Source: Stutzerimonas stutzeri (lineage in GTDB: Bacteria; Pseudomonadota; Gammaproteobacteria; Pseudomonadales; Pseudomonadaceae). From it: DNA of 64,000 bases. Where the stretch lies: the NCBI RefSeq assembly GCF_024448985.1, contig NZ_JAMOII010000002.1, forward strand, positions 310,001 through 374,000, given 5' to 3'. Under the pieces are notes generated by a model that saw only the letters and a program-made list of their open reading frames with translations, made no database searches and was not told the origin of the DNA. How positions within the stretch are numbered: the stretch's first letter is position 1; the number at the start of each line of letters is the position of its first letter. Below are positions 1 through 64,000 of the stretch, piece after piece. The position numbers and the translations under genes were made by a program.

Positions 1-1603
1 GGCGCAACTGTTCGTCGCCATCGAGCAGGCGCAGCTGTTCCTCGACGAGGCGGATGCGCTGGTTGCGTTGCTCCAACTGGGCCGAGAAGGCCACCGCGAC
101 GTTCTTGCCCTCGGCCTTGGCCTGATACATCGCGGTGTCGGCGCGGGTCAGCAGTTGCGTGATGGAATCGGCGTCGGCGGGATAGCGGGCGGTGCCGATG
201 CTCACACCGACCGGGTAGAGCCGGTCTTCGAGGCGGAAGCCGCTGCGGCACAGATCCAGCAAGGCATCGGTAAGTGCCGGCAAACTGTCGTACTCGGTAC
301 CGGTCAGCAGCAGGATGGCGAACTCGTCGCCGGAGAGCCGGGCGAGCGCTGTCTCGTCCTCAGGGTGGGCCTTGCGGTGGTGCTCGAGTACGCCTTGCAT
401 GCGTTTGGCGAGGATTCGCAGCAGGGTGTCGCCGGCATCGTGGCCGTGCTGGTCGTTCACCTGTTTGAAGTTGTCCAGATCGAGAAACAGCAGCGCCAGT
501 TGCCGTCCGCCGCGTGCGCACTGGTTATACATGGCGGTGGCCAGCAGGCCGAAGTGGGCGCGGTTGCTGATATGGGTCAGGCTGTCGGTCCAGGAGATTT
601 CCTGAATACGCTGCAGCGCGGCCGTGTTGCGCTCGTGCAGGGTTTTCATATTCAGCGTCAGGCGACCAATCTCGCCGCCATCGCTGGGTTCGTCCAACGC
701 GTGGCGTTTGCCCTGCAGCAGCTCGGTGAGCTGCTGGTCGAGCCAGCTGATCGGACCGGTGACATAGTGATGGATCAACACCAGCAACAGGCCGACGGAG
801 ATCAGGCAGATCAGCACGACGCCAAACAGAAATGCCAGCCCCAGCGTCTGCAGGCGCGCGGCAATGTAGTCGGGTGACGGCGTCAGGCGTGCGGACAGCG
901 AGCGTGACAGCTCGATATCGGCCGATAGGCCCTGTGGCGCGGGTTTCAATTCGGATGCGATCTCCACCGTCGCACCGTATTCGGCCTCCAGGCGTTGCTT
1001 GAGGCTGATAAAGCGTTCAGGGCGCACCGCCAGTTGCAGGGCGAAGGCTTCCGCTCGCTGGCTGGGCAAAGGGCGGCTGATCGAGGCAGGCAGGATGAAA
1101 TCGGTATCCAACAACAGGCCGCCCTCGGCTGTTTCCACATAGGTCATTTCGCCGGTATGTGGCGTCTGCTTGGCCTCTCGGACAACCTGTTGCTGCGTGG
1201 CGCTCATGGTTGCGAAAGGTGACAGGCTGCTCTCGTAGTAGTAGGCCACCTCACCGCCAGGTTGGACGATGGCGAAGGACACGAATGACATGCGGGTCGT
1301 CGACAGCGAGCGAATGCTTTGCTGGATACGCAGCCCTAACGTTTCGTTACGGTAGGCGGTATTCGACTCACGCAGGAACAGCAGCAACGCTTCGCTGTTG
1401 GCAATCGAGTGGAGCACGCTGCGATTGAACGCCTCGTAATCCAGATAGGCGGATTTGAGCGCCAGCAGCTGTTGCCCCAGACGCGCCTGTTCGAGGCCCA
1501 GCAGTGAAGCGCGCTGGGTCAGGTAAGCGGTCGTTGCAGCCAGCAGCTGGATGATCAGAATGACCGGGAAGATCACCAGCAGCGTGCGTTTACCGAGCGT
1601 CAT
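1..1603 (-). CDS. Membrane diguanylate cyclase (GGDEF), partial at window edge
   Basis: Likely makes cyclic di-GMP at the inner membrane. The reading frame runs from an ATG at 1603 off the left edge (534 residues visible). It has an N-terminal membrane segment (about residues 8-27), a periplasmic region of about 220 residues, a second membrane segment near residue 260-285, a HAMP-like linker, then a GGDEF domain. The active-site motif is SGDEF (S424), a tolerated variant. The frame continues past the GGDEF domain, so an EAL domain may follow outside the window. Its start overlaps the end of the upstream PotD-like gene by 14 bases, which suggests translational coupling and a sensor-output pair. 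No ORF-like alternative on the plus strand is convincing. Confidence 0.9.
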   Translation of the reverse strand, partial: MTLGKRTLLVIFPVILIIQLLAATTAYLTQRASLLGLEQARLGQQLLALKSAYLDYEAFNRSVLHSIANSEALLLFLRESNTAYRNETLGLRIQQSIRSLSTTRMSFVSFAIVQPGGEVAYYYESSLSPFATMSATQQQVVREAKQTPHTGEMTYVETAEGGLLLDTDFILPASISRPLPSQRAEAFALQLAVRPERFISLKQRLEAEYGATVEIASELKPAPQGLSADIELSRSLSARLTPSPDYIAARLQTLGLAFLFGVVLICLISVGLLLVLIHHYVTGPISWLDQQLTELLQGKRHALDEPSDGGEIGRLTLNMKTLHERNTAALQRIQEISWTDSLTHISNRAHFGLLATAMYNQCARGGRQLALLFLDLDNFKQVNDQHGHDAGDTLLRILAKRMQGVLEHHRKAHPEDETALARLSGDEFAILLLTGTEYDSLPALTDALLDLCRSGFRLEDRLYPVGVSIGTARYPADADSITQLLTRADTAMYQAKAEGKNVAVAFSAQLEQRNQRIRLVEEQLRLLDGDEQLR

Positions 1604-2681
1604 GGGCGTTGATCAGTGCGTTGATGATGCGCCGCCGGGTCTGCGTCGCGTCCATCGGACGTGGCTCATAGACCTGGCTGTTCTGCAGTATCGCCTCGGG
1701 AGGATAGATGCTTCGATCCTGGCGGATCTCATCCGGCAGCAGCGCGATGGCCGCCGTGTTGGCCGTTGCGACACCCAGCTCGGCGGCATTCAGGGCGGCG
1801 ATTTCGGGCGTATTGATAAAGCTCAGGAAGCGGTAGGCCAGTGCCTTCTTCTGGCTATTGATCGGCACCGACAGGCAATCGACCCAAAGCAGTGTGCCTT
1901 CCTCCGGCACCACGTAGCGCCAGGGTTCGCCTTCGACGCCCTCGATCGCGTTGAGCACCTGCTGATCGCCGCTGTAGGTCAGCGCCATGTCGGCCTTGTC
2001 GAGGTAGCGCTGGCTGCGTAGCGATGTGATCACGTATTCATAGGTCAGCACGGCGTGGGACTGCGCCATCAGCAACTCATAGGCGGCCTTCAATTCGTCG
2101 ATGCTTGAGGTGTTGATCGAGCGTTGCTGGTAAAGGAGCGGGCCGGCGAGGATGTCTTCGTGGTCCTCCATCATGATGATGTGCGGCGCGTCGCGTTCGG
2201 CCGGTTGCAGCAAGTCGGCCCAGGAATGGGGCGCGACGGGCAGGCGGTCGGAACGATAGGCGATGCCGAGCGTGCCCCAGAGATAGGGAATCGCGTGGGG
2301 CCCGCAGTGGTCGCGCCAGCGTTGCGGCGTGTGCCTCAGATTGGGCAGCGTCTTCTCATCGATCAGGTCCAGCAGCCCGCGTTCGCCGAAGCGGTTGGCG
2401 CTGATCAACTCGGTCAGCGCGATGTCGATCCGGTGATCCGGCTCGGAGAGCACCTCGTCGCGCTTGTCGCCGCTGTCGAAGTAGACCTGTTGAATCTGCA
2501 CGCCGGTCTCGGCCTGCCAGCGCTCGATCACCGCCTCGCTGAGAAAATCCTCCCAGTTCAGCAGATTCAGCGTTTGCGCGGCTTGCAGGGCAGTAGACGG
2601 AAACAGAAGGCTCGTCGCAACCAGAGTCGCGCCGCAGAGCCGCCGCAGATGTGACGCCGACACCAGAGTCTTGTTGTTCAT
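1590..2681 (-). CDS. PotD/PotF-like periplasmic polyamine-binding protein
   Basis: Extracellular solute-binding protein of the spermidine/putrescine family, 363 residues. A signal peptide covers about residues 1-35 (cleavage after LQAA). The mature protein opens with LNLLNWEDFLSE, the usual start of PotD-type proteins, and keeps a WGTLGIAYRSD stretch and a late VDCLSVPINSQKK strand typical of the fold. No permease or ATPase gene lies beside it. Instead its end overlaps the start of a membrane GGDEF gene. That arrangement resembles the Vibrio NspS-MbaA pair, where a PotD-like protein is a sensor rather than a transporter part. The sensory role is inferred; the family assignment is firm. Confidence 0.88.
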   Translation of the reverse strand: MNNKTLVSASHLRRLCGATLVATSLLFPSTALQAAQTLNLLNWEDFLSEAVIERWQAETGVQIQQVYFDSGDKRDEVLSEPDHRIDIALTELISANRFGERGLLDLIDEKTLPNLRHTPQRWRDHCGPHAIPYLWGTLGIAYRSDRLPVAPHSWADLLQPAERDAPHIIMMEDHEDILAGPLLYQQRSINTSSIDELKAAYELLMAQSHAVLTYEYVITSLRSQRYLDKADMALTYSGDQQVLNAIEGVEGEPWRYVVPEEGTLLWVDCLSVPINSQKKALAYRFLSFINTPEIAALNAAELGVATANTAAIALLPDEIRQDRSIYPPEAILQNSQVYEPRPMDATQTRRRIINALINAHDAR

Positions 2682-2901
2682 TCTTCGCTCATCCGCTATG
2701 CAGGCCGGGACTGCACGCTGCAGCGTTCGGCTAGGGTTTGGCAGGCTTCGCAGCTAGGGTTCTATCCGCGTTCCGGCGTTCTCGATCGCAGCGAACATGT
2801 GTTCGCCGGGCATAGCGAGTTAGCGGCGCGCCTGGGTGGCACTTTAATGGCGCCAGACAAACGGCAGCAATATTTTTATAACAATCTTCGGGTTATGCCG
2901 A

Positions 2902-3477
2902 TCAGCGGATAGGGACCGGCTGTTTTGCAGGGCGCACCACGGGGCGGGGCGAAGCGCGCAGCCAGGATGCAAGCAAGCGCGTGGACAGAGGAATGAAGAG
3001 ATAGGTCATCAACGGCGTCAAAGCCAAAGTGCTGAGCAATATCCGCATGACCAGGTTGAGTTCGCTGAGCATCCCCCCGAACAGCATATTGAACAGCAGT
3101 GAGACGGGAAAGAATGCCAGCCAGATCGCCACGCTTTGCTTCCAGCGCGGTGGTACGGCGCTGTCATTGCTACCGAACCAGGCGTCGATGCCTCGAGCGC
3201 GGCGCTCATGGGGCTGAGCGAAGAGTTCGCCGCCACGCTGCAGCCAGGCACGACGTGAGGCCGAATGCTCCCAGGCATCGAGCGTTTGTTCATCGACAAA
3301 GCGGAAGACGATCTGGAACTCATCGTCGCCAGGCGGGGGCGCCAGCACGCCGGAGCCGAGGTAACCGGGAAAGTCCGCGGCCAGCAGTTCACCTTCATGC
3401 AGCCAGGCGAGGAGGTCATGGTAGCGGCCATCGCGGACGCGGCGGGCCACCATCAGCGTAACGGGTTCGGTAGACAT
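2902..3477 (-). CDS. Antibiotic biosynthesis monooxygenase (ABM)-domain membrane protein
   Basis: Protein of 191 residues with an N-terminal ABM-like ferredoxin fold (about residues 5-100, opening VTLMVARRVRDGRYHDLLAW) and two C-terminal membrane segments (about 118-140 and 145-170). Such ABM-membrane fusions are common in Pseudomonas and have no assigned reaction. The start is the ATG at 3477, with GGAG seven bases upstream; an upstream in-frame ATG at 3504 lacks a ribosome site. It stands alone between the PotD-like gene and the sugar dehydrogenase pair. Function remains unknown. Confidence 0.82.
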   Translation of the reverse strand: MSTEPVTLMVARRVRDGRYHDLLAWLHEGELLAADFPGYLGSGVLAPPPGDDEFQIVFRFVDEQTLDAWEHSASRRAWLQRGGELFAQPHERRARGIDAWFGSNDSAVPPRWKQSVAIWLAFFPVSLLFNMLFGGMLSELNLVMRILLSTLALTPLMTYLFIPLSTRLLASWLRASPRPVVRPAKQPVPIR

Positions 3478-3708
3478 CGTGTGTCTCCAGCATAAGCCGG
3501 CCACCCGGATAGGGTATTGGGCAAACGCAGCGCCGGGGTGGTGGGCTGCGGAACAATTCAGGCAAGGATCATGCCCTGATCGTCTGACCGCGACAGGCCC
3601 GGTAAGGTCGGTGCATGCGGTAGACGACGGCGCACTATACGGAGATTTTCTGCACTTGGAAGAGGCCCCGATCGACGGAGCCGCGCTGAAGCGGGCCGCG
3701 ACAACGGG

Positions 3709-4872
3709 TTAGTCGTCGGGCTGTGTCTGACCGGGTGAGCCCGTTTCTGGTTCGGCGGTCGGCGTGACCTTTAGAAGACGGCCCTTGGCGCCGTCGGTAA
3801 GCAGATAGATCGCCCCATCTGGCCCGACCTGCACATCCCGAATCCGCTCGTCGAGCTCGGCGAACAACGTTTCCTGCTCGGCTGGCTTTCCCTCGACGAA
3901 GCGGACCCGACGAACCTCTTTCGATGCCAGTGCTGCATTCAACAGGTCCCCCTGCCAGGCTGGGAACAGCTCGCCGTCGTAGATAGCCAATGCGCTCGGC
4001 GCAATGGAGGGCGTCCAGTGTAGTAACGGCGCAACGGTCTCCGGCTGGCTCTGGAAAGGGCTGACCTGAGCCCCGGTGTAATCGAGGCCGAACGTCGCCA
4101 GAGGCCAGCCGTAGTTGGAGCCGGCCTCGATCAGGTTGATCTCATCGCCGCCCTTCGGGCCGTGTTCGTTGATCAGAAGCCGGTCGTTCTTCCGGTCGTA
4201 GGCGATGCCTTGGACGTTGCGGTGGCCGTAGCTGTATACCTCATTCGCCATGCCGGTGCGGCCATGAAAAGGATTATCTTCGGGCGCTTTGCCCTCGCGT
4301 GTCAGGCGCACCAAAGTACCTAGATGATTATCGAGATTCTGCGCCTGCTCCCGATAATCGAAGCCGTCGCCCAGGGTCAGAACGAGCGTCTTGTCCGGTA
4401 GGAACGCGATGCGCCCGCCATAATGAGAGCCACCCGCCTTGGCGGGATGGGCGTCGAACAGTGTTTCGACCTCTTCCAGGCGATCCTCCACCAGCCGACC
4501 TCGGATCAGCCGGGTGTTGTTCGCACTGTCCTTGCCGTACGCCAAGGTCAGGTACACCCATGGTGAGGTGCGGAAGTCGGGGTCCAGCGTTACGTGCATC
4601 AGGCCCGCCTGGGTGTCCTGATAGCCCATGGGTACGCCGTCGACGGGCTCGTCCCGGAGCTCGCCATCAGCCCCGATCATGCGCAGCCGGCCCACGCGCT
4701 CGGTCACCAGCATTCGCCCGTCAGGGAGAAACGCAAGTGCCCAGGGATACTGAAGGCCTTCGGTCAGCGTTTCGATCTGGTACTCACGCTGTGCGGTAGC
4801 AGGGCTCACCAGTGCGAAAGACAACAGTGCAGCGATAAGCGGTTTCTGGAACATCAGCCTGAGCGAGTTCAC
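3709..4872 (-). CDS. PQQ-dependent glucose/sorbosone dehydrogenase-type periplasmic protein
   Basis: Soluble aldose dehydrogenase family (YliI-like six-bladed propeller), 387 residues. A signal peptide ending SPATAQ is followed by blades with LPDGRMLVTERVGRLR, HYGGRIAFLPDK (probable active-site His), and NEHGPKGGDEINLIEAG. It should oxidise a sugar in the periplasm using PQQ; the substrate cannot be told from sequence. The start is GTG at 4872: GGAGG lies eight bases upstream and the codon overlaps the stop of the upstream membrane gene as GTGA. The ATG at 4854 is the alternative but has a weaker ribosome site. The acidic tail (about 15 residues) is low complexity. Confidence 0.87.
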   Translation of the reverse strand: MNSLRLMFQKPLIAALLSFALVSPATAQREYQIETLTEGLQYPWALAFLPDGRMLVTERVGRLRMIGADGELRDEPVDGVPMGYQDTQAGLMHVTLDPDFRTSPWVYLTLAYGKDSANNTRLIRGRLVEDRLEEVETLFDAHPAKAGGSHYGGRIAFLPDKTLVLTLGDGFDYREQAQNLDNHLGTLVRLTREGKAPEDNPFHGRTGMANEVYSYGHRNVQGIAYDRKNDRLLINEHGPKGGDEINLIEAGSNYGWPLATFGLDYTGAQVSPFQSQPETVAPLLHWTPSIAPSALAIYDGELFPAWQGDLLNAALASKEVRRVRFVEGKPAEQETLFAELDERIRDVQVGPDGAIYLLTDGAKGRLLKVTPTAEPETGSPGQTQPDD

Positions 4873-5312
4873 TGGCGTGGCCTCCGTAGCGTGGCGAACA
4901 GAAGGCCGCCGAATGCGCCGCTGAGCATCATTGCCGCGGTCCCCTCGGCGCTGCGAGTGGCGGCGATCAGCGTCGGCATGGGCGCGAACGCGTCGGCGAT
5001 CTGGAACGCGCACAGCAATCCGAGGCCGCCGGCCAGGAAGTACAGCGGTAATCGCCAAGCGGGTAGAAAGCGGGACGCGAGAGCTGCGAGGGGCATCGCG
5101 AACAGAAGCGTGACGCCAGTAATTGCTGCGTACGCCGGAGTAAAGCCGAGCAGATCACGAACAGTGGCGTTCAGCCGCACCGACAGGCTGACCGGTGCGC
5201 CCAGGCTCTGAATCGCAGCCAGGTTGATCTGGGTTTGAATGATCGAGCCGAGAACAGTGGCAAAGGCCACTGCCAGCAGAAAAATCAGGAGGGCGCGCAG
5301 GTAGGCGGTCAT
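4869..5312 (-). CDS. Small four-helix membrane protein, unknown function
   Basis: Protein of 147 residues with four predicted membrane helices (about residues 5-27, 50-72, 78-97, 118-140) and no motif I recognise. The ATG at 5312 has GGAAG six bases upstream; the longer in-frame start at 5354 has none. Its stop overlaps the GTG of the sugar dehydrogenase by four bases, so the two are translated together. It may anchor or support the periplasmic dehydrogenase, but that rests only on the coupling. Confidence 0.75.
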   Translation of the reverse strand: MTAYLRALLIFLLAVAFATVLGSIIQTQINLAAIQSLGAPVSLSVRLNATVRDLLGFTPAYAAITGVTLLFAMPLAALASRFLPAWRLPLYFLAGGLGLLCAFQIADAFAPMPTLIAATRSAEGTAAMMLSGAFGGLLFATLRRPRQ

Positions 5313-5378
5313 GCTCAGCTTCCGGAAGTTGTGCCGAGGATTATCTACAGGCATCGTCGCGTGTAGGCATAAAGACTG

Positions 5379-6383
5379 TTACGGGGTTTTTGCCTGGTCA
5401 GCCAGCCGCGCCCCGAACGCATCGAGCGCCGCTTCACCCACGACATCTTCAGCCAGCAGCGGCAATTGTTGCAGAGCAAGGATGGGTAGCGCTTGGCGCA
5501 AGGTGTTCAGATGCCGTTGCTCCTGCTCATGGCGTTCGGCGAGGAAGGGGCCGGCGTCGGCTGGGGAGCGCTTGTTCACAACGAGGCCTGCCACTTCGAT
5601 ACCGCTGCGTTGCAACTGCGCCTGCAGCTCGATGGTTTCCAATACGGGTAGTCGCTCAGCGGCGAGGACGATGACAAAGGCGCAGCGCTCTCGATCCTGG
5701 ATCAGGTCACGCAGCCGGCTGAAGCGTTCACGGCGTCGGTAGAGCAGCTGTCTCACGCGCTGTTGACGGTCTTCCCCGTCCCCCTTGTCCTGGCCGAGCA
5801 CGCTTTCGCCCAAACCGCTGTCGTCCTTGCCGAAATTGCGCAGCACATCGCCGAAGCGTTTGCTGCGTTCCTGGCGTTGCAGCAGGCCTTCGGTCCAGGC
5901 CGTCATCATTTCCGGCAGTGCCATCAGGCGCGAGGTGTGGCCGGACGGTGCGGTGTCGAATACCAGCAGGTCGTAGTCGTCCAGACCTTGAACGACGGTA
6001 TCGGCGATGCGTTCGAGCAGGGCCGCTTCGTGCATGCCGGGTGCGTCGCGGGAGAGTGTCATGTGCTTGTCGACCTCGCCTGCCAGATGCGGCGGCATCA
6101 ACCGTCGCAAGGCGCTGCCCACTTCGTCGAGGTGTTGGCGTACGGTCTCGTCGGGATCGAGCTCCAGGCCGTCGAGCCCGGCCGCCAAACGTACGATATT
6201 CGGGCCGATGGAGCGGTTCCACAGATGGCCGAGGTTGTGCGCGGGATCGGTGGAAACCAACAGCACTCGGCGCCCGGCTCGTGCCTGATGCAGCGCGGTG
6301 GCTGCAGCGACGGTGGTCTTGCCGACGCCGCCCTTACCACCGATGAACAGCACCCGGCTTCGTGCGGCCAGTGCTAGCAGCAT
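5379..6383 (-). CDS. ArsA/Get3-family ATPase
   Basis: Single-domain ArsA-type ATPase of 334 residues. The deviant Walker A FIGGKGGVGKTT lies at about residues 13-24, switch I has STDPAHNLG, and switch II has FDTAPSGHTSRLMALP. It lacks the second half of classical arsenite-pump ArsA, and no arsB, arsC or arsD is nearby, so arsenite efflux is unlikely. Its start overlaps the end of the preceding Cys-Cys-tail gene by ten bases, and that gene overlaps cstA, so the three form one transcription unit. A role in delivering or assembling a membrane partner would fit the Get3 relationship, but is inference. Confidence 0.88.
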   Translation of the reverse strand: MLLALAARSRVLFIGGKGGVGKTTVAAATALHQARAGRRVLLVSTDPAHNLGHLWNRSIGPNIVRLAAGLDGLELDPDETVRQHLDEVGSALRRLMPPHLAGEVDKHMTLSRDAPGMHEAALLERIADTVVQGLDDYDLLVFDTAPSGHTSRLMALPEMMTAWTEGLLQRQERSKRFGDVLRNFGKDDSGLGESVLGQDKGDGEDRQQRVRQLLYRRRERFSRLRDLIQDRERCAFVIVLAAERLPVLETIELQAQLQRSGIEVAGLVVNKRSPADAGPFLAERHEQEQRHLNTLRQALPILALQQLPLLAEDVVGEAALDAFGARLADQAKTP

Positions 6384-6637
6384 CCGATGTGATCCAGTGG
6401 TGAATGCTCCATGCCCATGCGGCGATGCCAGTCATGGAAGCGTTCATAGAGTTCCGGCATCAGCTCCAGGGTGTACCAGGCGGCAGGGTTGGGTACGCCC
6501 AGCGCCTCGGAAAACACCAGCAGCATGAACAGGTCGTCCTCGTCGCGCCGGGCGCGGGCGAAGGTACGCCGGTAGGGCGCGACGTAGAACTCCTGTAGCC
6601 CGTCCGACAACCGCTGGAAGAACGGCCGCTGCGTCAC
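6374..6637 (-). CDS. Small Cys-Cys-tail protein (cory-CC-star type)
   Basis: Protein of 87 residues rich in aromatic and charged residues, with a central FMLLVFSEALGVPNPAAWYTLELMPELYERFHDWHRR region and a C terminus ending in two cysteines directly before the stop. I recall a family named cory-CC-star with this ending, usually next to an ArsA-type ATPase; the name should be checked. The gene is wedged between cstA and the ATPase with overlaps at both ends (four and ten bases). The invariant terminal Cys pair suggests metal or thiol chemistry, possibly as a client or adaptor of the ATPase. No catalytic domain is visible. Confidence 0.8.
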   Translation of the reverse strand: MTQRPFFQRLSDGLQEFYVAPYRRTFARARRDEDDLFMLLVFSEALGVPNPAAWYTLELMPELYERFHDWHRRMGMEHSPLDHIGCC

Positions 6638-8316
6638 GGCAGCGGCTCGTCGGTGGTCATCTCGGCAGCCGGATCGCGGCCCTTGCGCATGGCGATGATC
6701 GCTTCAAGGGTGACCCACAGCGCTGCGATCAGAATCACCACGTCCATGCCCAGCAGCAGCCAGTTCTCGGCGCGGTAGAACTGGCCCATCTGCACTAGCA
6801 GCGCATAGATCGACATCGCCAGCAGGAACACCAGCGGCACCAGGGTGTACATCGCCGGACGACCCTGCTTGATCAGCAGCACGGTGATGATCGACAGCGT
6901 CAGGCCCGCCAGCAGCTGATTGGTGGTGCCGAACAGCGGCCAGATCGCCATGCCGCCGCTGCCCTCGGAGCCAGCGCCAAAGGCCAGGGCCATGCACACG
7001 CCGACTGCGATCAGCGTGCCGACCAGAGTGTTCACCTTCATGCCCGCCAGCTCGCCGGCTTCCTGAATCACGAAGCGTTGCAGGCGCAGGCCGGTGTCCA
7101 TGGTGGTGCCGGCGAAGAGAATCGCCATTACCGCAAGAATAGTGGCGCCGAGGTCCGCTGGCAGACCCAGGCCGTTGGCAAGCAGCGTGCCGCCGCCTTG
7201 GACGAAGGCATTCACGCCGCCCTGGCCGAAGGCGGTGTAGACCTGTTGCCAGTCGAGCAACGTAGCGAAACCGGCAGTGCAGCAGATGATCGCCGCCAGC
7301 GAGAGCATGCCTTCACCCACCGCGCCGAAATAGCCGACGAAGCGGGCGTCGGTCTCCTTGTCCAGCTGCTTGGACGTGGTGCCGGACGCCACCAGCCCGT
7401 GGAAGCCAGAGATCGCCCCGCAGGCGATGGTCACGAACAGCAGCGGCACGATGCTCGGACTATCGGCAGGTAATTCGGTGTTGTACGCCGGCGCAACCAA
7501 ATCCGGCGCACCAAACAGCACCGCCAGATAGAGCAGGCCGAGACCGACGAACAACTGCAGGCCGTTGATGTAGTCACGCGGCTGCAGCAGCACCCACACC
7601 GGCAGCAGCGACGCGATGGCGGCATAAGCGAACAGCAGCAGAATCCAGAACGACTTGGCGCTCAGGCCCAGCACGGTATCCGGCAGGGTGATCGGGTAGG
7701 CGTTGCCCAGCAGGATCAGCAGGTAGAGCACGATCACGCCGCCCAGGGAGGGCCACAGCAATTTGACGTTGTAGCGGTAGATGAGCTGGCCGATTATCAG
7801 CGCGACGAGGATGGCGCCCCATACTGGAATTACCGAAGTCGGCGTCGACACCAGCAGGTTGGAGATCACCGCGGCAAAGGCGCCGTTGACCATCAGCAAT
7901 ACAAGGAAGATCACGACCAGAAACAGACTGCGGCCGCGCGAACCGATCAGCCGGCCGCTGAGCATGCCCACCGATTGGCCCCGGTTGCGAGCGCTGGCCC
8001 AGAGCGCGCCGAAGTCATGAATGCCGGCGAAGAAGATGGTGCCCAGCACCACCCAGAGAAACGCCGGCACCCAGCCCCAGATCACCGCAATGGCTGGGCC
8101 GACGATAGGTGCGGCGCCTGCCACTGAGGTGAAGTGGTGGCCCCAGAGTACGAACCGGTTGGTCGGCACATAATCCACACCGTCGCGCATGGTATGGGCC
8201 GGGGTGCGGTAGTTCGGATCGAGGCGGTAGATCTTCTCAGCGATGAACTTCGAGTAGAACAGATACCCCAGCGACATCGCCGCCAGCCCCACAATCATCA
8301 ACGCAATCGCACTCAT
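6634..8316 (-). CDS. cstA: Carbon starvation protein CstA (pyruvate/peptide transporter family)
   Basis: Inner-membrane transporter of 560 residues with about 15 membrane segments. The CstA signature runs from the N terminus (YRTPAHTMRDGVDYVPTNR, then WGHHFTSVAGAAPIVGPAIA) to the later TSKQLDKETDARFVGYFGAV. The family moves pyruvate, and peptides in some species, with protons. The ATG at 8316 is preceded by GAGGAG seven bases away; a longer in-frame start at 8517 adds about 67 non-homologous residues and is rejected. It is the first gene of a unit with the Cys-Cys-tail protein and ArsA-type ATPase. No clear sigma-54 or CRP site was found upstream. Confidence 0.95.
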   Translation of the reverse strand: MSAIALMIVGLAAMSLGYLFYSKFIAEKIYRLDPNYRTPAHTMRDGVDYVPTNRFVLWGHHFTSVAGAAPIVGPAIAVIWGWVPAFLWVVLGTIFFAGIHDFGALWASARNRGQSVGMLSGRLIGSRGRSLFLVVIFLVLLMVNGAFAAVISNLLVSTPTSVIPVWGAILVALIIGQLIYRYNVKLLWPSLGGVIVLYLLILLGNAYPITLPDTVLGLSAKSFWILLLFAYAAIASLLPVWVLLQPRDYINGLQLFVGLGLLYLAVLFGAPDLVAPAYNTELPADSPSIVPLLFVTIACGAISGFHGLVASGTTSKQLDKETDARFVGYFGAVGEGMLSLAAIICCTAGFATLLDWQQVYTAFGQGGVNAFVQGGGTLLANGLGLPADLGATILAVMAILFAGTTMDTGLRLQRFVIQEAGELAGMKVNTLVGTLIAVGVCMALAFGAGSEGSGGMAIWPLFGTTNQLLAGLTLSIITVLLIKQGRPAMYTLVPLVFLLAMSIYALLVQMGQFYRAENWLLLGMDVVILIAALWVTLEAIIAMRKGRDPAAEMTTDEPLP

Positions 8317-8670
8317 TCGAAGGCTCCTCGCACGCGTGCCGATACAGGCATCACGCAGGCTTGGGCTGTTGCCCGACAGTAACTTGAACACCCTGACGGG
8401 TGCGGTGTTCGGTATCGCCAGCAAGCCCCGGCATGGATGCCTTGGCGCTGCGCCAGTGTTGGCGATTGAGGTTCGAGCGGCCGCGGCGCCAATGGGTTCC
8501 CGCCGATTGCCTCGCATCGGTAGGAGCCGCCTGCGCGTTGAAGTGCGAAAAGAAGCGGGGCGGGCGCTTCCCGCGATTGGTCAGAGCTGACCGATAAGGT
8601 AGCGAAACGCGAACCCTGGCCAGCCGTTCAGGTCCGTTAAAGGACGAGCTTGAACCACCGGAGCATGTTC
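8317..8670. other. Intergenic region between divergent cstA and PfkB-kinase genes
   Basis: This 354-base gap must hold the promoters of two divergent units. It contains two short inverted repeats, GGCATGGATGCC at 8430-8441 and TGGCG-CTG-CGCCA at 8443-8455, close to the middle. They could be operators or form a structured leader, but they are short and GC-rich. No convincing -35/-10 pair, riboswitch or small gene was recognised. Confidence 0.5.
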
Positions 8671-9630
8671 ATGGAGCGCCTAACGCTGTTGTCCTTGGGC
8701 AGCATCAATGCCGATTTTCAGGTGCGGGTCGACGAACCGCCCGGCGGTCGCGAGACCCTGCTGGCCCATGATCTGTGTCGCCTGTCCGGCGGCAAGGCCA
8801 GCAATACCGCCTACCTCGCTGCACGCTTCGGCCATCGCAGCATCCTGCTGGGTCGGGTGGGTGACGACGATCTGGCCGAGCAGGCGCTCGGCCCATTGCG
8901 CGAGGCTGGGATAGAGATCGACGGCGTCGGTCGCGCGGCGGGCCAGGCCACTGGCGTTTCGATGATCATGGTGCCGCCGGATGCAAAGAAGCACATCGTG
9001 CTGGCGACCAATGCCAACGATTGCTGGGACGAGGCGGCCGCCGATGCCATCTGTTCATGCATCGAGAGCTGCGAGACCCCGGCCCGTCTGGCGCTCGACT
9101 ACGAAATCCCCGCCTGGGTGGTGCGGCGCGCCGTCGAGACCGCGGCGCGCCGAGACATCCCGGTGGTGCTCGATCCGTCGTTTCCGGATCGGCTGGAGCG
9201 CGACCTGCTGCCGATGTTGCACGCGATCACGCCGAACGCCGACGAGGCCGAAGCGCTGGTCGGGTATCCGGTCGACAACATCGAGGCCGCTGCCGATACC
9301 GCGCGTGAGTTGCAGCGGGCCGGCACGGAGATCGTTTGCATCAAGCTGAGTGATGGCGGTTGCGTCCTGGCCTGTGGCGAGGAGGGTTCGCATATTCCGC
9401 CGGGGCAGGTGGAGCCGGTCGATACCACGGGCGCCGGCGATGCCTTTACCGGCGTCTTCGCCATCGCGTTGCTGGAGGGGCGCGCGCCACGCGAAGCCGC
9501 TGCCTGGGGCGTGGCCGCGGCCAACCTGGCCGTCACCGCCTATGGCTCGCAGCCGGCGTATCCCGATCGTGAACAGGTCGCCGCGATGGCGCAGCAGCTG
9601 TTGCGTGCTGCGAGGGTGCTGCATGACTGA
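8671..9630 (+). CDS. PfkB/ribokinase-family carbohydrate kinase
   Basis: Cytosolic sugar kinase of 319 residues. Signature 1 is GGKASNTAYLAARFG near residue 35, and signature 2 is DTTGAGDAFTGVF near residue 250, with the catalytic Asp in GAGD and the anion hole. The sugar cannot be named. The start is the ATG at 8671 with GGAG seven bases upstream; ATG 8665 and TTG 8650 are alternatives. Its end overlaps the GH65 phosphorylase start by eight bases, so the kinase probably acts on a sugar released by that enzyme or on its precursor. Confidence 0.88.
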   Translation: MERLTLLSLGSINADFQVRVDEPPGGRETLLAHDLCRLSGGKASNTAYLAARFGHRSILLGRVGDDDLAEQALGPLREAGIEIDGVGRAAGQATGVSMIMVPPDAKKHIVLATNANDCWDEAAADAICSCIESCETPARLALDYEIPAWVVRRAVETAARRDIPVVLDPSFPDRLERDLLPMLHAITPNADEAEALVGYPVDNIEAAADTARELQRAGTEIVCIKLSDGGCVLACGEEGSHIPPGQVEPVDTTGAGDAFTGVFAIALLEGRAPREAAAWGVAAANLAVTAYGSQPAYPDREQVAAMAQQLLRAARVLHD

Positions 9631-12025
9631 GTCGAACGCTCCGAGCCAAGTGGTTTTCGATAGCTACGACCCGGATGACGAACGCCGGCGCGAGGCGCTG
9701 CTGGCACTGGGCAATGGCCTGTTGGGCTGCCGCGCCTGCGCGCCGGAGGCAGCCGCCCTGCATTCGGCTGATGGGGGTGACCATTACGCCGGCCTGTACC
9801 GTGCCGGCTGGTACGACGATGCTCCGCGCGAGGTCAATGGCAGTGCGGTGCGGATGGCCGCGCTGGTCAACCTGCCCGACCCGTTCGGCCTGAGCTTCGC
9901 GCTGGACGACGGCGACTGGTACAGCCTCGACGGTGTCGAGCTGCGCGGGTACCGCCAGTGCCTGACGCTGGAAAACGGCCTGCTGGAGCGCGAGCTGGAT
10001 TTCGTCTTGGCGGGCCATGCGCTGCGGCTGCACGAGACGCGCTTCGTCAGCATGGCCTCGCCACAGCTTGCGGTGCTGCGTTGGGAGCTCAAGGTACCGC
10101 GAGACGTCGCTCGCATCCGTCTTCGCGCGATCCTCGATGGCGGCGTGACCAATGCGGCGATCCCCCGCAATGACGCGTACGAAGGGCGACGTCTCAGTGC
10201 GCTGAGCATCCAGCACGACGAGCAGGGGCGTGCTGCGCTGAGTGCCAGCGTCGACGACAACCATCGCCGCCTGGCGATGGCCGTGGGCCTCCGCACGCCG
10301 GGGCAGGAATCGCACTGGCATGGCCAGCAGGTCGAGCAGCGGCTCATCCAACAGGCTGAATGCACGGTGCCGGCGGACGGGCGGCTGGTCATCGAAAAGC
10401 GGGTGTTGGTGCAGGTCGATGACGAGCGGCCAGCCGACGATGATCACGCGCGCGAGCAGGTGCTCCAGCAACTGCCGCAGGCTGATTTCGACGACCTGCA
10501 ACGCGCGCACACCGATGCCTGGGAGCAGCTGTGGCGGCGCATGCCGATCGAATCGGATGATGCCCAGCTGCAGCTGGCGCTGCGCTTTCATGCCTTTCAT
10601 CTCTTGCAAACGGTGTCAGGGAACAGCGTCGGCAAGGATCTCGGCTTTCCCCCGCGCGGCTGGATGGAGGGGTACTACGGCCAAGTGTTCTGGGATGAGC
10701 TGTTCGCCTTCCCGTTTCTCGTCACCCATTTTCCCGAGCTGGCGCGCAACCTGGTCGACTATCGCCATCGACGTCTGGATACGGCCCGTGAACGGGCGCG
10801 TCGAGCCGGTTTGCGCGGCGCCATGTTTCCCTGGCGCAGTGCCGACAGTGGCGAGGAGGAAACCCCGCCATGGCAGTTCAACCCGATGTCGGGGCGCTGG
10901 ATGCCCGATCACACCCACCTGCAGCGCCATATCGGCTCGGCGGTGGCGTTCGATGCGTGGCAACTCTATCTCGCCACCGGTGACGAAGCGCTGCTGGCCG
11001 GGCCGGTCGGCGAGCTGATCATCGAAGTGGCGCGCTTCTGGGCCAGCCTGGCGCGCTTCGACGAGTCTCGGCAGCGCTATCTGATCTGTGGCGTGGTCGG
11101 CCCCGATGAGTATCACGACGGCTATCCCGGCGCGGCGGAGCCCGGCCTGAACGACAACGCCTATACCAATCTGATGGCGGTCTGGACGCTGTGCTGCGCG
11201 CGGCAGGTGCTCGAGTTGCTCCCCAATGACAAGGCCGATGCGCTGCGCGACAGGCTGCAACTTGAAGCGAATGAGGTGGAGAATTGGGAGCGGATCAGCC
11301 AGCGCATCTATCTCCCCTTCGTGGAAGACGACGTGCTCAGCCAGTTCGAGGGGTTCGAAAGGCTCGAACTGCCTCCGCAAGAGTGGCTGCACGGCGACCG
11401 TCCGCGGCTGGACTGGATGCTCGAAGCGCGACATGACAGTTGTGACCGTTATCAGCTGACCAAGCAGGCGGATGTGCTGATGGCACACCATCTGTTGCCG
11501 CAACACCAGTATCAGGCGCTGTTTCAGTGGCTCGGCTATCGGCACGACGAGGACGCCCTGCATCGCACGCTGGCTTACCATCTGGCGCGCCTGACACATG
11601 AGTCGAGCCTGTCGAACGTCAGCTGCGCCGGCGCGCTGGCCGAGGTCGATAGCGAGGCGTCATGGGCCTATTTTCAGCAAACCCTGGATGTCGATCTGTG
11701 TACGCCGGGCGACGAAGGCACGCAGGAAGGCGTGCATCTTGGCGCCATGTCCGGGTCACTGGATGTGCTGCAGCGCCGTTACCTCGGCGTGCGGCCAGAG
11801 CTCGATGGCCTGCATGTTTTTCCCATGCCTCCGGCTGAGCTGCGGCGCGTGGCGCTGTCTTTGGTCTACCGTCAGGCGCGCCTGCATCTGCAGCTGGACG
11901 ATGGTTGGCTGACGGTGACGGCTGACAGCGCCAACCACCGGTCGGTAGCCGTGCATCACGCGGCAGGTCGCGAGCAGCTCGAACCGGGCCAGTCGCTGCG
12001 GATGCCATGTCGGGCATCGAAGTGA
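9623..12025 (+). CDS. Glycoside hydrolase family 65 disaccharide phosphorylase
   Basis: Protein of 800 residues with the GH65 layout: N-terminal beta-sandwich, (alpha/alpha)6 barrel and a small C-terminal sheet. The barrel has GYYGQVFWDELFAFPFL, and the catalytic-acid segment is VVGPDEYHDGYPG, with Glu in DEYH. Family members split maltose, trehalose, kojibiose, nigerose or related glucosides with phosphate, giving beta-glucose 1-phosphate. The exact glucoside is not predictable here. No beta-phosphoglucomutase or sugar transporter lies next to it, only a PfkB kinase that it overlaps by eight bases. The ATG at 9623 is in frame with a long upstream extension that is only shadow of the kinase gene. 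Confidence 0.9.
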   Translation: MTESNAPSQVVFDSYDPDDERRREALLALGNGLLGCRACAPEAAALHSADGGDHYAGLYRAGWYDDAPREVNGSAVRMAALVNLPDPFGLSFALDDGDWYSLDGVELRGYRQCLTLENGLLERELDFVLAGHALRLHETRFVSMASPQLAVLRWELKVPRDVARIRLRAILDGGVTNAAIPRNDAYEGRRLSALSIQHDEQGRAALSASVDDNHRRLAMAVGLRTPGQESHWHGQQVEQRLIQQAECTVPADGRLVIEKRVLVQVDDERPADDDHAREQVLQQLPQADFDDLQRAHTDAWEQLWRRMPIESDDAQLQLALRFHAFHLLQTVSGNSVGKDLGFPPRGWMEGYYGQVFWDELFAFPFLVTHFPELARNLVDYRHRRLDTARERARRAGLRGAMFPWRSADSGEEETPPWQFNPMSGRWMPDHTHLQRHIGSAVAFDAWQLYLATGDEALLAGPVGELIIEVARFWASLARFDESRQRYLICGVVGPDEYHDGYPGAAEPGLNDNAYTNLMAVWTLCCARQVLELLPNDKADALRDRLQLEANEVENWERISQRIYLPFVEDDVLSQFEGFERLELPPQEWLHGDRPRLDWMLEARHDSCDRYQLTKQADVLMAHHLLPQHQYQALFQWLGYRHDEDALHRTLAYHLARLTHESSLSNVSCAGALAEVDSEASWAYFQQTLDVDLCTPGDEGTQEGVHLGAMSGSLDVLQRRYLGVRPELDGLHVFPMPPAELRRVALSLVYRQARLHLQLDDGWLTVTADSANHRSVAVHHAAGREQLEPGQSLRMPCRASK

Positions 12026-12098
12026 GCAACTTGCGCTCTAGGTTCGCCCGCCGTTGCAACGACCCGAAACAAGCCCATCACCAGCGCGACGGAACGCC

Positions 12099-12149
12099 AT
12101 GAACGATTTTTTGATCGACACTTCGATCAGCCGAAAGGAGACCTTGTGA
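12099..12149 (+). CDS. Possible 16-residue leader ORF before mrpE
   Basis: A short frame starts at ATG 12099 and reads MNDFLIDTSISRKETL before a TGA at 12147-12149. That stop overlaps the mrpE GTG start (GTGA), and the mrpE ribosome site AAAGGAG lies inside it. The frame also spans the inverted repeat at 12112-12129. A ribosome reading it would open that hairpin and end on the mrpE start, the usual layout for coupling. Its own ribosome site is weak (CGGAA), so translation is uncertain. Confidence 0.35.
   Translation: MNDFLIDTSISRKETL
12112..12129 (+). promoter_or_regulatory. Inverted repeat TGATCGA-CACT-TCGATCA upstream of mrpE
   Basis: A perfect 7-4-7 inverted repeat ends four bases before the mrpE AAAGGAG site. 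In RNA it would form a small hairpin next to the ribosome site; in DNA it could be a repressor operator. It falls inside the candidate leader ORF. Confidence 0.45.
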
Positions 12150-12640
12150 GCAGAGAAACCGGATCGCACCGCCGCTGGATCGATGGACTGGGTTGGGTGC
12201 TGCTCTATGCCGCGGTCTGGGCGATGTTTGCTGGAGGCAGCGGTTGGGCCCTGGGTGTGCCAAGCGTACTGCTTGCTGCAGGGCTGTCGTTCTGGCTGGG
12301 TCTGCGGTCCTGGCAACCCTCGCTGGTAAGCCTGCCGGGCTTCGTCTGGTTCGTCCTCAAACACATGACGCTGGGTGCCTGGGACGTGGCGCTGCGCGCG
12401 CTGCATCCAGGGCGGTCGCTGCAGCCGGCGTGGGTCGATTACCCGCTGCGCTGCGAGTCGCCGCAGATACGGCTGTTGCTGTCGGCAATGGTCGGGCTGC
12501 TGCCGGGCACGCTGGCGTCGCGGATCGATGGCGACTGCATGCGTATGCACGTGCTGGACGAGCGGCAGCCGTGGGAAGCGACGCTGATCGAGCTGGAAGC
12601 GCGTCTGACCCAGTTGCTCCCCGCGAGGGACGAGCATTGA
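12146..12640 (+). CDS. mrpE: Mrp antiporter subunit E
   Basis: MnhE/MrpE family, 164 residues, with three N-terminal membrane helices and a soluble tail. The family signature PGTLASRIDGDCMRMHVLD (about residues 119-137) is clear. GTG start at 12146 with AAAGGAG five bases upstream. This is the first gene of an eight-gene antiporter operon in which neighbours overlap by one to eight bases. The subunit belongs to the membrane complex that exchanges sodium or potassium for protons. Confidence 0.9.
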   Translation: MSRETGSHRRWIDGLGWVLLYAAVWAMFAGGSGWALGVPSVLLAAGLSFWLGLRSWQPSLVSLPGFVWFVLKHMTLGAWDVALRALHPGRSLQPAWVDYPLRCESPQIRLLLSAMVGLLPGTLASRIDGDCMRMHVLDERQPWEATLIELEARLTQLLPARDEH

Positions 12641-12891
12641 TGGCGGTGTACTCGGCGCTGTTGCTGCTGACCATCGGCGTCGGTCTGGTGCGCGTCGTGC
12701 TGGGCCCGAAGCGGGTGGACCGGCTCCTTGCGATCCAGCTGTTCGGCACCGCCGGCACGGCTTTGCTGCTGGTCATGGCGCAGTGGCAGGAACAGCCCGC
12801 GCTGCGTGATGTGGCGCTGCTGCTGGGTTTGCTGGCGGCGGTTGCCAGTGCCGCGTTGGTGCAACTGCTGCGGCAAAGCCACCATGATTGA
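12640..12891 (+). CDS. mrpF: Mrp antiporter subunit F
   Basis: Protein of 83 residues with three membrane helices. The MrpF hallmark VRVVLGPKRVDRLLAIQLFGTAG (about 18-40) matches the GPTxxDRVxALD segment of the family. Its ATG overlaps the mrpE stop as TGATG. It is part of the small-subunit set (E, F, G) of the Mrp complex. Confidence 0.9.
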   Translation: MAVYSALLLLTIGVGLVRVVLGPKRVDRLLAIQLFGTAGTALLLVMAQWQEQPALRDVALLLGLLAAVASAALVQLLRQSHHD

Positions 12892-13180
12892 CCTACTTCT
12901 CAACGGCTTGAGTTGGTTGCTGCTGCTCGCCGGCCTGCTTTTCTTTGCCGCCGGCAGCATCGGCCTGCTGCGCTTTCCCGACGCGGTCAGCCGGCTGCAC
13001 GCCCTGACCAAGGCCGATACCCTGGGACTCGGACTGGTGGTCGCCGGCTTGTCGGTCCGCGCCGAGAGTCTGCTCGAAGTGGGACAGATGCTGCTGATCT
13101 GGCTACTGCTAATGGCCTCCAGCGCCACCGCCTGCCAGCTGCTGGCACGCCAGGCGAGCGAGGATCCGGACGATGACTGA
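12884..13180 (+). CDS. mrpG: Mrp antiporter subunit G
   Basis: Protein of 98 residues with three helices and the MnhG signature GSIGLLRFPDAVSRLHALTKADTLG at about 24-48. ATG at 12884 lies eight bases inside the end of mrpF; the longer upstream frame is shadow. It completes the E-F-G set and overlaps the next gene by eight bases. Confidence 0.9.
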   Translation: MIDLLLNGLSWLLLLAGLLFFAAGSIGLLRFPDAVSRLHALTKADTLGLGLVVAGLSVRAESLLEVGQMLLIWLLLMASSATACQLLARQASEDPDDD

Positions 13181-14081
13181 CTGGCTGTTCGACGGCACGC
13201 TGGGTCTGCTGTTGCTTGCACTCGCGCTGGGCGCGCTGCACGGGCGCAACCTCTACGCCAGCGTGCTGCTGTTCGTTGCCTTCGGCATGGTGATGGCGGT
13301 GATCTGGGCACGCTTGGGCGCGGCGGATCTCGCGCTGGCCGAGGCCGCCATCGGCGCCGGGCTGACCGGCGTGTTGCTGTTTGCCGCGCTGGCGCGTGAG
13401 CCGGGTCGCCAGGAATTGCCGGACATAACCCCGATCCGTCAGCGACTGGCGGCAGCGGTGGTGGTGTTGCCGTTGCTGTTCATGCTGCTGCAAGGCATCG
13501 CTCCGCTGGCCGAAGGCACATCAACGCTGCCCGATGAGCTTGACCGGGTGATGCCGCGCACCGGTGTCAGCCATCCGGTGACGGCGGTGCTGCTGAACGT
13601 GCGGGCCTGGGACACGCTGCTCGAACTGGCCGTGCTGCTGCTGGCGCTGCTCGGTGCACGACAGCTCGGCCCGCGCCGCCTCGATCTGGCCGAACCCTGG
13701 CCACTGTTGCGTGCCTGGGCACGGGTGCTGGCACCATTGCTGGTGCTGGCGGCGGGCTACATCCTCTGGCGCGGCGCCAGCTCGCCGGGCGGGGCCTTCC
13801 AAGCGGGTTCGCTGCTCGCTGCGGGCGTGGTGCTGCTGCGCCTGTCGGCTCTGCTGCCGAGGTTGCGCTGGTCGTTCGCTCCGCTGCGGCTGCTGGTGCT
13901 GGGCGGATTGTTGCTGTTCATCGGCGTAGCCATCGCCACCGCCTGGCTGGGCGATGGCTGGCTGAACTACCCGGACGATTCGGCCAAGCTCATCATCCTG
14001 CTGATCGAAGCCGTGGCCACCCTGTCGATCGCCGCCAGTCTGAGCCTGTTGGTCATTGGCGAAGGCGAGGAATCGTCATGA
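13173..14081 (+). CDS. Fused MrpA-tail (DUF4040/MbhE-like) and MrpB subunit
   Basis: Protein of 302 residues with about nine membrane helices. The first third (GRNLYASVLLFVAFGMVMAVIWARLGAADLALAEAAIGAG) matches the DUF4040/MbhD module that in classical Mrp sits at the C terminus of MrpA. The last half (ILWRGASSPGGAFQAGSLLAAG) is MnhB/MrpB, whose hallmark is the GPGGGFxxG loop. So the tail of MrpA and MrpB form one polypeptide here, and the proton-pumping core is encoded separately. This resembles archaeal Mbh-type arrangements. Confidence 0.85.
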   Translation: MTDWLFDGTLGLLLLALALGALHGRNLYASVLLFVAFGMVMAVIWARLGAADLALAEAAIGAGLTGVLLFAALAREPGRQELPDITPIRQRLAAAVVVLPLLFMLLQGIAPLAEGTSTLPDELDRVMPRTGVSHPVTAVLLNVRAWDTLLELAVLLLALLGARQLGPRRLDLAEPWPLLRAWARVLAPLLVLAAGYILWRGASSPGGAFQAGSLLAAGVVLLRLSALLPRLRWSFAPLRLLVLGGLLLFIGVAIATAWLGDGWLNYPDDSAKLIILLIEAVATLSIAASLSLLVIGEGEESS

Positions 14082-14359
14082 ACAGCGCACTGTTCTGGAT
14101 GGGTGTAGGCGCCGCGCTCTGGTTACTCGGGCTGCACGGGCTGCTGACGCTGCGCCAGGCGTTGCGGCGGGTCATCGCGTTCAATCTGATGGGCAGCGGT
14201 GTGTTTCTGGTGATGATCGCCCTGGCGACGCGCATTCAGCCGAGCGACCCGGTGCTGGTGGCGCTGGTGGTCACCGGCCTGGTGGTGGCGGTCAGCGCCA
14301 CGGCCCTGGCCTTGCGGTTGGCGGGTGCGGTGCAGGACGACCGGGAGCAGCGCCGATGA
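14078..14359 (+). CDS. mrpC: Mrp antiporter subunit C
   Basis: Protein of 93 residues with three membrane helices, similar to MnhC and NuoK. It has the NuoK-like segment RRVIAFNLMGSGVFLVMIAL and the conserved DPVLVALVVTGLVVAVSATALAL. It overlaps both neighbours by four bases (ATGA). Confidence 0.9.
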   Translation: MNSALFWMGVGAALWLLGLHGLLTLRQALRRVIAFNLMGSGVFLVMIALATRIQPSDPVLVALVVTGLVVAVSATALALRLAGAVQDDREQRR

Positions 14360-15792
14360 CGCCGGCACTCGCTCTGGCACTGGTGAGTCTGACCCTGCCG
14401 CTGCTGGGTGGCCTGCTTCTGCTGGGGATACAGCCGCGGCGTAAGGGGCTGTGGGTGATTGCAATCACCTTCGCCAGCTTGCTCGCCGCGGCTGCAGCCC
14501 TACATCACGTCATGCAGTTGGGACCGCAGCTGCTGAACATTGGCGGCTGGGACACCCCGCTGGCGATCCGCTTCCAGCTCACGCCGCTTACCGCCTTGCT
14601 GATGGTCTTCACCGCCGGGCTGCACCTGCTGGTGGCGCTTTACGCCGCGCGTAGCGCGCACGCCATCGGCAATGAGGACTACTGGCCCTTGTCCTGCCTG
14701 CTGCACGCCGCGCTGGTCGCCTTGTGGCTGTCGGGGGATCTGTTCAACCTCTACGTCACGCTCGAACTGCTCAGCCTCACGGCGGTTGCGCTGGTGGCGC
14801 TGGCCGGGCGCAAGGCTTACCGCCCGGCGTTCAACTACCTGATGCTTTCGCTGGCCGGGTCGCTTGCCTATCTGTTCGGCGTCGCGCTGTTGTATGGCCG
14901 CTACGGTGTGCTCGATATCCTGCTGCTGGCGGAACTGGCCGAAGCGGATGCCAGCACCCGGCTAGCGCTGCTGTTGATGAGTGTCGGATTGATGTTGAAA
15001 GCGGCGCTGTGGCCGCTGCATCTGTGGTTGCCGCCCGCGCACTCCGGCGCGCCGACGGCGGTCAGCGCCTTGCTCTCGGCGTTGGTGGTCAAGGGACCGA
15101 TCTACATTCTCTGGCTGGTCTGGACCCAAATTGCGCCGCCCGAACTGGGGCGCCATGCCGGCTTGCTGTTCGCTGTAGCGGGCATCCTGGCGTTGCTATC
15201 CGGTGGCTGGTCGGCTTTGCGGGCGCCGCGTTTGAAGATGCTGGTGGCCTATTCGACGGTCGCGCAACTGGGTTATGCGTTGCTGGCACTGGGTCTGCTG
15301 CTGCACTGGCAGGAACCGCGCATGACCGCCGCGTTGTGGCTGTTCATCCTTGCGCACGGCCTGGCCAAGGTGTCGATGTTTCTCTCTGCTGGCGAGCTGC
15401 TTCGGGTGCTCGGCACGCGCCGGGTGCGTGCATTGAAAGGCGCCAGCCAAAACATGCCGGTGGCGATGGCAGCCTTCGCGGTGGCCGGCGGCAGCCTGAT
15501 CGGTTTGCCGCCCAGTGGCGGCTTTCTCGCCAAATGGCTGTTGCTGCAACCGCTGTTCGAGCAGCCACAGCATTGGCCCTGGGCCTTCGGCGTGCTGCTC
15601 GGCACGCTGATGTCCGCCGCCTACGTATTTCGCGTAGTGGCGCTGGGCTTCGACCGCGCCCGACCGAATCCGCCCAGCGTCGTACCGGACCGCCTCGCGC
15701 AGTGGCTGGCGATGCTGCCGGCGCTGCTGGCCTTGAGCCTGGCGTTGATCAGCGAACCGCTGCTGCTCTGGCTTGGCGGGGTGGAGCGATGA
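14356..15792 (+). CDS. mrpD: Mrp antiporter subunit D (NuoN/M-like)
   Basis: Proton-translocating subunit of 478 residues with about 14 helices. It has the family pattern LFNLYVTLELLSLTAVALVAL, with the helix-5 Glu, then a helix-7 Lys region ending in LPPAHSGAPTAVSALLSALVVKGPIY, and LKMLVAYSTVAQLGYALLALG. ATG at 14356 overlaps mrpC by four bases. It is the first of three large subunits of this type in the operon. Confidence 0.9.
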   Translation: MTPALALALVSLTLPLLGGLLLLGIQPRRKGLWVIAITFASLLAAAAALHHVMQLGPQLLNIGGWDTPLAIRFQLTPLTALLMVFTAGLHLLVALYAARSAHAIGNEDYWPLSCLLHAALVALWLSGDLFNLYVTLELLSLTAVALVALAGRKAYRPAFNYLMLSLAGSLAYLFGVALLYGRYGVLDILLLAELAEADASTRLALLLMSVGLMLKAALWPLHLWLPPAHSGAPTAVSALLSALVVKGPIYILWLVWTQIAPPELGRHAGLLFAVAGILALLSGGWSALRAPRLKMLVAYSTVAQLGYALLALGLLLHWQEPRMTAALWLFILAHGLAKVSMFLSAGELLRVLGTRRVRALKGASQNMPVAMAAFAVAGGSLIGLPPSGGFLAKWLLLQPLFEQPQHWPWAFGVLLGTLMSAAYVFRVVALGFDRARPNPPSVVPDRLAQWLAMLPALLALSLALISEPLLLWLGGVER

Positions 15793-17285
15793 CCTGGACC
15801 AGTTGGTTGCCGTTAGCCATCGTGCTCAGCTCGATGCTGCCGGGGTTGCTCATCTTCATCTTGCGCGAGGAACAGCAGCGCACCCGTGTGGTGCTTAACC
15901 TGCTGGGCGTGGGCGTCAAGCTGCTGTTGGTGGGGGCAATGATCTACGGCGTCAGCCGCGGCCTGGAGTTCCGCTTCAGCCTGCCGTTCTTGCCCGGCGC
16001 GCCTTTGGTGCTGCAGGGCGATGCGCTGTCGCTGCTGTTCGTCGCGCTGTCTTCGGTGCTGTGGATGGCGACGACTGTCTATGCCATCGGCTATCTGGAA
16101 AACTCGCCGCTGCGCTCGCGCTTCTTCGGCTACTTCAGCCTCTGCGTCAGCGCTACCGTGGGGTTGGCCCTGGCGGGCAATCTGGTCAGCTTCCTGCTGT
16201 TCTACGAGATGCTCACCCTGGCGACCTTTCCGTTGGTGGTGCATCGTGGCACGCCTGAAGCGCTGCGGGCCGGACGCGTCTATTTAGCCTATACCGTAGG
16301 CGGCGGAGCGCTGGTGCTGATGGGGGTGGCGCTGCTGCACGGCCTGGCAGGCGGGCCGGATTTCCAGCCCGGCGGCTACCTGCTGGAACAGGTCGGTGAG
16401 CAGAATTTGGCACTGCGTGTGGCGTTCGTCTTGCTCATCGCTGGCCTTGGGGTCAAAGCGGCGCTGATTCCGCTGCACGGCTGGCTGCCCAAGGCGATGG
16501 TGGCGCCGGCGCCGGTCAGTGCGTTGTTGCATGCGGTAGCGGTGGTCAAGGCCGGCGCGTTCGGCATCATCCGCGTGGTCTATGACGTATACGGTGCGGA
16601 AGCGATGCGGCTGCTGGACATCGCCGGACCACTGCTCTGGCTGGCCGCGGCCACCATTCTCTATGGTTCCGTGCGCGCACTACAGCAGCAGGAACTTAAG
16701 AAACGCCTGGCCTACTCCACCATCAGTCAGGTGTCCTACGTCACCCTTGGGGTTGCCTTGCTCGGGCCGATCGCCGCGGTTGGCGGGCTGGTGCATCTGG
16801 TGCATCAGGGGCTGATGAAGGTCACGCTGTTCTATTGCGCGGGCAACTTCGCCGAAACGCTGGGCATTCACCGGATTCGCGAAATGGACGGCGTCGGCAA
16901 GCGCATGCCCCTGACCATGACTGCATTCAGCATCGGTGCGCTGGGCATGATCGGCATTCCACCCATCGCCGGCTTCGTCAGCAAATGGGCGCTGGGCATG
17001 GGCGCGCTCGAGGTTGGCCAGGACTGGGTGCTGCTGGTCCTGATGGGGTCGGCCTTGCTCAATGCGGCCTACTTCCTGCCGTTGCTGTGGCGCGGCTGGT
17101 TCGCCGAGCCGGCCGACTGGCATGAGGACAACTGGCGCGAGGAGCGCTGGGAGACGCACTGGATGTTGTTGCTACCGGCGCTGTTCACCGCACTACTGGC
17201 GGTGCTGGTCGGTTTGCTGGCTGGTACCGGATTGAGCCCGCTGGGCTGGGCGCAGCTGATCGTCGCCCGGGAGTTTGAAATATGA
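15789..17285 (+). CDS. Second NuoL/M/N-like antiporter subunit
   Basis: Protein of 498 residues with about 14 membrane helices, proton_antipo_M family. Key segments are LLFYEMLTLATFPLVVHRG (helix-5 Glu), HGWLPKAMVAPAPVSALLHAVAVVKAGAFG (helix-7/8 Lys) and LKKRLAYSTISQVSYVTLG. It could fill the role of the MrpA N-terminal core. ATG at 15789 overlaps mrpD by four bases and its own stop overlaps the next start. Confidence 0.88.
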   Translation: MTWTSWLPLAIVLSSMLPGLLIFILREEQQRTRVVLNLLGVGVKLLLVGAMIYGVSRGLEFRFSLPFLPGAPLVLQGDALSLLFVALSSVLWMATTVYAIGYLENSPLRSRFFGYFSLCVSATVGLALAGNLVSFLLFYEMLTLATFPLVVHRGTPEALRAGRVYLAYTVGGGALVLMGVALLHGLAGGPDFQPGGYLLEQVGEQNLALRVAFVLLIAGLGVKAALIPLHGWLPKAMVAPAPVSALLHAVAVVKAGAFGIIRVVYDVYGAEAMRLLDIAGPLLWLAAATILYGSVRALQQQELKKRLAYSTISQVSYVTLGVALLGPIAAVGGLVHLVHQGLMKVTLFYCAGNFAETLGIHRIREMDGVGKRMPLTMTAFSIGALGMIGIPPIAGFVSKWALGMGALEVGQDWVLLVLMGSALLNAAYFLPLLWRGWFAEPADWHEDNWREERWETHWMLLLPALFTALLAVLVGLLAGTGLSPLGWAQLIVAREFEI

Positions 17286-18928
17286 GCTGGCTGTGGCTCC
17301 TCGTTCCGCTGGCGCCCTTGCTGGCCGGCTCGCTGTCGGTGTTCCGCGAACGCATAGCGGGCTGGCTCTGGCTCGGCTGCGTGCCGGCGCTGGGCATGGT
17401 GGTTTGGCCAATGCCTGTCCTGGAGCTGCCAATGCTCTGGGAAGGTGTGCGTTGGGGCGTGGCCGATGAGTTGAGCCGCGCCTGGCTGGGCTTTACCGCG
17501 TTACTCTGGGGTTGCGCCGGGGTGTTCGCCAGTAGCAGTCAGCGGGACGATCCCAAACGCAGGCGTTTCTGGACGTTCTGGTCGCTGGCGCTGTCCGGCA
17601 ATCTATTGCTGATCATCGCCACCGATGCGCTGAGCTTCTACCTAGGCTTCAGCGCCATGAGCCTCGCCGCCTACGGGCTGATCGTGCATCAGCAGGGCCC
17701 GGGTCCGCGCCGCGCCGGGCGCCTGTATCTGCAACTGGCGATCTGTGGCGAGATGGCGTTGCTGGCTGCGCTGATGCTGCGCAGCCATGCCGCCGGCGGC
17801 GAGTTCGCCTTCGCCGCCTGGCAGTCGCTGCCCATGGACGGCCTGACGCTGCTGTTATTGCTGATCGGCCTCGGCCTGAAAGCCGGCTTCTGGCCGCTGC
17901 ACGTGTGGTTGCCACTGGCGCACCCAGTGGCACCAGCGCCCGCCAGCGCGGTGCTCTCCGGGGCGATGCTCAAGGCCGGTTTTCTCGGCCTCTGGCGCTG
18001 CATGCCGGAAGGCGATCCGCTGCTGGCGAACTGGGCGGACGTGCTGCTCGGCATTGGCATTTTCGGCGCCCTCTATTCAGCGCTGCTGGGGCTGACCAGC
18101 GGCAGGGCCAAGGCGGCGCTGGCTTATTCTTCGGTCAGTCAGATGGGCTATTTGCTAATGGTCGTGGCACTGGCCTGGCGGCATCCGCAGCAAACGCAGG
18201 CGCTAACGGTCGTGCTGATGCTCTACGGCGTGCATCACGGCCTGGCCAAAGGGGCGCTGTTTCTTTCTGCAGGTTTGATCCATGCCGGACGCCTGCCGCG
18301 TATCGGCTGGCTGCTGCTGACAATACCGGCGCTGGCGATCATCGGTTTGCCGTTGACCAGCGGCGGGGCGGTCAAGACGGCGTTGAAAGAGGGCTGGAGC
18401 GCCGGCGACTTCAGCGGATGGCTGGTCTGGTTGACCTTGAGCAGCCTGACCACCGCCTTGCTGCTGCTTCGCGCCGTGTGGCTGTTACGCCGGGATGCGC
18501 GCGACGCGCCGGCGTGCCGCCCACCGTTACCTCAGCTGTTGCCTTGGGCACTGCTCAGCAGCTCCTCGCTGCTGCTGCCATGGTTCTGGCCCGCCCTGCG
18601 TGAGCCCATGCTGCATGGCTTGTATCCGGGCGGTATTTGGGCCGCGCTGTGGCCGTTGCTACTGGCTTTGGGTGTGGCTGGCGTGGCCTTGAAGCGTGTC
18701 TGGAGGGTGCCGGCGCGCCTGGCCACGCTCCCCAACCCGGCGCTATCGCTCTCGCTGCGACTCAAACGGCTGGTACTACGGCCGCCAATGGCCGTGCCGA
18801 CTGTGCGCCTGGTTGCCTCGCGCTGGCGTAAACGGGAGCGGCGCTGGAACCGGTTGTGGAATACCGGAGCACTTGCCATGAGCGCCTGGCTACTGGCGGC
18901 CTTGCTGTGGTTTGGCTGGTGGTCATGA
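17282..18928 (+). CDS. Third NuoL/M/N-like antiporter subunit, divergent
   Basis: Protein of 548 residues. The antiporter core is recognisable: FYLGFSAMSLAAYGLIVH (helix 5), HVWLPLAHPVAPAPASAVLSGAMLKAGFLG and AKAALAYSSVSQMGYLLMVVAL. Helix 5 has Ser-Ala-Met where the family usually has a Glu-containing motif, so proton transfer may differ. A basic C-terminal extension of about 70 residues (rich in Arg, around 475-530) precedes a last helix. It ends the operon. Confidence 0.85.
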   Translation: MSWLWLLVPLAPLLAGSLSVFRERIAGWLWLGCVPALGMVVWPMPVLELPMLWEGVRWGVADELSRAWLGFTALLWGCAGVFASSSQRDDPKRRRFWTFWSLALSGNLLLIIATDALSFYLGFSAMSLAAYGLIVHQQGPGPRRAGRLYLQLAICGEMALLAALMLRSHAAGGEFAFAAWQSLPMDGLTLLLLLIGLGLKAGFWPLHVWLPLAHPVAPAPASAVLSGAMLKAGFLGLWRCMPEGDPLLANWADVLLGIGIFGALYSALLGLTSGRAKAALAYSSVSQMGYLLMVVALAWRHPQQTQALTVVLMLYGVHHGLAKGALFLSAGLIHAGRLPRIGWLLLTIPALAIIGLPLTSGGAVKTALKEGWSAGDFSGWLVWLTLSSLTTALLLLRAVWLLRRDARDAPACRPPLPQLLPWALLSSSSLLLPWFWPALREPMLHGLYPGGIWAALWPLLLALGVAGVALKRVWRVPARLATLPNPALSLSLRLKRLVLRPPMAVPTVRLVASRWRKRERRWNRLWNTGALAMSAWLLAALLWFGWWS

Positions 18929-18980
18929 GAGTTCACCACAGCAATATCCGAACGATTCGGATCGTTAACAAACCAGCCGG

Positions 18981-19634
18981 CTAGCTAATCGTTTCACTGC
19001 GTGCGATTGTCCGGTTTGGGCGAGGTTGGTCAATTGCGGCCATGCTGCGGTCGTGAACGCGCACCAGAAGCGTCATCGCGGTCAGGCTGCCGAGCAGGGC
19101 GCAGAACATGTCGGCTTGGGTGTCCCATTCATCCCCCTGCATGCCTAGAAACTCTTCCGCGCCCTGGCCGAGCGCAAGGGCAGCTGCCCATTCCACCAAC
19201 TCGTAGACGGCACTCAGCGTCATTGCCATGCATACGCACACAAACGGAAGCAGATGCCTACCAAGAACGAGGCCTTTGCGCACCAGCAGCTCCCGTGCGA
19301 TCAGTGCCGGCACGATGCCTTGAAGGATATGCCCGAGCCGGTCGTAAGGGTTACGACTGAGATCAAGCCAGTCCTGCAACCAGAACCCCATGGGCACGCG
19401 GGCGAAGCTGTAGTGGCCCCCGGCGATGAGCCCCAGCGCTTGAACGGCCAATAACAGATAAAGCAGGGTCGAGAGCGGAAACCGCCGATGGTTGTAGATC
19501 AGCGCGGGTAGGAGAATGGCTGCGGGAAGAACCTCCAACAGCCATGTGGTGCGGTCATGCGGGTCGATGGCGGACGCCAGCAGTGCAAGTACGACGAGGC
19601 AAACCAGAGTTCTGAGCAACAGCGGACGGAGCAT
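18981..19634 (-). CDS. DUF2238 (YjdF-like) membrane protein
   Basis: Protein of 217 residues with six membrane helices. It has the family's conserved NPYDRLGHILQG segment, a buried SAVYELVEWAAA and GMQGDEWDTQADM. The conserved acidic and His residues in membrane segments suggest ion or metal handling, but no role is known. It is convergent with the Mrp operon, whose end lies 52 bases away. An IR at 18946-18962 in the gap is too weak to call a terminator. Confidence 0.85.
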   Translation of the reverse strand: MLRPLLLRTLVCLVVLALLASAIDPHDRTTWLLEVLPAAILLPALIYNHRRFPLSTLLYLLLAVQALGLIAGGHYSFARVPMGFWLQDWLDLSRNPYDRLGHILQGIVPALIARELLVRKGLVLGRHLLPFVCVCMAMTLSAVYELVEWAAALALGQGAEEFLGMQGDEWDTQADMFCALLGSLTAMTLLVRVHDRSMAAIDQPRPNRTIARSETIS

Positions 19635-19732
19635 TCAACCAGCCTTTCCGGGGGTGCAAGCTCAATGGACCACAAAACCGAGGCGATGACTGCTGCGGAC
19701 AGTCCATGCGCCTGTATCACCAGATTACGCCG

Positions 19733-20176
19733 TCAGGGCAACGCTTTTTCAGCGTAGGTGCGGGTCGCCAGTCCGAGTTGGGAGCGAAAGCTTTCCATGT
19801 CGAACATGGTGCAGATTTCACGAATCTGTCCGCTCGATGTCAGCGTCCAAAACGCCATGGCCGAAATGCTCAGCACCTTGTCGCTCGGTGGGTAGCCGAG
19901 CGCCGGATTCTCGATGGTGCCGATCAGGGTGCTCCAAGTGACCACCTTGTCACCCTCGGCGACGCACTCCTCGATCACCACTTCGAGTTCGGGCATGGCG
20001 GTACGGATCTGGGTGACCATGCGGGCGAACTCGTCGCTGGCCAGGGAGTGGCCAACGAAAGAACTCTTGTAGAGGAAGTCCTTGCTATGAAGCTGCTCGG
20101 CAAGGGCCAGATGCCCGCGGTTCCAGGTCAGGTCGATGTGTTTACGGACCAGCCGTTTGTTGTCGTCCAGTGACAT
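19733..20176 (-). CDS. SnoaL/NTF2-like protein
   Basis: Protein of 147 residues of the SnoaL-like polyketide-cyclase/ester-cyclase fold, opening NKRLVRKHIDLTWNRGHLALAEQLHSKDF. These small cone-shaped barrels are found in stress and hydrolase contexts; no specific substrate can be deduced. ATG at 20176 was chosen because the upstream in-frame extension overlaps the phoQ gene. It is 86 bases downstream of phoQ and may be read with that operon. Confidence 0.8.
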   Translation of the reverse strand: MSLDDNKRLVRKHIDLTWNRGHLALAEQLHSKDFLYKSSFVGHSLASDEFARMVTQIRTAMPELEVVIEECVAEGDKVVTWSTLIGTIENPALGYPPSDKVLSISAMAFWTLTSSGQIREICTMFDMESFRSQLGLATRTYAEKALP

Positions 20177-20261
20177 TCGATGAATCCGTTGTGCTTCAAA
20201 AACCGGAACTGTATCAGCCGCTACCGCGAGCGGATATCCATCAGCAGCGCTCTCCGTCGAC

Positions 20262-21662
20262 TCAACCGAGCGGCAGGCACAACCGGAACGCAGCGCCGCC
20301 GAGGCTGGAATCATCGAGCCTGAGCTCACCGCCGTAGCTGTCGAGAATGTCTTTTGCCACCGCGAGGCCAATGCCCTGGCCAGGGTGCTGCGCGTCCAGC
20401 CGCTCGCCGCGACGCAGGATGCGTGCGCGCTGGTCGACCGGAACGCCGGGTCCGTCATCCTCGATGCTCAGCATCAGGTGCTCGGCGTCTTCCTGCAGGG
20501 TGATGCGCACCTGATGCAGGCAGAGTCGATAGGCGTTTTCCAGCAGATTGCCCAGCAGCTCCATGAGAGCGCCTTGCTCCAGCGGCAGGGTGGCGTTCAG
20601 CGGAATCTCAAGGTCGACCCGCACGCGCTTGTCCTGATAGACCTTGTCGAGCGTGCTGCACAGGCGTACCAGCAGCGGTTGCAACGCTACCCGGTGGCGC
20701 ACCAGCCCGCTCTGGCCCAGGCTCGCCCGTTGCAGTTGATAGCCGATCTGCTGGCTCATGCGTTCGATCTGTGCACGCATGACGCGGGCCTGCTCGCGGT
20801 TGTCCGGCTGCGCGCTCATCACCTCCCCAACGCTTTGCAGCACGGTCAGCGGCGTCTTCAGGCTGTGAGCCAGGTCACCGAGGGAGTTGCGGTACTGTTC
20901 GCGCTGGCGCCGCTCACCGTCGAGCAGACGGTTCAGCGAACGCGTCAAACGCAGCAGTTCACGGGGATGCTGATCGCTGAGCCGGTCAAGCCGGCCAGCC
21001 TCGACCTGATCCAGCTCGTGACTGAGGCGCTTCAGCGAACGAAAGCCCCACGTCAGGCCTAGCCACAGCAAGGTCAGCAGGACGAGCAATCCTCCGCCAA
21101 GCCACAGATAGAGCTGTTGGCGAAATTCCTCGAAAAGGCTGCGGTATTCGCTGGTGGGTTGCATGGTGACGAAGCTGAATGCCTGGCGCTGGTCGTCGTT
21201 GGTCAGGCGCAGTTCGACGTCGTAGACGAAATACTCCACGCCCTCGATATCACGAATTCGCTGGAATTCAGTGACGTCGCCGTGCAGCCGCGGCCGGTAA
21301 TCGATGGTTTCATCCTCGGCCGACCGCGACTGCCAGAGCCGCTTGCCCTGCGGGTCGTAGATATAGCCGAGGAGCTTGGCATCCGGCAGATCGAATTCCT
21401 CGTCCGGTAGCCGATCCGGCATGATCAGCTGGCCTTCTTCGATGCGCGATGCGGTAATCAGCGTGTTGGCATCAGCGGCCAACCGCTCTTCTATGACGCG
21501 CTCGAAGGCGAGGCTGAACGCGGCTTGCAGCACCGGCAGCAGGGCGAGCATGAAAAGAATAGCCAGACAGGTCGCGCCCAGCATGAGGCGCAGGCGCAGC
21601 GAAAGACTGCCGTTGCGTGAGGCTCGCAGCTCAACCAGCCAGCGGCGCCACCGCAGGCTCAT
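20262..21662 (-). CDS. phoQ: Sensor histidine kinase PhoQ
   Basis: Inner-membrane kinase of 466 residues. Helices at about 24-50 and 185-207 flank a periplasmic PhoQ-type sensor domain rich in acidic residues (DEEFDLPDAK, around 87-96), where magnesium bridging is expected. HAMP follows, then DLAHSLKTPL (His266) and the ATP-binding boxes DDGPGVP and GQGIGLAVAKD. Its ATG overlaps the phoP stop by four bases. PhoQ controls OprH and lipid A modification in response to low divalent cations and cationic peptides. Confidence 0.92.
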   Translation of the reverse strand: MSLRWRRWLVELRASRNGSLSLRLRLMLGATCLAILFMLALLPVLQAAFSLAFERVIEERLAADANTLITASRIEEGQLIMPDRLPDEEFDLPDAKLLGYIYDPQGKRLWQSRSAEDETIDYRPRLHGDVTEFQRIRDIEGVEYFVYDVELRLTNDDQRQAFSFVTMQPTSEYRSLFEEFRQQLYLWLGGGLLVLLTLLWLGLTWGFRSLKRLSHELDQVEAGRLDRLSDQHPRELLRLTRSLNRLLDGERRQREQYRNSLGDLAHSLKTPLTVLQSVGEVMSAQPDNREQARVMRAQIERMSQQIGYQLQRASLGQSGLVRHRVALQPLLVRLCSTLDKVYQDKRVRVDLEIPLNATLPLEQGALMELLGNLLENAYRLCLHQVRITLQEDAEHLMLSIEDDGPGVPVDQRARILRRGERLDAQHPGQGIGLAVAKDILDSYGGELRLDDSSLGGAAFRLCLPLG

Positions 21663-22336
21663 CGGCAGCGCTCGGTGAAGAGATAGCCCAGGCCGCGAAC
21701 GGTATCGATCGGCTTCAGCCCGCCCTGGGCTTCCAGCTTGCGCCGCAGGCGGCCGACCAGCACCTCGATGACATTGGCATCGCGCTCGTTGTCGTCGGGG
21801 TACAGCTGTTCCATCAGGCGTTCCTTGGCCACCACCTGCTGTTGGTGGCGCATCAGGTACTCGAGGATGCGGTATTCGAAGGCGGTCAATGCGAGTGGTT
21901 CGTCATTGACCAAGGCCTGCTTGCGGTTGAGGTCGAGTTTCAGCGGCCCGGCCTCGATGCTGGCTTGGGTGAAGCCGGACGAACGACGCAATAGTGCATT
22001 GAGCCGCGCCTCTAACTCCTCGAACTGGAACGGCTTGACGACATAGTCGTCAGCGCCGGCTGCGAGCCCCTCGACCTTATCCTGCCAGTTGCCGCGCGCA
22101 GTCAGGATGAGGATGGGAAAGCGTTCGCCATTGCTGCGCAGCTGACGGATCAGGTCCAGGCCGCTGATACCCGGCAGGCCGAGATCGACCACCGCCAGGT
22201 CATGATTGAATTCGCGCGTCTGGTAGAGCGCCTCCTCGGCATTGGCCACCGCATCGACCACGTGACCGCTTTCGCTCAGGCGAGTCAACAGGTGGTGGCG
22301 CAACAGCGCCTCGTCTTCCACCACCAGCACTTTCAT
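21659..22336 (-). CDS. phoP: Response regulator PhoP
   Basis: OmpR-type regulator of 225 residues, with phospho-acceptor Asp51 (VVDLGLPG), receiver Lys near 101 (VVKPF) and a winged-helix domain ending VEVLVGRLRRKLEAQGG-like and TVRGLGYLF. It lies between oprH and phoQ in the order known from P. aeruginosa. The GAGCC-type ribosome site is followed by ATG 22336. A strong hairpin separates it from oprH, so its level may be set by read-through. Confidence 0.95.
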   Translation of the reverse strand: MKVLVVEDEALLRHHLLTRLSESGHVVDAVANAEEALYQTREFNHDLAVVDLGLPGISGLDLIRQLRSNGERFPILILTARGNWQDKVEGLAAGADDYVVKPFQFEELEARLNALLRRSSGFTQASIEAGPLKLDLNRKQALVNDEPLALTAFEYRILEYLMRHQQQVVAKERLMEQLYPDDNERDANVIEVLVGRLRRKLEAQGGLKPIDTVRGLGYLFTERCR

Positions 22337-22356
22337 TTGCGGCTCCTATCATGCAA

Positions 22357-22379
22357 ACGGCCGGGACGATCCCGGCCGT
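22357..22379 (-). terminator. Hairpin between oprH and phoP (partial terminator or attenuator)
   Basis: A perfect 10-bp stem (22357-22366 with 22370-22379) and a three-base loop sit between the oprH stop and the phoP start. On the minus strand it is followed by TTTGC, a short U run. This would let most transcripts end after oprH while some continue into phoPQ, giving high OprH and low regulator. Confidence 0.6.
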
Positions 22380-22397
22380 GGTCCTGTTGAAGCAAGC

Positions 22398-23000
22398 TTA
22401 GAAGTGATAATTCACGCCCAGATAGGCCTGCTTGCTGCTGTGTACGTCGATCGAACCAACCTTGCCGACGCCGCGCTCGGACACCTCGGTACCGGCGTTG
22501 CTGCGCAGGTAACGGTAGCCGGCTTCGATCGACGCGTTGTTGCCGAGCTCCTGCAGAACGCCGGCCTGCAAGCCAACCAGGTAGCCGATGTCGCTGTCAC
22601 GGCTGTAGCCGCTGGATTCGTTCTCAAGCTTGGTCAGACCGGCGCTGGCGCCGCCGAAGAGGCGGGTGGTATCACCGACCGGCAGGAACATGTCGTAGCT
22701 GCCGATCAGGTTCTGCTGACGCAGTTTGAGTGCGCTGCCGTAGTCGTCGGAGACGTTTTCGTAGGTGGCATAGTAGCGCGCCTCATCGGTCATCTGACCG
22801 GCACGGATACCCCAGGTGCCGCTGTTCTTGATGATGTCATCGAAGCGGTCTTGGCCCATGTTCTGCTTCAGGGTGCTGGAGCGGTCGATATTGACCGTGC
22901 TCTTGCCCCAGGTGAGACCGGCGAAGTTCTCGGCGGCATGGGCGCCCAGGGTGAAGAGGCTCAAGCCGGCGGCGATGGCGAGGGTGTGCAGCTTGTTCAT
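22398..23000 (-). CDS. oprH: Outer membrane protein OprH
   Basis: Eight-stranded outer-membrane barrel of 200 residues with a signal peptide ending GAHA. It keeps the P. aeruginosa OprH blocks NFAGLTWG, GTWGIRAGQ, ARYYATYENVSD, KLRQQNLIGSYDMFLP and SIEAGYRYLRSNA, and ends in YLGVNYHF with the C-terminal Phe. OprH binds lipopolysaccharide and stabilises the outer membrane when magnesium is low. Start ATG 23000 has AAAGGAG six bases upstream. It is the first gene of oprH-phoP-phoQ, under the GTTCAG repeat array. Confidence 0.92.
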   Translation of the reverse strand: MNKLHTLAIAAGLSLFTLGAHAAENFAGLTWGKSTVNIDRSSTLKQNMGQDRFDDIIKNSGTWGIRAGQMTDEARYYATYENVSDDYGSALKLRQQNLIGSYDMFLPVGDTTRLFGGASAGLTKLENESSGYSRDSDIGYLVGLQAGVLQELGNNASIEAGYRYLRSNAGTEVSERGVGKVGSIDVHSSKQAYLGVNYHF

Positions 23001-23055
23001 GTGTCGCTCCTTTGCAGGCGTGGAAAAGTCACGTCTGCATCCTGCCTGCGACCCG

Positions 23056-23094
23056 CTGAACGACGCCTGAACCCTGGCTGAACCTGAGCTGAAC
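23056..23094 (-). promoter_or_regulatory. Four GTTCAG repeats at 11-bp spacing: candidate PhoP boxes
   Basis: Read on the minus strand, GTTCAG occurs at 23089-23094, 23078-23083, 23067-23072 and 23056-23061. Each copy is separated by exactly five bases. PhoP binds two hexamers of the (G)GTTTA type with a five-base spacer, on one helix face; here the unit is doubled. The array lies 56-94 bases upstream of the oprH ATG, the right place for activation by PhoP of its own operon. Confidence 0.75.
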
Positions 23095-23136
23095 GACTGG
23101 CCAAGACAGCGCAGCGAGGGCTGCGCCGTTGACCCG

Positions 23137-24147
23137 CTAACGCCCGCGGCGTCCCAGCAAGGCGCCCAACGCCGCTGCGCCCACCGCCACGGCCACCGTT
23201 GTGGCGACGGGATGTTGCGTGGCACGGGTGTAGAGGCTGCGCGTCAGCACCATTCCTGGATAATCGCCGCTGGCCTTGCCGTCGCCGGCGCTGCCGACAT
23301 CACTGGCGTGGAGTGCGCCGCGAGGGTGCCGGTCCGGGCGTCCGCTCTGGATGGCATCGTAGACAAAGGTGCGGTTGATCCAGTCGGCCAGGCGCGGGGC
23401 ATTCTGCGCCAGCTTTGACAGCAACTTGGCGTTGCCGATATAGACGTCGCGCTGCGGATGCTCAGCCGCATGGAGAATCGCCTGTGCGACGACTTCCGGC
23501 GCGTAGACCGGCGGCGGAAACACCGGTGCGCTGGGCAGGTAATTCTTGGAGTGGTCCATGAACTGCGTGTCCGTGGAGGACGGGCGTACCAGGGTTACCG
23601 ACACGGGCGTACGGGACTTCTGCAGCTCGACGCGCAGCACGTCGGTCATGGCCTTGATCGCGTGCTTGCTTGCGCTGTAGCTGGCATGAAACGGCAAGGC
23701 ATTGGCGGACTCCACGCTGCCGATGTTGATCAACGCTCCGCCTTTTTCGCGCAGATGTTTCACGGCGATGGACGACCCGTAGTGCGTGCCCCAGAAATTG
23801 GTTTGCATGACTTGGTAGTGGTCTTCATCGCTGACCTCGTCGAAGCGCCCCCAGACCGAACTGCCGGCATTATTGATCCAGGTATCGAAGCCGCCGAAAT
23901 GTTCGATGGTCTGCCGGGCGACGTGTTCGAGCTGCTCGCGTTCACCGACATCAGCCATCACATGCAGGACCCGATCGCCCGCGTTCAGGTCGCGCTGGAT
24001 ATCCGCCAGGGCGAGTTCGTTGCGTGCCACCAGTACCACGCGAGCGCCTTTTTCGACGGCCATGCGGGCCGTGGCCAGGCCGATGCCACTCGACGCGCCC
24101 GTGATTACGATGACTTGGTCATGCAAGGGTTTCAGGGAAATGCGCAT
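23137..24147 (-). CDS. SDR-family oxidoreductase with C-terminal membrane tail
   Basis: Short-chain dehydrogenase of 336 residues. It has the NAD(P) motif TGASSGIG at 16-23, NNAG at 92-95, catalytic Ser144 and the YSASK pair Tyr157/Lys161. After the Rossmann domain (about residue 260) come about 45 linker residues and a C-terminal helix, AVAVGAAALGALLG, followed by Arg. This layout is common in Pseudomonas proteins annotated only as SDR; substrate unknown. ATG at 24147 has GAGGAG upstream; the 24195 start has none. Confidence 0.87.
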   Translation of the reverse strand: MRISLKPLHDQVIVITGASSGIGLATARMAVEKGARVVLVARNELALADIQRDLNAGDRVLHVMADVGEREQLEHVARQTIEHFGGFDTWINNAGSSVWGRFDEVSDEDHYQVMQTNFWGTHYGSSIAVKHLREKGGALINIGSVESANALPFHASYSASKHAIKAMTDVLRVELQKSRTPVSVTLVRPSSTDTQFMDHSKNYLPSAPVFPPPVYAPEVVAQAILHAAEHPQRDVYIGNAKLLSKLAQNAPRLADWINRTFVYDAIQSGRPDRHPRGALHASDVGSAGDGKASGDYPGMVLTRSLYTRATQHPVATTVAVAVGAAALGALLGRRGR

Positions 24148-24253
24148 GGGATCTCCTCGGTAGCAGCAACGATGGGTTGGCTCGGTAGAAGCCATAGGCC
24201 CGTTGCAGGTTCCGAGCAGACGATGGATGGCGATGCTCGTCAGAGAGCGCCGG

Positions 24254-26135
24254 TCATTGCAGACGGATCCGTGTCGTCCCGGCAGGCAGATGCTTGATCA
24301 GCAGGCGATTGCCCTCGAGCAGTTCAGCGGTCGGCGTCGGGCCGCTGACGCTCAGGCCTGCCGGCAATCGCATGCTGATATTGTCGATTGGCTCGGCGCT
24401 GGTCAGGCTGATGACCGTGGCAGACTTCTCCCGGGCGACGTCGATGCCCAGCTGATCACGCGCGGCCCACCAACCACCCAGCTGCGCCAGGGTGCCGAAC
24501 CAGGCGAAGGGCTGCAGGCGCGGGACGACGTTTTCCAGGAAGCGATATTTGTGCTCGGTCTCGTTGGGGTGCACAAGGATGACGAAGCTGCCGCCATAGG
24601 CGGCAAGCTGGTGCGCCAGCGCAACGGCATCGTCGGTGCGCTGGTCCATCACTGGCGGGAGTTCATCTTCCACCGCGATCGGAAATTCGTAGACCGACGT
24701 CTCACGCCCATACAGTCGGTCGTGGTTGCTGCGGTAGGGCAGGTGCGTCGTCACGTTGCCGGCCGTCGCGGACGAACCGAAGCGATACCCCGACGCTTCC
24801 ATCGCCTGCGGCAGGCTCGGCGGCGTGGCCAGGTAACCGGGGCGAAACGAGACCACCTCGGAATCGCTCAATTGTTCGAGCAGAAATTTGCTGACGCGCA
24901 GTTCGCCCAGCACGCTGGCGTTTCGGGTGTCGCCCTCGGCCTTCACCCTCGGCTGGTAGTCCGGATAGGTTTCGCGTCCATCGCCGAGGGAAACCGCGGC
25001 GTACATGTCGGAGTGGCTGACCGAATGGCTGGCGATCTCCATACCGGCGCGCTGCAGCTCAGCGATCGCCTCAAGCGTTCTGTCGTTGAAGAAACCTTCA
25101 TCCTGAAAGTCGCGGTAGTACTTGGTCTGGATGAAGAAGGTCGCGGGTACCTGCAGGCGCTTGAGCAGGTCTCGATAGACCAACAGATGCTCCATCGATT
25201 GAACGAAGTCGACGTCGAACGTCACCACGGCTGCGAGCGGCTTGCCTTCGGGCACCGTGTCCAGAGTGACGGCCAGCGGCTCGTGCTGGTGGTACAGCTC
25301 ACGGAGCCAGCGCAGCCAGACGTCTACGGAGGGTTCGTAGTGATTGGCATAGCTGCGATAGCCCTGGTCGTTGCGGTCGCCGTGCGCGCGCATGATGAAG
25401 AAACCAAGGTCGAAGCCCAGCGCATAGGCCGAGCCACCGCGCGCATCCTGACGCCGAATCAGCGCTGGCGAGCCGTCGTCAAAGCGCGCCAGGACTGTCT
25501 CGGCGTCTTGGTAAACCTGAGTACCGATCCAGCTGTCGGGGTTATCCGGGTTGCCAAGCAGCACCGACCGCTCGTGCGGATGGTTCAGCCAGCCCAGTGA
25601 TGGCCTCCGTGGCCGATGCGGCGGCGTCGAAATCGATACGGTGGTGGCTGCGTGATTCGCTTACCGCGTCGAAACCGAACACATCCTGCATGCCACCACC
25701 GAGGACCTGAGTGGCGATCAGCGTGCCGCCGCGTGTTACGTGCTGGCGCAGCGCGACCAGTGCCTGTTTGTCGAGCATGCGTCCCGAGATGGTCGGGTAG
25801 GCGAGCACCACTTTGTGTCGGGTGGCCGCCGCCGCGTCCCGAGTGATGGTGAACGGCACGCCAATGCTCCTCAAACCATGCGCGAGCCCGAGCCAGGCGG
25901 AGTCTTCGTCGGTCAGCAAGATCGCCAGCCGCGAGGTCTCACCGTTCTTGTATATGCGCCAGTCGGTTCTCGTATCGGCTGCTATCTGGCTGTGGCTCTG
26001 CGGACCCTTCAGGCTGTCGAAACGGGCAAAGGTGTTGCGTTCGAGATACGCCGCCAGCCCGAGCGCGAGCAGGGCGGCGATGCCTAAAGCGACAGCTGCG
26101 CGAAGGAGGTTCGAGGGATGGCACCAACGTGGCAA
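24254..26135 (-). pseudogene. Membrane-anchored polysaccharide deacetylase, interrupted by a one-base frameshift
   Basis: One protein of about 626 residues is split over two frames. The N-terminal part (membrane helix, then a soluble DUF-like domain) reads to SATEAITG at about 25600. The deacetylase part continues as WLNHPHERSVLLGNPDN in the next frame. Removing one G of the GGG at 25593-25595 (minus strand) joins them exactly. The deacetylase half keeps the metal motifs FDVD and HSVSHS and the RPGY loop. A TTG at 26135 with GAGG five bases upstream is the suggested start; an ATG at 26273 lacks a ribosome site. It follows the curli genes on the same strand, so a matrix polysaccharide is a plausible target. 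A sequencing error is the other explanation. Confidence 0.75.
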
Positions 26136-26316
26136 GAAAACCTCGGCGTCCGGATTCGACAGGAAGCCTAGACCGTACGGACAAACCCGAGGCTCGTCCA
26201 CCCCGTGCCGACCGCCAATGAGCTGCGCTGTTTGCAAAGCAACGGAACGCTTCGTACGGCTTGGTTCTCGCATACGGCGGATGTGAGTTCGGCACCGACG
26301 TGCTCAAGCGCGATCA

Positions 26317-26916
26317 TCAACCGCATCTTTCGTCTGTATCCGCTGCACCGGCGATACTGCTGGTTTTCATTGGCTGGAAGTTCGACAAGCTTGTCGAGTT
26401 GAAGGGGATCGAAATAAGTCGCCGGATTACGCGCAACGAGCCGCTAAGGCTGTCACGTGTCTGAAGAGTCGTCGGCCGGTCAGGACGGTGGCTGTGAGCG
26501 GAGGCCATCAATCGTTCGGTTGCTTGCGCAGGCTCGCCGGGCGGCGTTGATTGCGGTTGCGGGCTGGCAGGTGCCGTCGTCGGGTAGCTGCGCTGTATCG
26601 GCGCTTGCGGCTGGCCATCGATCGACCAGTTCAACACCGCCTCCAGTCGACCATCTTCGGAAAGGCTGACTCGATTGCTCAGCGGGCACTGACGGTTGCT
26701 GCCGCTGACCAGCTCGCCTGCCTGTCGCGAACGGTTGGTCCCGGCGGAACCGGTGGACGTCACTTCCAATTGATAGCGCAGCTGGTGGGGCTGCTGGCTG
26801 GTGAAGCACAGCCGCAAGCTGACGCGACCGGTGCCATCGGGGGTCAACTCAAGTAGTGCGTCGACCGGGGAGGGTGCGGCTGCCAATATCCAGGTCGCCA
26901 GTGCGGCGCTCAACAT
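26317..26916 (-). CDS. csgH: CsgH/CsgC-like curli chaperone with unusual tail
   Basis: Small periplasmic protein near the end of the curli cluster. Residues 1-20 are a signal peptide; residues 20-105 have the CsgH-type beta-sandwich pattern (VSLRLCFTSQ, RYQLEVTSTG, RVSLSEDGRLEAVLNWSIDGQ). CsgC/CsgH proteins keep curlin soluble in the periplasm. The remaining 85 or so residues are Ser/Thr/Pro-rich and look unlike a folded domain, as if the natural stop had been lost. The frame is open to 26317. Family call is moderate, made from pattern and position after csgA. Confidence 0.65.
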   Translation of the reverse strand: MLSAALATWILAAAPSPVDALLELTPDGTGRVSLRLCFTSQQPHQLRYQLEVTSTGSAGTNRSRQAGELVSGSNRQCPLSNRVSLSEDGRLEAVLNWSIDGQPQAPIQRSYPTTAPASPQPQSTPPGEPAQATERLMASAHSHRPDRPTTLQTRDSLSGSLRVIRRLISIPFNSTSLSNFQPMKTSSIAGAADTDERCG

Positions 26917-26950
26917 AACGATGCCCTATCTGTTTTTGCCGCCCCGGTGA

Positions 26951-27880
26951 CTACTGCTGGTTGATCGTCGCCATGTTGCCGTTGCCGGCCTGCTGGATGA
27001 TCGCGCTCACGCCTTCGGCGCTCTGCATGATGAAGGCCTGGTTCGACGCGCCCAGCTGCGAAATCGCCGCCTGGCTGTAGGCAGTGATCTGGTTGATCGA
27101 AGCGAGGTTGTCCGTGCCGTTCTGCAGTACCGCAGCTTCGTTGCCTTCGTAGGCCTGAACGATATCGATGCGGTTACCGCTGCCTGCGGATGAGCCCTGG
27201 ATGCTGTGCCCTCGGCCGCTCTGCTCGACGGTGAGCAGGTTGTCATCACCGCTCTGGCTGAAGTCGAGTTCATTGAAATAGCCCAGCTGCTGGACCTGCG
27301 CAACGTTGAGCGTGCCGGTCTGTATCAGCTGCAGGCCATTGCCATCGTCCTGCTGGATATTGGCGAGGTTCTCATCACCGACCTGATAGACGGCCAGCGA
27401 CGAGCCGTGGAACGAGCCGTTCTGAACGAAGCTGAGCGAGTTGCCATTGCCGATCTGGCTGGTCTGCGCATTGGCGAAACCGGTCTGGGTCGCCGAGACG
27501 TAGTTGTCATTGCCAATGCTGCTGATCTGTAGCTCGTTGACTCGCCAGGTCTGCTCGACTTCGGCGCGGTTGCCGTTGCCCTGCTGATAGACGCTTGCGG
27601 TGGAGAAATGACTGTCGAGTGCCTGGTAGATCGAGGCGCTGTTGCCGTTGCCGAGCTGTTCGATACCCGCCTGGTTCGACTCGGCGATATCACCCTGGTA
27701 GATGCTGGCGTCGTTATCGTTGCCGTGCTGGCTGATGACGGCCTGGTTGAGCAGCCCGGTCTGATCGACAGTGGCGCTGTTGGTATCGCCGATCTGTTCG
27801 AGCTCGGCGCTGTTGTCCGCGTAGAGGTTGCTGGTGGCCGCAAGCAACACGGCAAGCGCAATGGGGTGCAAGTGGCGCAT
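26951..27880 (-). CDS. csgA: Major curlin subunit CsgA-like, many repeats
   Basis: Secreted amyloid subunit of 309 residues with a signal peptide (to about residue 22) followed by roughly a dozen imperfect 22-residue curlin repeats. Each repeat carries the Q-x-G-x-x-N-x-A pattern, for example IEQLGNGNSASIYQ, VYQVGDENLANIQQ and VLQNGTDNLASINQ. It is twice the length of E. coli CsgA (five repeats). ATG 27880 has AAAGGAAG upstream; the longer start at 27895 does not. Lack of Cys and high Gln/Asn fit an amyloid fibre former. Confidence 0.9.
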   Translation of the reverse strand: MRHLHPIALAVLLAATSNLYADNSAELEQIGDTNSATVDQTGLLNQAVISQHGNDNDASIYQGDIAESNQAGIEQLGNGNSASIYQALDSHFSTASVYQQGNGNRAEVEQTWRVNELQISSIGNDNYVSATQTGFANAQTSQIGNGNSLSFVQNGSFHGSSLAVYQVGDENLANIQQDDGNGLQLIQTGTLNVAQVQQLGYFNELDFSQSGDDNLLTVEQSGRGHSIQGSSAGSGNRIDIVQAYEGNEAAVLQNGTDNLASINQITAYSQAAISQLGASNQAFIMQSAEGVSAIIQQAGNGNMATINQQ

Positions 27881-27908
27881 GTTGCTTCCTTTCAATTGTT
27901 ATTAGCCA

Positions 27909-28394
27909 TCAGTGTTGGACGATCTGAACGCGCTGCCCGCTTCCGTATTGAATGACGCTACTGCTCAGGCCGCTACCGAGCTGTTCGATGCTGGCATTGT
28001 TGTCGGAGCCCACCTGGGCGATCGCGGCCTGGTTGTCGCTGCCGATCTGGCTGATGTCAGCCATGTTGCCTTGGCCGATCTGAAGGATGGTGGCGAGCTG
28101 GTTTTCGCCCTGCTGGAGAATGAAGGCCTGCTGGTCGCTGCCTTGCTGAACGATGCTGGACAGCTGGTTCTCGCCGAGCTGGTTGAGATCGGCCAGGTTG
28201 TCGCTACCTTGCTGCAGCACATGCGCGGTCTGGCCATCGACCAGCTGCGGGCCAAGCGCCGCCGGGTTGCTCAGGCTCAACGAACCGACGGCCAAATCGG
28301 CGTTGTCCATCAGATCGGCGGCATGAACGGGGATATTGGCAGACAGCAGGAGGGCGGCAAACAAGCCGCGACGAAAAAGCGCTAGACGTTCCAT
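27909..28394 (-). CDS. csgB: Curli nucleator CsgB-like
   Basis: Protein of 161 residues with a signal peptide ending PVHA and five or so curlin repeats (VLQQGSDNLADLNQLG, ILQQGENQLATILQIG, IAQVGSDNNASIEQLG). Its last segment VIQYGSGQRVQIVQH has the basic, hydrophobic ending typical of CsgB, which anchors fibres to the surface and seeds CsgA. Start ATG 28394 follows GAGGT six bases upstream. It is 28 bases upstream of csgA. Confidence 0.87.
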   Translation of the reverse strand: MERLALFRRGLFAALLLSANIPVHAADLMDNADLAVGSLSLSNPAALGPQLVDGQTAHVLQQGSDNLADLNQLGENQLSSIVQQGSDQQAFILQQGENQLATILQIGQGNMADISQIGSDNQAAIAQVGSDNNASIEQLGSGLSSSVIQYGSGQRVQIVQH

Positions 28395-28502
28395 GCAGGC
28401 ACCTCGAAATAGTGCTCGGATTCTTGATTGGCGGAGCGGGGCTGAACATCCATCGAACGGTGCAAAAAGGATCCACGGTGACGTGCGGTGCGGATTAATC
28501 CC

Positions 28503-28916
28503 TCAAAGCTCGTCCCGATCCATGTCGAAGGTGTCCTGCAGCAGGTTTTGCAGCTTGCTACGGCTGATGTCCTCGAGGATCACTCGCGCGGCGTCCTCAG
28601 CGATCGCCTCGATTTCGGTCATGTTCGGCTGTAGAAATCGGCGATAGACGGTGCGCGGCCCATATTCCACCCAGACCAGGCTGCCCCAGCGCGCCGAGGG
28701 GCGCTCGCGAACGACCAGGTCATTTTCCAGCTCTTCGGCGTCCTGCAGCTGGAAACTCAGATACCGGTGAAAGTCATGGCCGAAGCGGGAGATGGTGTTG
28801 TCGATGATCAACCCGCTCAGTTCCGCCTCGCTCCTGGCTTGAGCCGATTGCTGCTCCTCTGCCTGCAACGGGCCGAGCAGGCAGAGGAGCAGCAGGCCGA
28901 GTGTCAGGCGTGACAT
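28503..28916 (-). CDS. csgE: Curli secretion accessory protein CsgE
   Basis: Periplasmic protein of 137 residues with a signal peptide ending PLQA. It keeps CsgE blocks GLIIDNTISRFGHDFHRYLS, NDLVVRERPSARWGSLVWVEY and VYRRFLQPN. CsgE caps the CsgG pore and feeds it curlin. ATG 28916 lies 13 bases inside the csgD end; the longer frame to 29033 is only shadow. CsgG and CsgF, its partners, are not encoded in this window. Confidence 0.9.
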   Translation of the reverse strand: MSRLTLGLLLLCLLGPLQAEEQQSAQARSEAELSGLIIDNTISRFGHDFHRYLSFQLQDAEELENDLVVRERPSARWGSLVWVEYGPRTVYRRFLQPNMTEIEAIAEDAARVILEDISRSKLQNLLQDTFDMDRDEL

Positions 28917-29566
28917 GACTCGGACCAGTCCAGCCGGCCACGTAGCAGGAATGCCGCCTCGGCACGGTTGGAGGCGCCAATCTTGCGCAACAGATTGTGA
29001 ATATGGCTCTTGATGGTATGCGGGCTCAGGCACAGCTGTTCGGCAATCTCGGCATTGGACAGGCCTTTGCCCGCCAGGCTGAGAATCTCGCGCTCGCGCA
29101 GGGTCAGTGACGGTTTGCTACCGGCCATCTGGCGCATTCGGCGCCACTGGCTGAGCAGGCGCTCGGTCAGGACCCGCGGTAGCCAGTCGCCGCCATCGAG
29201 CAGTACCTGGATGCCATCGAGCAGGTGTTCACGCGTGGCGTGGCTGTAAAACACACCACGAATGCCGGGGTGCTTGTCGACGAGCTGTTCGGCCTGTTCC
29301 GCCGCGATGTTCACCAGCGCCACGGGGGTCTGCTCATCGAGCTGGTCGATAAGTGTCGAAAGTTGTTCGGTCTGGCTGCTGCCCGCGTCGACCAGATAAA
29401 GATCGCTGGCGCCTCTGGAAACTTCTTCGAGTCGGTTAAGCGATACGTCCAGCTGGGCCTGCTCACCGAGAAAATGCTTGAAAAACAATCCCAGAAGCTC
29501 GTTGCCGGTAAGCAGGGTGACGGTAGGCTGATGGGCTTCCAGGTGGGTGAGGTCCGCGTCGTCCAT
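28904..29566 (-). CDS. csgD: CsgD-type LuxR-family regulator
   Basis: Regulator of 220 residues: an N-terminal receiver-like domain (about 10-130) without a clean phosphorylation pocket, and a C-terminal LuxR helix-turn-helix (LTLREREILSLAGKGLSNAEIAEQLCLSPHTIKSHIHNLLRKI, about 153-195). CsgD activates curli genes in enterics and answers to c-di-GMP through its own transcription. ATG 29566 has AAGGA six bases upstream. It heads the cluster and faces the OPT gene across a 199-base divergent gap. Confidence 0.88.
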   Translation of the reverse strand: MDDADLTHLEAHQPTVTLLTGNELLGLFFKHFLGEQAQLDVSLNRLEEVSRGASDLYLVDAGSSQTEQLSTLIDQLDEQTPVALVNIAAEQAEQLVDKHPGIRGVFYSHATREHLLDGIQVLLDGGDWLPRVLTERLLSQWRRMRQMAGSKPSLTLREREILSLAGKGLSNAEIAEQLCLSPHTIKSHIHNLLRKIGASNRAEAAFLLRGRLDWSESCHA

Positions 29567-29724
29567 GTTCGATCCTTGGTATGGGCCGTTATGCTGCTGA
29601 TGAAAAGTTACTAAACGACCGGACAGAAATGCCGAAGTTCAGCGTTCAGGTGGGGATTAGGCTGGCATCTGCATATGAATGACGACAACCCGACAGACGG
29701 TTGACGAAACGGCCAGTGGGTTGA

Positions 29725-29744
29725 ATTGACTAAAGTGAGTCAAT
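29725..29744. promoter_or_regulatory. Inverted repeat ATTGACT-N6-AGTCAAT between csgD and OPT gene
   Basis: A perfect 7-6-7 inverted repeat lies 22 bases before the OPT ATG and about 160 bases before csgD. Size and symmetry fit a dimeric repressor site covering the OPT promoter or leader. No known factor is assigned. Confidence 0.5.
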
Positions 29745-29765
29745 CACCCATAGGATGGAGTCGGC

Positions 29766-31463
29766 ATGAGCGGACCCACTCGTGAGCTCACGCTCCGCGC
29801 TTTGCTAACCGGCTTGCTGCTGGGCGCCGTGCTGACGCCTTCGAATATCTATTCGGGATTGAAGATCGGCTGGTCGTTCAACATGTCGATCATCGCGTTG
29901 TTGGTTGGCTTCGCCTTCTGGCAGAGCCTGACGAAGATGCTGGGTCGGCCCGCCTGGACGTTGCACGAGAGCAATATCAACCAGACCACCGCGTCGTCCG
30001 CGGCCTCGATCATCTCCAGTGGCCTGGTGGCGCCGATACCGGCTTACACCCTTATCACCGGCCAGCAGTTCGAAACCGTGCCACTGATGGCCTGGGTGTT
30101 CTCGGTCAGCTTTCTCGGCATCTGGGTCGCCTGGTATCTGCGGCCGTCGCTGATCGTCGAGTCACAGCTGCGCTTTCCCGAAGGCATGGCGACGCTGGCG
30201 ACCATGCAGCAGATCTACAGCCATGGAGCCGAAGCGGTGCGGCGTCTGCTGGTTTTGGGGTCGGCCGCGCTGCTGGCGGCCACGGTCAAGCTATTGGACA
30301 GCCTGTTTTGGGCATTGCCGCGCTGGGCGCCGAGTGCGCAGTTGGAGCGCCTGACCTTCAGCCTGGAACCATCGCTGCTGCTGGTGGGGTTCGGTGGGAT
30401 CATAGGGCTACGCGTCGGCTTGTCGCTGCTGCTCGGCGCGGTGATCGCCTGGGGAATGCTCGCGCCGTGGTTGGCCGCGGAAGGCCTGGTGGCGATGCCT
30501 GCGGATGCCAGCGGGCCGCAGTTCGCGTTGCTGATCGAGTGGCTGTTGTGGCCGGGGGTCAGCCTGATGGTCTGCGCCACGCTGACCTCGCTCGGGCTGC
30601 GCCTGCTGCGTGCGCGCCGGGACTCGGAGCGCCGTCTGCGGCTACGTCGACCGGCTGCGTTGCCGCTGCTCGGACTGGTCGTCGCGGCGGGGCTGGTGAT
30701 GGTCCTGCAGGTATCGCTGTTTGGCATCCATGTGCTGATGGCTGCATTGTCGATTCCCTTGGCGTTGCTGCTGGCAATGGTGGCGGCGCGGGTGGTCGGT
30801 GCGACGGGTATCCCGCCGATCGGCGCCATCGGTCAGCTGTCGCAGCTGAGCTTCGGTGTGATTGCGCCCGGCCAGGTGGCGATCAATCTGATGAGCGCTA
30901 ACACCGCCGGCGGCGCGGCGGGGCAATGCACGGACCTGCTCAACGACTTCAAGGTGGGTCACGCCATCGGTGCGGCGCCGTCGCGACAGGCGATCGCGCA
31001 ATGCCTGGGAATATCGGTAGGCAGCCTGGTAGGGGTATTGGCCTACCAGGTGCTGATCCCCGATCCACAGACGATGCTGATCACCGCGGAATGGCCCGCT
31101 CCGGCCGTTGCCACCTGGAAGGCGGTAGCCGAAGCGCTGACGGCGGGGTTGGGTTCGATCGGCAGCGATATCCGTTGGGCGATTCTCGTCGGTGCCCTTG
31201 CCGGGGTGCTGCTGGGCGCGCTCGAAGGAACGCTGTCGGTCAGGCGTCTGCGTTGGCTGCCGAGTTCTGCGGCGCTGGGTCTTGCGTTCATCATCCCGGC
31301 CTCGATTTCGCTGATGATGTCGCTTGGCGCGGTGCTGGCCTGGTTGTTCGCGGCGCGCTGGGGGTCTCTGGCCGAGCGGTTTGTCATCGTCGCGGCAGCC
31401 GGATTGGTGGCGGGTGAGAGCATGGCCGGTATTGGCATCTCCTTGGCACAGCTGCTGAGCTGA
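29766..31463 (+). CDS. OPT-family oligopeptide/metal-complex transporter
   Basis: Inner-membrane protein of 565 residues with about 14 helices. Family features are LTPSNIYSGLKIGWSFNMSI near residue 23, TVASSAA-like TTASSAASIISSGL, RFPEG-like LRFPEGMATLATMQ and a late AGQCTDLLNDFKVGHAIGA. OPT proteins import oligopeptides or iron-siderophore-type complexes; this bacterial subgroup has no settled substrate. It is slightly shorter than many bacterial members (600 or more). GGAG precedes the ATG. It is divergent from csgD and no peptidase is beside it. Confidence 0.88.
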   Translation: MSGPTRELTLRALLTGLLLGAVLTPSNIYSGLKIGWSFNMSIIALLVGFAFWQSLTKMLGRPAWTLHESNINQTTASSAASIISSGLVAPIPAYTLITGQQFETVPLMAWVFSVSFLGIWVAWYLRPSLIVESQLRFPEGMATLATMQQIYSHGAEAVRRLLVLGSAALLAATVKLLDSLFWALPRWAPSAQLERLTFSLEPSLLLVGFGGIIGLRVGLSLLLGAVIAWGMLAPWLAAEGLVAMPADASGPQFALLIEWLLWPGVSLMVCATLTSLGLRLLRARRDSERRLRLRRPAALPLLGLVVAAGLVMVLQVSLFGIHVLMAALSIPLALLLAMVAARVVGATGIPPIGAIGQLSQLSFGVIAPGQVAINLMSANTAGGAAGQCTDLLNDFKVGHAIGAAPSRQAIAQCLGISVGSLVGVLAYQVLIPDPQTMLITAEWPAPAVATWKAVAEALTAGLGSIGSDIRWAILVGALAGVLLGALEGTLSVRRLRWLPSSAALGLAFIIPASISLMMSLGAVLAWLFAARWGSLAERFVIVAAAGLVAGESMAGIGISLAQLLS

Positions 31464-31669
31464 AGCAGGAGCGCTGCTGCGTTTTCGTGTGGGCTTATCG
31501 CAGCGCCGACCGACGGTGATGCCATACATAGCCGACGAACGGTTGCCGGCAGCGAAAGCACTAGCTCGCGCCTTTGCGCCGTTGGAAAGAATTTGTAATG
31601 CGCCCGACGCAACCCCTGTGCCTAGTGGGTGCCCGAATAGAGGTAACGCCTCAAAAAAGGAGAGTGCAC

Positions 31670-32038
31670 ATGCAAACGAAAAAATTAGCGGCCTTGACCC
31701 TGGCCGGTTTGATGTCTACGGCTGTTTTCGCGGCAGGTAATGCTGATCATGACGGCACCACCAGCGGCGAAGGCATGAATGATTCGATGAATGGAACAAT
31801 GACCGATGACACTCGTCCTGGAATGACCACAGGTACAGGTACAGGTACAGGTACAGGTACAGGTACAGGTACAGGTACAGGCATGGGCACCGATGGAGGA
31901 TCCGGTGCAGGCACTGGTACCGGCGATACCACAGGTGCCGGTGGCGGCGCAGGTACTGGAACCGGCGCAGGCGGCACGGGCATGGGCACGGGCACAGGCG
32001 GGGCCGGCGGTACCGGCGCGGGCGGTGCGGGTAATTGA
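31670..32038 (+). CDS. Small exported protein with Thr-Gly repeats
   Basis: Protein of 122 residues with a signal peptide ending FAA and a mature part made almost wholly of Gly, Thr, Ala and Met. A run of seven to eight Thr-Gly pairs is encoded by the ACAGGT hexamer array, followed by GAGTG and GAGG stretches. Such low-complexity proteins occur in Pseudomonas envelopes; no function is known. ATG 31670 follows AAAAGGAG; a rho-independent terminator follows the stop. Array length changes would alter the protein length without shifting frame. Confidence 0.75.
31829..31881 (+). repeat. Hexamer tandem repeat (ACAGGT) about 8.8 copies
   Basis: Perfect ACAGGT array of 53 bases inside the small exported-protein gene. 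Being a multiple of three, expansion or loss by slippage would change the number of Thr-Gly pairs and not the frame. Confidence 0.95.
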
Positions 32039-32055
32039 TTTGACCACAACCAGAT

Positions 32056-32086
32056 AAAAAGCCCCGGCCTCCGGCTGGGGCTTTTT
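32056..32086 (+). terminator. Rho-independent terminator after Thr-Gly protein
   Basis: AAAAAGCCCC pairs with GGGGCTTTTT (10-bp stem, 11-base loop), ending in a U run. It starts 18 bases after the stop codon. The A run makes it usable in both directions. Confidence 0.9.
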
Positions 32087-32166
32087 GTTTGAAGCAGCGC
32101 TGACGCCTATGTTTCGTTGAACCGCTGTCGCGCGAGGCGCCGAGCTGCCCCTTTCAGGAGTGAGCC

Positions 32167-32451
32167 ATGGACCTGCGTATTCCGTTGTTTCTAGCAACCT
32201 TGGTATTGGCGTCCGCCGCCGCGGCGACCGGCACCGGTCCAACGCTGCCGGAGAAAAGCCGCGAACACCCGCTGGACAATCGCGAGCCTCGGCAGGATGT
32301 CATCGAGCGGCAGGACGAAAGCGAATCCCTGCCGCGACCGCCGACGCTCGACGCTCCGCCGCAAATACAGCCGGTCGAGCCGATCGAACAGCGGCCTCAA
32401 TCGGATCCCGAGCGCCGCGGAGCCGACACCGGTTCCGCACCGACGAACTGA
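32167..32451 (+). CDS. Small proline-rich exported protein
   Basis: Protein of 94 residues: a short signal peptide (cleavage near ASAAAA) and a disordered mature part rich in Pro, Glu, Arg and Gln (PPTLDAPPQIQPVEPIEQRPQ). No domain recognised. AGGAG precedes the ATG. It lies between two terminators and is convergent with serA. Confidence 0.6.
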   Translation: MDLRIPLFLATLVLASAAAATGTGPTLPEKSREHPLDNREPRQDVIERQDESESLPRPPTLDAPPQIQPVEPIEQRPQSDPERRGADTGSAPTN

Positions 32452-32463
32452 CCGCTGCGCATG

Positions 32464-32486
32464 AAAAAGGGAGGCCGAAGCCTCCC
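32464..32486 (-). terminator. Rho-independent terminator of serA
   Basis: On the minus strand a GGGAGGC / GCCTCCC stem with a TTCG tetraloop is followed by TTTTT, 28 bases after the serA stop. On the plus strand the same stem lacks a U run, so it serves serA rather than the convergent gene. Confidence 0.9.
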
Positions 32487-32513
32487 TCAATATTCACCCG
32501 CTGAGCTGCCCGC

Positions 32514-33743
32514 TTAGAACAGCACGCGGCTGCGGATGGTGCCGTTGACGTGCTGAAGCTTCTCCAGGGCCAGGTCGGAGTATTCCTTGTCTACGTCGAT
32601 TACCACGTAGCCGACCTTCTCGTTGGTCTGCAGGAACTGGCCGCAGATGTTGATGCCGTTGTCGGCGAAGACCTTGTTGATTTCGCTCATCACGCCCGGG
32701 ATGTTCCGGTGGATGTGCAGCAGGCGATGCTTGCCCGGGTGCGACGGCAGCGCCACCTCAGGGAAGTTGACCGAAGATACGGATGTACCGTTGTCGCTGT
32801 ACTTGACCAGCTTCTCCGCCACTTCTAGGCCGATATTCGCCTGGGCTTCGGCAGTGGAACCACCGATGTGCGGCGTGAGGATCACGCGATCCAGGCCACG
32901 CAGTGGGCTTTCGAACTCTTCGTCGTTGGACTTGGGTTCGACCGGAAACACGTCGATCGCAGCGCCGATCAGATGCTCGTCCTTGATCGCCGCGGCCAGG
33001 TGATCCAGCTCGACCACGGTGCCGCGCGCGGCGTTGATCAGGATGCCGCCCTTCTTCATGGCACGGATTTCCTTTTCGCCAATCATCCATTGAGTGGATG
33101 GCAGCTCGGGGACGTGCAGCGAAACGATGTCGGACATGCCTAGCAGTTCGTACAGCGAACCGATCTGAGTGGCGTTGCCCAGCGGCAGCTTGGTGACCAC
33201 GTCGTAGAAGTACACCTGCATGCCCAGGCTTTCGGCAAGCACCGACAGCTGCGTGCCGATGGATCCGTAGCCGATGATGCCCAGTTTCTTCCCGCGGATT
33301 TCGAAGGAGTTGGCCGCCGACTTGATCCAGCCGCCGCGATGGCAGGAGGCGTTCTTCTCGGGGATGCCGCGCAGCAGCAGGATGGCCTGGGCCAGTACCA
33401 GTTCGGCCACCGAGCGGGTGTTGGAATAAGGTGCGTTGAACACCGCGATACCGCGCTCGCGGGCGGCATTGAGGTCGACCTGGTTGGTGCCGATGCAGAA
33501 GCAGCCGACGGCTATCAGCTTCTTGGCGCAGTCGAAGACCTCTTCGGTGAGCTGGGTGCGCGAGCGGATGCCGATGAAATGGACGTCGGCGATCTTTTCC
33601 TTCAGTTCGCTCTCGGACAGCGCAGTCTTCAGATACTCGATATTCGAGTAGCCTGCAGCCTTGAGAGTATCGACAGCGTTCTGGTGCACGCCTTCGAGAA
33701 GAAGGAACTTGATCTTGCTCTTGTCGAGAGAGGTCTGGCTCAT
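32514..33743 (-). CDS. serA: D-3-phosphoglycerate dehydrogenase
   Basis: First enzyme of serine synthesis, oxidising 3-phosphoglycerate; 409 residues, the usual Pseudomonas length. It has the catalytic domain, the NAD-binding Rossmann fold (KKLGIIGYGSIGTQLSVLAE) and a C-terminal ACT domain (NIPGVMSEINKVFADNGINI) that binds serine for feedback control. ATG 33743 gives the family start MSQTSLDKSKIKFLLLEG. It is divergent from the D-2-hydroxyglutarate dehydrogenase, which removes the 2-hydroxyglutarate that SerA makes from 2-ketoglutarate. Confidence 0.96.
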   Translation of the reverse strand: MSQTSLDKSKIKFLLLEGVHQNAVDTLKAAGYSNIEYLKTALSESELKEKIADVHFIGIRSRTQLTEEVFDCAKKLIAVGCFCIGTNQVDLNAARERGIAVFNAPYSNTRSVAELVLAQAILLLRGIPEKNASCHRGGWIKSAANSFEIRGKKLGIIGYGSIGTQLSVLAESLGMQVYFYDVVTKLPLGNATQIGSLYELLGMSDIVSLHVPELPSTQWMIGEKEIRAMKKGGILINAARGTVVELDHLAAAIKDEHLIGAAIDVFPVEPKSNDEEFESPLRGLDRVILTPHIGGSTAEAQANIGLEVAEKLVKYSDNGTSVSSVNFPEVALPSHPGKHRLLHIHRNIPGVMSEINKVFADNGINICGQFLQTNEKVGYVVIDVDKEYSDLALEKLQHVNGTIRSRVLF

Positions 33744-33850
33744 CTGCGTTAAAACCTTAAGGCCGAGTGATAACTGAAGTGTCCAGCGAGGGCTGGCCGA
33801 CCCGGTATTGGCGGTGTCGGAAGTCTGCCGAGGCACGTCTTAAAGGGGCT

Positions 33851-33866
33851 CGTATGCTAGCATACG
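33851..33866. promoter_or_regulatory. Palindrome CGTATGCTAGCATACG in the serA / D2HGDH divergent promoter
   Basis: A perfect 16-base palindrome, flanked by GGGG and CCCC four bases out that could extend the pairing. It lies 107 bases from the serA ATG and 74 from the D2HGDH ATG. It may be an operator or a short hairpin. No regulator gene is adjacent. Confidence 0.5.
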
Positions 33867-33940
33867 GCCCCCTCGAAACACCCTATGTCCTGAGCTGAAG
33901 CGTACTCAGGGTGACCATGAATCGAATGAGAGTTCACATG

Positions 33941-35335
33941 ATGACCGATGCTGCCCTGATCGATGAGCTGAAGACCCTGGTCGAGCCCGGCAAGGTGTTG
34001 ATCGATGCCGATTCGCTTAATACCTACGGCAAGGATTGGACCAAGCACTTCGCCCCGGCGCCCTCGGCCATCGTTTTTCCGAAGTCCATCGAGCAGGTGC
34101 AAGCCATCGTGCGCTGGGCCAATGAGCGCAAGGTGGCGCTGGTGCCCTCGGGCGGGCGCACCGGGCTGTCCGCGGCGGCCGTGGCGGCCAACGGCGAAGT
34201 GGTGGTCTCCTTCGATTACATGAACCAGATCCTGTCGTTCGACGAGATGGACCGCACCGTGGTCTGTCAGCCGGGCGTGATCACCGTGCAGCTGCAGCAG
34301 TTCGCTGAGGACAAAGGCCTGTACTACCCGGTGGATTTCGCATCGGCCGGCTCCAGCCAGATCGGTGGCAATATCGGCACCAACGCCGGCGGCATCAAGG
34401 TGATTCGCTACGGGATGACCCGCAACTGGGTGGCCGGACTCAAGGTCGTCACCGGCAAGGGCGACCTGCTGGAGCTGAACAAGGACCTGATCAAGAACGC
34501 CACCGGCTATGACCTGCGTCAGCTGTTTATCGGCGCCGAGGGGACGCTGGGCTTCGTGGTTGAGGCCACCATGCGCCTGGAGCGTCAGCCGACCAATCTC
34601 ACTGCGATGGTGCTGGGCACGCCGGACTTCGATTCGATCATGCCAGTGCTGCACGCCTTCCAGGACAAGCTGGACCTGACCGCCTTCGAATTCTTCTCCG
34701 ACAAGTGCCTGGACAAGATTCTCGGCCGCGGCGATATCCCGGCCCCCTTCGAGACCCGCTCGCCCTTCTATGCGCTGCTGGAGTTCGAGGCCACCACCGA
34801 CGAGCGTGCCGAGCAGGCGCTGGCGACTTTCGAGCATTGCGTCAATGAGGGCTGGGTGCTCGACGGCGTGATGAGCCAGAGCGAGCAGCAGCTGCAGAAC
34901 CTATGGAAGCTGCGCGAGTACATCTCCGAGACCATCAGCCATTGGACGCCGTACAAGAACGACATCTCGGTCACCGTTTCCAAAGTGCCGGCCTTCCTTG
35001 CCGACATCGATGCCATCGTTACCGGCAACTACCCGGATTTCGAAGTGCTCTGGTACGGTCACATCGGCGACGGCAACCTGCACCTGAACATCCTCAAGCC
35101 CGAAGCGCTGTCCAAGGACGAGTTTTTCGACAAGTGTGCTTCGGTCAACAAGTGGGTGTTCGAGACGGTCGAGAAGTACAACGGTTCGATTTCCGCCGAG
35201 CATGGCGTCGGCATGACCAAGCGCGACTACCTGGAATACAGCCGTTCGCCGGCAGAAATCGCTTATATGAAGGCGATCAAGGCGGCGTTCGACCCCAACG
35301 GCATCATGAACCCCGGCAAGATATTCGCGGTATGA
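33941..35335 (+). CDS. D-2-hydroxyglutarate dehydrogenase (FAD-linked)
   Basis: FAD-binding oxidase of the GlcD/D2HGDH family, 464 residues. The PCMH-type FAD domain has PSGGRTGLSAAAVAANGEVV and GGNIGTNAGGIKVIRYGMTR; the C-terminal domain ends with ISAEHGVGMTKRDYLEYSRS. It oxidises D-2-hydroxyglutarate to 2-ketoglutarate and passes electrons to ETF. The pairing with SerA is known to drive serine synthesis in P. stutzeri. Start ATG 33941 (MTDAALIDELK) gives the family length; ATG 33938, ATG 33926 and GTG 33911 are alternatives. Confidence 0.93.
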   Translation: MTDAALIDELKTLVEPGKVLIDADSLNTYGKDWTKHFAPAPSAIVFPKSIEQVQAIVRWANERKVALVPSGGRTGLSAAAVAANGEVVVSFDYMNQILSFDEMDRTVVCQPGVITVQLQQFAEDKGLYYPVDFASAGSSQIGGNIGTNAGGIKVIRYGMTRNWVAGLKVVTGKGDLLELNKDLIKNATGYDLRQLFIGAEGTLGFVVEATMRLERQPTNLTAMVLGTPDFDSIMPVLHAFQDKLDLTAFEFFSDKCLDKILGRGDIPAPFETRSPFYALLEFEATTDERAEQALATFEHCVNEGWVLDGVMSQSEQQLQNLWKLREYISETISHWTPYKNDISVTVSKVPAFLADIDAIVTGNYPDFEVLWYGHIGDGNLHLNILKPEALSKDEFFDKCASVNKWVFETVEKYNGSISAEHGVGMTKRDYLEYSRSPAEIAYMKAIKAAFDPNGIMNPGKIFAV

Positions 35336-35336
35336 A

Positions 35337-35386
35337 GTAGGCGGGTGTAACCCGCCAAGGGCATCGGCGGGTAGCACCCGCCCTAC
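35337..35386. repeat. Intergenic palindromic repeat of GTAGGCGGGTG type
   Basis: GTAG-GCGGGTG at 35337-35347 pairs with CACCCGC-CCTAC at 35375-35386, with a second inner GGCGGGT / ACCCGCC pairing. This is a dispersed REP-like element common in P. stutzeri intergenic DNA. It sits between the D2HGDH and FAH-family genes. Confidence 0.65.
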
Positions 35387-35407
35387 GGATCAAAAAAGGA
35401 TCTCCCC

Positions 35408-36073
35408 ATGACCTACAAGCACCAGTACACCGATGGCACGCCGATCCATTACCCGCTGGGCAAGGTAGTCTGCATCGGCCGCAATTACGCCGAGCATGCC
35501 AAGGAACTGAACAATCCGGTGCCTACCGAGCCACTGCTGTTCATCAAGGCCGGTAGTTGCACGGTGCCGCTGGACGGCGGTTTCAGCATCCCGAGCGACC
35601 GCGGCGCAGTGCATTACGAAGCGGAAATCGCCGTACTGATTGGCAAGCCGCTGTCGCGCAAGCCCAACGAGGAAGAGGTCCGCGATGCTATCTCCGGCTT
35701 CGCTCCGGCGCTGGACCTGACCCTGCGCGACGTGCAGGCGAAGCTCAAGGAAAAGGGCCATCCCTGGGAAATCGCCAAGAGCTTCGACGGTGCCTGCGTG
35801 CTGGCGCCGTTCGTGCCGGGCGATGCGGTCCAGGACCTTACCGATATCGGGATCCGGCTGACCATCAACGGCGAGGTTCGTCAGGATGGCAACAGCAACC
35901 AGATGCTCAACGCCGTGCTGCCGCTGCTGCAACACATCGCCGGGCATTTCAGCCTGCAACCGGGCGACGTGGTGCTGACCGGCACACCGGTGGGTGTCGG
36001 CCCGCTGAATCAGGGCGATCAACTAGTGATCGAGCTCGTCGGGTTGTCTCGCTTCGAGAGCCACGTGCTCTAA
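35408..36073 (+). CDS. Fumarylacetoacetate hydrolase (FAH) family protein
   Basis: Protein of 221 residues of the FAH fold. It opens GKVVCIGRNYAEHAKELNNP and has the divalent-metal ligands in HYEAEIAVLIGK and LTLRDVQ, plus PGDVVLTGTPVGVG near the end. Family members act on acylpyruvates or decarboxylate oxaloacetate-like acids; this one is close to the E. coli YcgM group. AAAGGA precedes the ATG. It follows D2HGDH on the same strand behind a repeat. Confidence 0.88.
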   Translation: MTYKHQYTDGTPIHYPLGKVVCIGRNYAEHAKELNNPVPTEPLLFIKAGSCTVPLDGGFSIPSDRGAVHYEAEIAVLIGKPLSRKPNEEEVRDAISGFAPALDLTLRDVQAKLKEKGHPWEIAKSFDGACVLAPFVPGDAVQDLTDIGIRLTINGEVRQDGNSNQMLNAVLPLLQHIAGHFSLQPGDVVLTGTPVGVGPLNQGDQLVIELVGLSRFESHVL

Positions 36074-36177
36074 TCCAATCCGGCCGGATGCGCGCACAGC
36101 GTCCGGCCACATTTCCATATCGTCATCTTCCTGGCTCGTGCTGTAATCCGGCGCCTCGTTCTTGTGTCGGTCCGTTC

Positions 36178-37089
36178 ATGCCAGCCAAATCCTCACGCCG
36201 TTCCCGCCTGCGCCTGTTCCTTTATGTTCTGCTGGGTTTAACCGTTGCCGCGGTAGTGGTCGCGGGCGTGCTGCTGCATTGGAACGATCAACTGGAACTC
36301 TATTGGCAGGAGCAGTTCGTCGATGCAGAACAGCGGGCGGCGAGTGTCTGGCTGCCGGATTACGAACTGGTGCTGGAAACCACCCTGACCGGCCTGGAAG
36401 AGGACGAAACTTCGGGCCTGAGCTGGAGCCCCGCTACCGGCACACTGTTCACCGTCACTGGACAGAATCCTCAGCTGGTCGAATTCACGACGAGTGGAGT
36501 GATGCTGCGTCGTGTACGGCTGACTGGCTTCTCCGATCCTGAAGCAGTCGAGGTGCTGGGTGACGGCCGGTTGGCCATCGTCGACGAGCGTCGCCGGCTG
36601 GTTGCGGTGTTCCAGCTGCAACCAGATGTTGAAGAGCTGGACCTCGGCGATCTGGCGCACTACGACTTGGGTTTTGATGATGCAGGCAACAAGGGATTCG
36701 AGGGCTTGGCCTGGAATCCGCATACCCAACGCATGCTGCTTGCGAAGGAGCGCGATCCGCAGGGCCTGTTCGAACTGCCATTCCCTGGTGAGGACGGCGC
36801 TGCCGGTGCACTCGAGGCACTGCCCAGTCAGCCACTGTTGGTACGCGACATTTCCTCCGTAGCCATTGACCCGCGTACAGGCCATACCCTGATGCTGTCA
36901 GACGAATCGCGCCTGCTCGTTGAGCTCGATTTGCGTAGTCGACCGCGCAGCTTCATCAGTTTGCTCGGTGGTCTCAACGGCCTGGTAGAAGGCATTGATC
37001 AGGCCGAAGGCGTGGCCATGGATGAGCGCGGCAATATCTACGTGGTCGGCGAGCCCAACCGCTTCTATATATTCAGCCGCAAGCGGTGA
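36178..37089 (+). CDS. SdiA-regulated-domain (YjiK-like) membrane-anchored protein, paralog 1
   Basis: Protein of 303 residues: an N-terminal basic stretch, one membrane helix (about 13-33) and an extracytoplasmic beta-propeller. It has ETSGLSWSPATGTLFTVTGQNPQLVEF, GFSDPEAVEVLGDGRLAIVDE and GFEGLAWNPHTQRMLLAKERDP, each repeated in the neighbour. Proteins of this fold bind unknown ligands; the name comes from an E. coli gene under SdiA. No catalytic site is seen. Confidence 0.82.
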   Translation: MPAKSSRRSRLRLFLYVLLGLTVAAVVVAGVLLHWNDQLELYWQEQFVDAEQRAASVWLPDYELVLETTLTGLEEDETSGLSWSPATGTLFTVTGQNPQLVEFTTSGVMLRRVRLTGFSDPEAVEVLGDGRLAIVDERRRLVAVFQLQPDVEELDLGDLAHYDLGFDDAGNKGFEGLAWNPHTQRMLLAKERDPQGLFELPFPGEDGAAGALEALPSQPLLVRDISSVAIDPRTGHTLMLSDESRLLVELDLRSRPRSFISLLGGLNGLVEGIDQAEGVAMDERGNIYVVGEPNRFYIFSRKR

Positions 37090-37197
37090 CGAGCGGCGCC
37101 AACCACTGTCATAGCGGCAAAGGCCGTTTCGCCTGTTAAGGTTCGGATAAGCCTGATGGCGCACACTGGCGGCCCTTTCATTTTGCAGAGCGGCAAT

Positions 37198-38106
37198 ATG
37201 CGTCGAGCTTTCAAGTTACTTCTAGCCGGGTTTTTCGGCGTGGCCCTGCTGCTGACGATCGCGGCAGGCCTGCATTACCAACTATTTGAACGCGCCTGGT
37301 TTCATCTCTCGCAGTGGCAGCAGGCGGGTGAGCGTCCGGCCGCTTCGCTATGGCTGCCGGACTATCGTGCCGTGATACAAGCCAAGCCCGTGCACGGCAT
37401 TGAGGATGACCTTTCCGCGCTGACCTACGACCCTGACCGCCAGAGCCTGATTGCCGTGACCAACGGAAACCCGCAGCTGATTGAGCTCAGCCTGGAAGGC
37501 ACGCTGCTGCGGTCGATTCCGTTGAACGGTTTCGGCGATCCGGAGGCAATCGAATACATATCGCGTGGCGTGTACGTGATCGGCGATGAGCGCCTGCAGC
37601 GGTTGCTGAGGGTCGAGGTTGACGAACACACTCAGTCGATCAACGCAGCAGACATGCAACAGCTCTCGGTGGGCATCGAGCAGAACGGTAATAAGGGCTT
37701 CGAAGGGTTGGCCTATGACCAGGCGGGCAAGCGACTGTTCGTGGCCAAGGAGCGTGACCCGGTGCGAATCTATGAAATTACAGGATTCCCTTTCGGCGAT
37801 GATGCTCAGCCAATCGTGGTGCACATCAGTGAAGACCGGGAGCGTGACGCCGACCTGTTCGTGAGGGACTTGTCCAGCCTGCATTACGACGAGCGGAGTG
37901 GGCACCTGCTGGCGCTTTCGGATGAGTCGCGTCTGGTGGTTGAGCTGGATGTTCGAGGTAAGCCCATCAGCAGCCTGTCGCTAAGTGCGGGCACTGATGG
38001 GCTGGCAGAGGATGCCCCACAGGCAGAAGGCCTCGCCATGGGGCCCGACGGCACGCTCTATGTGGTCAGTGAGCCAAACCTGTTCTACCTGTTTCGCAAA
38101 GACTAG
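37198..38106 (+). CDS. SdiA-regulated-domain protein, paralog 2
   Basis: Protein of 302 residues, a tandem paralog of the gene before it. Shared blocks include GNKGFEGLAYDQAGKRLFVAKERDP, FVRDLSSLHYDERSGHLLALSDESRLVVELD and AEGLAMGPDGTLYVVSEPNLFY. One N-terminal helix (about 5-24) places the propeller in the periplasm. ATG 37198 aligns with paralog 1; ATG 37156 would add 14 residues without homology. The pair arose by duplication but has clearly diverged. Confidence 0.82.
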   Translation: MRRAFKLLLAGFFGVALLLTIAAGLHYQLFERAWFHLSQWQQAGERPAASLWLPDYRAVIQAKPVHGIEDDLSALTYDPDRQSLIAVTNGNPQLIELSLEGTLLRSIPLNGFGDPEAIEYISRGVYVIGDERLQRLLRVEVDEHTQSINAADMQQLSVGIEQNGNKGFEGLAYDQAGKRLFVAKERDPVRIYEITGFPFGDDAQPIVVHISEDRERDADLFVRDLSSLHYDERSGHLLALSDESRLVVELDVRGKPISSLSLSAGTDGLAEDAPQAEGLAMGPDGTLYVVSEPNLFYLFRKD

Positions 38107-38137
38107 CCGGCTCAACTGGCCGGCAGATCGAAGGGGC

Positions 38138-38809
38138 TTAACGCTTGAGTGTCTGCACGCCGTCCTTCGTGCCGAGCAATAGAATATCGGCGGGGCGTGC
38201 GGCGAACAGCCCATTGGTAACCACACCGACGATGTTGTTGATCTGCGCTTCGACATCCGGCGCGAAGCCGATCATCAAGTTGTGCACGTCGAGAATGACG
38301 TTACCGTTGTCGGTCACTACGCCGTCGCGGTAGACAGGGTCGCCGCCTAGATTGACCAGCTCGCGGGCCACGTGGCTGCGTGCCATGGGGATGACCTCGA
38401 CCGGCAGCGGGAACTCGCCGAGGCGCTCGACCAACTTGCTGCCATCGGCGATGCAGATGAAGGTTCTGGCCACCGCTGCGACGATTTTCTCGCGGGTCAG
38501 GGCTGCACCGCCGCCTTTGATCAGCTCGAGATGGCTGTTGGTTTCATCGGCGCCGTCGATGTAAAACTCGAGTTCGGACACGGAGTTCAGGTCGTAGACC
38601 GGGATTCCATGTCCCTTCAGACGCTCGGCCGTTGCATCGGAACTGGCCACGGCACCATCAAAGAATCCCTTGTGCTTGGCCAACAGGTCGATGAAAAAGT
38701 TGGCAGTGGAACCGGTGCCGATGCCGACGATGCTGCGGTCGGTGAGCTGCGGGACGATGAGGTCGACGGCGGCCTGGGCGACGGCCTGCTTGAGTTGATC
38801 CTGAGTCAT
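38138..38809 (-). CDS. rpiA: Ribose-5-phosphate isomerase A
   Basis: Converts ribose 5-phosphate and ribulose 5-phosphate; 223 residues. It has the family motifs [54 protein letters not shown] and the catalytic Glu and Lys in this stretch. ATG 38809 gives [18 protein letters not shown], the usual Pseudomonas start. It is divergent from ilvA across 173 bases. Confidence 0.96.
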
Positions 38810-38982
38810 GGCGTATGGGTCCGGGCGAAGTGGAATCGAAGGTGCGAAATTATAACGGGGCCTCACCGGTGGGTCTTGTCCGGCGAGACTGTAACGGTGA
38901 TTTGCGCGCCGATTGCCGGTGGTCGGCGGGTTTTTCGCAGAGTAGACTCGTTGGCCCCGCAATGCCCGCCAAGATAGCCACG

Positions 38983-40497
38983 ATGCTCGAACAATACGTC
39001 AAGAAGATCCTCACCTCGCGCGTCTACGACGTCGCCGTGGAAACCCCGTTGCAACCCGCCCGCCAGCTTTCCGAGCGGCTCGGCAACCAGATTCTGCTCA
39101 AGCGCGAAGATCTGCAGCCGGTGTTCTCCTTCAAGATTCGTGGCGCCTATAACAAGCTGGCGCAGCTGTCGCCCGAGGAGTTGGCGCGCGGCGTGGTCAC
39201 CGCCTCTGCTGGCAACCATGCCCAAGGGCTGGCGTTGGCTGCGCGTGAGCTGGGTATCAAGGCGACTATCGTCATGCCACGCACAACGCCGGAGCTCAAA
39301 GTACAAGGTGTGCGTGCACGCGGCGGCAAGGTGGTGTTGCACGGCGATGCCTTTCCCGAGGCGCTGGCGCATTCGCTGAAGCTGGTTGAAGAGAAGGGCT
39401 ACGTCTATATCCACCCCTATGACGATCCGCATGTGATCGCAGGGCAGGGCACCGTGGCGATGGAAATCCTCCGCCAGCATCAGGGGCCGCTGGATGCGGT
39501 GTTCGTGCCGGTCGGCGGTGGCGGCCTGATAGCCGGCGTTGCGGCCTACATCAAATATCTGCATCCAGAAACCAAGGTCATCGGTGTCGAGCCGGACGAT
39601 TCCAACTGCCTGCAACAGGCAATGGCGGCGGGCGAGCGCGTGGTGCTGTCGCAGGTGGGGCTATTCGCCGATGGTGTCGCGGTGGCCCAGATCGGCGAAC
39701 ACTGCTTCGAACTCTGCAAAGACTATGTCGACGAAGTGATCACCGTCAGCACCGATGAGATCTGCGCGGCGATCAAGGACATTTATGATGACACCCGCTC
39801 GATCACCGAGCCGGCGGGCGCCCTCGCGGTGGCCGGGATCAAGAAGTACGTCGAGCGCGACGGCGTGACCAAGCAGGTGCTGGTGGGTATCGATTCGGGT
39901 GCCAATGTCAACTTCGATCGCTTGCGGCACGTCGCCGAACGCGCCGAGCTGGGCGAAAAGCGCGAGGCTATCATCGCCGTGACCATCCCCGAGCAGCCGG
40001 GCAGTTTCAAGGCTTTCTGCGAGGCCCTGGGTAAGCGTCAGATCACCGAATTCAATTACCGCTATCACCAGGATCGCGAGGCGCACATTTTCGTTGGCGT
40101 GCAGACGCATCCGGAACACGATCCCCGCGCGGCGCTGGTCGAAGGGCTGCGTGCCAAAGGCTTTCCGGTGCTGGATCTCACCGACAATGAACTGGCCAAG
40201 TTGCACACGCGTCACATGGTGGGTGGGCATGCGTCCGGCGTCAGCGACGAGGTGGTGTTCCGCTTCGAATTCCCGGAGCGGCCGGGTGCACTGTTCAACT
40301 TTCTCAACAACCTGGGCGGCCGCTGGAACATCTCCATGTTCCATTACCGCAACCACGGCGCAGCTGATGGTCGAGTGGTCGCTGGCCTGCAAGTGCCAGC
40401 CGAAGAGCGCCACCTGCTACCGGCCGCGCTGGACAAGATCGGCTACCGCTATTGGGACGAAACAGATAACCCTGCCTATCAACTATTTCTCGGCTAA
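38983..40497 (+). CDS. ilvA: Biosynthetic threonine dehydratase
   Basis: PLP enzyme that deaminates threonine to 2-oxobutanoate for isoleucine; 504 residues. PLP Lys51 lies in [12 protein letters not shown], the glycine loop is [10 protein letters not shown], and two ACT-like regulatory domains fill residues 325-504 ([22 protein letters not shown] and [23 protein letters not shown]), which give feedback inhibition by isoleucine. The start [18 protein letters not shown] is the family form. Confidence 0.96.
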
Positions 40498-40518
40498 CCA
40501 GCCGTACCGCGAGGATTG

Positions 40519-40959
40519 ATGGAACACTATCAACTGCTGAACATCGTCCACGCCGCGCTGGCGATCATCCTGACGCTCGGTCTGGTTGCCCACATCGCGA
40601 TGCTGTGGAAGGCCTGGCGGCGTGCCGACTCGGCCGTGCTGCAGCAGAAGCTGCGAAGAACGCGCCTGATGTCGCTGCCGCTGCTTGCGGTAATGGCATT
40701 GTCGTTGCCGGTGACCGGCTGGTGGCTGGCGCATCTGGCGGGCTTTCCGCTTGGTCAGCTGTGGTTGCTCGCCAGCTCGGTGCTGTTTCTGCTGCTCGTG
40801 CCGCTCGGGTTGTTGCTCGGCGGCCGTCTGCGGGCCTGGCAGGGGCTGGGTGATACGCCGGCGCCTGCGTCCCTTCCACGTTTTGCGCTGGTGTATGCCG
40901 GCCTGATCCTGCTGATTCTGATCGTCATCATGGGCCTGATGGGGGCCAAGCCGGTCTGA
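40519..40959 (+). CDS. DUF2269-like four-helix membrane protein
   Basis: Protein of 146 residues with four membrane helices (about 8-28, 49-70, 77-100, 120-141) and a cytoplasmic Arg-rich loop. It resembles DUF2269 and the gene two positions downstream in fold and length. ATG 40519 has GAGG just upstream. It overlaps the SDR-DoxX gene by one base (TGATG). Function unknown. Confidence 0.72.
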   Translation: MEHYQLLNIVHAALAIILTLGLVAHIAMLWKAWRRADSAVLQQKLRRTRLMSLPLLAVMALSLPVTGWWLAHLAGFPLGQLWLLASSVLFLLLVPLGLLLGGRLRAWQGLGDTPAPASLPRFALVYAGLILLILIVIMGLMGAKPV

Positions 40960-42227
40960 TGCGCATCCTGCTGGTGGGTGCCGGCGGCTTCATTGGCCGG
41001 CATTTGCTGCGGGCGTTGCATGCCGAAGGCCATCAGCTGTTCGCGACTTCGCGATCGGGGCACGGCGCCGAACTCCCCGGCGTGCGCTGGCTGCCGCTGG
41101 AACTCGTCAAACTGTCCAACCAGCCTGAGCATTTCAACTGGCCGGACGGCATCGATCTACTCATCAATGCCAGCGGCGTGCTCAGCGCTGACGCGCATCA
41201 CCTTAGCGAAGTGCAGGATCGTGGCGTACGTGTGCTGTTCGATCTTGCGGCGCGTAACGGCGCGCGCATTCTTCAGCTGTCCGCGCTGGGTGCGGGAGAG
41301 CAGCCGGATGTGCCCTTTCTAGCCAGCAAGGCCGCTGCCGACGACTACCTTCTCTCATTGCAAGCGCCCGCCGTGGTGCTACGGCCTTCGCTGGTGCTTG
41401 GCGAGGGCGGGGCGAGCAGCGGCTGGCTGAGTCGTCTTTCGCCCTGGCCGCTGATTCCGTTGCTCGATACCCAGGCGCGGGCGCAGCCGCTGCATGTAGA
41501 TGATCTTGTCGCAGCAATACTTGGATTGCTGCGCCAGTGGCCTAAACGGGCATGCATCGTACCGCTGGTGGGTCCTGAAACGATGACCCTGCCGCAGTTG
41601 ATCGATCGGCTGCGTGCGGCCCAGGGCTGGCATCCAGCGCGCTATGTCCAGGTGCCAGCAGTGGTTAGCGGCTTGGGCTCACGGCTCGGTGATCGGCTGG
41701 GTTGGCGTGCGCTCAATTGCCAGACGCTGACACTGGCCCAACGCGACAATCTCGCTTCGCCGGACGCAATGAAAACTATCTGTGGCTGCGCTGCGGCGCC
41801 TCTGGCGAGCCGGCTGATCGGCTGGCCGCGGCGCGAACAGAGCGTGGCCTTGACGTTGCGTCCGTTGCTGCTCGCGATGTTGGTGCTGATCTGGCTGGGC
41901 ACCGCGCTGGTTTGCCTCGGCCCGGGCTACGACTGGGGGCTGCGTATCATGGCCGAGATCGGCGTGCGGAGCTGGCAGGCCGCCGCCGCGGTGATCGCCG
42001 GTGCTCTGGCCGATGCCGCGCTCGGGGTTGGCCTGCTGCTGCGGCGCTGGCGCCGTCACGCCCTGCGTGCGCAGCTGGCATTGATGCTCGGCTACATGCT
42101 GATAATCAGCCTATGGCTGCCACATTACTGGTTCGATCCTTTCGGCGCGGTGGCCAAGAATATCGTGCTGCTGGTCGCTACCTTGTGGCTGCTGTGGACC
42201 GAGCCAGTACCGGAGAAACGACGATGA
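40959..42227 (+). CDS. NAD(P)-binding SDR fused to DoxX-like membrane domain
   Basis: Protein of 422 residues. Residues 1-290 are an extended SDR of the NDUFA9/complex-I-like type, with the nucleotide motif VGAGGFIGRHLLRAL and the LASKAAADDYLLS region. Residues 300-415 hold four membrane helices like DoxX/DUF417 proteins. The fusion suggests redox chemistry at the inner membrane. It overlaps both neighbours, a DUF2269-like and a DUF2269 protein, by one and four bases, so the three probably work together. Confidence 0.83.
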   Translation: MRILLVGAGGFIGRHLLRALHAEGHQLFATSRSGHGAELPGVRWLPLELVKLSNQPEHFNWPDGIDLLINASGVLSADAHHLSEVQDRGVRVLFDLAARNGARILQLSALGAGEQPDVPFLASKAAADDYLLSLQAPAVVLRPSLVLGEGGASSGWLSRLSPWPLIPLLDTQARAQPLHVDDLVAAILGLLRQWPKRACIVPLVGPETMTLPQLIDRLRAAQGWHPARYVQVPAVVSGLGSRLGDRLGWRALNCQTLTLAQRDNLASPDAMKTICGCAAAPLASRLIGWPRREQSVALTLRPLLLAMLVLIWLGTALVCLGPGYDWGLRIMAEIGVRSWQAAAAVIAGALADAALGVGLLLRRWRRHALRAQLALMLGYMLIISLWLPHYWFDPFGAVAKNIVLLVATLWLLWTEPVPEKRR

Positions 42228-42694
42228 GCCTGTATCTGTTGCTGAAGACGCTGCACATCCTGTCCTCGACGGTACTGTTCGGCACCGGGCTGGGATCGGC
42301 GTACTACAGCTGGCGCGCCTGGCGTAGCGGCAAGGTCGAAGTGATCGCCGTGACCTTTCGCCACTTGGTGTTCGCCGACTGGGCGTTCACCGCGACCACG
42401 GCAGTCATCCAACCGCTCAGCGGTCTGGCGCTGGTGCACCTGGCCGGTTTCGACCTGACCCAGCCCTGGTTGATGTGGAGCATCGCGCTCTACGTACTGG
42501 CCGGCGCCTGCTGGCTGCCGGTGGTGTGGTTGCAGATTCGCGTGCACAAGCTGGCCGAGCAGGCGCTGCGCGACGGCACCCCTCTGCCTGCCGAGGCGTT
42601 CCGTTACATGCGCTGGTGGTTCGCCCTCGGCTGGCCGGCGTTCATCTCGTTCGTGGTGATCTTTTACCTGATGGTGGGTAAAGGCGCCCCTTGA
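42224..42694 (+). CDS. DUF2269 membrane protein
   Basis: Protein of 156 residues with four helices and the DUF2269 signature LLKTLHILSSTVLFGTGLGSAYY. It also carries MRWWFALGWPAFISFVVIFYLMVGK at the end. Conserved His and Trp residues in the helices suggest a heme or quinone site, which is inference. It closes the three-gene operon and is followed by a palindromic repeat. Confidence 0.82.
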   Translation: MSLYLLLKTLHILSSTVLFGTGLGSAYYSWRAWRSGKVEVIAVTFRHLVFADWAFTATTAVIQPLSGLALVHLAGFDLTQPWLMWSIALYVLAGACWLPVVWLQIRVHKLAEQALRDGTPLPAEAFRYMRWWFALGWPAFISFVVIFYLMVGKGAP

Positions 42695-42699
42695 AGTCC

Positions 42700-42757
42700 G
42701 TAGGGCCGAATTTACTCGTCCGCGGAGTCGTGCCAGGCCGAACAAGTTCGGCCCTAC
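42700..42757. repeat. Intergenic palindromic repeat GTAGGGCCGAA ... TTCGGCCCTAC
   Basis: An 11-base perfect inverted repeat (42700-42710 with 42747-42757) encloses 36 bases, with a second inner GCCGAAC-AA-GTTCGGC hairpin at 42737-42752. It resembles a dispersed REP-like element and lies between the DUF2269 gene and the convergent HAD gene, where it may also stop transcription. Confidence 0.7.
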
Positions 42758-42805
42758 AGGCTACTCCAAGGACAGTTCCTTCGAGGGCGCAGCGAGCTGA
42801 AAGAT

Positions 42806-43459
42806 CTAGCGCAGGCTGATGATGTCCCAGCCGCGCTGCTGCGCGATCTCACGCAGGATCGGATCGGGATCGACCGCAACCGGATGGCTGACCCGCTCGA
42901 GCAGCGGAAGGTCGTTGCGCGAATCGCTATAGAAGTAGGCGTCATCCAGGCTCTGGTCGTTTTCCTCAAGCCAGCGTTCGATCCGAGTGACCTTACCCTC
43001 CTGGAAGCAGGGCACATCGGTGAGGCGCCCGGTATAGCGACCGTCGGCCATCTCGCATTCGGTGGCCAGTAACGTATCGACGCCCAGCCGCTTGGCGATC
43101 GGCCCGGTGATGAAGCGGTTGGTGGCGGTAATGATCACCACCCGATCGCCAGCTTCGTGATGCTGGCGCACCAGGGCCTCGCCCTTGGCCAGCACGATGG
43201 GTTCGATATGGTCGCGCATGAATTCGTCATGCCACTGCGCCAACTGCGCCATCTCGCTGCGCCCCAGCAGTTCCTGGCAGAAGTTCTGATACGCCAGCAC
43301 GTCCAGCTCGCCGGCCAGGTAGTCCTGATAGAAAGCGTCGTTGCGGGCCCGGTAATCGGTAGCGTCGACCAGGTTGCGCTGGCAAAGGAATTCGCCCCAG
43401 GCGTGGTCGCTGTCACCGGCCAGCAGGGTGTTGTCGAGATCGAATAGGGCCAGGCGCAC
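42806..43459 (-). CDS. HAD-IB (SerB-like) phosphatase
   Basis: Protein of 217 residues of HAD subfamily IB. The nucleophile motif [11 protein letters not shown] has Asp7 and Asp9, motif II is VIITATN, and motif [21 protein letters not shown] carries the metal Asp residues. Close relatives in Pseudomonas hydrolyse small phosphomonoesters; the substrate is not known. It is not the main phosphoserine phosphatase judging by length. GTG 43459 has GAGGAA six bases upstream. It is divergent from rppH. Confidence 0.88.
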
Positions 43460-43638
43460 GCTGCGTTCCTCAGAGCGATGAAGGGACGCGAAGCATAGCG
43501 GGATTGCCCGGCGCATGGCACCCGCAAGGCGTCGAACGGGCCCCGGAGGCGGTTGATGATCGGCATGCTCAGCGCGCTTTCTGCTTATCGTCTTTTTGTG
43601 GAACAATGCCGCGACATGCGTTTGCGAGGTTGTATGCC

Positions 43639-44118
43639 GTGATCGACTCCGATGGTTTTCGCCCCAATGTCGGCATCATCCTGACCAATGATGACGGGCA
43701 GGTATTGTGGGCCCGACGGATTAATCAGGACGCCTGGCAATTCCCGCAGGGCGGTATCAATCCGCGCGAGACGCCGGAAGAGGCGCTCTACCGCGAACTC
43801 AACGAAGAAGTCGGGCTGGAACAGCAGGATGTGAAGATCCTCGCCTGCACGCGGGGCTGGCTGCGTTATCGTCTGCCGCAACGCTTGGTGCGTACTCATA
43901 GCCAGCCGCTGTGCATAGGACAGAAGCAGAAGTGGTTTCTGCTGCGTCTGACCGGTGCCGAGGACCGGGTGCGCATGGACCTGACCGGCAAACCCGAATT
44001 CGATGGCTGGCGCTGGGTCAGCTACTGGTATCCACTGGGCCAGGTCGTCACCTTCAAGCGCGAGGTTTACCGTCGCGCCTTAAAAGAACTCGCCCCGCGC
44101 CTCCTGGCGCGGGATTGA
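43639..44118 (+). CDS. rppH: RNA pyrophosphohydrolase
   Basis: Removes pyrophosphate from the 5' end of mRNA to start decay; 159 residues, standard length. The Nudix box [23 protein letters not shown] is intact, preceded by [12 protein letters not shown] 43639 gives (M)[16 protein letters not shown], the family start; the in-frame extension to 43504 is not coding. It is followed by ptsP 19 bases later, as in other pseudomonads. Confidence 0.96.
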
Positions 44119-44137
44119 CGGGAGAAAGCCCCTGAGC

Positions 44138-46411
44138 ATGCTCGGCACGCTGCGCAAGATCGTCCAGGAAGTGAATGCCGCCAAGGACCTCAAGGCGGCA
44201 TTGGGCATTATCGTGCTGAGAGTTCGTGAGGCCATGGGCAGCCAGGTCTGCTCGGTCTATCTGCTCGACCCCGAATCGGGCCGTTTCGTCCTGATGGCCA
44301 CCGAGGGTCTGAACAAGAAAGCCATCGGCAAGGTCAGCATGGCCCCGAACGAGGGTCTGGTCGGTCTGGTCGGTACCCGTGAGGAACCGCTCAATCTCGA
44401 GCACGCCTCCGAACATCCCCGCTACCGCTATTTCGCCGAGACCGGAGAAGAGCGCTACGCCTCGTTCCTCGGTGCACCGATCATCCACCATCGGCGGGTG
44501 ATGGGCGTACTGGTCATCCAGCAGAAGGAGCGGCGCCTGTTCGATGAGGGTGAGGAAGCCTTCCTCGTCACCATGAGTGCGCAGCTCGCCGGCGTCATTG
44601 CTCACGCCGAGGCGACCGGTTCGATCCGCGGCCTCGGTCGGCAGGGCAAGGGCATTCAGGAAACCCGCTTCATCGGCATCCCAGGTGCGCCGGGCGCGGC
44701 CGTGGGGACCGCGGTGGTGGTCCTGCCACCGGCCGATCTGGACGTGGTGCCGGACAAGACGATCGATAACATTCCGGCCGAACTCGAGCTGTTCGAAACC
44801 GCGCTCGAAGCGGTGCGGACCGATATGCGCGCGCTGTCTGAGAAGCTCGCCACACAGATGCGCAAGGAAGAGCGCGCGCTGTTCGACGTTTACTTGATGA
44901 TGCTCGACGATTCCGCCCTGGGCGGCGAGGTGACCAAGGTCATTCGCACCGGCCAATGGGCCCAGGGGGCCTTGCGCCAGGTGGTCGGCGATCACGTCGC
45001 ACGTTTCGAGATGATGGACGACGCCTATTTGCGCGAGCGTGCATCGGATGTCAAAGATATCGGCCGGCGTCTGCTCAGCTACCTGCAGCAGGCACGCCAG
45101 CAGACCCTGACCTACCCCGACAAGACGATACTAGTCAGCGAGGAGCTGTCTCCGGCCATGCTAGGCGAAGTGCCGGAAGGCAAGCTGGCGGGCATGGTGT
45201 CGGTGCTGGGCTCAAGTAACTCCCATGTCGCCATTCTGGCCCGTGCCATGGGCATTCCGACGGTGATGGGTGCGGTGGACCTGCCGTACTCGAAGGTCGA
45301 TGGCATCGAGTTGATCATCGACGGCACGCGCGGCGAAATCATCACCAACCCGGCGAAGGTGTTACGCGAGCAATATCTGGTCCTTGCCGAGCAGGAACGC
45401 CAGCTTTCCGAAGGCTTGGACATCCTGCGCGAGCTGCCCTGCGAAACCACCGACGGCGTACGCATCCCGCTGTGGGTCAACACCGGTCTGCTGGCCGACG
45501 TGGTGCGAGCGCAGGAGCGCGGCGCCGAAGGCGTCGGCCTGTATCGCACCGAAGTGCCCTTCATGATCAAGGAGCGCTTCCCTAGCGAGAAGGAGCAGAT
45601 GGCGATCTATCGCGAGCAGCTTGAAGCCTTCCACCCGCTGCCGGTGACCATGCGCACCCTGGATATCGGTGGCGACAAAAGCTTGCCGTATTTCCCGATC
45701 AAAGAAGAGAACCCCTTCCTCGGCTGGCGCGGCATCCGCGTCACGCTGGATCACCCCGAGATCTTCCTGCTGCAGACCCGGGCGATGCTCAAGGCCAGCG
45801 CCGGGCTGAACAACCTTCGCATCCTGCTGCCGATGATCTCCGGCACTCACGAGCTGGAAGAGGCCATGCACCTGATTCACCGTGCCTGGGGCGAGGTGCG
45901 CGATGAAGGTACGGACGTCGAGATGCCGCCGATCGGCGTGATGATCGAAGTGCCGGCGGCGGTCTATCTGACGCGCGAGCTGGCGCGTCAGGTGGATTTC
46001 CTTTCGGTGGGCTCGAACGACCTGACGCAGTATTTGCTGGCAGTCGACCGCAACAATCCGCGCGTCGCCGATCTCTACGATTATCTGCATCCGGCGGTTT
46101 TGGAGGCTTTGCAGCGCATCGTTCGCGAGGCCCACGACGAGGGCAAGCCGGTAAGCATCTGCGGCGAGATGGCCGGCGACCCCGGTGCGGCCATGCTGCT
46201 GCTGGCGATGGGTTTCGACAGCCTTTCGATGAACGCCACCAACCTGCCGAAAGTGAAGTGGATGCTGCGCCAGATCAGCTCATCCATGGCCCGCGAGCTG
46301 CTGGCCAAGGTGATGGTGATGGACAGCCCGCAGGTGATTCGCGCCACGGTGCAGCTGACCCTGCGTAACCTTGGCCTGGATCGCATGGTCAACCCGTCGG
46401 CGGCGATCTAG
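44138..46411 (+). CDS. ptsP: PTS-Ntr enzyme I (PtsP)
   Basis: First enzyme of the nitrogen PTS; 757 residues. It moves phosphate from PEP to NPr. An N-terminal GAF domain (about 15-150) senses a signal such as glutamine. The phosphohistidine domain carries His363 in SSNSHVAILARA, and the PEP-binding TIM barrel contains RTLDIGGDKSLPYFPIKEENP and VGSNDLTQYLLAVDRNN. It is probably co-transcribed with rppH. The NPr and EIIA-Ntr genes are elsewhere. Confidence 0.96.
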   Translation: MLGTLRKIVQEVNAAKDLKAALGIIVLRVREAMGSQVCSVYLLDPESGRFVLMATEGLNKKAIGKVSMAPNEGLVGLVGTREEPLNLEHASEHPRYRYFAETGEERYASFLGAPIIHHRRVMGVLVIQQKERRLFDEGEEAFLVTMSAQLAGVIAHAEATGSIRGLGRQGKGIQETRFIGIPGAPGAAVGTAVVVLPPADLDVVPDKTIDNIPAELELFETALEAVRTDMRALSEKLATQMRKEERALFDVYLMMLDDSALGGEVTKVIRTGQWAQGALRQVVGDHVARFEMMDDAYLRERASDVKDIGRRLLSYLQQARQQTLTYPDKTILVSEELSPAMLGEVPEGKLAGMVSVLGSSNSHVAILARAMGIPTVMGAVDLPYSKVDGIELIIDGTRGEIITNPAKVLREQYLVLAEQERQLSEGLDILRELPCETTDGVRIPLWVNTGLLADVVRAQERGAEGVGLYRTEVPFMIKERFPSEKEQMAIYREQLEAFHPLPVTMRTLDIGGDKSLPYFPIKEENPFLGWRGIRVTLDHPEIFLLQTRAMLKASAGLNNLRILLPMISGTHELEEAMHLIHRAWGEVRDEGTDVEMPPIGVMIEVPAAVYLTRELARQVDFLSVGSNDLTQYLLAVDRNNPRVADLYDYLHPAVLEALQRIVREAHDEGKPVSICGEMAGDPGAAMLLLAMGFDSLSMNATNLPKVKWMLRQISSSMARELLAKVMVMDSPQVIRATVQLTLRNLGLDRMVNPSAAI

Positions 46412-46527
46412 GTCCTGAATCAGGGTTGGCTGTTCAACCTACCGACGCCTTTACCACCGGCTGCATTACCGCGCCTTGCCTTGCCTTGTACGAAATTCAT
46501 TCGCCACTCTTGAGGGAACTTCAGACC

Positions 46528-47286
46528 CTAGCCCAGCAACGGCGGGAGACTGATTCGGCTCTCGCCCAACGCACCGGACGGGCCGAAGCGGCGTTCGATG
46601 ATGTCCGCCGAGCCATCGGCGCGGCGAATCAGTGCGGTGCTGGCGAGGGTTCCATAATCGGCGCTGGTGATGAACACGCTGGACAGCCTTTTTTCCCATT
46701 CGTACGGCACGCCGGTGCTGGGCAGCTCGGCGTCTGTGGCGAGCTGCGAGTCGCTCAATAGCCGTAGCAGATCTTCCGCTTCCGGTGCGCTCAGGCATTC
46801 GTGCAGTGCCGAGCGGGCGCGCACCAGTTTCGGCCAGGGTGTGTTCAGCGCCGCGTTGGATAAGCCGTAGACGCCAGCGGACAGCTGTTCCGGTATCCCG
46901 GTGTTCGAATTGAGATACCAGAGCTCATGTGCGTCGCCTGCGAGCAGATTGAATCCGGAATAGTGCTGCAGGCTGCCGGCCAGTTCGACCAGGTAAGCCT
47001 TCGGCGATAGCTGACCGCGTAAAAAGCGCTCCGGCAACTCGCCCCGTGAGCGCGTTCCGAGAGGTGAGCCAGGCGCCCGAATATTCGTCAGCGCGGCGAA
47101 ACGACCAGCAGGCCCTACGCCCATCCAGGTACCGCCGGCCTGCAGATCGCGCCCCGCGACGATGTGCGGCGCGTCGTCCCAATAGCCCAGCGGCTGGCTT
47201 GGGCGCGCATGAAACTCGTCACGGTTGGCCGCGACGATCAGCGGTAGCGCATGGGTCGGGCGCCAGGCGAATACGATCAGGCACAT
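46528..47286 (-). CDS. NRDE-family protein (TANGO2-like)
   Basis: Protein of 252 residues with the signature MCLIVFAW at its start and PLIVAANRDEFHARPS, the NRDE motif. Residue 2 is Cys, which in this fold can become an N-terminal nucleophile. Animal homologue TANGO2 concerns heme and lipid metabolism; bacterial roles are unsettled. It is divergent from the TauE/SafE gene. Confidence 0.88.
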   Translation of the reverse strand: MCLIVFAWRPTHALPLIVAANRDEFHARPSQPLGYWDDAPHIVAGRDLQAGGTWMGVGPAGRFAALTNIRAPGSPLGTRSRGELPERFLRGQLSPKAYLVELAGSLQHYSGFNLLAGDAHELWYLNSNTGIPEQLSAGVYGLSNAALNTPWPKLVRARSALHECLSAPEAEDLLRLLSDSQLATDAELPSTGVPYEWEKRLSSVFITSADYGTLASTALIRRADGSADIIERRFGPSGALGESRISLPPLLG

Positions 47287-47302
47287 AGGTTTGCTCAGCT
47301 AA

Positions 47303-47329
47303 AAGCTTGAAGCCATAAGCTTGAAGCCA
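47303..47329. repeat. Tandem AAGCTTGAAGCCA copies upstream of TauE gene
   Basis: Two exact copies of a 13-base unit, 47303-47315 and 47317-47329, between the NRDE and TauE genes. It is the same family as the AGCTTCTA array at 63294-63370 (AAGCT/GAAGC steps) and may be a relic of a dispersed element. Confidence 0.6.
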
Positions 47330-47398
47330 AGCAGCCCGGATCGGCAACCTGTTCCAGCTTTTCAGCTACCATGCCGCTTTGTTTTTTGGGACGGTCCG

Positions 47399-48181
47399 AT
47401 GGAGTTCGTGCTTTATCTGCTGCTTGGCGGATTCGCTGGTGTGCTGGCCGGGCTGTTCGGTGTTGGTGGCGGGATGATCATCGTCCCGGTGCTGGTGTTC
47501 AGCTTTACCCTGCAAGGTTTCGATCAGCAGGTACTGACCCATCTGGCCGTCGGCACATCGCTGGCGACGATCATCTTCACTTCGCTGAATTCGATCCTGG
47601 CCCACCACCGCAAGGGCGCGGTGCAATGGCCGGTGGTGCTGTGGATGACCCTCGGCATCCTGCTCGGCGCTGCGTTGGGCAGCGTTACTGCCGCCTCGAT
47701 TCAAGGGCCGATGCTGCAAAAAATCATCGGCGTGTTCGCCATCGCCATGGCGATCCAGATGGCCTTCTCGTTGCAGCCCAAGGCCAGCGCTGGCGTGCCT
47801 GGCAAGCCTGGGTTGACGCTGGCGGGCGTGGTGGTTGGCTGGGCTTCGGCGATCTTCGGGATTGGCGGGGGCTCACTGACAGTGCCCTTCCTCAGCTGGC
47901 GCAGCGTACCGATGCAGCAGGCGGTCGCGACGTCCGCGGCCTGCGGTTTGCCCATCGCCCTCGTCGGTGCGTTGAGTTTTGTAGTGGTCGGCTGGCAGGA
48001 TGCGCATCTGCCGGAATGGAGCTTCGGTTTCGTCTATCTGCCGGCAATGGTGGGTATCGCGATAACCAGCATGTTTTTCGCCCGCATCGGTGCGCAGCTG
48101 GCGCATCGGCTGTCGGCGCCGATGCTCAGGCGCCTGTTTGCGCTGTTGCTGCTTTGCGTTGGTATCAACTTCTTGATCTGA
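47399..48181 (+). CDS. TauE/SafE-family membrane exporter
   Basis: Membrane protein of 260 residues with eight helices in two repeated halves, each with a GVGGG-type start ([17 protein letters not shown] and [17 protein letters not shown]). Family members export sulfite, sulfonates or other organic anions. ATG 47399 opens with [18 protein letters not shown]. It is directly before lgt, ten bases away. Confidence 0.87.
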
Positions 48182-48191
48182 GGAAACCCGG

Positions 48192-48992
48192 ATGTTGCCT
48201 TATCCGCAGATAGACCCAGTAGCTGTCTCGCTCGGACCGCTGCAGATTCACTGGTACGGCCTGATGTACCTAATCGGCATTGGCGGCGCCTGGCTGCTCG
48301 CGTCGCGCCGGCTGCATCGTTTCGACTCCAGCTGGAACAAGGACAAACTCTCCGATCTCGTCTTCTGGGTCGCCATGGGCGTGATCGTCGGCGGGCGGCT
48401 GGGCTACGTGCTGTTCTACGATCTGGCAGCCTACCTCAACGACCCGAGTTTGATCCTGCAGGTCTGGAAGGGCGGCATGTCGTTCCATGGCGGCCTGATC
48501 GGCGTGTTGCTGTGCACCTGGATCTTCGCGCGGCGTAACGGCAAAAGCTTTTTCCAGCTGATGGATTTCATCGCACCCTTTGTACCGATCGGCCTGGGCG
48601 CGGGGCGCATTGGCAACTTCATCAATGCCGAGTTGTGGGGCAAGGCGACGGATGTGCCTTGGGCGATGGTGTTCCCCACCGATCCGCAGCAACTCGCGCG
48701 GCATCCCTCGCAGCTCTACCAATTCGCGCTGGAAGGCGTGGCGCTGTTCGTCATTCTGTGGATTTACTCGAGCAAGCCGCGCCCGACCATGGCGGTGTCC
48801 GGGCTGTTCGCGGTGTGCTATGGCATCTTCCGCTTCATCGTCGAATTCGTGCGAGTGCCCGATGCACAACTCGGCTACCTGGCCTTCGGCTGGTTGACCA
48901 TGGGGCAGGTGCTGTGTGTGCCGATGGTGCTGATCGGCCTCGGCATGATCGCATGGGGCTACCGCAGCGCCCCGGCCAAGGCATCGGCCTGA
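48192..48992 (+). CDS. lgt: Prolipoprotein diacylglyceryl transferase
   Basis: Inner-membrane enzyme of 266 residues that puts diacylglycerol on the Cys of prolipoproteins. It has the family motifs [10 protein letters not shown] near the start, [12 protein letters not shown], and [17 protein letters not shown] with the essential Arg. ATG 48192 is preceded by GAGGAAAC. It begins the lgt-thyA pair and is separated from thyA by a 15-bp hairpin. Confidence 0.96.
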
Positions 48993-48996
48993 GCCA

Positions 48997-49037
48997 CGCG
49001 CCCGGCTTGTCGCCAAGCGCGAGACAAGCCGGGCGCG
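48997..49037. terminator. 15-bp hairpin between lgt and thyA
   Basis: CGCGCCCGGCTTGTC (48997-49011) is perfectly complementary to 49023-49037, with an 11-base loop. It lies just after the lgt stop and 60 bases before thyA. There is no U run, so it may be an RNA stabiliser, a pause site or a factor-dependent terminator rather than a classic one. Confidence 0.65.
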
Positions 49038-49097
49038 GGCTCTTACTATTCACAGGTTTCCTTTCACCGCGCCTCGGCGCCCGCTTCGAGCCCATCG

Positions 49098-49892
49098 ATG
49101 AAACAGTATCTCGACCTGATGCGCCATGTGCGCGAGAACGGCACTTTCAAGAGCGATCGCACCGGCACCGGCACCTACAGCGTGTTCGGCTACCAGATGC
49201 GCTTCGACCTGGACGATGGTTTCCCGCTGGTGACCACCAAGAAGTGCCACCTCAAATCCATCATTCATGAGCTGCTGTGGTTCCTTCAGGGCGATACCAA
49301 CGTGCGCTATCTGCAGGAAAACGGCGTGCGCATCTGGGACGAATGGGCCAACGAGAATGGCGAACTCGGACCGGTCTACGGCTATCAGTGGCGTAACTGG
49401 CCGGCGCCCAATGGGGAATCGGTCGACCAGATCGCCAAGCTGATCGAGATGATCAAGAGCAATCCAGACTCCCGCCGCCTGATCGTATCGGCCTGGAACC
49501 CCGCGTTGGTCGACCAGATGGCGCTGCCGCCGTGCCATGCGCTGTTCCAGTTCTACGTCGCTGACGGCAAGCTCAGCTGCCAGCTGTACCAGCGCTCGGC
49601 GGACATCTTCCTCGGCGTGCCCTTCAACATCGCCAGCTATGCGCTGCTGACGCTGATGGTGGCGCAGGTCTGCGACTTGCAGCCGGGCGAGTTCATCTGG
49701 AGTGGTGGCGACTGCCATCTGTACGCCAATCATCTGGAACAGGCCGATTTGCAGCTGACGCGTGAGCCGCTGCCGCTGCCGACAATGAAGCTCAATCCCG
49801 AGGTCAAGGACCTGTTCGCCTTCCGTTTCGAGGATTTTGAACTGGTCGGCTATGAAGCGCATCCGCACATCAAGGCGCCCGTGGCGGTTTGA
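49098..49892 (+). CDS. thyA: Thymidylate synthase
   Basis: Makes dTMP from dUMP with methylene-tetrahydrofolate; 264 residues, as in E. coli. Catalytic Cys146 lies in [12 protein letters not shown], the dUMP/phosphate Arg in [21 protein letters not shown], and the folate-binding end [19 protein letters not shown] is intact. Confidence 0.97.
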
Positions 49893-49983
49893 TATCGGAC
49901 TTTGGTCGGGTTCTTCGTGGGCGATAACCTGACTGTCACATTTGCGCTATAGACTCGACCGATTGTGTTTCGGGAGGTCGGGC

Positions 49984-50754
49984 ATGCGCAGGGTAGTGTT
50001 CAATCAGAAAGGCGGTGTTGGTAAGTCCAGCATTGCCTGCAATCTCGCGGCGGTGAGCGCGGCCGAGGGTTATCGCACCTTGCTGGTGGACCTCGATGCC
50101 CAGGCTAACTCCAGCCATTACCTCAGCGGATTGGCGGGGGGCGATCTGCCCACCGGCATCGCCGACTACTTCAAACAGATACTCGCCGGTGGCGCAGCGG
50201 GCAAAAAGGCGCGGCCGCCGATCAGCGAGACCCGCTTCGATAATCTGCATCTGGTCGGCGCCACCGCCGAGTTGGCGGATCTGCAACCGAAGCTCGAAGC
50301 CAAGCACAAGATCAACAAGCTACGAAAGCTGCTGGAAAGCCTCTCAGAAGAATACGAGCGGATCTATATCGATACGCCGCCTGCCCTCAATTTTTTTACG
50401 GTATCGGCATTGATCGCGGCGGACCGTTGCCTGATTCCGTTCGACTGCGACAGCTTTTCTCGCCAGGCGCTGTACAGCCTGCTCGACGAAATCGACGATC
50501 TACAGGAAGACCACAACGAGGGGCTGCAAGTCGAGGGCATCGTGGTCAATCAGTTTCAGCCGCGGGCGGCGCTGCCGCAGCAGATGATCGACGAGCTGCT
50601 GGCGGACGGTTTGCCGGTGCTGCCGGTGCATCTGATGAGTTCGGTGCGGATGCGTGAGTCGCATCAGGTCTGCGTGCCGCTGATTCATTTCGATCCGCGG
50701 CACAAGCTGACCCAGCAGTTCGTCGCGCTGCATGCGCATCTGGAAGGTCACTGA
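49984..50754 (+). CDS. Orphan ParA-family ATPase
   Basis: Protein of 256 residues with the deviant Walker [12 protein letters not shown] near residue 5-15, Walker A' [11 protein letters not shown] and [13 protein letters not shown]. It belongs to the ParA/MinD superfamily. No parB or parS array is beside it, and the neighbours are housekeeping genes, so chromosome segregation is unlikely. ATG 49984 has GGGAGG upstream. Its end is two bases from the converging ABC permease. Confidence 0.87.
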
Positions 50755-50755
50755 T

Positions 50756-51745
50756 TCACTCGTCGCGCGAACCTTCGATCTTGCGTCCCAGCCGGGAAGC
50801 GTAGAGCTCGCCAATGATGCCGCGGCGGAAGATCAGCACACAGACCATGAAGATGATCCCGGTTACCAGCGTGACCGGCAGCTCCGAGGTCGCGAAATAG
50901 TTGCCCAGCGTAGTCACCAGCGCGGCGCCGAATACCGGGCCGACCAGCGTGCCGATGCCGCCGAGCAGCGTCATCAGCACCACTTCACCGGACATCTGCC
51001 AACTGACATCGGTGAGGGTGGCGAACTGGAACACCAGCGCCTTCAACCCGCCGGCCAGCCCGGCCAGCGCCGCCGACATGACGAAGGCGCCGAGCTTGTA
51101 GCGGGACACCGAATAGCCCAGGGAAATGGCGCGGTTTTCGTTCTCGCGAATCGACTTGAGGATCATGCCGTAGGGCGAGTTGATGATGCGCCAGATCGCC
51201 AACAACCCCAGCAGAAACACCGCCAGCACGAAGAAGTACATGCTCAGCGGCTCTTTCAGATCGATCAGGCCGAACAGGTGGCCGCGCGGAATGCCCTGGA
51301 TGCCGTCTTCGCCGTGGGTGAAGGGCGCCTGCAGGCAAAAGAAGAAGAACATCTGCGACAGCGCCAGGGTGATCATCGTCGAGTAGATGCCTTGCCGGCG
51401 GATCGCCAGAAAGCCGATCACCAAGCCCAGAAACGCGGCGCCGACCACGCCGACCAAGATGCCCAGTTCCGGCGTCAGGCCCCATTCCTTGACCGCATGG
51501 GCGGTGAAATAGGCGGCGCCGCCGAAGAACGCGGCATGGCCGAACGAGAGAATGCCGGTGTAACCGAGCAGCAGATTGAACGCGCAGGCGAACAGGGCGA
51601 AGCACATCACCTTCATCAGGAACACGGGGTAGAAATACAGCGGCGCCAGTACCAGCGCGACGATGCCGAGCAGGATCAGAATCCTTTCCGGATTCCAATG
51701 CTTTCGCTTTGCTGCGGACGTTGCGGTCGCTTGCATATCAGCCAT
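50756..51745 (-). CDS. Branched-chain amino-acid-type ABC permease (LivM family)
   Basis: Inner-membrane permease of 329 residues with about nine helices. It has the family feature NLLLGYTGILSFGHAAFFGGAAY and the EAA-like SPYGMILKSIRENENRAISLGYSVSRYKLGAF. It pairs with the LivH-type gene, overlapping it by eight bases. Last gene of a five-gene transporter operon. Confidence 0.92.
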   Translation of the reverse strand: MADMQATATSAAKRKHWNPERILILLGIVALVLAPLYFYPVFLMKVMCFALFACAFNLLLGYTGILSFGHAAFFGGAAYFTAHAVKEWGLTPELGILVGVVGAAFLGLVIGFLAIRRQGIYSTMITLALSQMFFFFCLQAPFTHGEDGIQGIPRGHLFGLIDLKEPLSMYFFVLAVFLLGLLAIWRIINSPYGMILKSIRENENRAISLGYSVSRYKLGAFVMSAALAGLAGGLKALVFQFATLTDVSWQMSGEVVLMTLLGGIGTLVGPVFGAALVTTLGNYFATSELPVTLVTGIIFMVCVLIFRRGIIGELYASRLGRKIEGSRDE

Positions 51746-52625
51746 CCCTTCCCATCAGGCCCGCGGGGCGCATCAGCAGCACGATCGCCATGACCACGAA
51801 AATCACGATGTTGGAGGCCTCTGGGTAGAACACCTTGGTCAGCCCCTCGAGGATGCCGAGCAGGTAGCCGGTGATGATCGCGCCGAGGATCGAGCCCATG
51901 CCGCCCACCACCACCACCGCGAACACCACGATGATCAGGTTTGAGCCCATCAGCGGGCTGACCTGGTAGATCGGCGCCGCGAGAATTCCGGCCAGCCCCG
52001 CTAGTCCGGCGCCCAGCCCGTAGGTGAAGGTCAGCAGCAGCGGCACGTTGATGCCGAAGGTGCGCACCAGTGTCGGGTTCTCGGTCGCCGCGCGCAGATA
52101 GGCGCCGAGTTTGGTTTTTTCGATCAGCAGCCAGGTACCCAGGCAGATCAGCAGCGAGGCCAGCACGACCCAGGCGCGGTACTTGGGCAGGAACATGAAG
52201 CCGAGGTTGTAGCCGCCCGACAGCAGGCTCGGCACCCCATAGGGCTGGCCGGACGAGCCGTAGTAGTAGCGGAACGCGCCCTCCAGTGCGAGGGCCAGGC
52301 CGAAGGTGAACAGCAGGCCGTAGAGATGATCGAGGTTGTACAGGCGCGATAGCGCCAGCCGCTCGACCGCCGCGCCGACCAGGCCGACGATCAGCGGTGC
52401 CAGGATCAGCGCCGGCCAATAACCGATGCCCAGTACCGCCAGCAGCAGATAACCGGCGAAGGCGCCCATCATGTACTGCGCGCCGTGGGCGAAGTTGATC
52501 ACCTTGATCAGGCCGAAGATGATCGCCAGGCCAAGGCTGAGCATGGCGTAGAACGATCCGTTGATCAGGCCGATCAGCAATTGCCCGAGAAAGGCCTGAA
52601 TGGGTACGCCGAAGATCTCGGTCAT
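51738..52625 (-). CDS. Branched-chain amino-acid-type ABC permease (LivH family)
   Basis: Permease of 295 residues with eight or so helices. The pattern INGSFYAMLSLGLAIIFGLIKVINFAHG is typical, as is the ABC-interaction loop RAATENPTLVRTFGINV. It starts as TGATG overlap with the LivF gene. Forms the heterodimer channel with the LivM-like subunit. Confidence 0.92.
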   Translation of the reverse strand: MTEIFGVPIQAFLGQLLIGLINGSFYAMLSLGLAIIFGLIKVINFAHGAQYMMGAFAGYLLLAVLGIGYWPALILAPLIVGLVGAAVERLALSRLYNLDHLYGLLFTFGLALALEGAFRYYYGSSGQPYGVPSLLSGGYNLGFMFLPKYRAWVVLASLLICLGTWLLIEKTKLGAYLRAATENPTLVRTFGINVPLLLTFTYGLGAGLAGLAGILAAPIYQVSPLMGSNLIIVVFAVVVVGGMGSILGAIITGYLLGILEGLTKVFYPEASNIVIFVVMAIVLLMRPAGLMGRDG

Positions 52626-53335
52626 CAGACCCCCAGGGTTTCGTTGAGTATCGTCATGCGATCGGGTAGCTCGCTGACATGGAAGTTGTCGACGATCTTT
52701 CCGTGATCGACGAGATAGAAGCGGTCGGCGACCTTGCTGGCGAAACGGAAGTTCTGTTCCACCAGCAGGATGGTCATGCCGCGCTGCTTGAGGGTCAGCA
52801 GGACGTCGCCGATGCGCTGGACGATCACCGGTGCCAAGCCTTCGGTGGGTTCGTCGAGCAGCAGCAGTTTGGTTCCGGTACGCAGGATTCGCGCGATGGC
52901 CAGCATCTGCTGTTCACCACCCGAAAGCTTGGTCCCGGCGCTATGGCGGCGTTCCTTGAGATTGGGGAACAGCTCGTAGATTTCGCCGACGCTCATGCCG
53001 CCCTGGGCGATGATTGGCGGCAGGGTGAGATTTTCCTCGACCGTCAGGGTGGCAAAGATGCCGCGTTCTTCCGGCACGAAGCCCATCCCGGTATGAGCGG
53101 TTCGGTGCAGCGGCACGCGCATCATGTCTCGGCCATCGAACTGAATCGTTCCGGTCCGTTTGCGGATGATGCCCATAATCGAACGCAGCGCCGTAGTCTT
53201 GCCGACACCGTTGCGGCCAAGCAGCGTCACGGTCTCGCCCTGATGCACGTCCAGGTCGATGCCGTGCAGGGCATGGCTTTCGCCATACCAGGCGTTCAGT
53301 TCGCGAACGCTCAGCAGTGGGGTCGCCTCACTCAT
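52625..53335 (-). CDS. ABC transporter ATP-binding protein (LivF family)
   Basis: ATPase of 236 residues with Walker A LLGRNGVGKTTALRS, signature LSGGEQQMLAIAR and Walker B LLLLDEPTEGLAP. LivF-type length and the short C terminus. Overlaps LivG by eight bases. Confidence 0.94.
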   Translation of the reverse strand: MSEATPLLSVRELNAWYGESHALHGIDLDVHQGETVTLLGRNGVGKTTALRSIMGIIRKRTGTIQFDGRDMMRVPLHRTAHTGMGFVPEERGIFATLTVEENLTLPPIIAQGGMSVGEIYELFPNLKERRHSAGTKLSGGEQQMLAIARILRTGTKLLLLDEPTEGLAPVIVQRIGDVLLTLKQRGMTILLVEQNFRFASKVADRFYLVDHGKIVDNFHVSELPDRMTILNETLGV

Positions 53336-54140
53336 CTTCGGTCCCCATATAGGCTTCGCGGACGCGCGGGTCTTGGCTCACGCTGCGGTAATCGCCCGAG
53401 GTGAGGATTTCCCCGCGCTGCAAGACGGTGACCTGATCGCAGAGGTCGGCGACGACTTTCAAGTTGTGTTCGACCATTAGCACGGCGCGGTCGCGGGCGA
53501 CCTCACGGATCAGGTCGGACACCGTATGCACGTCTTCGTGGCCCATGCCGGCCATGGGTTCATCGAGCAGCAGCACCTTCGGCTCCAGCGCCAGGGTCGT
53601 GGCGATTTCCAGCACGCGCTTGCGCCCGTAGGAAAGATCCGCGGCGGGTCTGTTGCATGCATCCTGCAGGCCGACCGACTCGATCAGCGCCATGGCGCGC
53701 TCGTTCAGCCGGTTCAACGAGCGCAGCGGCAACCAGAACTGAGTGGCCAGTCCGCCGGGCCGTTGCAGCGCCACGCGGACGTTCTCCAGTACGCTCAGAT
53801 GCGGAAACACCGCGGATATCTGAAAAGATCGTACCAGTCCCATACGGGCCACCTTGGCCGGGTCGGTGCGAGTGATGTCCTGGTCGAGCAGCCTGATGCG
53901 GCCGCTCGATGGCTGCAGAAACTTGGTCAACAGATTGAATACCGTCGTCTTGCCCGCGCCGTTGGGACCGATCAGCGCGTGGACCCGGGCGTGATGGACG
54001 TCCAGATCGACATTGTTCACCGCCACGAACCCACCGAAATCGCGGCGCAACCCACGCGCCGACAGCACGACGCGCGGCTGGTCGTCGACGCCCGGGGAAG
54101 CCACGGCTTCCCCGGCTGCGTTGCCCATGCTGGCCGCCAT
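53328..54140 (-). CDS. ABC transporter ATP-binding protein (LivG family)
   Basis: ATPase of 270 residues with Walker A LIGPNGAGKTTVFNLL, signature LSYGRKRVLEIATTLA and LLLDEPMAGMGHED. The C-terminal GLVRSFQIS and MVEHNLKVVADLCDQVTVL parts match LivG. The N-terminal 15 residues are unusual and the start could be the internal ATG at 54128. Two bases separate it from the binding-protein gene. Confidence 0.93.
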   Translation of the reverse strand: MAASMGNAAGEAVASPGVDDQPRVVLSARGLRRDFGGFVAVNNVDLDVHHARVHALIGPNGAGKTTVFNLLTKFLQPSSGRIRLLDQDITRTDPAKVARMGLVRSFQISAVFPHLSVLENVRVALQRPGGLATQFWLPLRSLNRLNERAMALIESVGLQDACNRPAADLSYGRKRVLEIATTLALEPKVLLLDEPMAGMGHEDVHTVSDLIREVARDRAVLMVEHNLKVVADLCDQVTVLQRGEILTSGDYRSVSQDPRVREAYMGTEDE

Positions 54141-54142
54141 GC

Positions 54143-55351
54143 TTATTGCTTGACCAGATCGCAGCCGCTCTCGGCTGGTTTGATGTACGCCTCATCGCCC
54201 GGCACCGTGGCGAGCACCTTGTAGTAATCCCAGGGCTCCTTGCTTTCGTCCGGCTTCTTCACCTCCATCAGATAGACGTCGCTGATCAGGCGTCCATTGG
54301 CGCCGACCTTGGCATCGCGGGCGAAGAGGTCGTTAACCGGCATCTCGTGCATGGCCTTGGCGACCGCTTCGGTCTCATCGGTGCCGACCTTGTCGATTGC
54401 CTTGAGGTACTGCAGCACGCCCGAGTAGGTGCCGGCGTGCACCATGTTCGGCATGCGGCCGGTGCGTTCGAAGAAACGTTTGCCGAATTCGCGGGACTGG
54501 TCGTCACGATCCCAGTAGAAGCTCTCGGTAAGCGTCAGGCCTTGCGCCGCCGCGAGACCGAGCCCGTGCACTTCGGAAAGAGTGAAAAGCAGCGCCGCCA
54601 GACGCTGGCCGCTGGCAACGATGCCGAATTCCGCTGCCTGCTTGATGGCGTTGGCTGTATCCATTCCTGCGTTGGCCAGGCCGATGACTTCGGCGCCGGA
54701 TGATTGTGCCTGCAGGAGGAACGACGAGTAATCGTTGGTCGCCAGCGGATGACGCACTGCACCCTTGATCTCGCCGCCCTTGGCTTTGACGAATGCGCTG
54801 GTCTGCTCCTCCAGCGAGTAGCCGAAGGCGTAGTCGGCGGTGAGGAAATACCAGCTATCGCCGCCCTGGGATACCAGCGCTCCACCGGTGCCGACTGCCA
54901 GCGCGTGGGTATCGTAGGCCCAGTGGAAACCGTAGGGTGAGCACTGCTTGCCGGTCAGTTCGGCGGTGGCGGCGCCGGTCACCAGATTGATCTTCTTCTT
55001 TTCCTTGGAAATGCCCTGCACCGCGAGTGCGACGGAGGAGGTGGTCAGCTCCATGATGGAGTCGACCTGCTCGCGGTCGTACCACTGACGGGAAATGTTC
55101 GAGGCGATGTCGGGTTTGTTCTGATGGTCGGCGGTGACGATCTCGATGGGTGCGCCTAGCACCGTCCCGCCGAAATCCTCGGCCGCCATCTTCGCCGCCT
55201 CGTAGGACCATTTGCCGCCGAAGTCGGCATAGACGCCGGATTGGTCGTTGAGGATGCCGATTTTAACCTTGCCATCGGATATCTCCGCTGCCGACGCGGG
55301 AATCACCGCCGCTGCGCTCAGTGCTGCCGTTGCAATTGCCAGAAGCTTCAT
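54143..55351 (-). CDS. Periplasmic substrate-binding protein, amino-acid/amide ABC type
   Basis: Type I periplasmic binding protein of 402 residues with a signal peptide ending ASAAEI. It opens VKIGILNDQSGVYADFGGKWSYEAAKMAAEDFGG and carries TTSSVALAVQGISKEKKKINLVTGAA, the family's hinge region. It belongs to the HAAT group whose substrates include branched-chain and aromatic amino acids, amides and aromatic acids; the ligand cannot be fixed from sequence. First gene of a five-gene operon; AAGGAG lies seven bases from the ATG. Confidence 0.92.
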   Translation of the reverse strand: MKLLAIATAALSAAAVIPASAAEISDGKVKIGILNDQSGVYADFGGKWSYEAAKMAAEDFGGTVLGAPIEIVTADHQNKPDIASNISRQWYDREQVDSIMELTTSSVALAVQGISKEKKKINLVTGAATAELTGKQCSPYGFHWAYDTHALAVGTGGALVSQGGDSWYFLTADYAFGYSLEEQTSAFVKAKGGEIKGAVRHPLATNDYSSFLLQAQSSGAEVIGLANAGMDTANAIKQAAEFGIVASGQRLAALLFTLSEVHGLGLAAAQGLTLTESFYWDRDDQSREFGKRFFERTGRMPNMVHAGTYSGVLQYLKAIDKVGTDETEAVAKAMHEMPVNDLFARDAKVGANGRLISDVYLMEVKKPDESKEPWDYYKVLATVPGDEAYIKPAESGCDLVKQ

Positions 55352-55561
55352 CGCCTATCTCCTTGCAGGGGTTGACCGCTTACAGACGGCCCGTGTGGGC
55401 TGCCAAGACTGGACGGTTCGGTAAGTCAGGTGGTGACAGTCGGGACTGCCGATCAACACGACGATCGGACGCCGATGGGCGCCGCAGTGGCGGGCGCGAT
55501 CCATGGGGCGTGTCGATGACAAAATTGTTGGGGTTGCGGCGGGAATAGCGCCGGAAGTAGT

Positions 55562-55596
55562 GACCTGCCGCCGTGCCTGGCTGGCACGGCGAGGTC
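55562..55596. other. Hairpin GCCGTGCC-TGGCT-GGCACGGC with GACCT/AGGTC outer arms
   Basis: The perfect 8-bp stem (55570-55577 with 55583-55590) is extended by GACCT at 55562-55566 and AGGTC at 55592-55596, separated by small bulges. It lies about 210 bases upstream of the binding-protein ATG, inside a likely 5' leader, and may be an attenuator or a structured regulatory element. No U run follows. Confidence 0.5.
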
Positions 55597-55645
55597 GATG
55601 GGGTAGGGTCACTCGGTCCGACATATGACTCTTCTTGTTTTTATT

Positions 55646-55659
55646 GTTTAGAACTAAAC
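55646..55659. promoter_or_regulatory. Inverted repeat GTTTAGAACTAAAC upstream of ABC operon
   Basis: A perfect 6-2-6 inverted repeat in AT-rich DNA, about 300 bases from the substrate-binding protein start. It has the size of a MarR-type operator. Its regulator is not in the window. Confidence 0.45.
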
Positions 55660-55952
55660 GTAGCAGGGGAACGACCAGACGCAACTGGCCGCGGCGAATG
55701 AATGGGCTGGGTAAGGCCACCTCATTCAACGCAACACGCGAGGTTGACGCTTGCGTTAGGGTTCGGTGAATTAAAATAAACAGGCGCAACGCTGACGTTA
55801 TGCCGTCAGCTCATCCGTTTCGCGACACTTCGCCTCGCTTCAGAGCCGATTCGAACCCCGCCGAGCACGGCCGAAGCTCGACGCTGGTCGGCTGTGCTTT
55901 TTTCAAAAGCCGGCTGCCGCTATGCTGGCCACCATTCAAGCAGGAGCGATTG

Positions 55953-56858
55953 ATGAGCAAGGTCAGTGTGCTGGTAGTGGACGACGCGCCCTTCATCCGG
56001 GATTTGGTGAAGAAAGGCCTGCGCAGCCAGTTTCCGGGTATCCGCATCGAGGAAGCGGTGAATGGTCGCAAGGCCCAGCAGATGCTCGATCGCGACCGCT
56101 TCGATCTGATTCTCTGCGACTGGGAAATGCCCGAGATGTCCGGGCTCGAATTGCTCACCTGGTGTCGCGCTCACGAGAAACTGAGCACCACGCCATTCAT
56201 CATGGTCACCAGCCGTGGCGACAAGGAGAACGTCGTCCAGGCGATCCAGTCCGGCGTATCCGATTTCATCGGCAAGCCCTTTTCCAACGAACAGTTGACC
56301 ACCAAGGTCCGCAAGGCGCTGGGCCGCGCAGGCAAGCTCGATGCGCTGGCTGCCAGCGCGCCGGTCAGGCCCACCGCCACCGGTATGGCCAACGACTCGC
56401 TGGCCGCGCTTACCGGCGGCAAGGCCGAGGTGATCAAGCCTGCGTCCGCCGCAGTCAGTTCGCCGGCATTCGCCGCGCCGTTGATCCAGCCGAGCGCGCC
56501 CAAACCCTCGGCGTCGAGCGGTGGACGCGGTCAGGGCCAGCTGCGTCTGGCATCCGGGACGCTGGCCTGCGTCATCAAGGCATTGAGCCTCAAGGAGGGT
56601 TTGCTGGTCATCAAGCGCAGCGAGAATCTGCCGCAGGTGCTGGAAAGCGCTGTGCTCGACCTGGAACAGGGGGAGGGCGGCGAGGTGGCGCGCCTGAATG
56701 GCTATCTGCACGCCGTTGCGGCGCTGGAGCCGAAACCCGACACCGAGTGGTTGCAACTGACCTTCCGTTTTGTCGACCGCGATCCCCAGAAGCTCGATTA
56801 CCTGTCGCGGCTGATTGCCCGCGGTACCGCGCAGCGACATTTCGTACCGGGCGCCTGA
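55953..56858 (+). CDS. CheY-type response regulator with C-terminal PilZ-like domain
   Basis: Protein of 301 residues: a receiver domain (1-125) with phospho-Asp56 (LILCDWEMPEMSG) and Lys near 108 (FIGKPF), a Pro/Ala/Ser-rich linker (about 135-200), and a C-terminal domain (about 205-301) whose end, LQLTFRFVDRDPQKLDYLSRLIARG, resembles PilZ, a c-di-GMP-binding fold. The typical PilZ RxxxR is not obvious, so the PilZ call is tentative. CAGGAG precedes ATG 55953. It lies before the M23 peptidase gene. Confidence 0.8.
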   Translation: MSKVSVLVVDDAPFIRDLVKKGLRSQFPGIRIEEAVNGRKAQQMLDRDRFDLILCDWEMPEMSGLELLTWCRAHEKLSTTPFIMVTSRGDKENVVQAIQSGVSDFIGKPFSNEQLTTKVRKALGRAGKLDALAASAPVRPTATGMANDSLAALTGGKAEVIKPASAAVSSPAFAAPLIQPSAPKPSASSGGRGQGQLRLASGTLACVIKALSLKEGLLVIKRSENLPQVLESAVLDLEQGEGGEVARLNGYLHAVAALEPKPDTEWLQLTFRFVDRDPQKLDYLSRLIARGTAQRHFVPGA

Positions 56859-56998
56859 GCCGGCGCAGCGGCGGCTCTTTGGAAACCGCTCGTCCGGAAA
56901 CAATCGCGTTCATTGGAACGATTTCACAGCCCGACGGTCGGTGGCTCGCGCATGCCCCGTTGCGCTGCTAGTCTGCAGCGCTCTGAATACATAACCCT

Positions 56999-57910
56999 AT
57001 GAAGTCTGCCGTTATGTTGGGGCGCATCCTTTTCTGTCTCGTGTCGTGCTGGCTGGCATCGCCCGCATCGGCGCTGACCATCTACAAGTACACAGACGCC
57101 AACGGCGTGGTCACCTACAGCGACCAGGCCGCTCCCGGCGCGCGCGTGTTCACCTTCAACGACCGCATGGTCGAGACGCTCGATAATCAGGTGAAGCTGG
57201 AGACGCGCAAGCATGCCGCCGGGGAAACCTTGCTGGTGCGCAATGATCTCTTCGCGCCGGTGGATATCGAGCTCCAGCTGACCGGTGTGCAGAACGCCGT
57301 CGGCGTGCCGGATGAACCGATTCGCTGGGTGCTGCCGCCACGCAGCCAGATCCGTCTGGCGACCCTGGCGCCGCTCGACCCTTCAAAACCGCTGAAATAC
57401 ACCCCCAAACTGCGCCATGCGCTGGGCGATCCGCGCCTGCTACCCAAACCCTATCGTTATCCGCTGCCCTGGCGCGGCGGTCCGTTCCGCCTGACTCAGG
57501 GCGCCAATGGTAAATACAGCCACTTCACGCCCAAGGGGCGCTACGCCGCAGACATCGCCATGCCCGAAGGCACGCCGATCATTGCGGCGCGTGGCGGCAT
57601 GGTGGTGAAGATCGAGAACAGCCAGAGCGGGCGCGGTAACAATCCCGCGGGCAACTTCGTGCGGATCATGCATGACGACGGCACCATGGGCGTCTACCTG
57701 CATCTGATGAAGGGTTCGGTGAGCGTCCGGGAAGGCCAGCGGATCGATACCGGAACGCTCATCGCTCGCTCCGGCAATACCGGCAATAGCACTGGCCCGC
57801 ATCTGCACTTCGTGGTGCAGCGCAATGTTGGCCTGGCGGTCGAATCGATTCCCTTCGACTTCTCCCAGCCGGTCAACAGCCTGCCGAATTTTGCGGTGGG
57901 AGGGGAATAA
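56999..57910 (+). CDS. M23-family peptidase with DUF4124 domain
   Basis: Exported protein of 303 residues. The signal peptide ends PASA; DUF4124 follows (LTIYKYTDANGVVTYSDQAAPGARVF). The C-terminal LytM-like domain has GRYAADIAMPEGTPIIAARGGMVVKIE and the metal end GPHLHFVVQ, suggesting a zinc peptidase acting on peptidoglycan, or a non-catalytic activator if the first His is displaced. The start is at ATG 56999; the upstream ribosome site is weak. Confidence 0.87.
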   Translation: MKSAVMLGRILFCLVSCWLASPASALTIYKYTDANGVVTYSDQAAPGARVFTFNDRMVETLDNQVKLETRKHAAGETLLVRNDLFAPVDIELQLTGVQNAVGVPDEPIRWVLPPRSQIRLATLAPLDPSKPLKYTPKLRHALGDPRLLPKPYRYPLPWRGGPFRLTQGANGKYSHFTPKGRYAADIAMPEGTPIIAARGGMVVKIENSQSGRGNNPAGNFVRIMHDDGTMGVYLHLMKGSVSVREGQRIDTGTLIARSGNTGNSTGPHLHFVVQRNVGLAVESIPFDFSQPVNSLPNFAVGGE

Positions 57911-58009
57911 AAGCAGCTGGACGCTTCGAGCCAAACGCTTCAAGTAACGGTCGAAACTCCGGCCGGCGTTTCGGCACTGCCCCCTAACTCACTTACAGTT
58001 TGCAGCCGC

Positions 58010-59362
58010 TTATTCCTGCTTCAGCACCTTAGCCAACACGATCTTCGGACCGCGCATCTTCTTGATGACGATCTGCAGGTCCTCGATGAGCAGCACTTCG
58101 TTCTCTTCCGGAACGCGTTTCAGGGTTTCGTAGATCAGGCCAGCAAGGGTATCCGCCTCGATGTGGTCGAGGTCGACGTTCAGCAGCCTTTCGACCTTGA
58201 ACAGCGGCGTGTCGCCACGCACCAGCAGTTTGCCGGGCTGATAAGCGAGGATGCCGCGCTCGGTCTTGCGATGTTCGTCCTGGATGTCGCCTACCAACAC
58301 TTCGAGCACGTCTTCCATGGTTAGGAAGCCCACCACCTTGTGGTCGCCTTCCTCCACCAACACGAAATGCGCGCCGCCTTGACGGAACTGATCCAGCAAT
58401 GCGTTCAAGGGCAGGTGCCGGGGCACCCGCTCCAGCGGTCGCAGCAGAGCGGTGAGATCGAAATGCTGCGCCAGTTGCTCGTCGCTGGCCAGCGCCAGCA
58501 GCAGATCCTTGATATGCAGCAGACCGATGTAATCCCCTTGCTCGGCATCGAATACCGGGTAACGGCTGTACTTATGACGACGAATCAGGTCGAGGATTTC
58601 CGACAGCGATGCGCTGTGCTCCAGCTGCAACAGGTCCTCGCGCGAGTTGGCCCAGTCGGCGACTTCCAGCTCGCTCATCTCCACGGCGGAGGCCAGCACT
58701 TTGATGTCCTGGTTGGCCGGGTCGAGCGCGCGGTTGGAATGCAGGATCAGCTTCAGCTCGTCGCGGCTGTAGTGGTGTTCGTGATGGCTTCCGGGCTCGC
58801 CTTGCCCTGCGACGCGCAAGATGGCGTTGGCGCTGGCGTTGAGCAGGTAGATAGCCGGGTACATCGCCCAATAGAACAGGTACAGCGGTACGGCCGTCCA
58901 CAGGGACAGCAGCTCGGGTTTGCGGATCGCCCAGGACTTGGGCGCCAGCTCGCCGACGACGATGTGCAGGTAGGAAATGATGAAAAACGCAGTGAAAAAG
59001 GCGATCCCGTGGATCACTGCTTCGTTGTCGATGCCGATGAATGCCAGCAGCGGCTCGAGCAAATGAGCGAAAGCCGGTTCACCGACCCAGCCGAGGCCGA
59101 GTGAGGCCAGGGTGATACCCAGCTGGCAGGCCGACAGATAGGCATCCAGCTGATTGTGAACCTTGCGCAGGATGTGCCCGCGCCAGCCATGTTGCTTGGC
59201 GATGGCTTCGACCTTGGTGGCGCGCAGCTTGACCATGGCGAACTCTGCCGCAACGAAGAAGCCGTTGAGCAGGACCAGAAACAGGGCAAAGAGGATCAGG
59301 CCGAAATCGGCGAAATAGGAGGGTGCAACGTAGCTGGTTGCGAAACTGGGGGAAGGGTCCAT
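58010..59362 (-). CDS. CorC/HlyC-type membrane protein (DUF21-CBS-CorC_HlyC)
   Basis: Protein of 450 residues. N-terminal DUF21 membrane domain (about 20-200, four helices, ending in the HHEHHYSRDELKLILHSN linker), a CBS pair (about 210-335, RYPVFDAEQGDYIGLLHIKD) and a C-terminal CorC_HlyC domain (about 350-445). Family members export or sense magnesium and cobalt; the haemolysin name is historical. ATG 59362 chosen over 59392 because the ten extra residues are not conserved. It lies downstream of phoR, as in other pseudomonads. Confidence 0.9.
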   Translation of the reverse strand: MDPSPSFATSYVAPSYFADFGLILFALFLVLLNGFFVAAEFAMVKLRATKVEAIAKQHGWRGHILRKVHNQLDAYLSACQLGITLASLGLGWVGEPAFAHLLEPLLAFIGIDNEAVIHGIAFFTAFFIISYLHIVVGELAPKSWAIRKPELLSLWTAVPLYLFYWAMYPAIYLLNASANAILRVAGQGEPGSHHEHHYSRDELKLILHSNRALDPANQDIKVLASAVEMSELEVADWANSREDLLQLEHSASLSEILDLIRRHKYSRYPVFDAEQGDYIGLLHIKDLLLALASDEQLAQHFDLTALLRPLERVPRHLPLNALLDQFRQGGAHFVLVEEGDHKVVGFLTMEDVLEVLVGDIQDEHRKTERGILAYQPGKLLVRGDTPLFKVERLLNVDLDHIEADTLAGLIYETLKRVPEENEVLLIEDLQIVIKKMRGPKIVLAKVLKQE

Positions 59363-59462
59363 GAGGGGTTCGGGTAGTCGGCGACGGCACAAGAATGGGG
59401 CCGGTTACCGGTTATTTCAAGGAGCGCATCCGAACCCTCCCTCGGCAGGTGACGGTTGATGT

Positions 59463-60764
59463 TCAGCGAACCGTTACCTGGGATAGCGGGAAGTGACAGG
59501 TGAAGACACTGCCTTTGCCCGGCGTGCTGTCCACATCCAGACGACCTTGGTGGCGCAGCAGCACATGCTTGACGATGGCCAGGCCCAATCCGGTACCGCC
59601 GGTATTGCTGGCGCGGCTGGAGTCGACCCGGTAGAAGCGTTCGGTCAGGCGCGGCAGGTGCTTGGACTCGATGCCGATCCCCGAATCCTGAACGGCGAGG
59701 TGCGCCCCGTACTCGTTGCACCACCAGCGGATGCGGATTTCACCCTCGCTTGGGGTGTACTTCACCGCATTGAATATCAAATTGGAGAACGCGCTGCGCA
59801 GTTCGGACTCGCTGCCCTTGAGTAGCAGGATGGGATCGGCTTCGAGGTGGATGTCATGGTTCTGATCGGCTGATAAAGCTTGTGCATCGCTTTTGATCGA
59901 CTGCAGCAGAGTGGCGATATTGACCGGTTGGCCGTTGTTTGGGGGATTGGTGGCTTCCAGCTTGGCAAGCAGCAGCAGGTCGTTGAGCAGGTGCTGCATG
60001 CGACCGGCCTGCTGATTCATTTGGTTCAGCGCCCGCGGCCAGCGCGATGGCATCTCGTCGGTATGCTCAAGCATGGTTTCCAGATAACCGGCAATCACCG
60101 TCAACGGCGTGCGCAGTTCATGCGAAACGTTGGCGACGAAGTCCTTGCGCATCTGTTCCAGCAGGTGAAGGCGGGTGATGTCGCGCACCACCATCAGATG
60201 CTCGCTGTTGCCGTAGCGGGTGATGGTGATCTGCAGCCAGAGGCGATCGTTGACGGGGGAGGCCAACTCCAGCGGCTCATCGTGACGGCCGCTGTCGAAA
60301 TATTCCTTGAAGCTCGGGTGGCGCACCAGGTTGCTGACTGGGTGGCCGGCATCCTGTGGCCGCTTCAAACCCAGCAGGCGCTCGGCAGCGGGGTTCCACC
60401 ATTCCAGATTGCCTTCACTGTCGAGCATGATCACCGCGTCCTTGAGCGCCGTGGTGGAACCCTGCACGCGATCGATCACCGATTGCAGCTGGCTGCGCAG
60501 CCGCTGGTCCCTGCGCTGCATCTGATAGAGATTGTCGAAAATGTCGCCCCACAGACCGTGGCCGTCCGGCGGCGGCTCATCGTGTTCGCTGCGTTTGAGC
60601 CATTGCTGCAGGCGACGCATCTGATGCAGCGTCCAGCCGAGATAACCAGTCAGGCCGACGACCAGCGCCCAGGCATACTCGCCAGTAATCAGGCCGATCA
60701 GCAGGCATACGACCAACAGCACAAGCAGTTGGCGCACCAGTGCACCTTGCCAATCTTGGTTCAC
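59463..60764 (-). CDS. phoR: Phosphate regulon sensor kinase PhoR
   Basis: Histidine kinase of 433 residues: two membrane helices (about 12-28 and 30-46), a PAS domain (about 100-195, MLDSEGNLEWWNPAAERLLGL), His215 in NVSHELRTPL, and ATP-binding boxes (VQDSGIGIE, NTGGTGLGLAIVKH). It autophosphorylates and controls PhoB in response to phosphate, through PstSCAB-PhoU. GTG 60764 has AAGGAG seven bases upstream. A 125-base gap separates it from phoB. Confidence 0.95.
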   Translation of the reverse strand: MNQDWQGALVRQLLVLLVVCLLIGLITGEYAWALVVGLTGYLGWTLHQMRRLQQWLKRSEHDEPPPDGHGLWGDIFDNLYQMQRRDQRLRSQLQSVIDRVQGSTTALKDAVIMLDSEGNLEWWNPAAERLLGLKRPQDAGHPVSNLVRHPSFKEYFDSGRHDEPLELASPVNDRLWLQITITRYGNSEHLMVVRDITRLHLLEQMRKDFVANVSHELRTPLTVIAGYLETMLEHTDEMPSRWPRALNQMNQQAGRMQHLLNDLLLLAKLEATNPPNNGQPVNIATLLQSIKSDAQALSADQNHDIHLEADPILLLKGSESELRSAFSNLIFNAVKYTPSEGEIRIRWWCNEYGAHLAVQDSGIGIESKHLPRLTERFYRVDSSRASNTGGTGLGLAIVKHVLLRHQGRLDVDSTPGKGSVFTCHFPLSQVTVR

Positions 60765-60889
60765 GCTAATGCTCCTTGAGGCCGCCTGGGGTCGGTTGGA
60801 AATCTTGCCACGCCGAACGTTCGGCGGCTCGGGTCGAGTGAAGGCTGCGCACTGGCGCAAGCTTCACCTCCCTCGGAATGCGGTTTCGT

Positions 60890-61579
60890 TCAGCTCTTGG
60901 TGGAGAAGCGATAACCCGTGCCGCGCACCGTCTGCACGAGATTTTCGTAGGTTTCGCCCAAGGCCTTGCGCAGGCGGCGGATATGCACATCCACGGTGCG
61001 TTCTTCGACATACACATTGCCGCCCCAGACCTGATCGAGCAACTGCCCGCGAGTGTAGGCACGCTCCTGATGCGTCATGAAGAACTGCAGCAGCCGATAC
61101 TCGGTCGGGCCCATGTCAGCAGGCGTACCGTCGATGGTTACGCGGTGGCTGATGGGGTCGAGCAGCAAGCCGCCAATTTCGATGGGCGTTTCGTTATCGC
61201 TGGTGCCCGCACGCCGCAGCACCGCCTTGAGGCGCGCCACCAGTTCGCGTGGCGAAAATGGCTTGGTGATGTAGTCATCTGCCCCTACCTCGAGGCCTTG
61301 GATCTTGTTGTCCTCGGCGTCCTTGGCGGTGAGCATGATGATCGGGGTGTTGGCAGTCATTTCGTCGCGCTTGAGGCGCCGTGCCAGCTCGATGCCGGAT
61401 GTGCCGGGCAGCATCCAGTCGAGCAGGATCAGGTCCGGTTGACGGTCGATGATCAGCGCGTGGGCCTGCTGAGTGTTTTCCGCTTCGAGGCATTCGTAGC
61501 CGGCCATTTCCAGCGCCACCACGATCATTTCCCGAATCGGCGCTTCGTCATCGACGATCAGTATGCATTTGCCGTTCAT
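60890..61579 (-). CDS. phoB: Phosphate regulon response regulator PhoB
   Basis: OmpR-type regulator of 229 residues with phospho-Asp54 ([10 protein letters not shown]), switch Lys in YITKPFS and a winged helix with [18 protein letters not shown] and [14 protein letters not shown]. It activates phosphate-starvation genes through Pho boxes, and one is proposed directly upstream of it. Order phoB-phoR on the minus strand is the usual one. Confidence 0.97.
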
Positions 61580-61627
61580 GTCCGCTCTCGGTCCGTTTCT
61601 TGTCGCTCGGCATTAGATAACGGAAAT

Positions 61628-61645
61628 GTTGCAGCCATGTGACAA
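61628..61645 (-). promoter_or_regulatory. Candidate Pho box upstream of phoB
   Basis: On the minus strand TTGTCACATGGCTGCAAC matches the Pho box CTGTCATNNNNCTGTCAC at most positions, with the TGTCA-type half repeats 11 bases apart. It lies 48 bases before the phoB start, fitting autoregulation. Confidence 0.55.
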
Positions 61646-61685
61646 AAAAGAGCTGTCCGGCACGTGAGACCGGCGCGGATCGGCT

Positions 61686-62582
61686 CTAGGCCGTCTTCAT
61701 TGCGTAATCGAGCACAATTCCCGCGAGAATTGCCAGCCCCGCCCAATGATTATGCAGGAAGGCTTTGAAGCAAACCTGTGGTTTGCGTGAGCGGGTTTTC
61801 CAGAACTCCCAGGCGAAACAGGCGCCGGCAATACTCAGGCCGAGGTGGAACCACTGGCCGAGCTCGAAGCGCACGCCGGCGAGAATCAGACAGAAGAGGG
61901 CGAGGCCCTGGAGCGTGGCGATGATGATTCGGTCCGCCTCGCCGAAGAGGATCGCGGTAGATTTGATGCCTATTTTCAGATCGTCGTCCCGGTCGGCCAT
62001 GGCGTAGTAAGTGTCGTACCCGACGGTCCAGACCACATTGGCGATGAACAGCAGCCAGGCTTCCGGCGGCAGCTCGCCGCGTTCGGCGGTAAATGCCATC
62101 AGCATGCCCCAGGAAAAGGCCGCACCGAGCACCACCTGTGGGTAGTAGGTGTAGCGCTTCATGAAGGGATAGAGCGCAGCAACGCCGAGGGCGCCGAAGG
62201 ACAGCCAGATGGTCGCTGCGTTGGTGAACAGAACCAGGACAAAGCTCAGGGCAACGAGGATGGCGAACAGGATCCAGGCTTCTTTGACCGATACCTTGCC
62301 AGTCGCCAGCGGCCGGCCCTTGGTACGGCTGACATGACCGTCGAGGTTGCGGTCGGCAAAGTCATTGATCACACATCCGGCGGCTCGCATCAGGATAACG
62401 CCGAGCAGGAAGATCCCGACATTCTTCACGCTCGGCGAGCCCTCACCCGCGATCCATAGTGCCCAGAGCGTGGGCCACAGGAGCAGGTAAGTACCGATCG
62501 GGCGATCCAGGCGCATGATCTGGATGAAGTCCCAGGCACGCGGGTGGAGACGATTGCTCGATTGCAGAAGCTTCTGATACAT
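61686..62582 (-). CDS. ubiA: 4-hydroxybenzoate polyprenyltransferase
   Basis: Membrane prenyltransferase of 298 residues with about nine helices that joins a polyprenyl chain to 4-hydroxybenzoate in ubiquinone synthesis. The two Asp-rich sites are [21 protein letters not shown] and [18 protein letters not shown]. Typical UbiA start [21 protein letters not shown]. It is 50 bases downstream of ubiC and reads in the same direction. Confidence 0.97.
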
Positions 62583-62632
62583 CGGCAGAACTCCGATCAG
62601 TTAAAGGCGGATATCGGCAGTCTGTGCCGCAT

Positions 62633-63172
62633 TCACGTAGTGATCCGTGCCGCTCGCCACAAGGCTGGCAGAAACACTTCGGCAACCACAACGCGCAATT
62701 CTTCCTGGCTGAAGCAGGAGCGGCGGGCCCAAAGTTGAGGCTGACGGACATCCGGCGGCAGCCAGGCTTCGGGATAGCGCCGGGCTTGCAGCGGGCCGCG
62801 CGCGAACGCGGGATCGCTGAACAGCAGCTCGCCCAATGAGCGGTTGCCCAGGTGGGGAAGGTCCAGACCGGACCGTTCCAGGGCTTCGCGGGCGGCAACA
62901 CTGCGGGCGAATACCCAAGGCTCTTGATGGCCCCGTAAGTAGACCTCACGAACCCAGCCTTGGCTTCCTTCAGCTACACCCAACGCCGCGCATTCGTCAT
63001 CGCGAAGGGCCTGCCAGCCCTCGGTCAGCGGGGTCACGCTGAAAGCGCCCTCGGCCAGATCGGTAAGACGACGGGTGAGCGAGCCTTTGTCGACATACAG
63101 CCAGTCGTGCAGATCATTGTCGAGCGGGGCGGAGAGGTGGTCGGCGGGCAACCAGGCTTGAGAGTCGGGCAC
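62633..63172 (-). CDS. ubiC: Chorismate pyruvate-lyase
   Basis: Makes 4-hydroxybenzoate and pyruvate from chorismate; 179 residues. Family features include the WLYVDKGSLTRRLT segment, VREVYLRGHQEPWVFARSV, and a NRSLGELLFSD segment with the active-site Glu near residue 115. It supplies the substrate for UbiA next door. Start ATG 63172. Confidence 0.93.
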   Translation of the reverse strand: MPDSQAWLPADHLSAPLDNDLHDWLYVDKGSLTRRLTDLAEGAFSVTPLTEGWQALRDDECAALGVAEGSQGWVREVYLRGHQEPWVFARSVAAREALERSGLDLPHLGNRSLGELLFSDPAFARGPLQARRYPEAWLPPDVRQPQLWARRSCFSQEELRVVVAEVFLPALWRAARITT

Positions 63173-63293
63173 GAGCGGTAACAGTTAGCGGAAAGAAGCG
63201 GCGAGTCTAGCATGGGGGAGAAAAGCAGCTCGAAGCCTGAAGCTGAAGGCTGGAAGAAAAGGTGCCATCAGGCCTTCAGCAGAACACTTTTCA

Positions 63294-63370
63294 GCTTCTA
63301 GCTTCTAGCTTCTAGCTTCTAGCTTCTAGCTTCTAGCTTCTAGCTTCTAGCTTCTAGCTTCTAGCTTCTA
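63294..63370. repeat. Heptamer tandem repeat (GCTTCTA) x 11
   Basis: Eleven perfect GCTTCTA copies run from 63294 to 63370, then break into GCTGC. They lie between ubiC and the GlcC-type gene, 9 bases from the latter's stop. There are no spacers, so it is not CRISPR. Imperfect relatives sit at 63230-63260. A seven-base unit may vary by slippage. Confidence 0.95.
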
Positions 63371-63379
63371 GCTGCTTTC

Positions 63380-64000
63380 TTACGTCCACCCCTCTAACCG
63401 CATCGTCGCCCGAACCAGGCGCTGCTCCTCCTGCTCGATTTCCTTGAGGTTGTCGCGAATGCTGTGGATATGGTCGCGCGCGGCACGCTGGGCCTGGTCC
63501 GGTAGCCGCTCGGTGATTGCGTGAAACAGCCGTGAATGCTGTCGGTCGATCTGCCGCTTTTGTATCGGTCGGTGGTAAAGGTTGTTCACCGAGGCGAACA
63601 CCGTGGACAGCATCAAGTCGGTCAGCGACTGCAGCGTGTGCACCAGGACGGGATTGTGTGACGCCTCGCTCACGGCCAGGTGGAAGGCATGATCGAGGCG
63701 CGCATGCTCGCGAGGGTCAGCCGCCTCTTCAGCGTGTGCGGCGAGCATTTCCTCGTAACGGCGGCGCAGCAGGATGAAATCAGCGTCGGTACCACGCAGC
63801 GCGGCCAGTCGCGCCGATTCACCCTCCAGCAGGGCGCGGACTTCGAGCAGATCGAACAGGGTGCGCGGCTGTGAGTTGAACAGATGCATCAAGGGGCTGG
63901 CATCTTGTTCGCCAGATAGCTTGGCTACGTGCGAGCCGCGTCCTTGTGCAGTTTCGATGATGCCGCGACCCCTGAGCACCCGCAGGCCTTCACGCAACGC
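63380..64000 (-). CDS. glcC: GntR/FadR-family regulator, GlcC-like, partial at window edge
   Basis: The frame enters from the right edge and ends at 63380; about 206 residues are visible. The end of a GntR winged helix (EGLRVLRGRGIIETAQGRGSHVA) precedes a FadR-type all-helical ligand domain with metal-binding His residues (LDHAFHLAVSEASHNPVLV and HSRLFHAI). Position beside ubiC matches glcC, the glycolate-responsive regulator, in other pseudomonads. The N terminus lies outside the window. Confidence 0.8.
   Translation of the reverse strand, partial: ALREGLRVLRGRGIIETAQGRGSHVAKLSGEQDASPLMHLFNSQPRTLFDLLEVRALLEGESARLAALRGTDADFILLRRRYEEMLAAHAEEAADPREHARLDHAFHLAVSEASHNPVLVHTLQSLTDLMLSTVFASVNNLYHRPIQKRQIDRQHSRLFHAITERLPDQAQRAARDHIHSIRDNLKEIEQEEQRLVRATMRLEGWT

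Follow-up and report, generated by a model that had tools for sequence, protein, structure and literature searches.

An operon for a CstA transporter, a Cys-Cys-tail protein and an ArsA/Get3-type ATPase in Stutzerimonas stutzeri: the small protein as the probable client of the ATPase

Operons of the type cstA-cstX-arsA were first described in 2010, and in the part of that report available to us the ATPase was proposed to energise CstA (Castillo and Saier, 2010; PMC2963123). The same part lists 26 cases that include CstA, CstX being present in 24 of these, and mentions two organisms with adjacent pairs of ArsA homologues as well as a CstX-related duplication in Thermococcus kodakarensis. Neither YbdD nor DUF466 occurs in its text, and the available passages do not mention a Cys-Cys tail. 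In Escherichia coli, pyruvate uptake is 20% of that of the wild type without ybdD and 13% without cstA, as given in the available part of another report (PMC5847655). The literature searched contained no test, since 2010, of the proposal that the ArsA homologue powers CstA, nor any interaction or transport data on the three-component set. What, then, does the ATPase act on?

The locus analysed here lies in a window of 64,000 nucleotides (the whole stretch of DNA under study) from Stutzerimonas stutzeri, and it is a further example of the operon class of 2010: a CstA, a CstX of about 90 amino acids and a single-domain ArsA homologue of about 330 amino acids, the same three components as in the accessible description of that class, are encoded in one operon. 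The cstA gene (positions 6634 to 8316, minus strand) encodes a transporter of 560 amino acids that matches PF02554 (E = 5e-136) and belongs to the short clade of the CstA tree. It overlaps by 4 nt (GTGA) with cory, also called cstX (6374 to 6637, minus strand), which starts with GTG and encodes a protein of 87 amino acids. The two Cys codons and the stop codon of cory (TGC TGC TAG, 6374 to 6382, minus strand) overlap the ATG (6383 to 6381) of the gene for a single-domain ArsA/Get3-type ATPase of 334 amino acids (5379 to 6383, minus strand; PF02374), so that the two genes share 10 nt and the ATG spans the Gly-Cys codons of Cory. Coordinates, profiles and overlaps thus bear out the sequence-only reading, which had described three overlapping genes for CstA, a Cys-Cys-tail protein and a single-domain ArsA/Get3 ATPase. 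Its further remark, that it knew of no function described for such a set, was mistaken: the set was published with a functional proposal in 2010 (PMC2963123), and the small-protein family has been named at NCBI (NF041419, cory-CC-star). This family, which matches the window's Cory, has a name only, and we found no paper on it; we infer from size and place that it is the same family as CstX. The genome to which the window belongs has one CstA gene and seven matches to ArsA-type ATPases, the only full-length one being the operon ATPase. A profile search of this genome gave no match to YbdD (PF04328), and no ars gene, arsR included, was seen on reading the open reading frames of bases 1 to 14000. 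A promoter scan of positions 4600 to 8800 found none (0.6 expected); in the same interval there are six terminator-like sites (2.6 expected), all of them within genes.

Cory scores 139.7 bits against NCBIfam NF041419 (CC_star_Cory; curated cut-off 80) and has no Pfam match at E 0.1. Its C-terminus reads HIGCC, and the CC ending recurs in every one of 90 loci and in 15 of 18 actinomycete genomes. This ending is not a matter of chance, because open reading frames almost never end in CC: none of the 90 frames of at least 150 amino acids in the window does, and only 9 of 1063 at the best 80 of 564 related loci, eight of these nine being frames that run into cory. The possibility that the CC tail is a by-product of the overlap with the ATPase start codon was rejected. 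A start codon lies within the last 10 bases of cory in 80 of the 90 loci (counting L049, which offers merely a TTG beside an ATG located 5 nt beyond). All 10 loci without such an overlapping start nevertheless retain CC, and it is also found in Actinomycetota, where the genes overlap in other registers. An AF2 model of Cory, a weak one (mean pLDDT 78.6, pTM 0.37), has helices at residues 6–46, 51–58 and 60–73 and a coil tail at 74–87. Sequence searches of solved structures returned no relative of CstA and none of Cory. A search for more distant plasmid relatives with a Cytobacillus protein as query returned the same six records, and in the archaeon Haloferax volcanii a match below the cut-off was seen.

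The ATPase lies above the curated cut-off of TIGR00345 (TRC40/GET3/ArsA; 206.7 bits against 135) and far below that of TIGR04291 (arsenite-pump ArsA; 137.2 bits against 650), and its 334 residues do not hold two ATPase domains. Among solved structures it matches 3zq6 (E = 2.8e-43) and ArsA 1f48 (E = 3.2e-44). The P-loop GKGGVGK is present in 90 of 90 loci and the DTAPxGHT motif is conserved. No cysteine is conserved in the family, the best alignment column having Cys in 22 of 89 rows, and the window's copy has only one; a thiol relay through the ATPase is therefore not to be expected. The suggested metal/thiol step, if placed on the ATPase, accordingly found no support, and a metal or arsenite relay via its cysteines is likewise unsupported. 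We know of no tail-anchored or arsenite client of a Cory-linked ATPase. The closeness of its sequence to the Get3 and ArsA structures, together with the fact that CstA is a large membrane protein, would suit a role in inserting CstA itself, in the manner of Get3, with Cory as an adaptor. However, CstA is not tail-anchored, it is found without the ATPase and also with YbdD alone, and Cory and the ATPase leave the cstA neighbourhood jointly, all of which make this role very unlikely.

The joint behaviour of Cory and the ATPase was followed in a set of loci retrieved with the small protein as the sole query, namely the best 80 of 564 matches. The ATPase gene lies directly after cory in every one of these 80 loci, whereas 33 of the best 80 of 564 have no CstA nearby, a separation by which our survey differs from the published one (PMC2963123); the Cory-ATPase pair is then located in a ratA/rnfH neighbourhood. 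The ATPase gene thus follows cory, not cstA. Where such unlinked pairs were searched for in whole genomes, CstA was encoded elsewhere in 17 of 17 cases, and it was of the short type in all 17 (16 were typed, the 17th was assigned by its match pattern). The two genes are also absent together: four genomes with short CstA, nested among carriers in the CstA tree, have neither cory nor a full-length ATPase. They are doubled together as well, in three actinomycete genomes with the order CstA-Cory-Cory-ATPase-ATPase and a single CstA; the Cory copies there lack the CC tail, and the ATPases have an altered switch motif. Because the pair stays joined away from cstA, is jointly absent and is jointly doubled, the ATPase probably acts on the Cys-Cys-tail protein, which would make the latter its client. 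The full set of CstA, Cory and ATPase was found in Gammaproteobacteria, Alphaproteobacteria, Actinomycetota and Bacillota, so that the co-occurrence extends beyond close relatives. The earlier view that the three genes belong together was right, and the ATPase probably serves the transporter by way of the small protein.

CstA is present in all of the 62 whole genomes that carry cory. Among these, YbdD is found in seven of the eight genomes with E. coli-type (long) CstA and in none of the 54 without it (Fisher's exact test, 1.6e-8, not corrected for relatedness). In the eighth genome (locus L093, genome G415), which has no YbdD match, the sole CstA is of the long type, is separated from the preceding ATPase gene by 227 nt and falls in a tree group in which most of the other members have YbdD. 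This is an apparent partner swap, in which Cory and the ATPase would take the place of YbdD; it is a single case from a 1.9-Mb metagenome-assembled genome, possibly incomplete, and the CstA gene has its own 227-nt leader. In a sample of Pseudomonadota, YbdD accompanies long CstA in 66 of 77 genomes and occurs in one of 321 others; the 11 genomes with long CstA and no YbdD match include one (G114) whose CstA is cut by a contig end. The sequence-only reading had asked if CstA is different where the ATPase is missing: the partner of long CstA is YbdD, and there are short CstA transporters with neither partner. In all 12 loci of the latter kind examined (f9, f39, f72 and f36; some of them incomplete) no Cys-Cys-tail gene was seen downstream of short CstA, and none of the 11 such genomes searched has an ArsA/Get3 match over the cut-off. 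In the phylum sample, cory is present in only 7 of 112 CstA genomes without long CstA, a total that includes weak and partial CstA matches. Since short CstA occurs without either gene, the Cory-ATPase unit is not indispensable for CstA.

These distributions bear on two other explanations. One holds that the linkage is functionally meaningless and that the genes are hitch-hiking neighbours, as the existence of CstA without the pair might suggest. It is hardly credible in view of the presence of CstA in every cory genome, the 17 unlinked ones included, of the reciprocal pattern with YbdD and of the spread over four major bacterial groups. The other is the original proposal, in which transport by CstA draws its energy directly from ATP hydrolysed by the ArsA homologue, with Cory as a coupling linker. 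It was argued from the operon and from co-evolution in the accessible part of the report (Castillo and Saier, 2010; PMC2963123), whereas E. coli CstA needs a proton gradient and its uptake is inhibited by protonophores, according to the available part of a kinetics paper (PMC7730263). The invariant P-loop agrees with the proposal, and the ArsA-ArsB pump provides a precedent. However, the 3 kb downstream of long CstA showed no ArsA-type gene at any of 28 loci (YjiA adjoins in six of them), short CstA is still present where a genome lacks the ATPase, and the ATPase gene tracks cory rather than cstA. We therefore consider direct energising unlikely.

A further possibility gives the CC tail the part of an arm for redox reactions or metal binding: as a thiol relay or switch it would sense or reduce something at CstA, and the ATPase would merely keep it loaded or accessible. 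The strict conservation of CC agrees with this, as does the ending of the YbdD family, which is likewise CC or CPC. Homology between Cory and YbdD is not detectable (hhalign probability below 1%, with 17 of 60 column-shuffled controls scoring as high). Some YbdD proteins of Campylobacterales end in selenocysteine, and a redox role has been proposed for them in the accessible part of that report (PMC4607533); in E. coli, btsT-yjiX is followed by the gene for the GTPase YjiA, which has a CICC motif. The lack of any conserved cysteine in the ATPase and the loss of CC in the doubled version argue against a redox or metal-binding tail, and this reading remains rather doubtful, if somewhat less so than direct energising.

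The explanation that we prefer is that Cory and the ATPase form a dedicated partner unit of CstA in which the ATPase acts on Cory, and this we hold to be quite probable. An outline of the process might be as follows: the locus would be a CstA uptake module whose substrate, by analogy with E. coli CstA, may be pyruvate or a similar small acid, with transport driven by the proton gradient rather than by ATP. Cory would reside in the cytosol, as a subunit of CstA or as its regulator, with a flexible C-terminal dithiol arm, the dithiol presumably having a chemical role. A dimeric ATPase would bind Cory and, by ATP-driven opening and closing, load it onto CstA or reset it there, in the way that clients are passed on by Get3-type ATPases. 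Cory and the ATPase would thus fulfil, for the window's CstA, the role that YbdD has with the E. coli type. The mechanism in this full wording, with its dithiol-arm subunit, ATPase loader and proton-driven CstA, is plausible, though we would sooner doubt than assert it; YbdD does not occur in the kinetics paper on E. coli CstA (PMC7730263), which we count against it.

The distribution predicts that the Cys-Cys-tail protein is the client of the ATPase, and that there is at least one natural CstA for which Cory and the ATPase can stand in for YbdD. Two small families with no detectable mutual homology have a C-terminal dithiol in common, in one of them sometimes with selenocysteine. If the predictions were borne out, they would give a function to a subfamily of Get3/ArsA, and a chemical role in pyruvate uptake to an unexplained selenoprotein family. 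A tentative generalisation is that both independently became partners of CstA, Cory with its own ATP-driven loader (a relative of Get3 and ArsA with a soluble Cys-Cys-tail client in place of a tail anchor or an arsenical) and YjiX possibly with YjiA as its counterpart, so that a dithiol arm and a P-loop NTPase would together control proton-driven uptake by CstA.

Among known systems, Get3/TRC40 and ArsA resemble the window's ATPase by profile and structure matches, with the difference that its family has no conserved cysteines. ArsD-ArsA-ArsB also combines a small protein with vicinal cysteine pairs, an ArsA ATPase and a membrane transporter, but the cysteines of the ArsA-ArsB system have no conserved equivalent in this ATPase family. 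ArsA's three essential cysteines are reported, in the available part of the 2010 paper, to be absent from single-domain homologues (PMC2963123). The E. coli cstA-ybdD and btsT-yjiX-yjiA differ from the locus in having long CstA and a small protein without detectable homology to Cory; in both, as here, the gene for a CstA family transporter is followed by that for a short protein ending in CC, and in btsT-yjiX-yjiA a P-loop NTPase gene comes next, as does the ATPase gene here, although it encodes a GTPase of another NTPase family.

The three overlapping genes picked out by the sequence-only reading are indeed present in the window, all on the minus strand: cstA (6634-8316), encoding a 560-aa protein that matches PF02554, a small gene with a GTG start (6374-6637), encoding an 87-aa protein with a Cys-Cys end, and a gene (5379-6383) for a 334-aa ArsA/Get3-type ATPase. 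The first two overlap by 4 nt and the last two by 10 nt. The small protein, hereafter Cory, matches NF041419 (cory-CC-star) with 139.7 bits and has no Pfam family, and the ATPase matches TIGR00345 (206.7 bits) as well as PF02374. The source genome has a single CstA gene, one full-length ATPase among seven ArsA-type matches (the other six being short or partial stretches) and no match anywhere to YbdD (PF04328), the partner of CstA in Escherichia coli. Its closest relatives place the window in Stutzerimonas. The ATPase gene is followed, 66 nt further downstream, by a gene for a 147-aa membrane-like protein with no match in Pfam or NCBIfam (4869-5312, minus strand), which may be co-transcribed with it. 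The region 8650-14081 holds what we take to be a divergent PfkB-like sugar kinase gene, followed by a large gene whose product resembles sugar phosphorylases and by genes of Mrp-type antiporters.

Such a set had been read as having no described function, but passages of an earlier study report CstA together with an ArsA homologue in 26 cases, of which 24 also have a small protein called CstX; the ATPases are single-domain proteins of about 330 aa, arsR is absent and the trees are alike (Castillo and Saier, 2010, PMC2963123). The same passages report that single-domain homologues lack the three essential cysteines of ArsA, and propose that CstA is energised by the ATPase with CstX as a linker. 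Thus both the operon and the hypothesis were already in print; the operon type is real, widespread and already described. No experimental test of its function was found in the literature searched, and a text search found neither the name cory-CC-star (CC-star occurs only in unrelated contexts) nor DUF466 (the YbdD family) and CstA named together. This analysis adds that the distribution is reciprocal to that of YbdD, that Cory and the ATPase are inseparable and that one locus shows an apparent partner swap; the literature searched, partly seen as passages, gave no prior statement of these points.

An alignment built from seven of the small proteins served to search for relatives of Cory, which were selected by internal motifs, the tail not being used; this gave at least 564 relatives among at least 591 pattern matches. 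The best 80 were kept, which are the closest relatives rather than a random sample, and some of them nearly duplicate the window or one another; adding the window, six other genomes and three plasmid loci brings the total to 90 loci. Cory ends in CC in all 90 loci (best 80 of at least 564 relatives plus ten others) and in 83/83 distinct sequences. In 80 of the 90 a start codon falls within the final 10 bases of the small gene, and CC is kept in all ten loci that lack one. As a background, CC ends were seen in 0/90 ORFs of the window and 9/1063 ORFs of the 80 loci (best of at least 564; ATG start and at least 150 aa in both cases), eight of these nine being frames that terminate in the small gene. 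Among 198 Actinomycetota genomes, 18 have a match to Cory, 14 over the cut-off; CC is present in 15 of the 18, though large parts of the remaining sequence have diverged, and absent in three. An AF2 model of Cory (23 sequences; mean pLDDT 78.6) has helices at 6-46, 51-58 and 60-73 and a coil tail at 74-87, and because its pTM is 0.37 only this division into helices and tail is usable. The ATPases of the same 90 loci all have GKGGVGK and keep the DTAPxGHT motif; no cysteine is conserved in them, the maximum at any column being 22/89 rows.

Three results, joint unlinking, joint absence and joint doubling, tie the ATPase to Cory rather than to CstA. First, among the 80 loci (best of at least 564 relatives), the ATPase gene directly follows the small gene in 80/80, whereas CstA is within the locus in 47, as short CstA (the type in the window) upstream in 46 and as long CstA (the E. 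coli type) downstream in one, L093. In the other 33 (L045, L047, L052-L054 and others) the pair stays together away from cstA, preceded by ratA and/or rnfH in 33/33; these neighbours, like the others in such loci, were named by reading sequences rather than by profile, and the genomes are mostly metagenome genomes labelled Gammaproteobacteria or Pseudohongiella. An NSS-like sodium-dependent transporter gene, also named by reading, lies upstream of ratA in 28 of the 33. Second, four genomes whose short CstA is nested within a clade of unlinked-pair genomes lack the small gene and have no ArsA/Get3 match over the cut-off; seven more genomes that have short CstA but no small gene bring the count to 0/11. 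In this search the positive controls (G298, G308) matched, and none of the four tested genomes with YbdD gave a match. Third, both the small gene and the ATPase gene are present twice, in tandem, beside a single CstA in G638, G493 (across two contigs) and G496, which may be one lineage with a single doubling event. The doubled loci are L189, L190/L191 and L192. Identity in L189 is 49% between the two small proteins and 37% between the two ATPases. The doubled small proteins have no CC tail, nor CC codons beyond their stops, and the DxAPxG switch motif is not preserved in the doubled ATPases, whose P-loop is retained (6/6 frames).

Among genomes with an unlinked pair, CstA was found in 17/17 of those searched whole (17 of 33); each has the short form, established by score for 16 and by match pattern for G403, and YbdD occurs in exactly the four that also carry long CstA. 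Of the 47 linked genomes, 45 were searched (L034 and L050 left out); all have CstA, four have long CstA, and YbdD is present in three of these four and in 0/41 others. Over the 62 genomes with the small gene (from the best 80 of at least 564), YbdD is thus found in 7/8 with long CstA and 0/54 without (Fisher 1.6e-8, the true weight being smaller as many genomes are related). In a sample of 398 Pseudomonadota genomes including that of the window, CstA is present in 189, YbdD in 67 and the small gene in seven, all seven having short CstA and none YbdD. Long CstA, defined as best E < 1e-140 as read from the match table, occurs in 77, and YbdD in 66 of these 77 vs 1/321 others. The 11 long-CstA genomes without a YbdD match are G034 and G018 (L149, L150) and nine more; one of the 11, G114, has a CstA truncated at the end of a contig. 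A YbdD-like gene adjoins in 25 of 28 long-CstA loci (L126-L153), its product ending in CC in 23 and CPC in two, and none was seen in the other three; that in L148 was added by eye and is backed by the PF04328 match of its genome, G360. Four further YbdD-like proteins of the unlinked set also have the CPC end, Cys-Pro-Cys replacing Cys-Cys in L139, L151 and L106-L109.

The exceptional L093 belongs to a Burkholderiales MAG of 1.9 Mb (G415), whose sole CstA is long and lies 227 nt after the ATPase gene. This genome has no YbdD match, and the locus no further ORF of 40 aa or longer with a CC or CPC end. A tree built from 116 CstA proteins separates short and long CstA into two groups and places L093 inside the long one, where YbdD accompanies 30 of the 33 other rows. 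The tree is a quick one rooted at its midpoint; some of its forks are open, the one of L093 among them, and L140 and L160 drew a long-branch warning. L093 is an apparent partner swap, resting on one MAG.

The simplest reading is that Cory and the ATPase form an alternative partner unit of CstA, used in place of YbdD, in which the ATPase would act on Cory and ATP would serve to load or reset Cory, not to move substrate. Four points are our inference: Cory-ATPase binding, Cory loading, the part played by the two thiols and what short CstA transports. Against this partner-unit reading count the single MAG behind the swap, the doubled version without CC and the 11/77 long-CstA genomes without a YbdD match. 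Furthermore, short CstA often occurs without the pair: the small gene is present in only 7/112 sampled CstA genomes without long CstA, and no CC-tail gene was seen downstream of short CstA in 12/12 loci without the pair, some of these loci being truncated. Therefore, the pair is not needed for every CstA. In three such loci the neighbours of short CstA are presumably a permease gene (L154, L155) or a gene for a membrane protein of CBS/hemolysin-like type (L154, L157).

In E. coli, pyruvate uptake falls to a similar extent without ybdD (20% of wild type) and without cstA (13%), according to a passage of PMC5847655, and protonophores inhibit CstA uptake, as reported in a paper with no mention of YbdD (PMC7730263). 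No homology of Cory to YbdD was detected (hhalign 10.98 vs a shuffled mean of 10.3, 17/60 shuffles scoring as high), so that the C-terminal cysteines common to both are either convergent or of an origin beyond detection. Passages on DUF466 state that its last residue can be selenocysteine, after cysteine, with a proposed redox role (PMC4607533), and list it as KCU-star (PMC13188914, PMC9312934). YjiA follows in six of the 28 long-CstA loci. The order btsT-yjiX-yjiA is seen in L133-L136, L152 and L153 as well as in E. coli K-12 (L105, 3910-7280), where genes for a transporter, a CC-tail protein and a P-loop GTPase stand in a row. YjiA falls in the same class of P-loop NTPases as ArsA/Get3.
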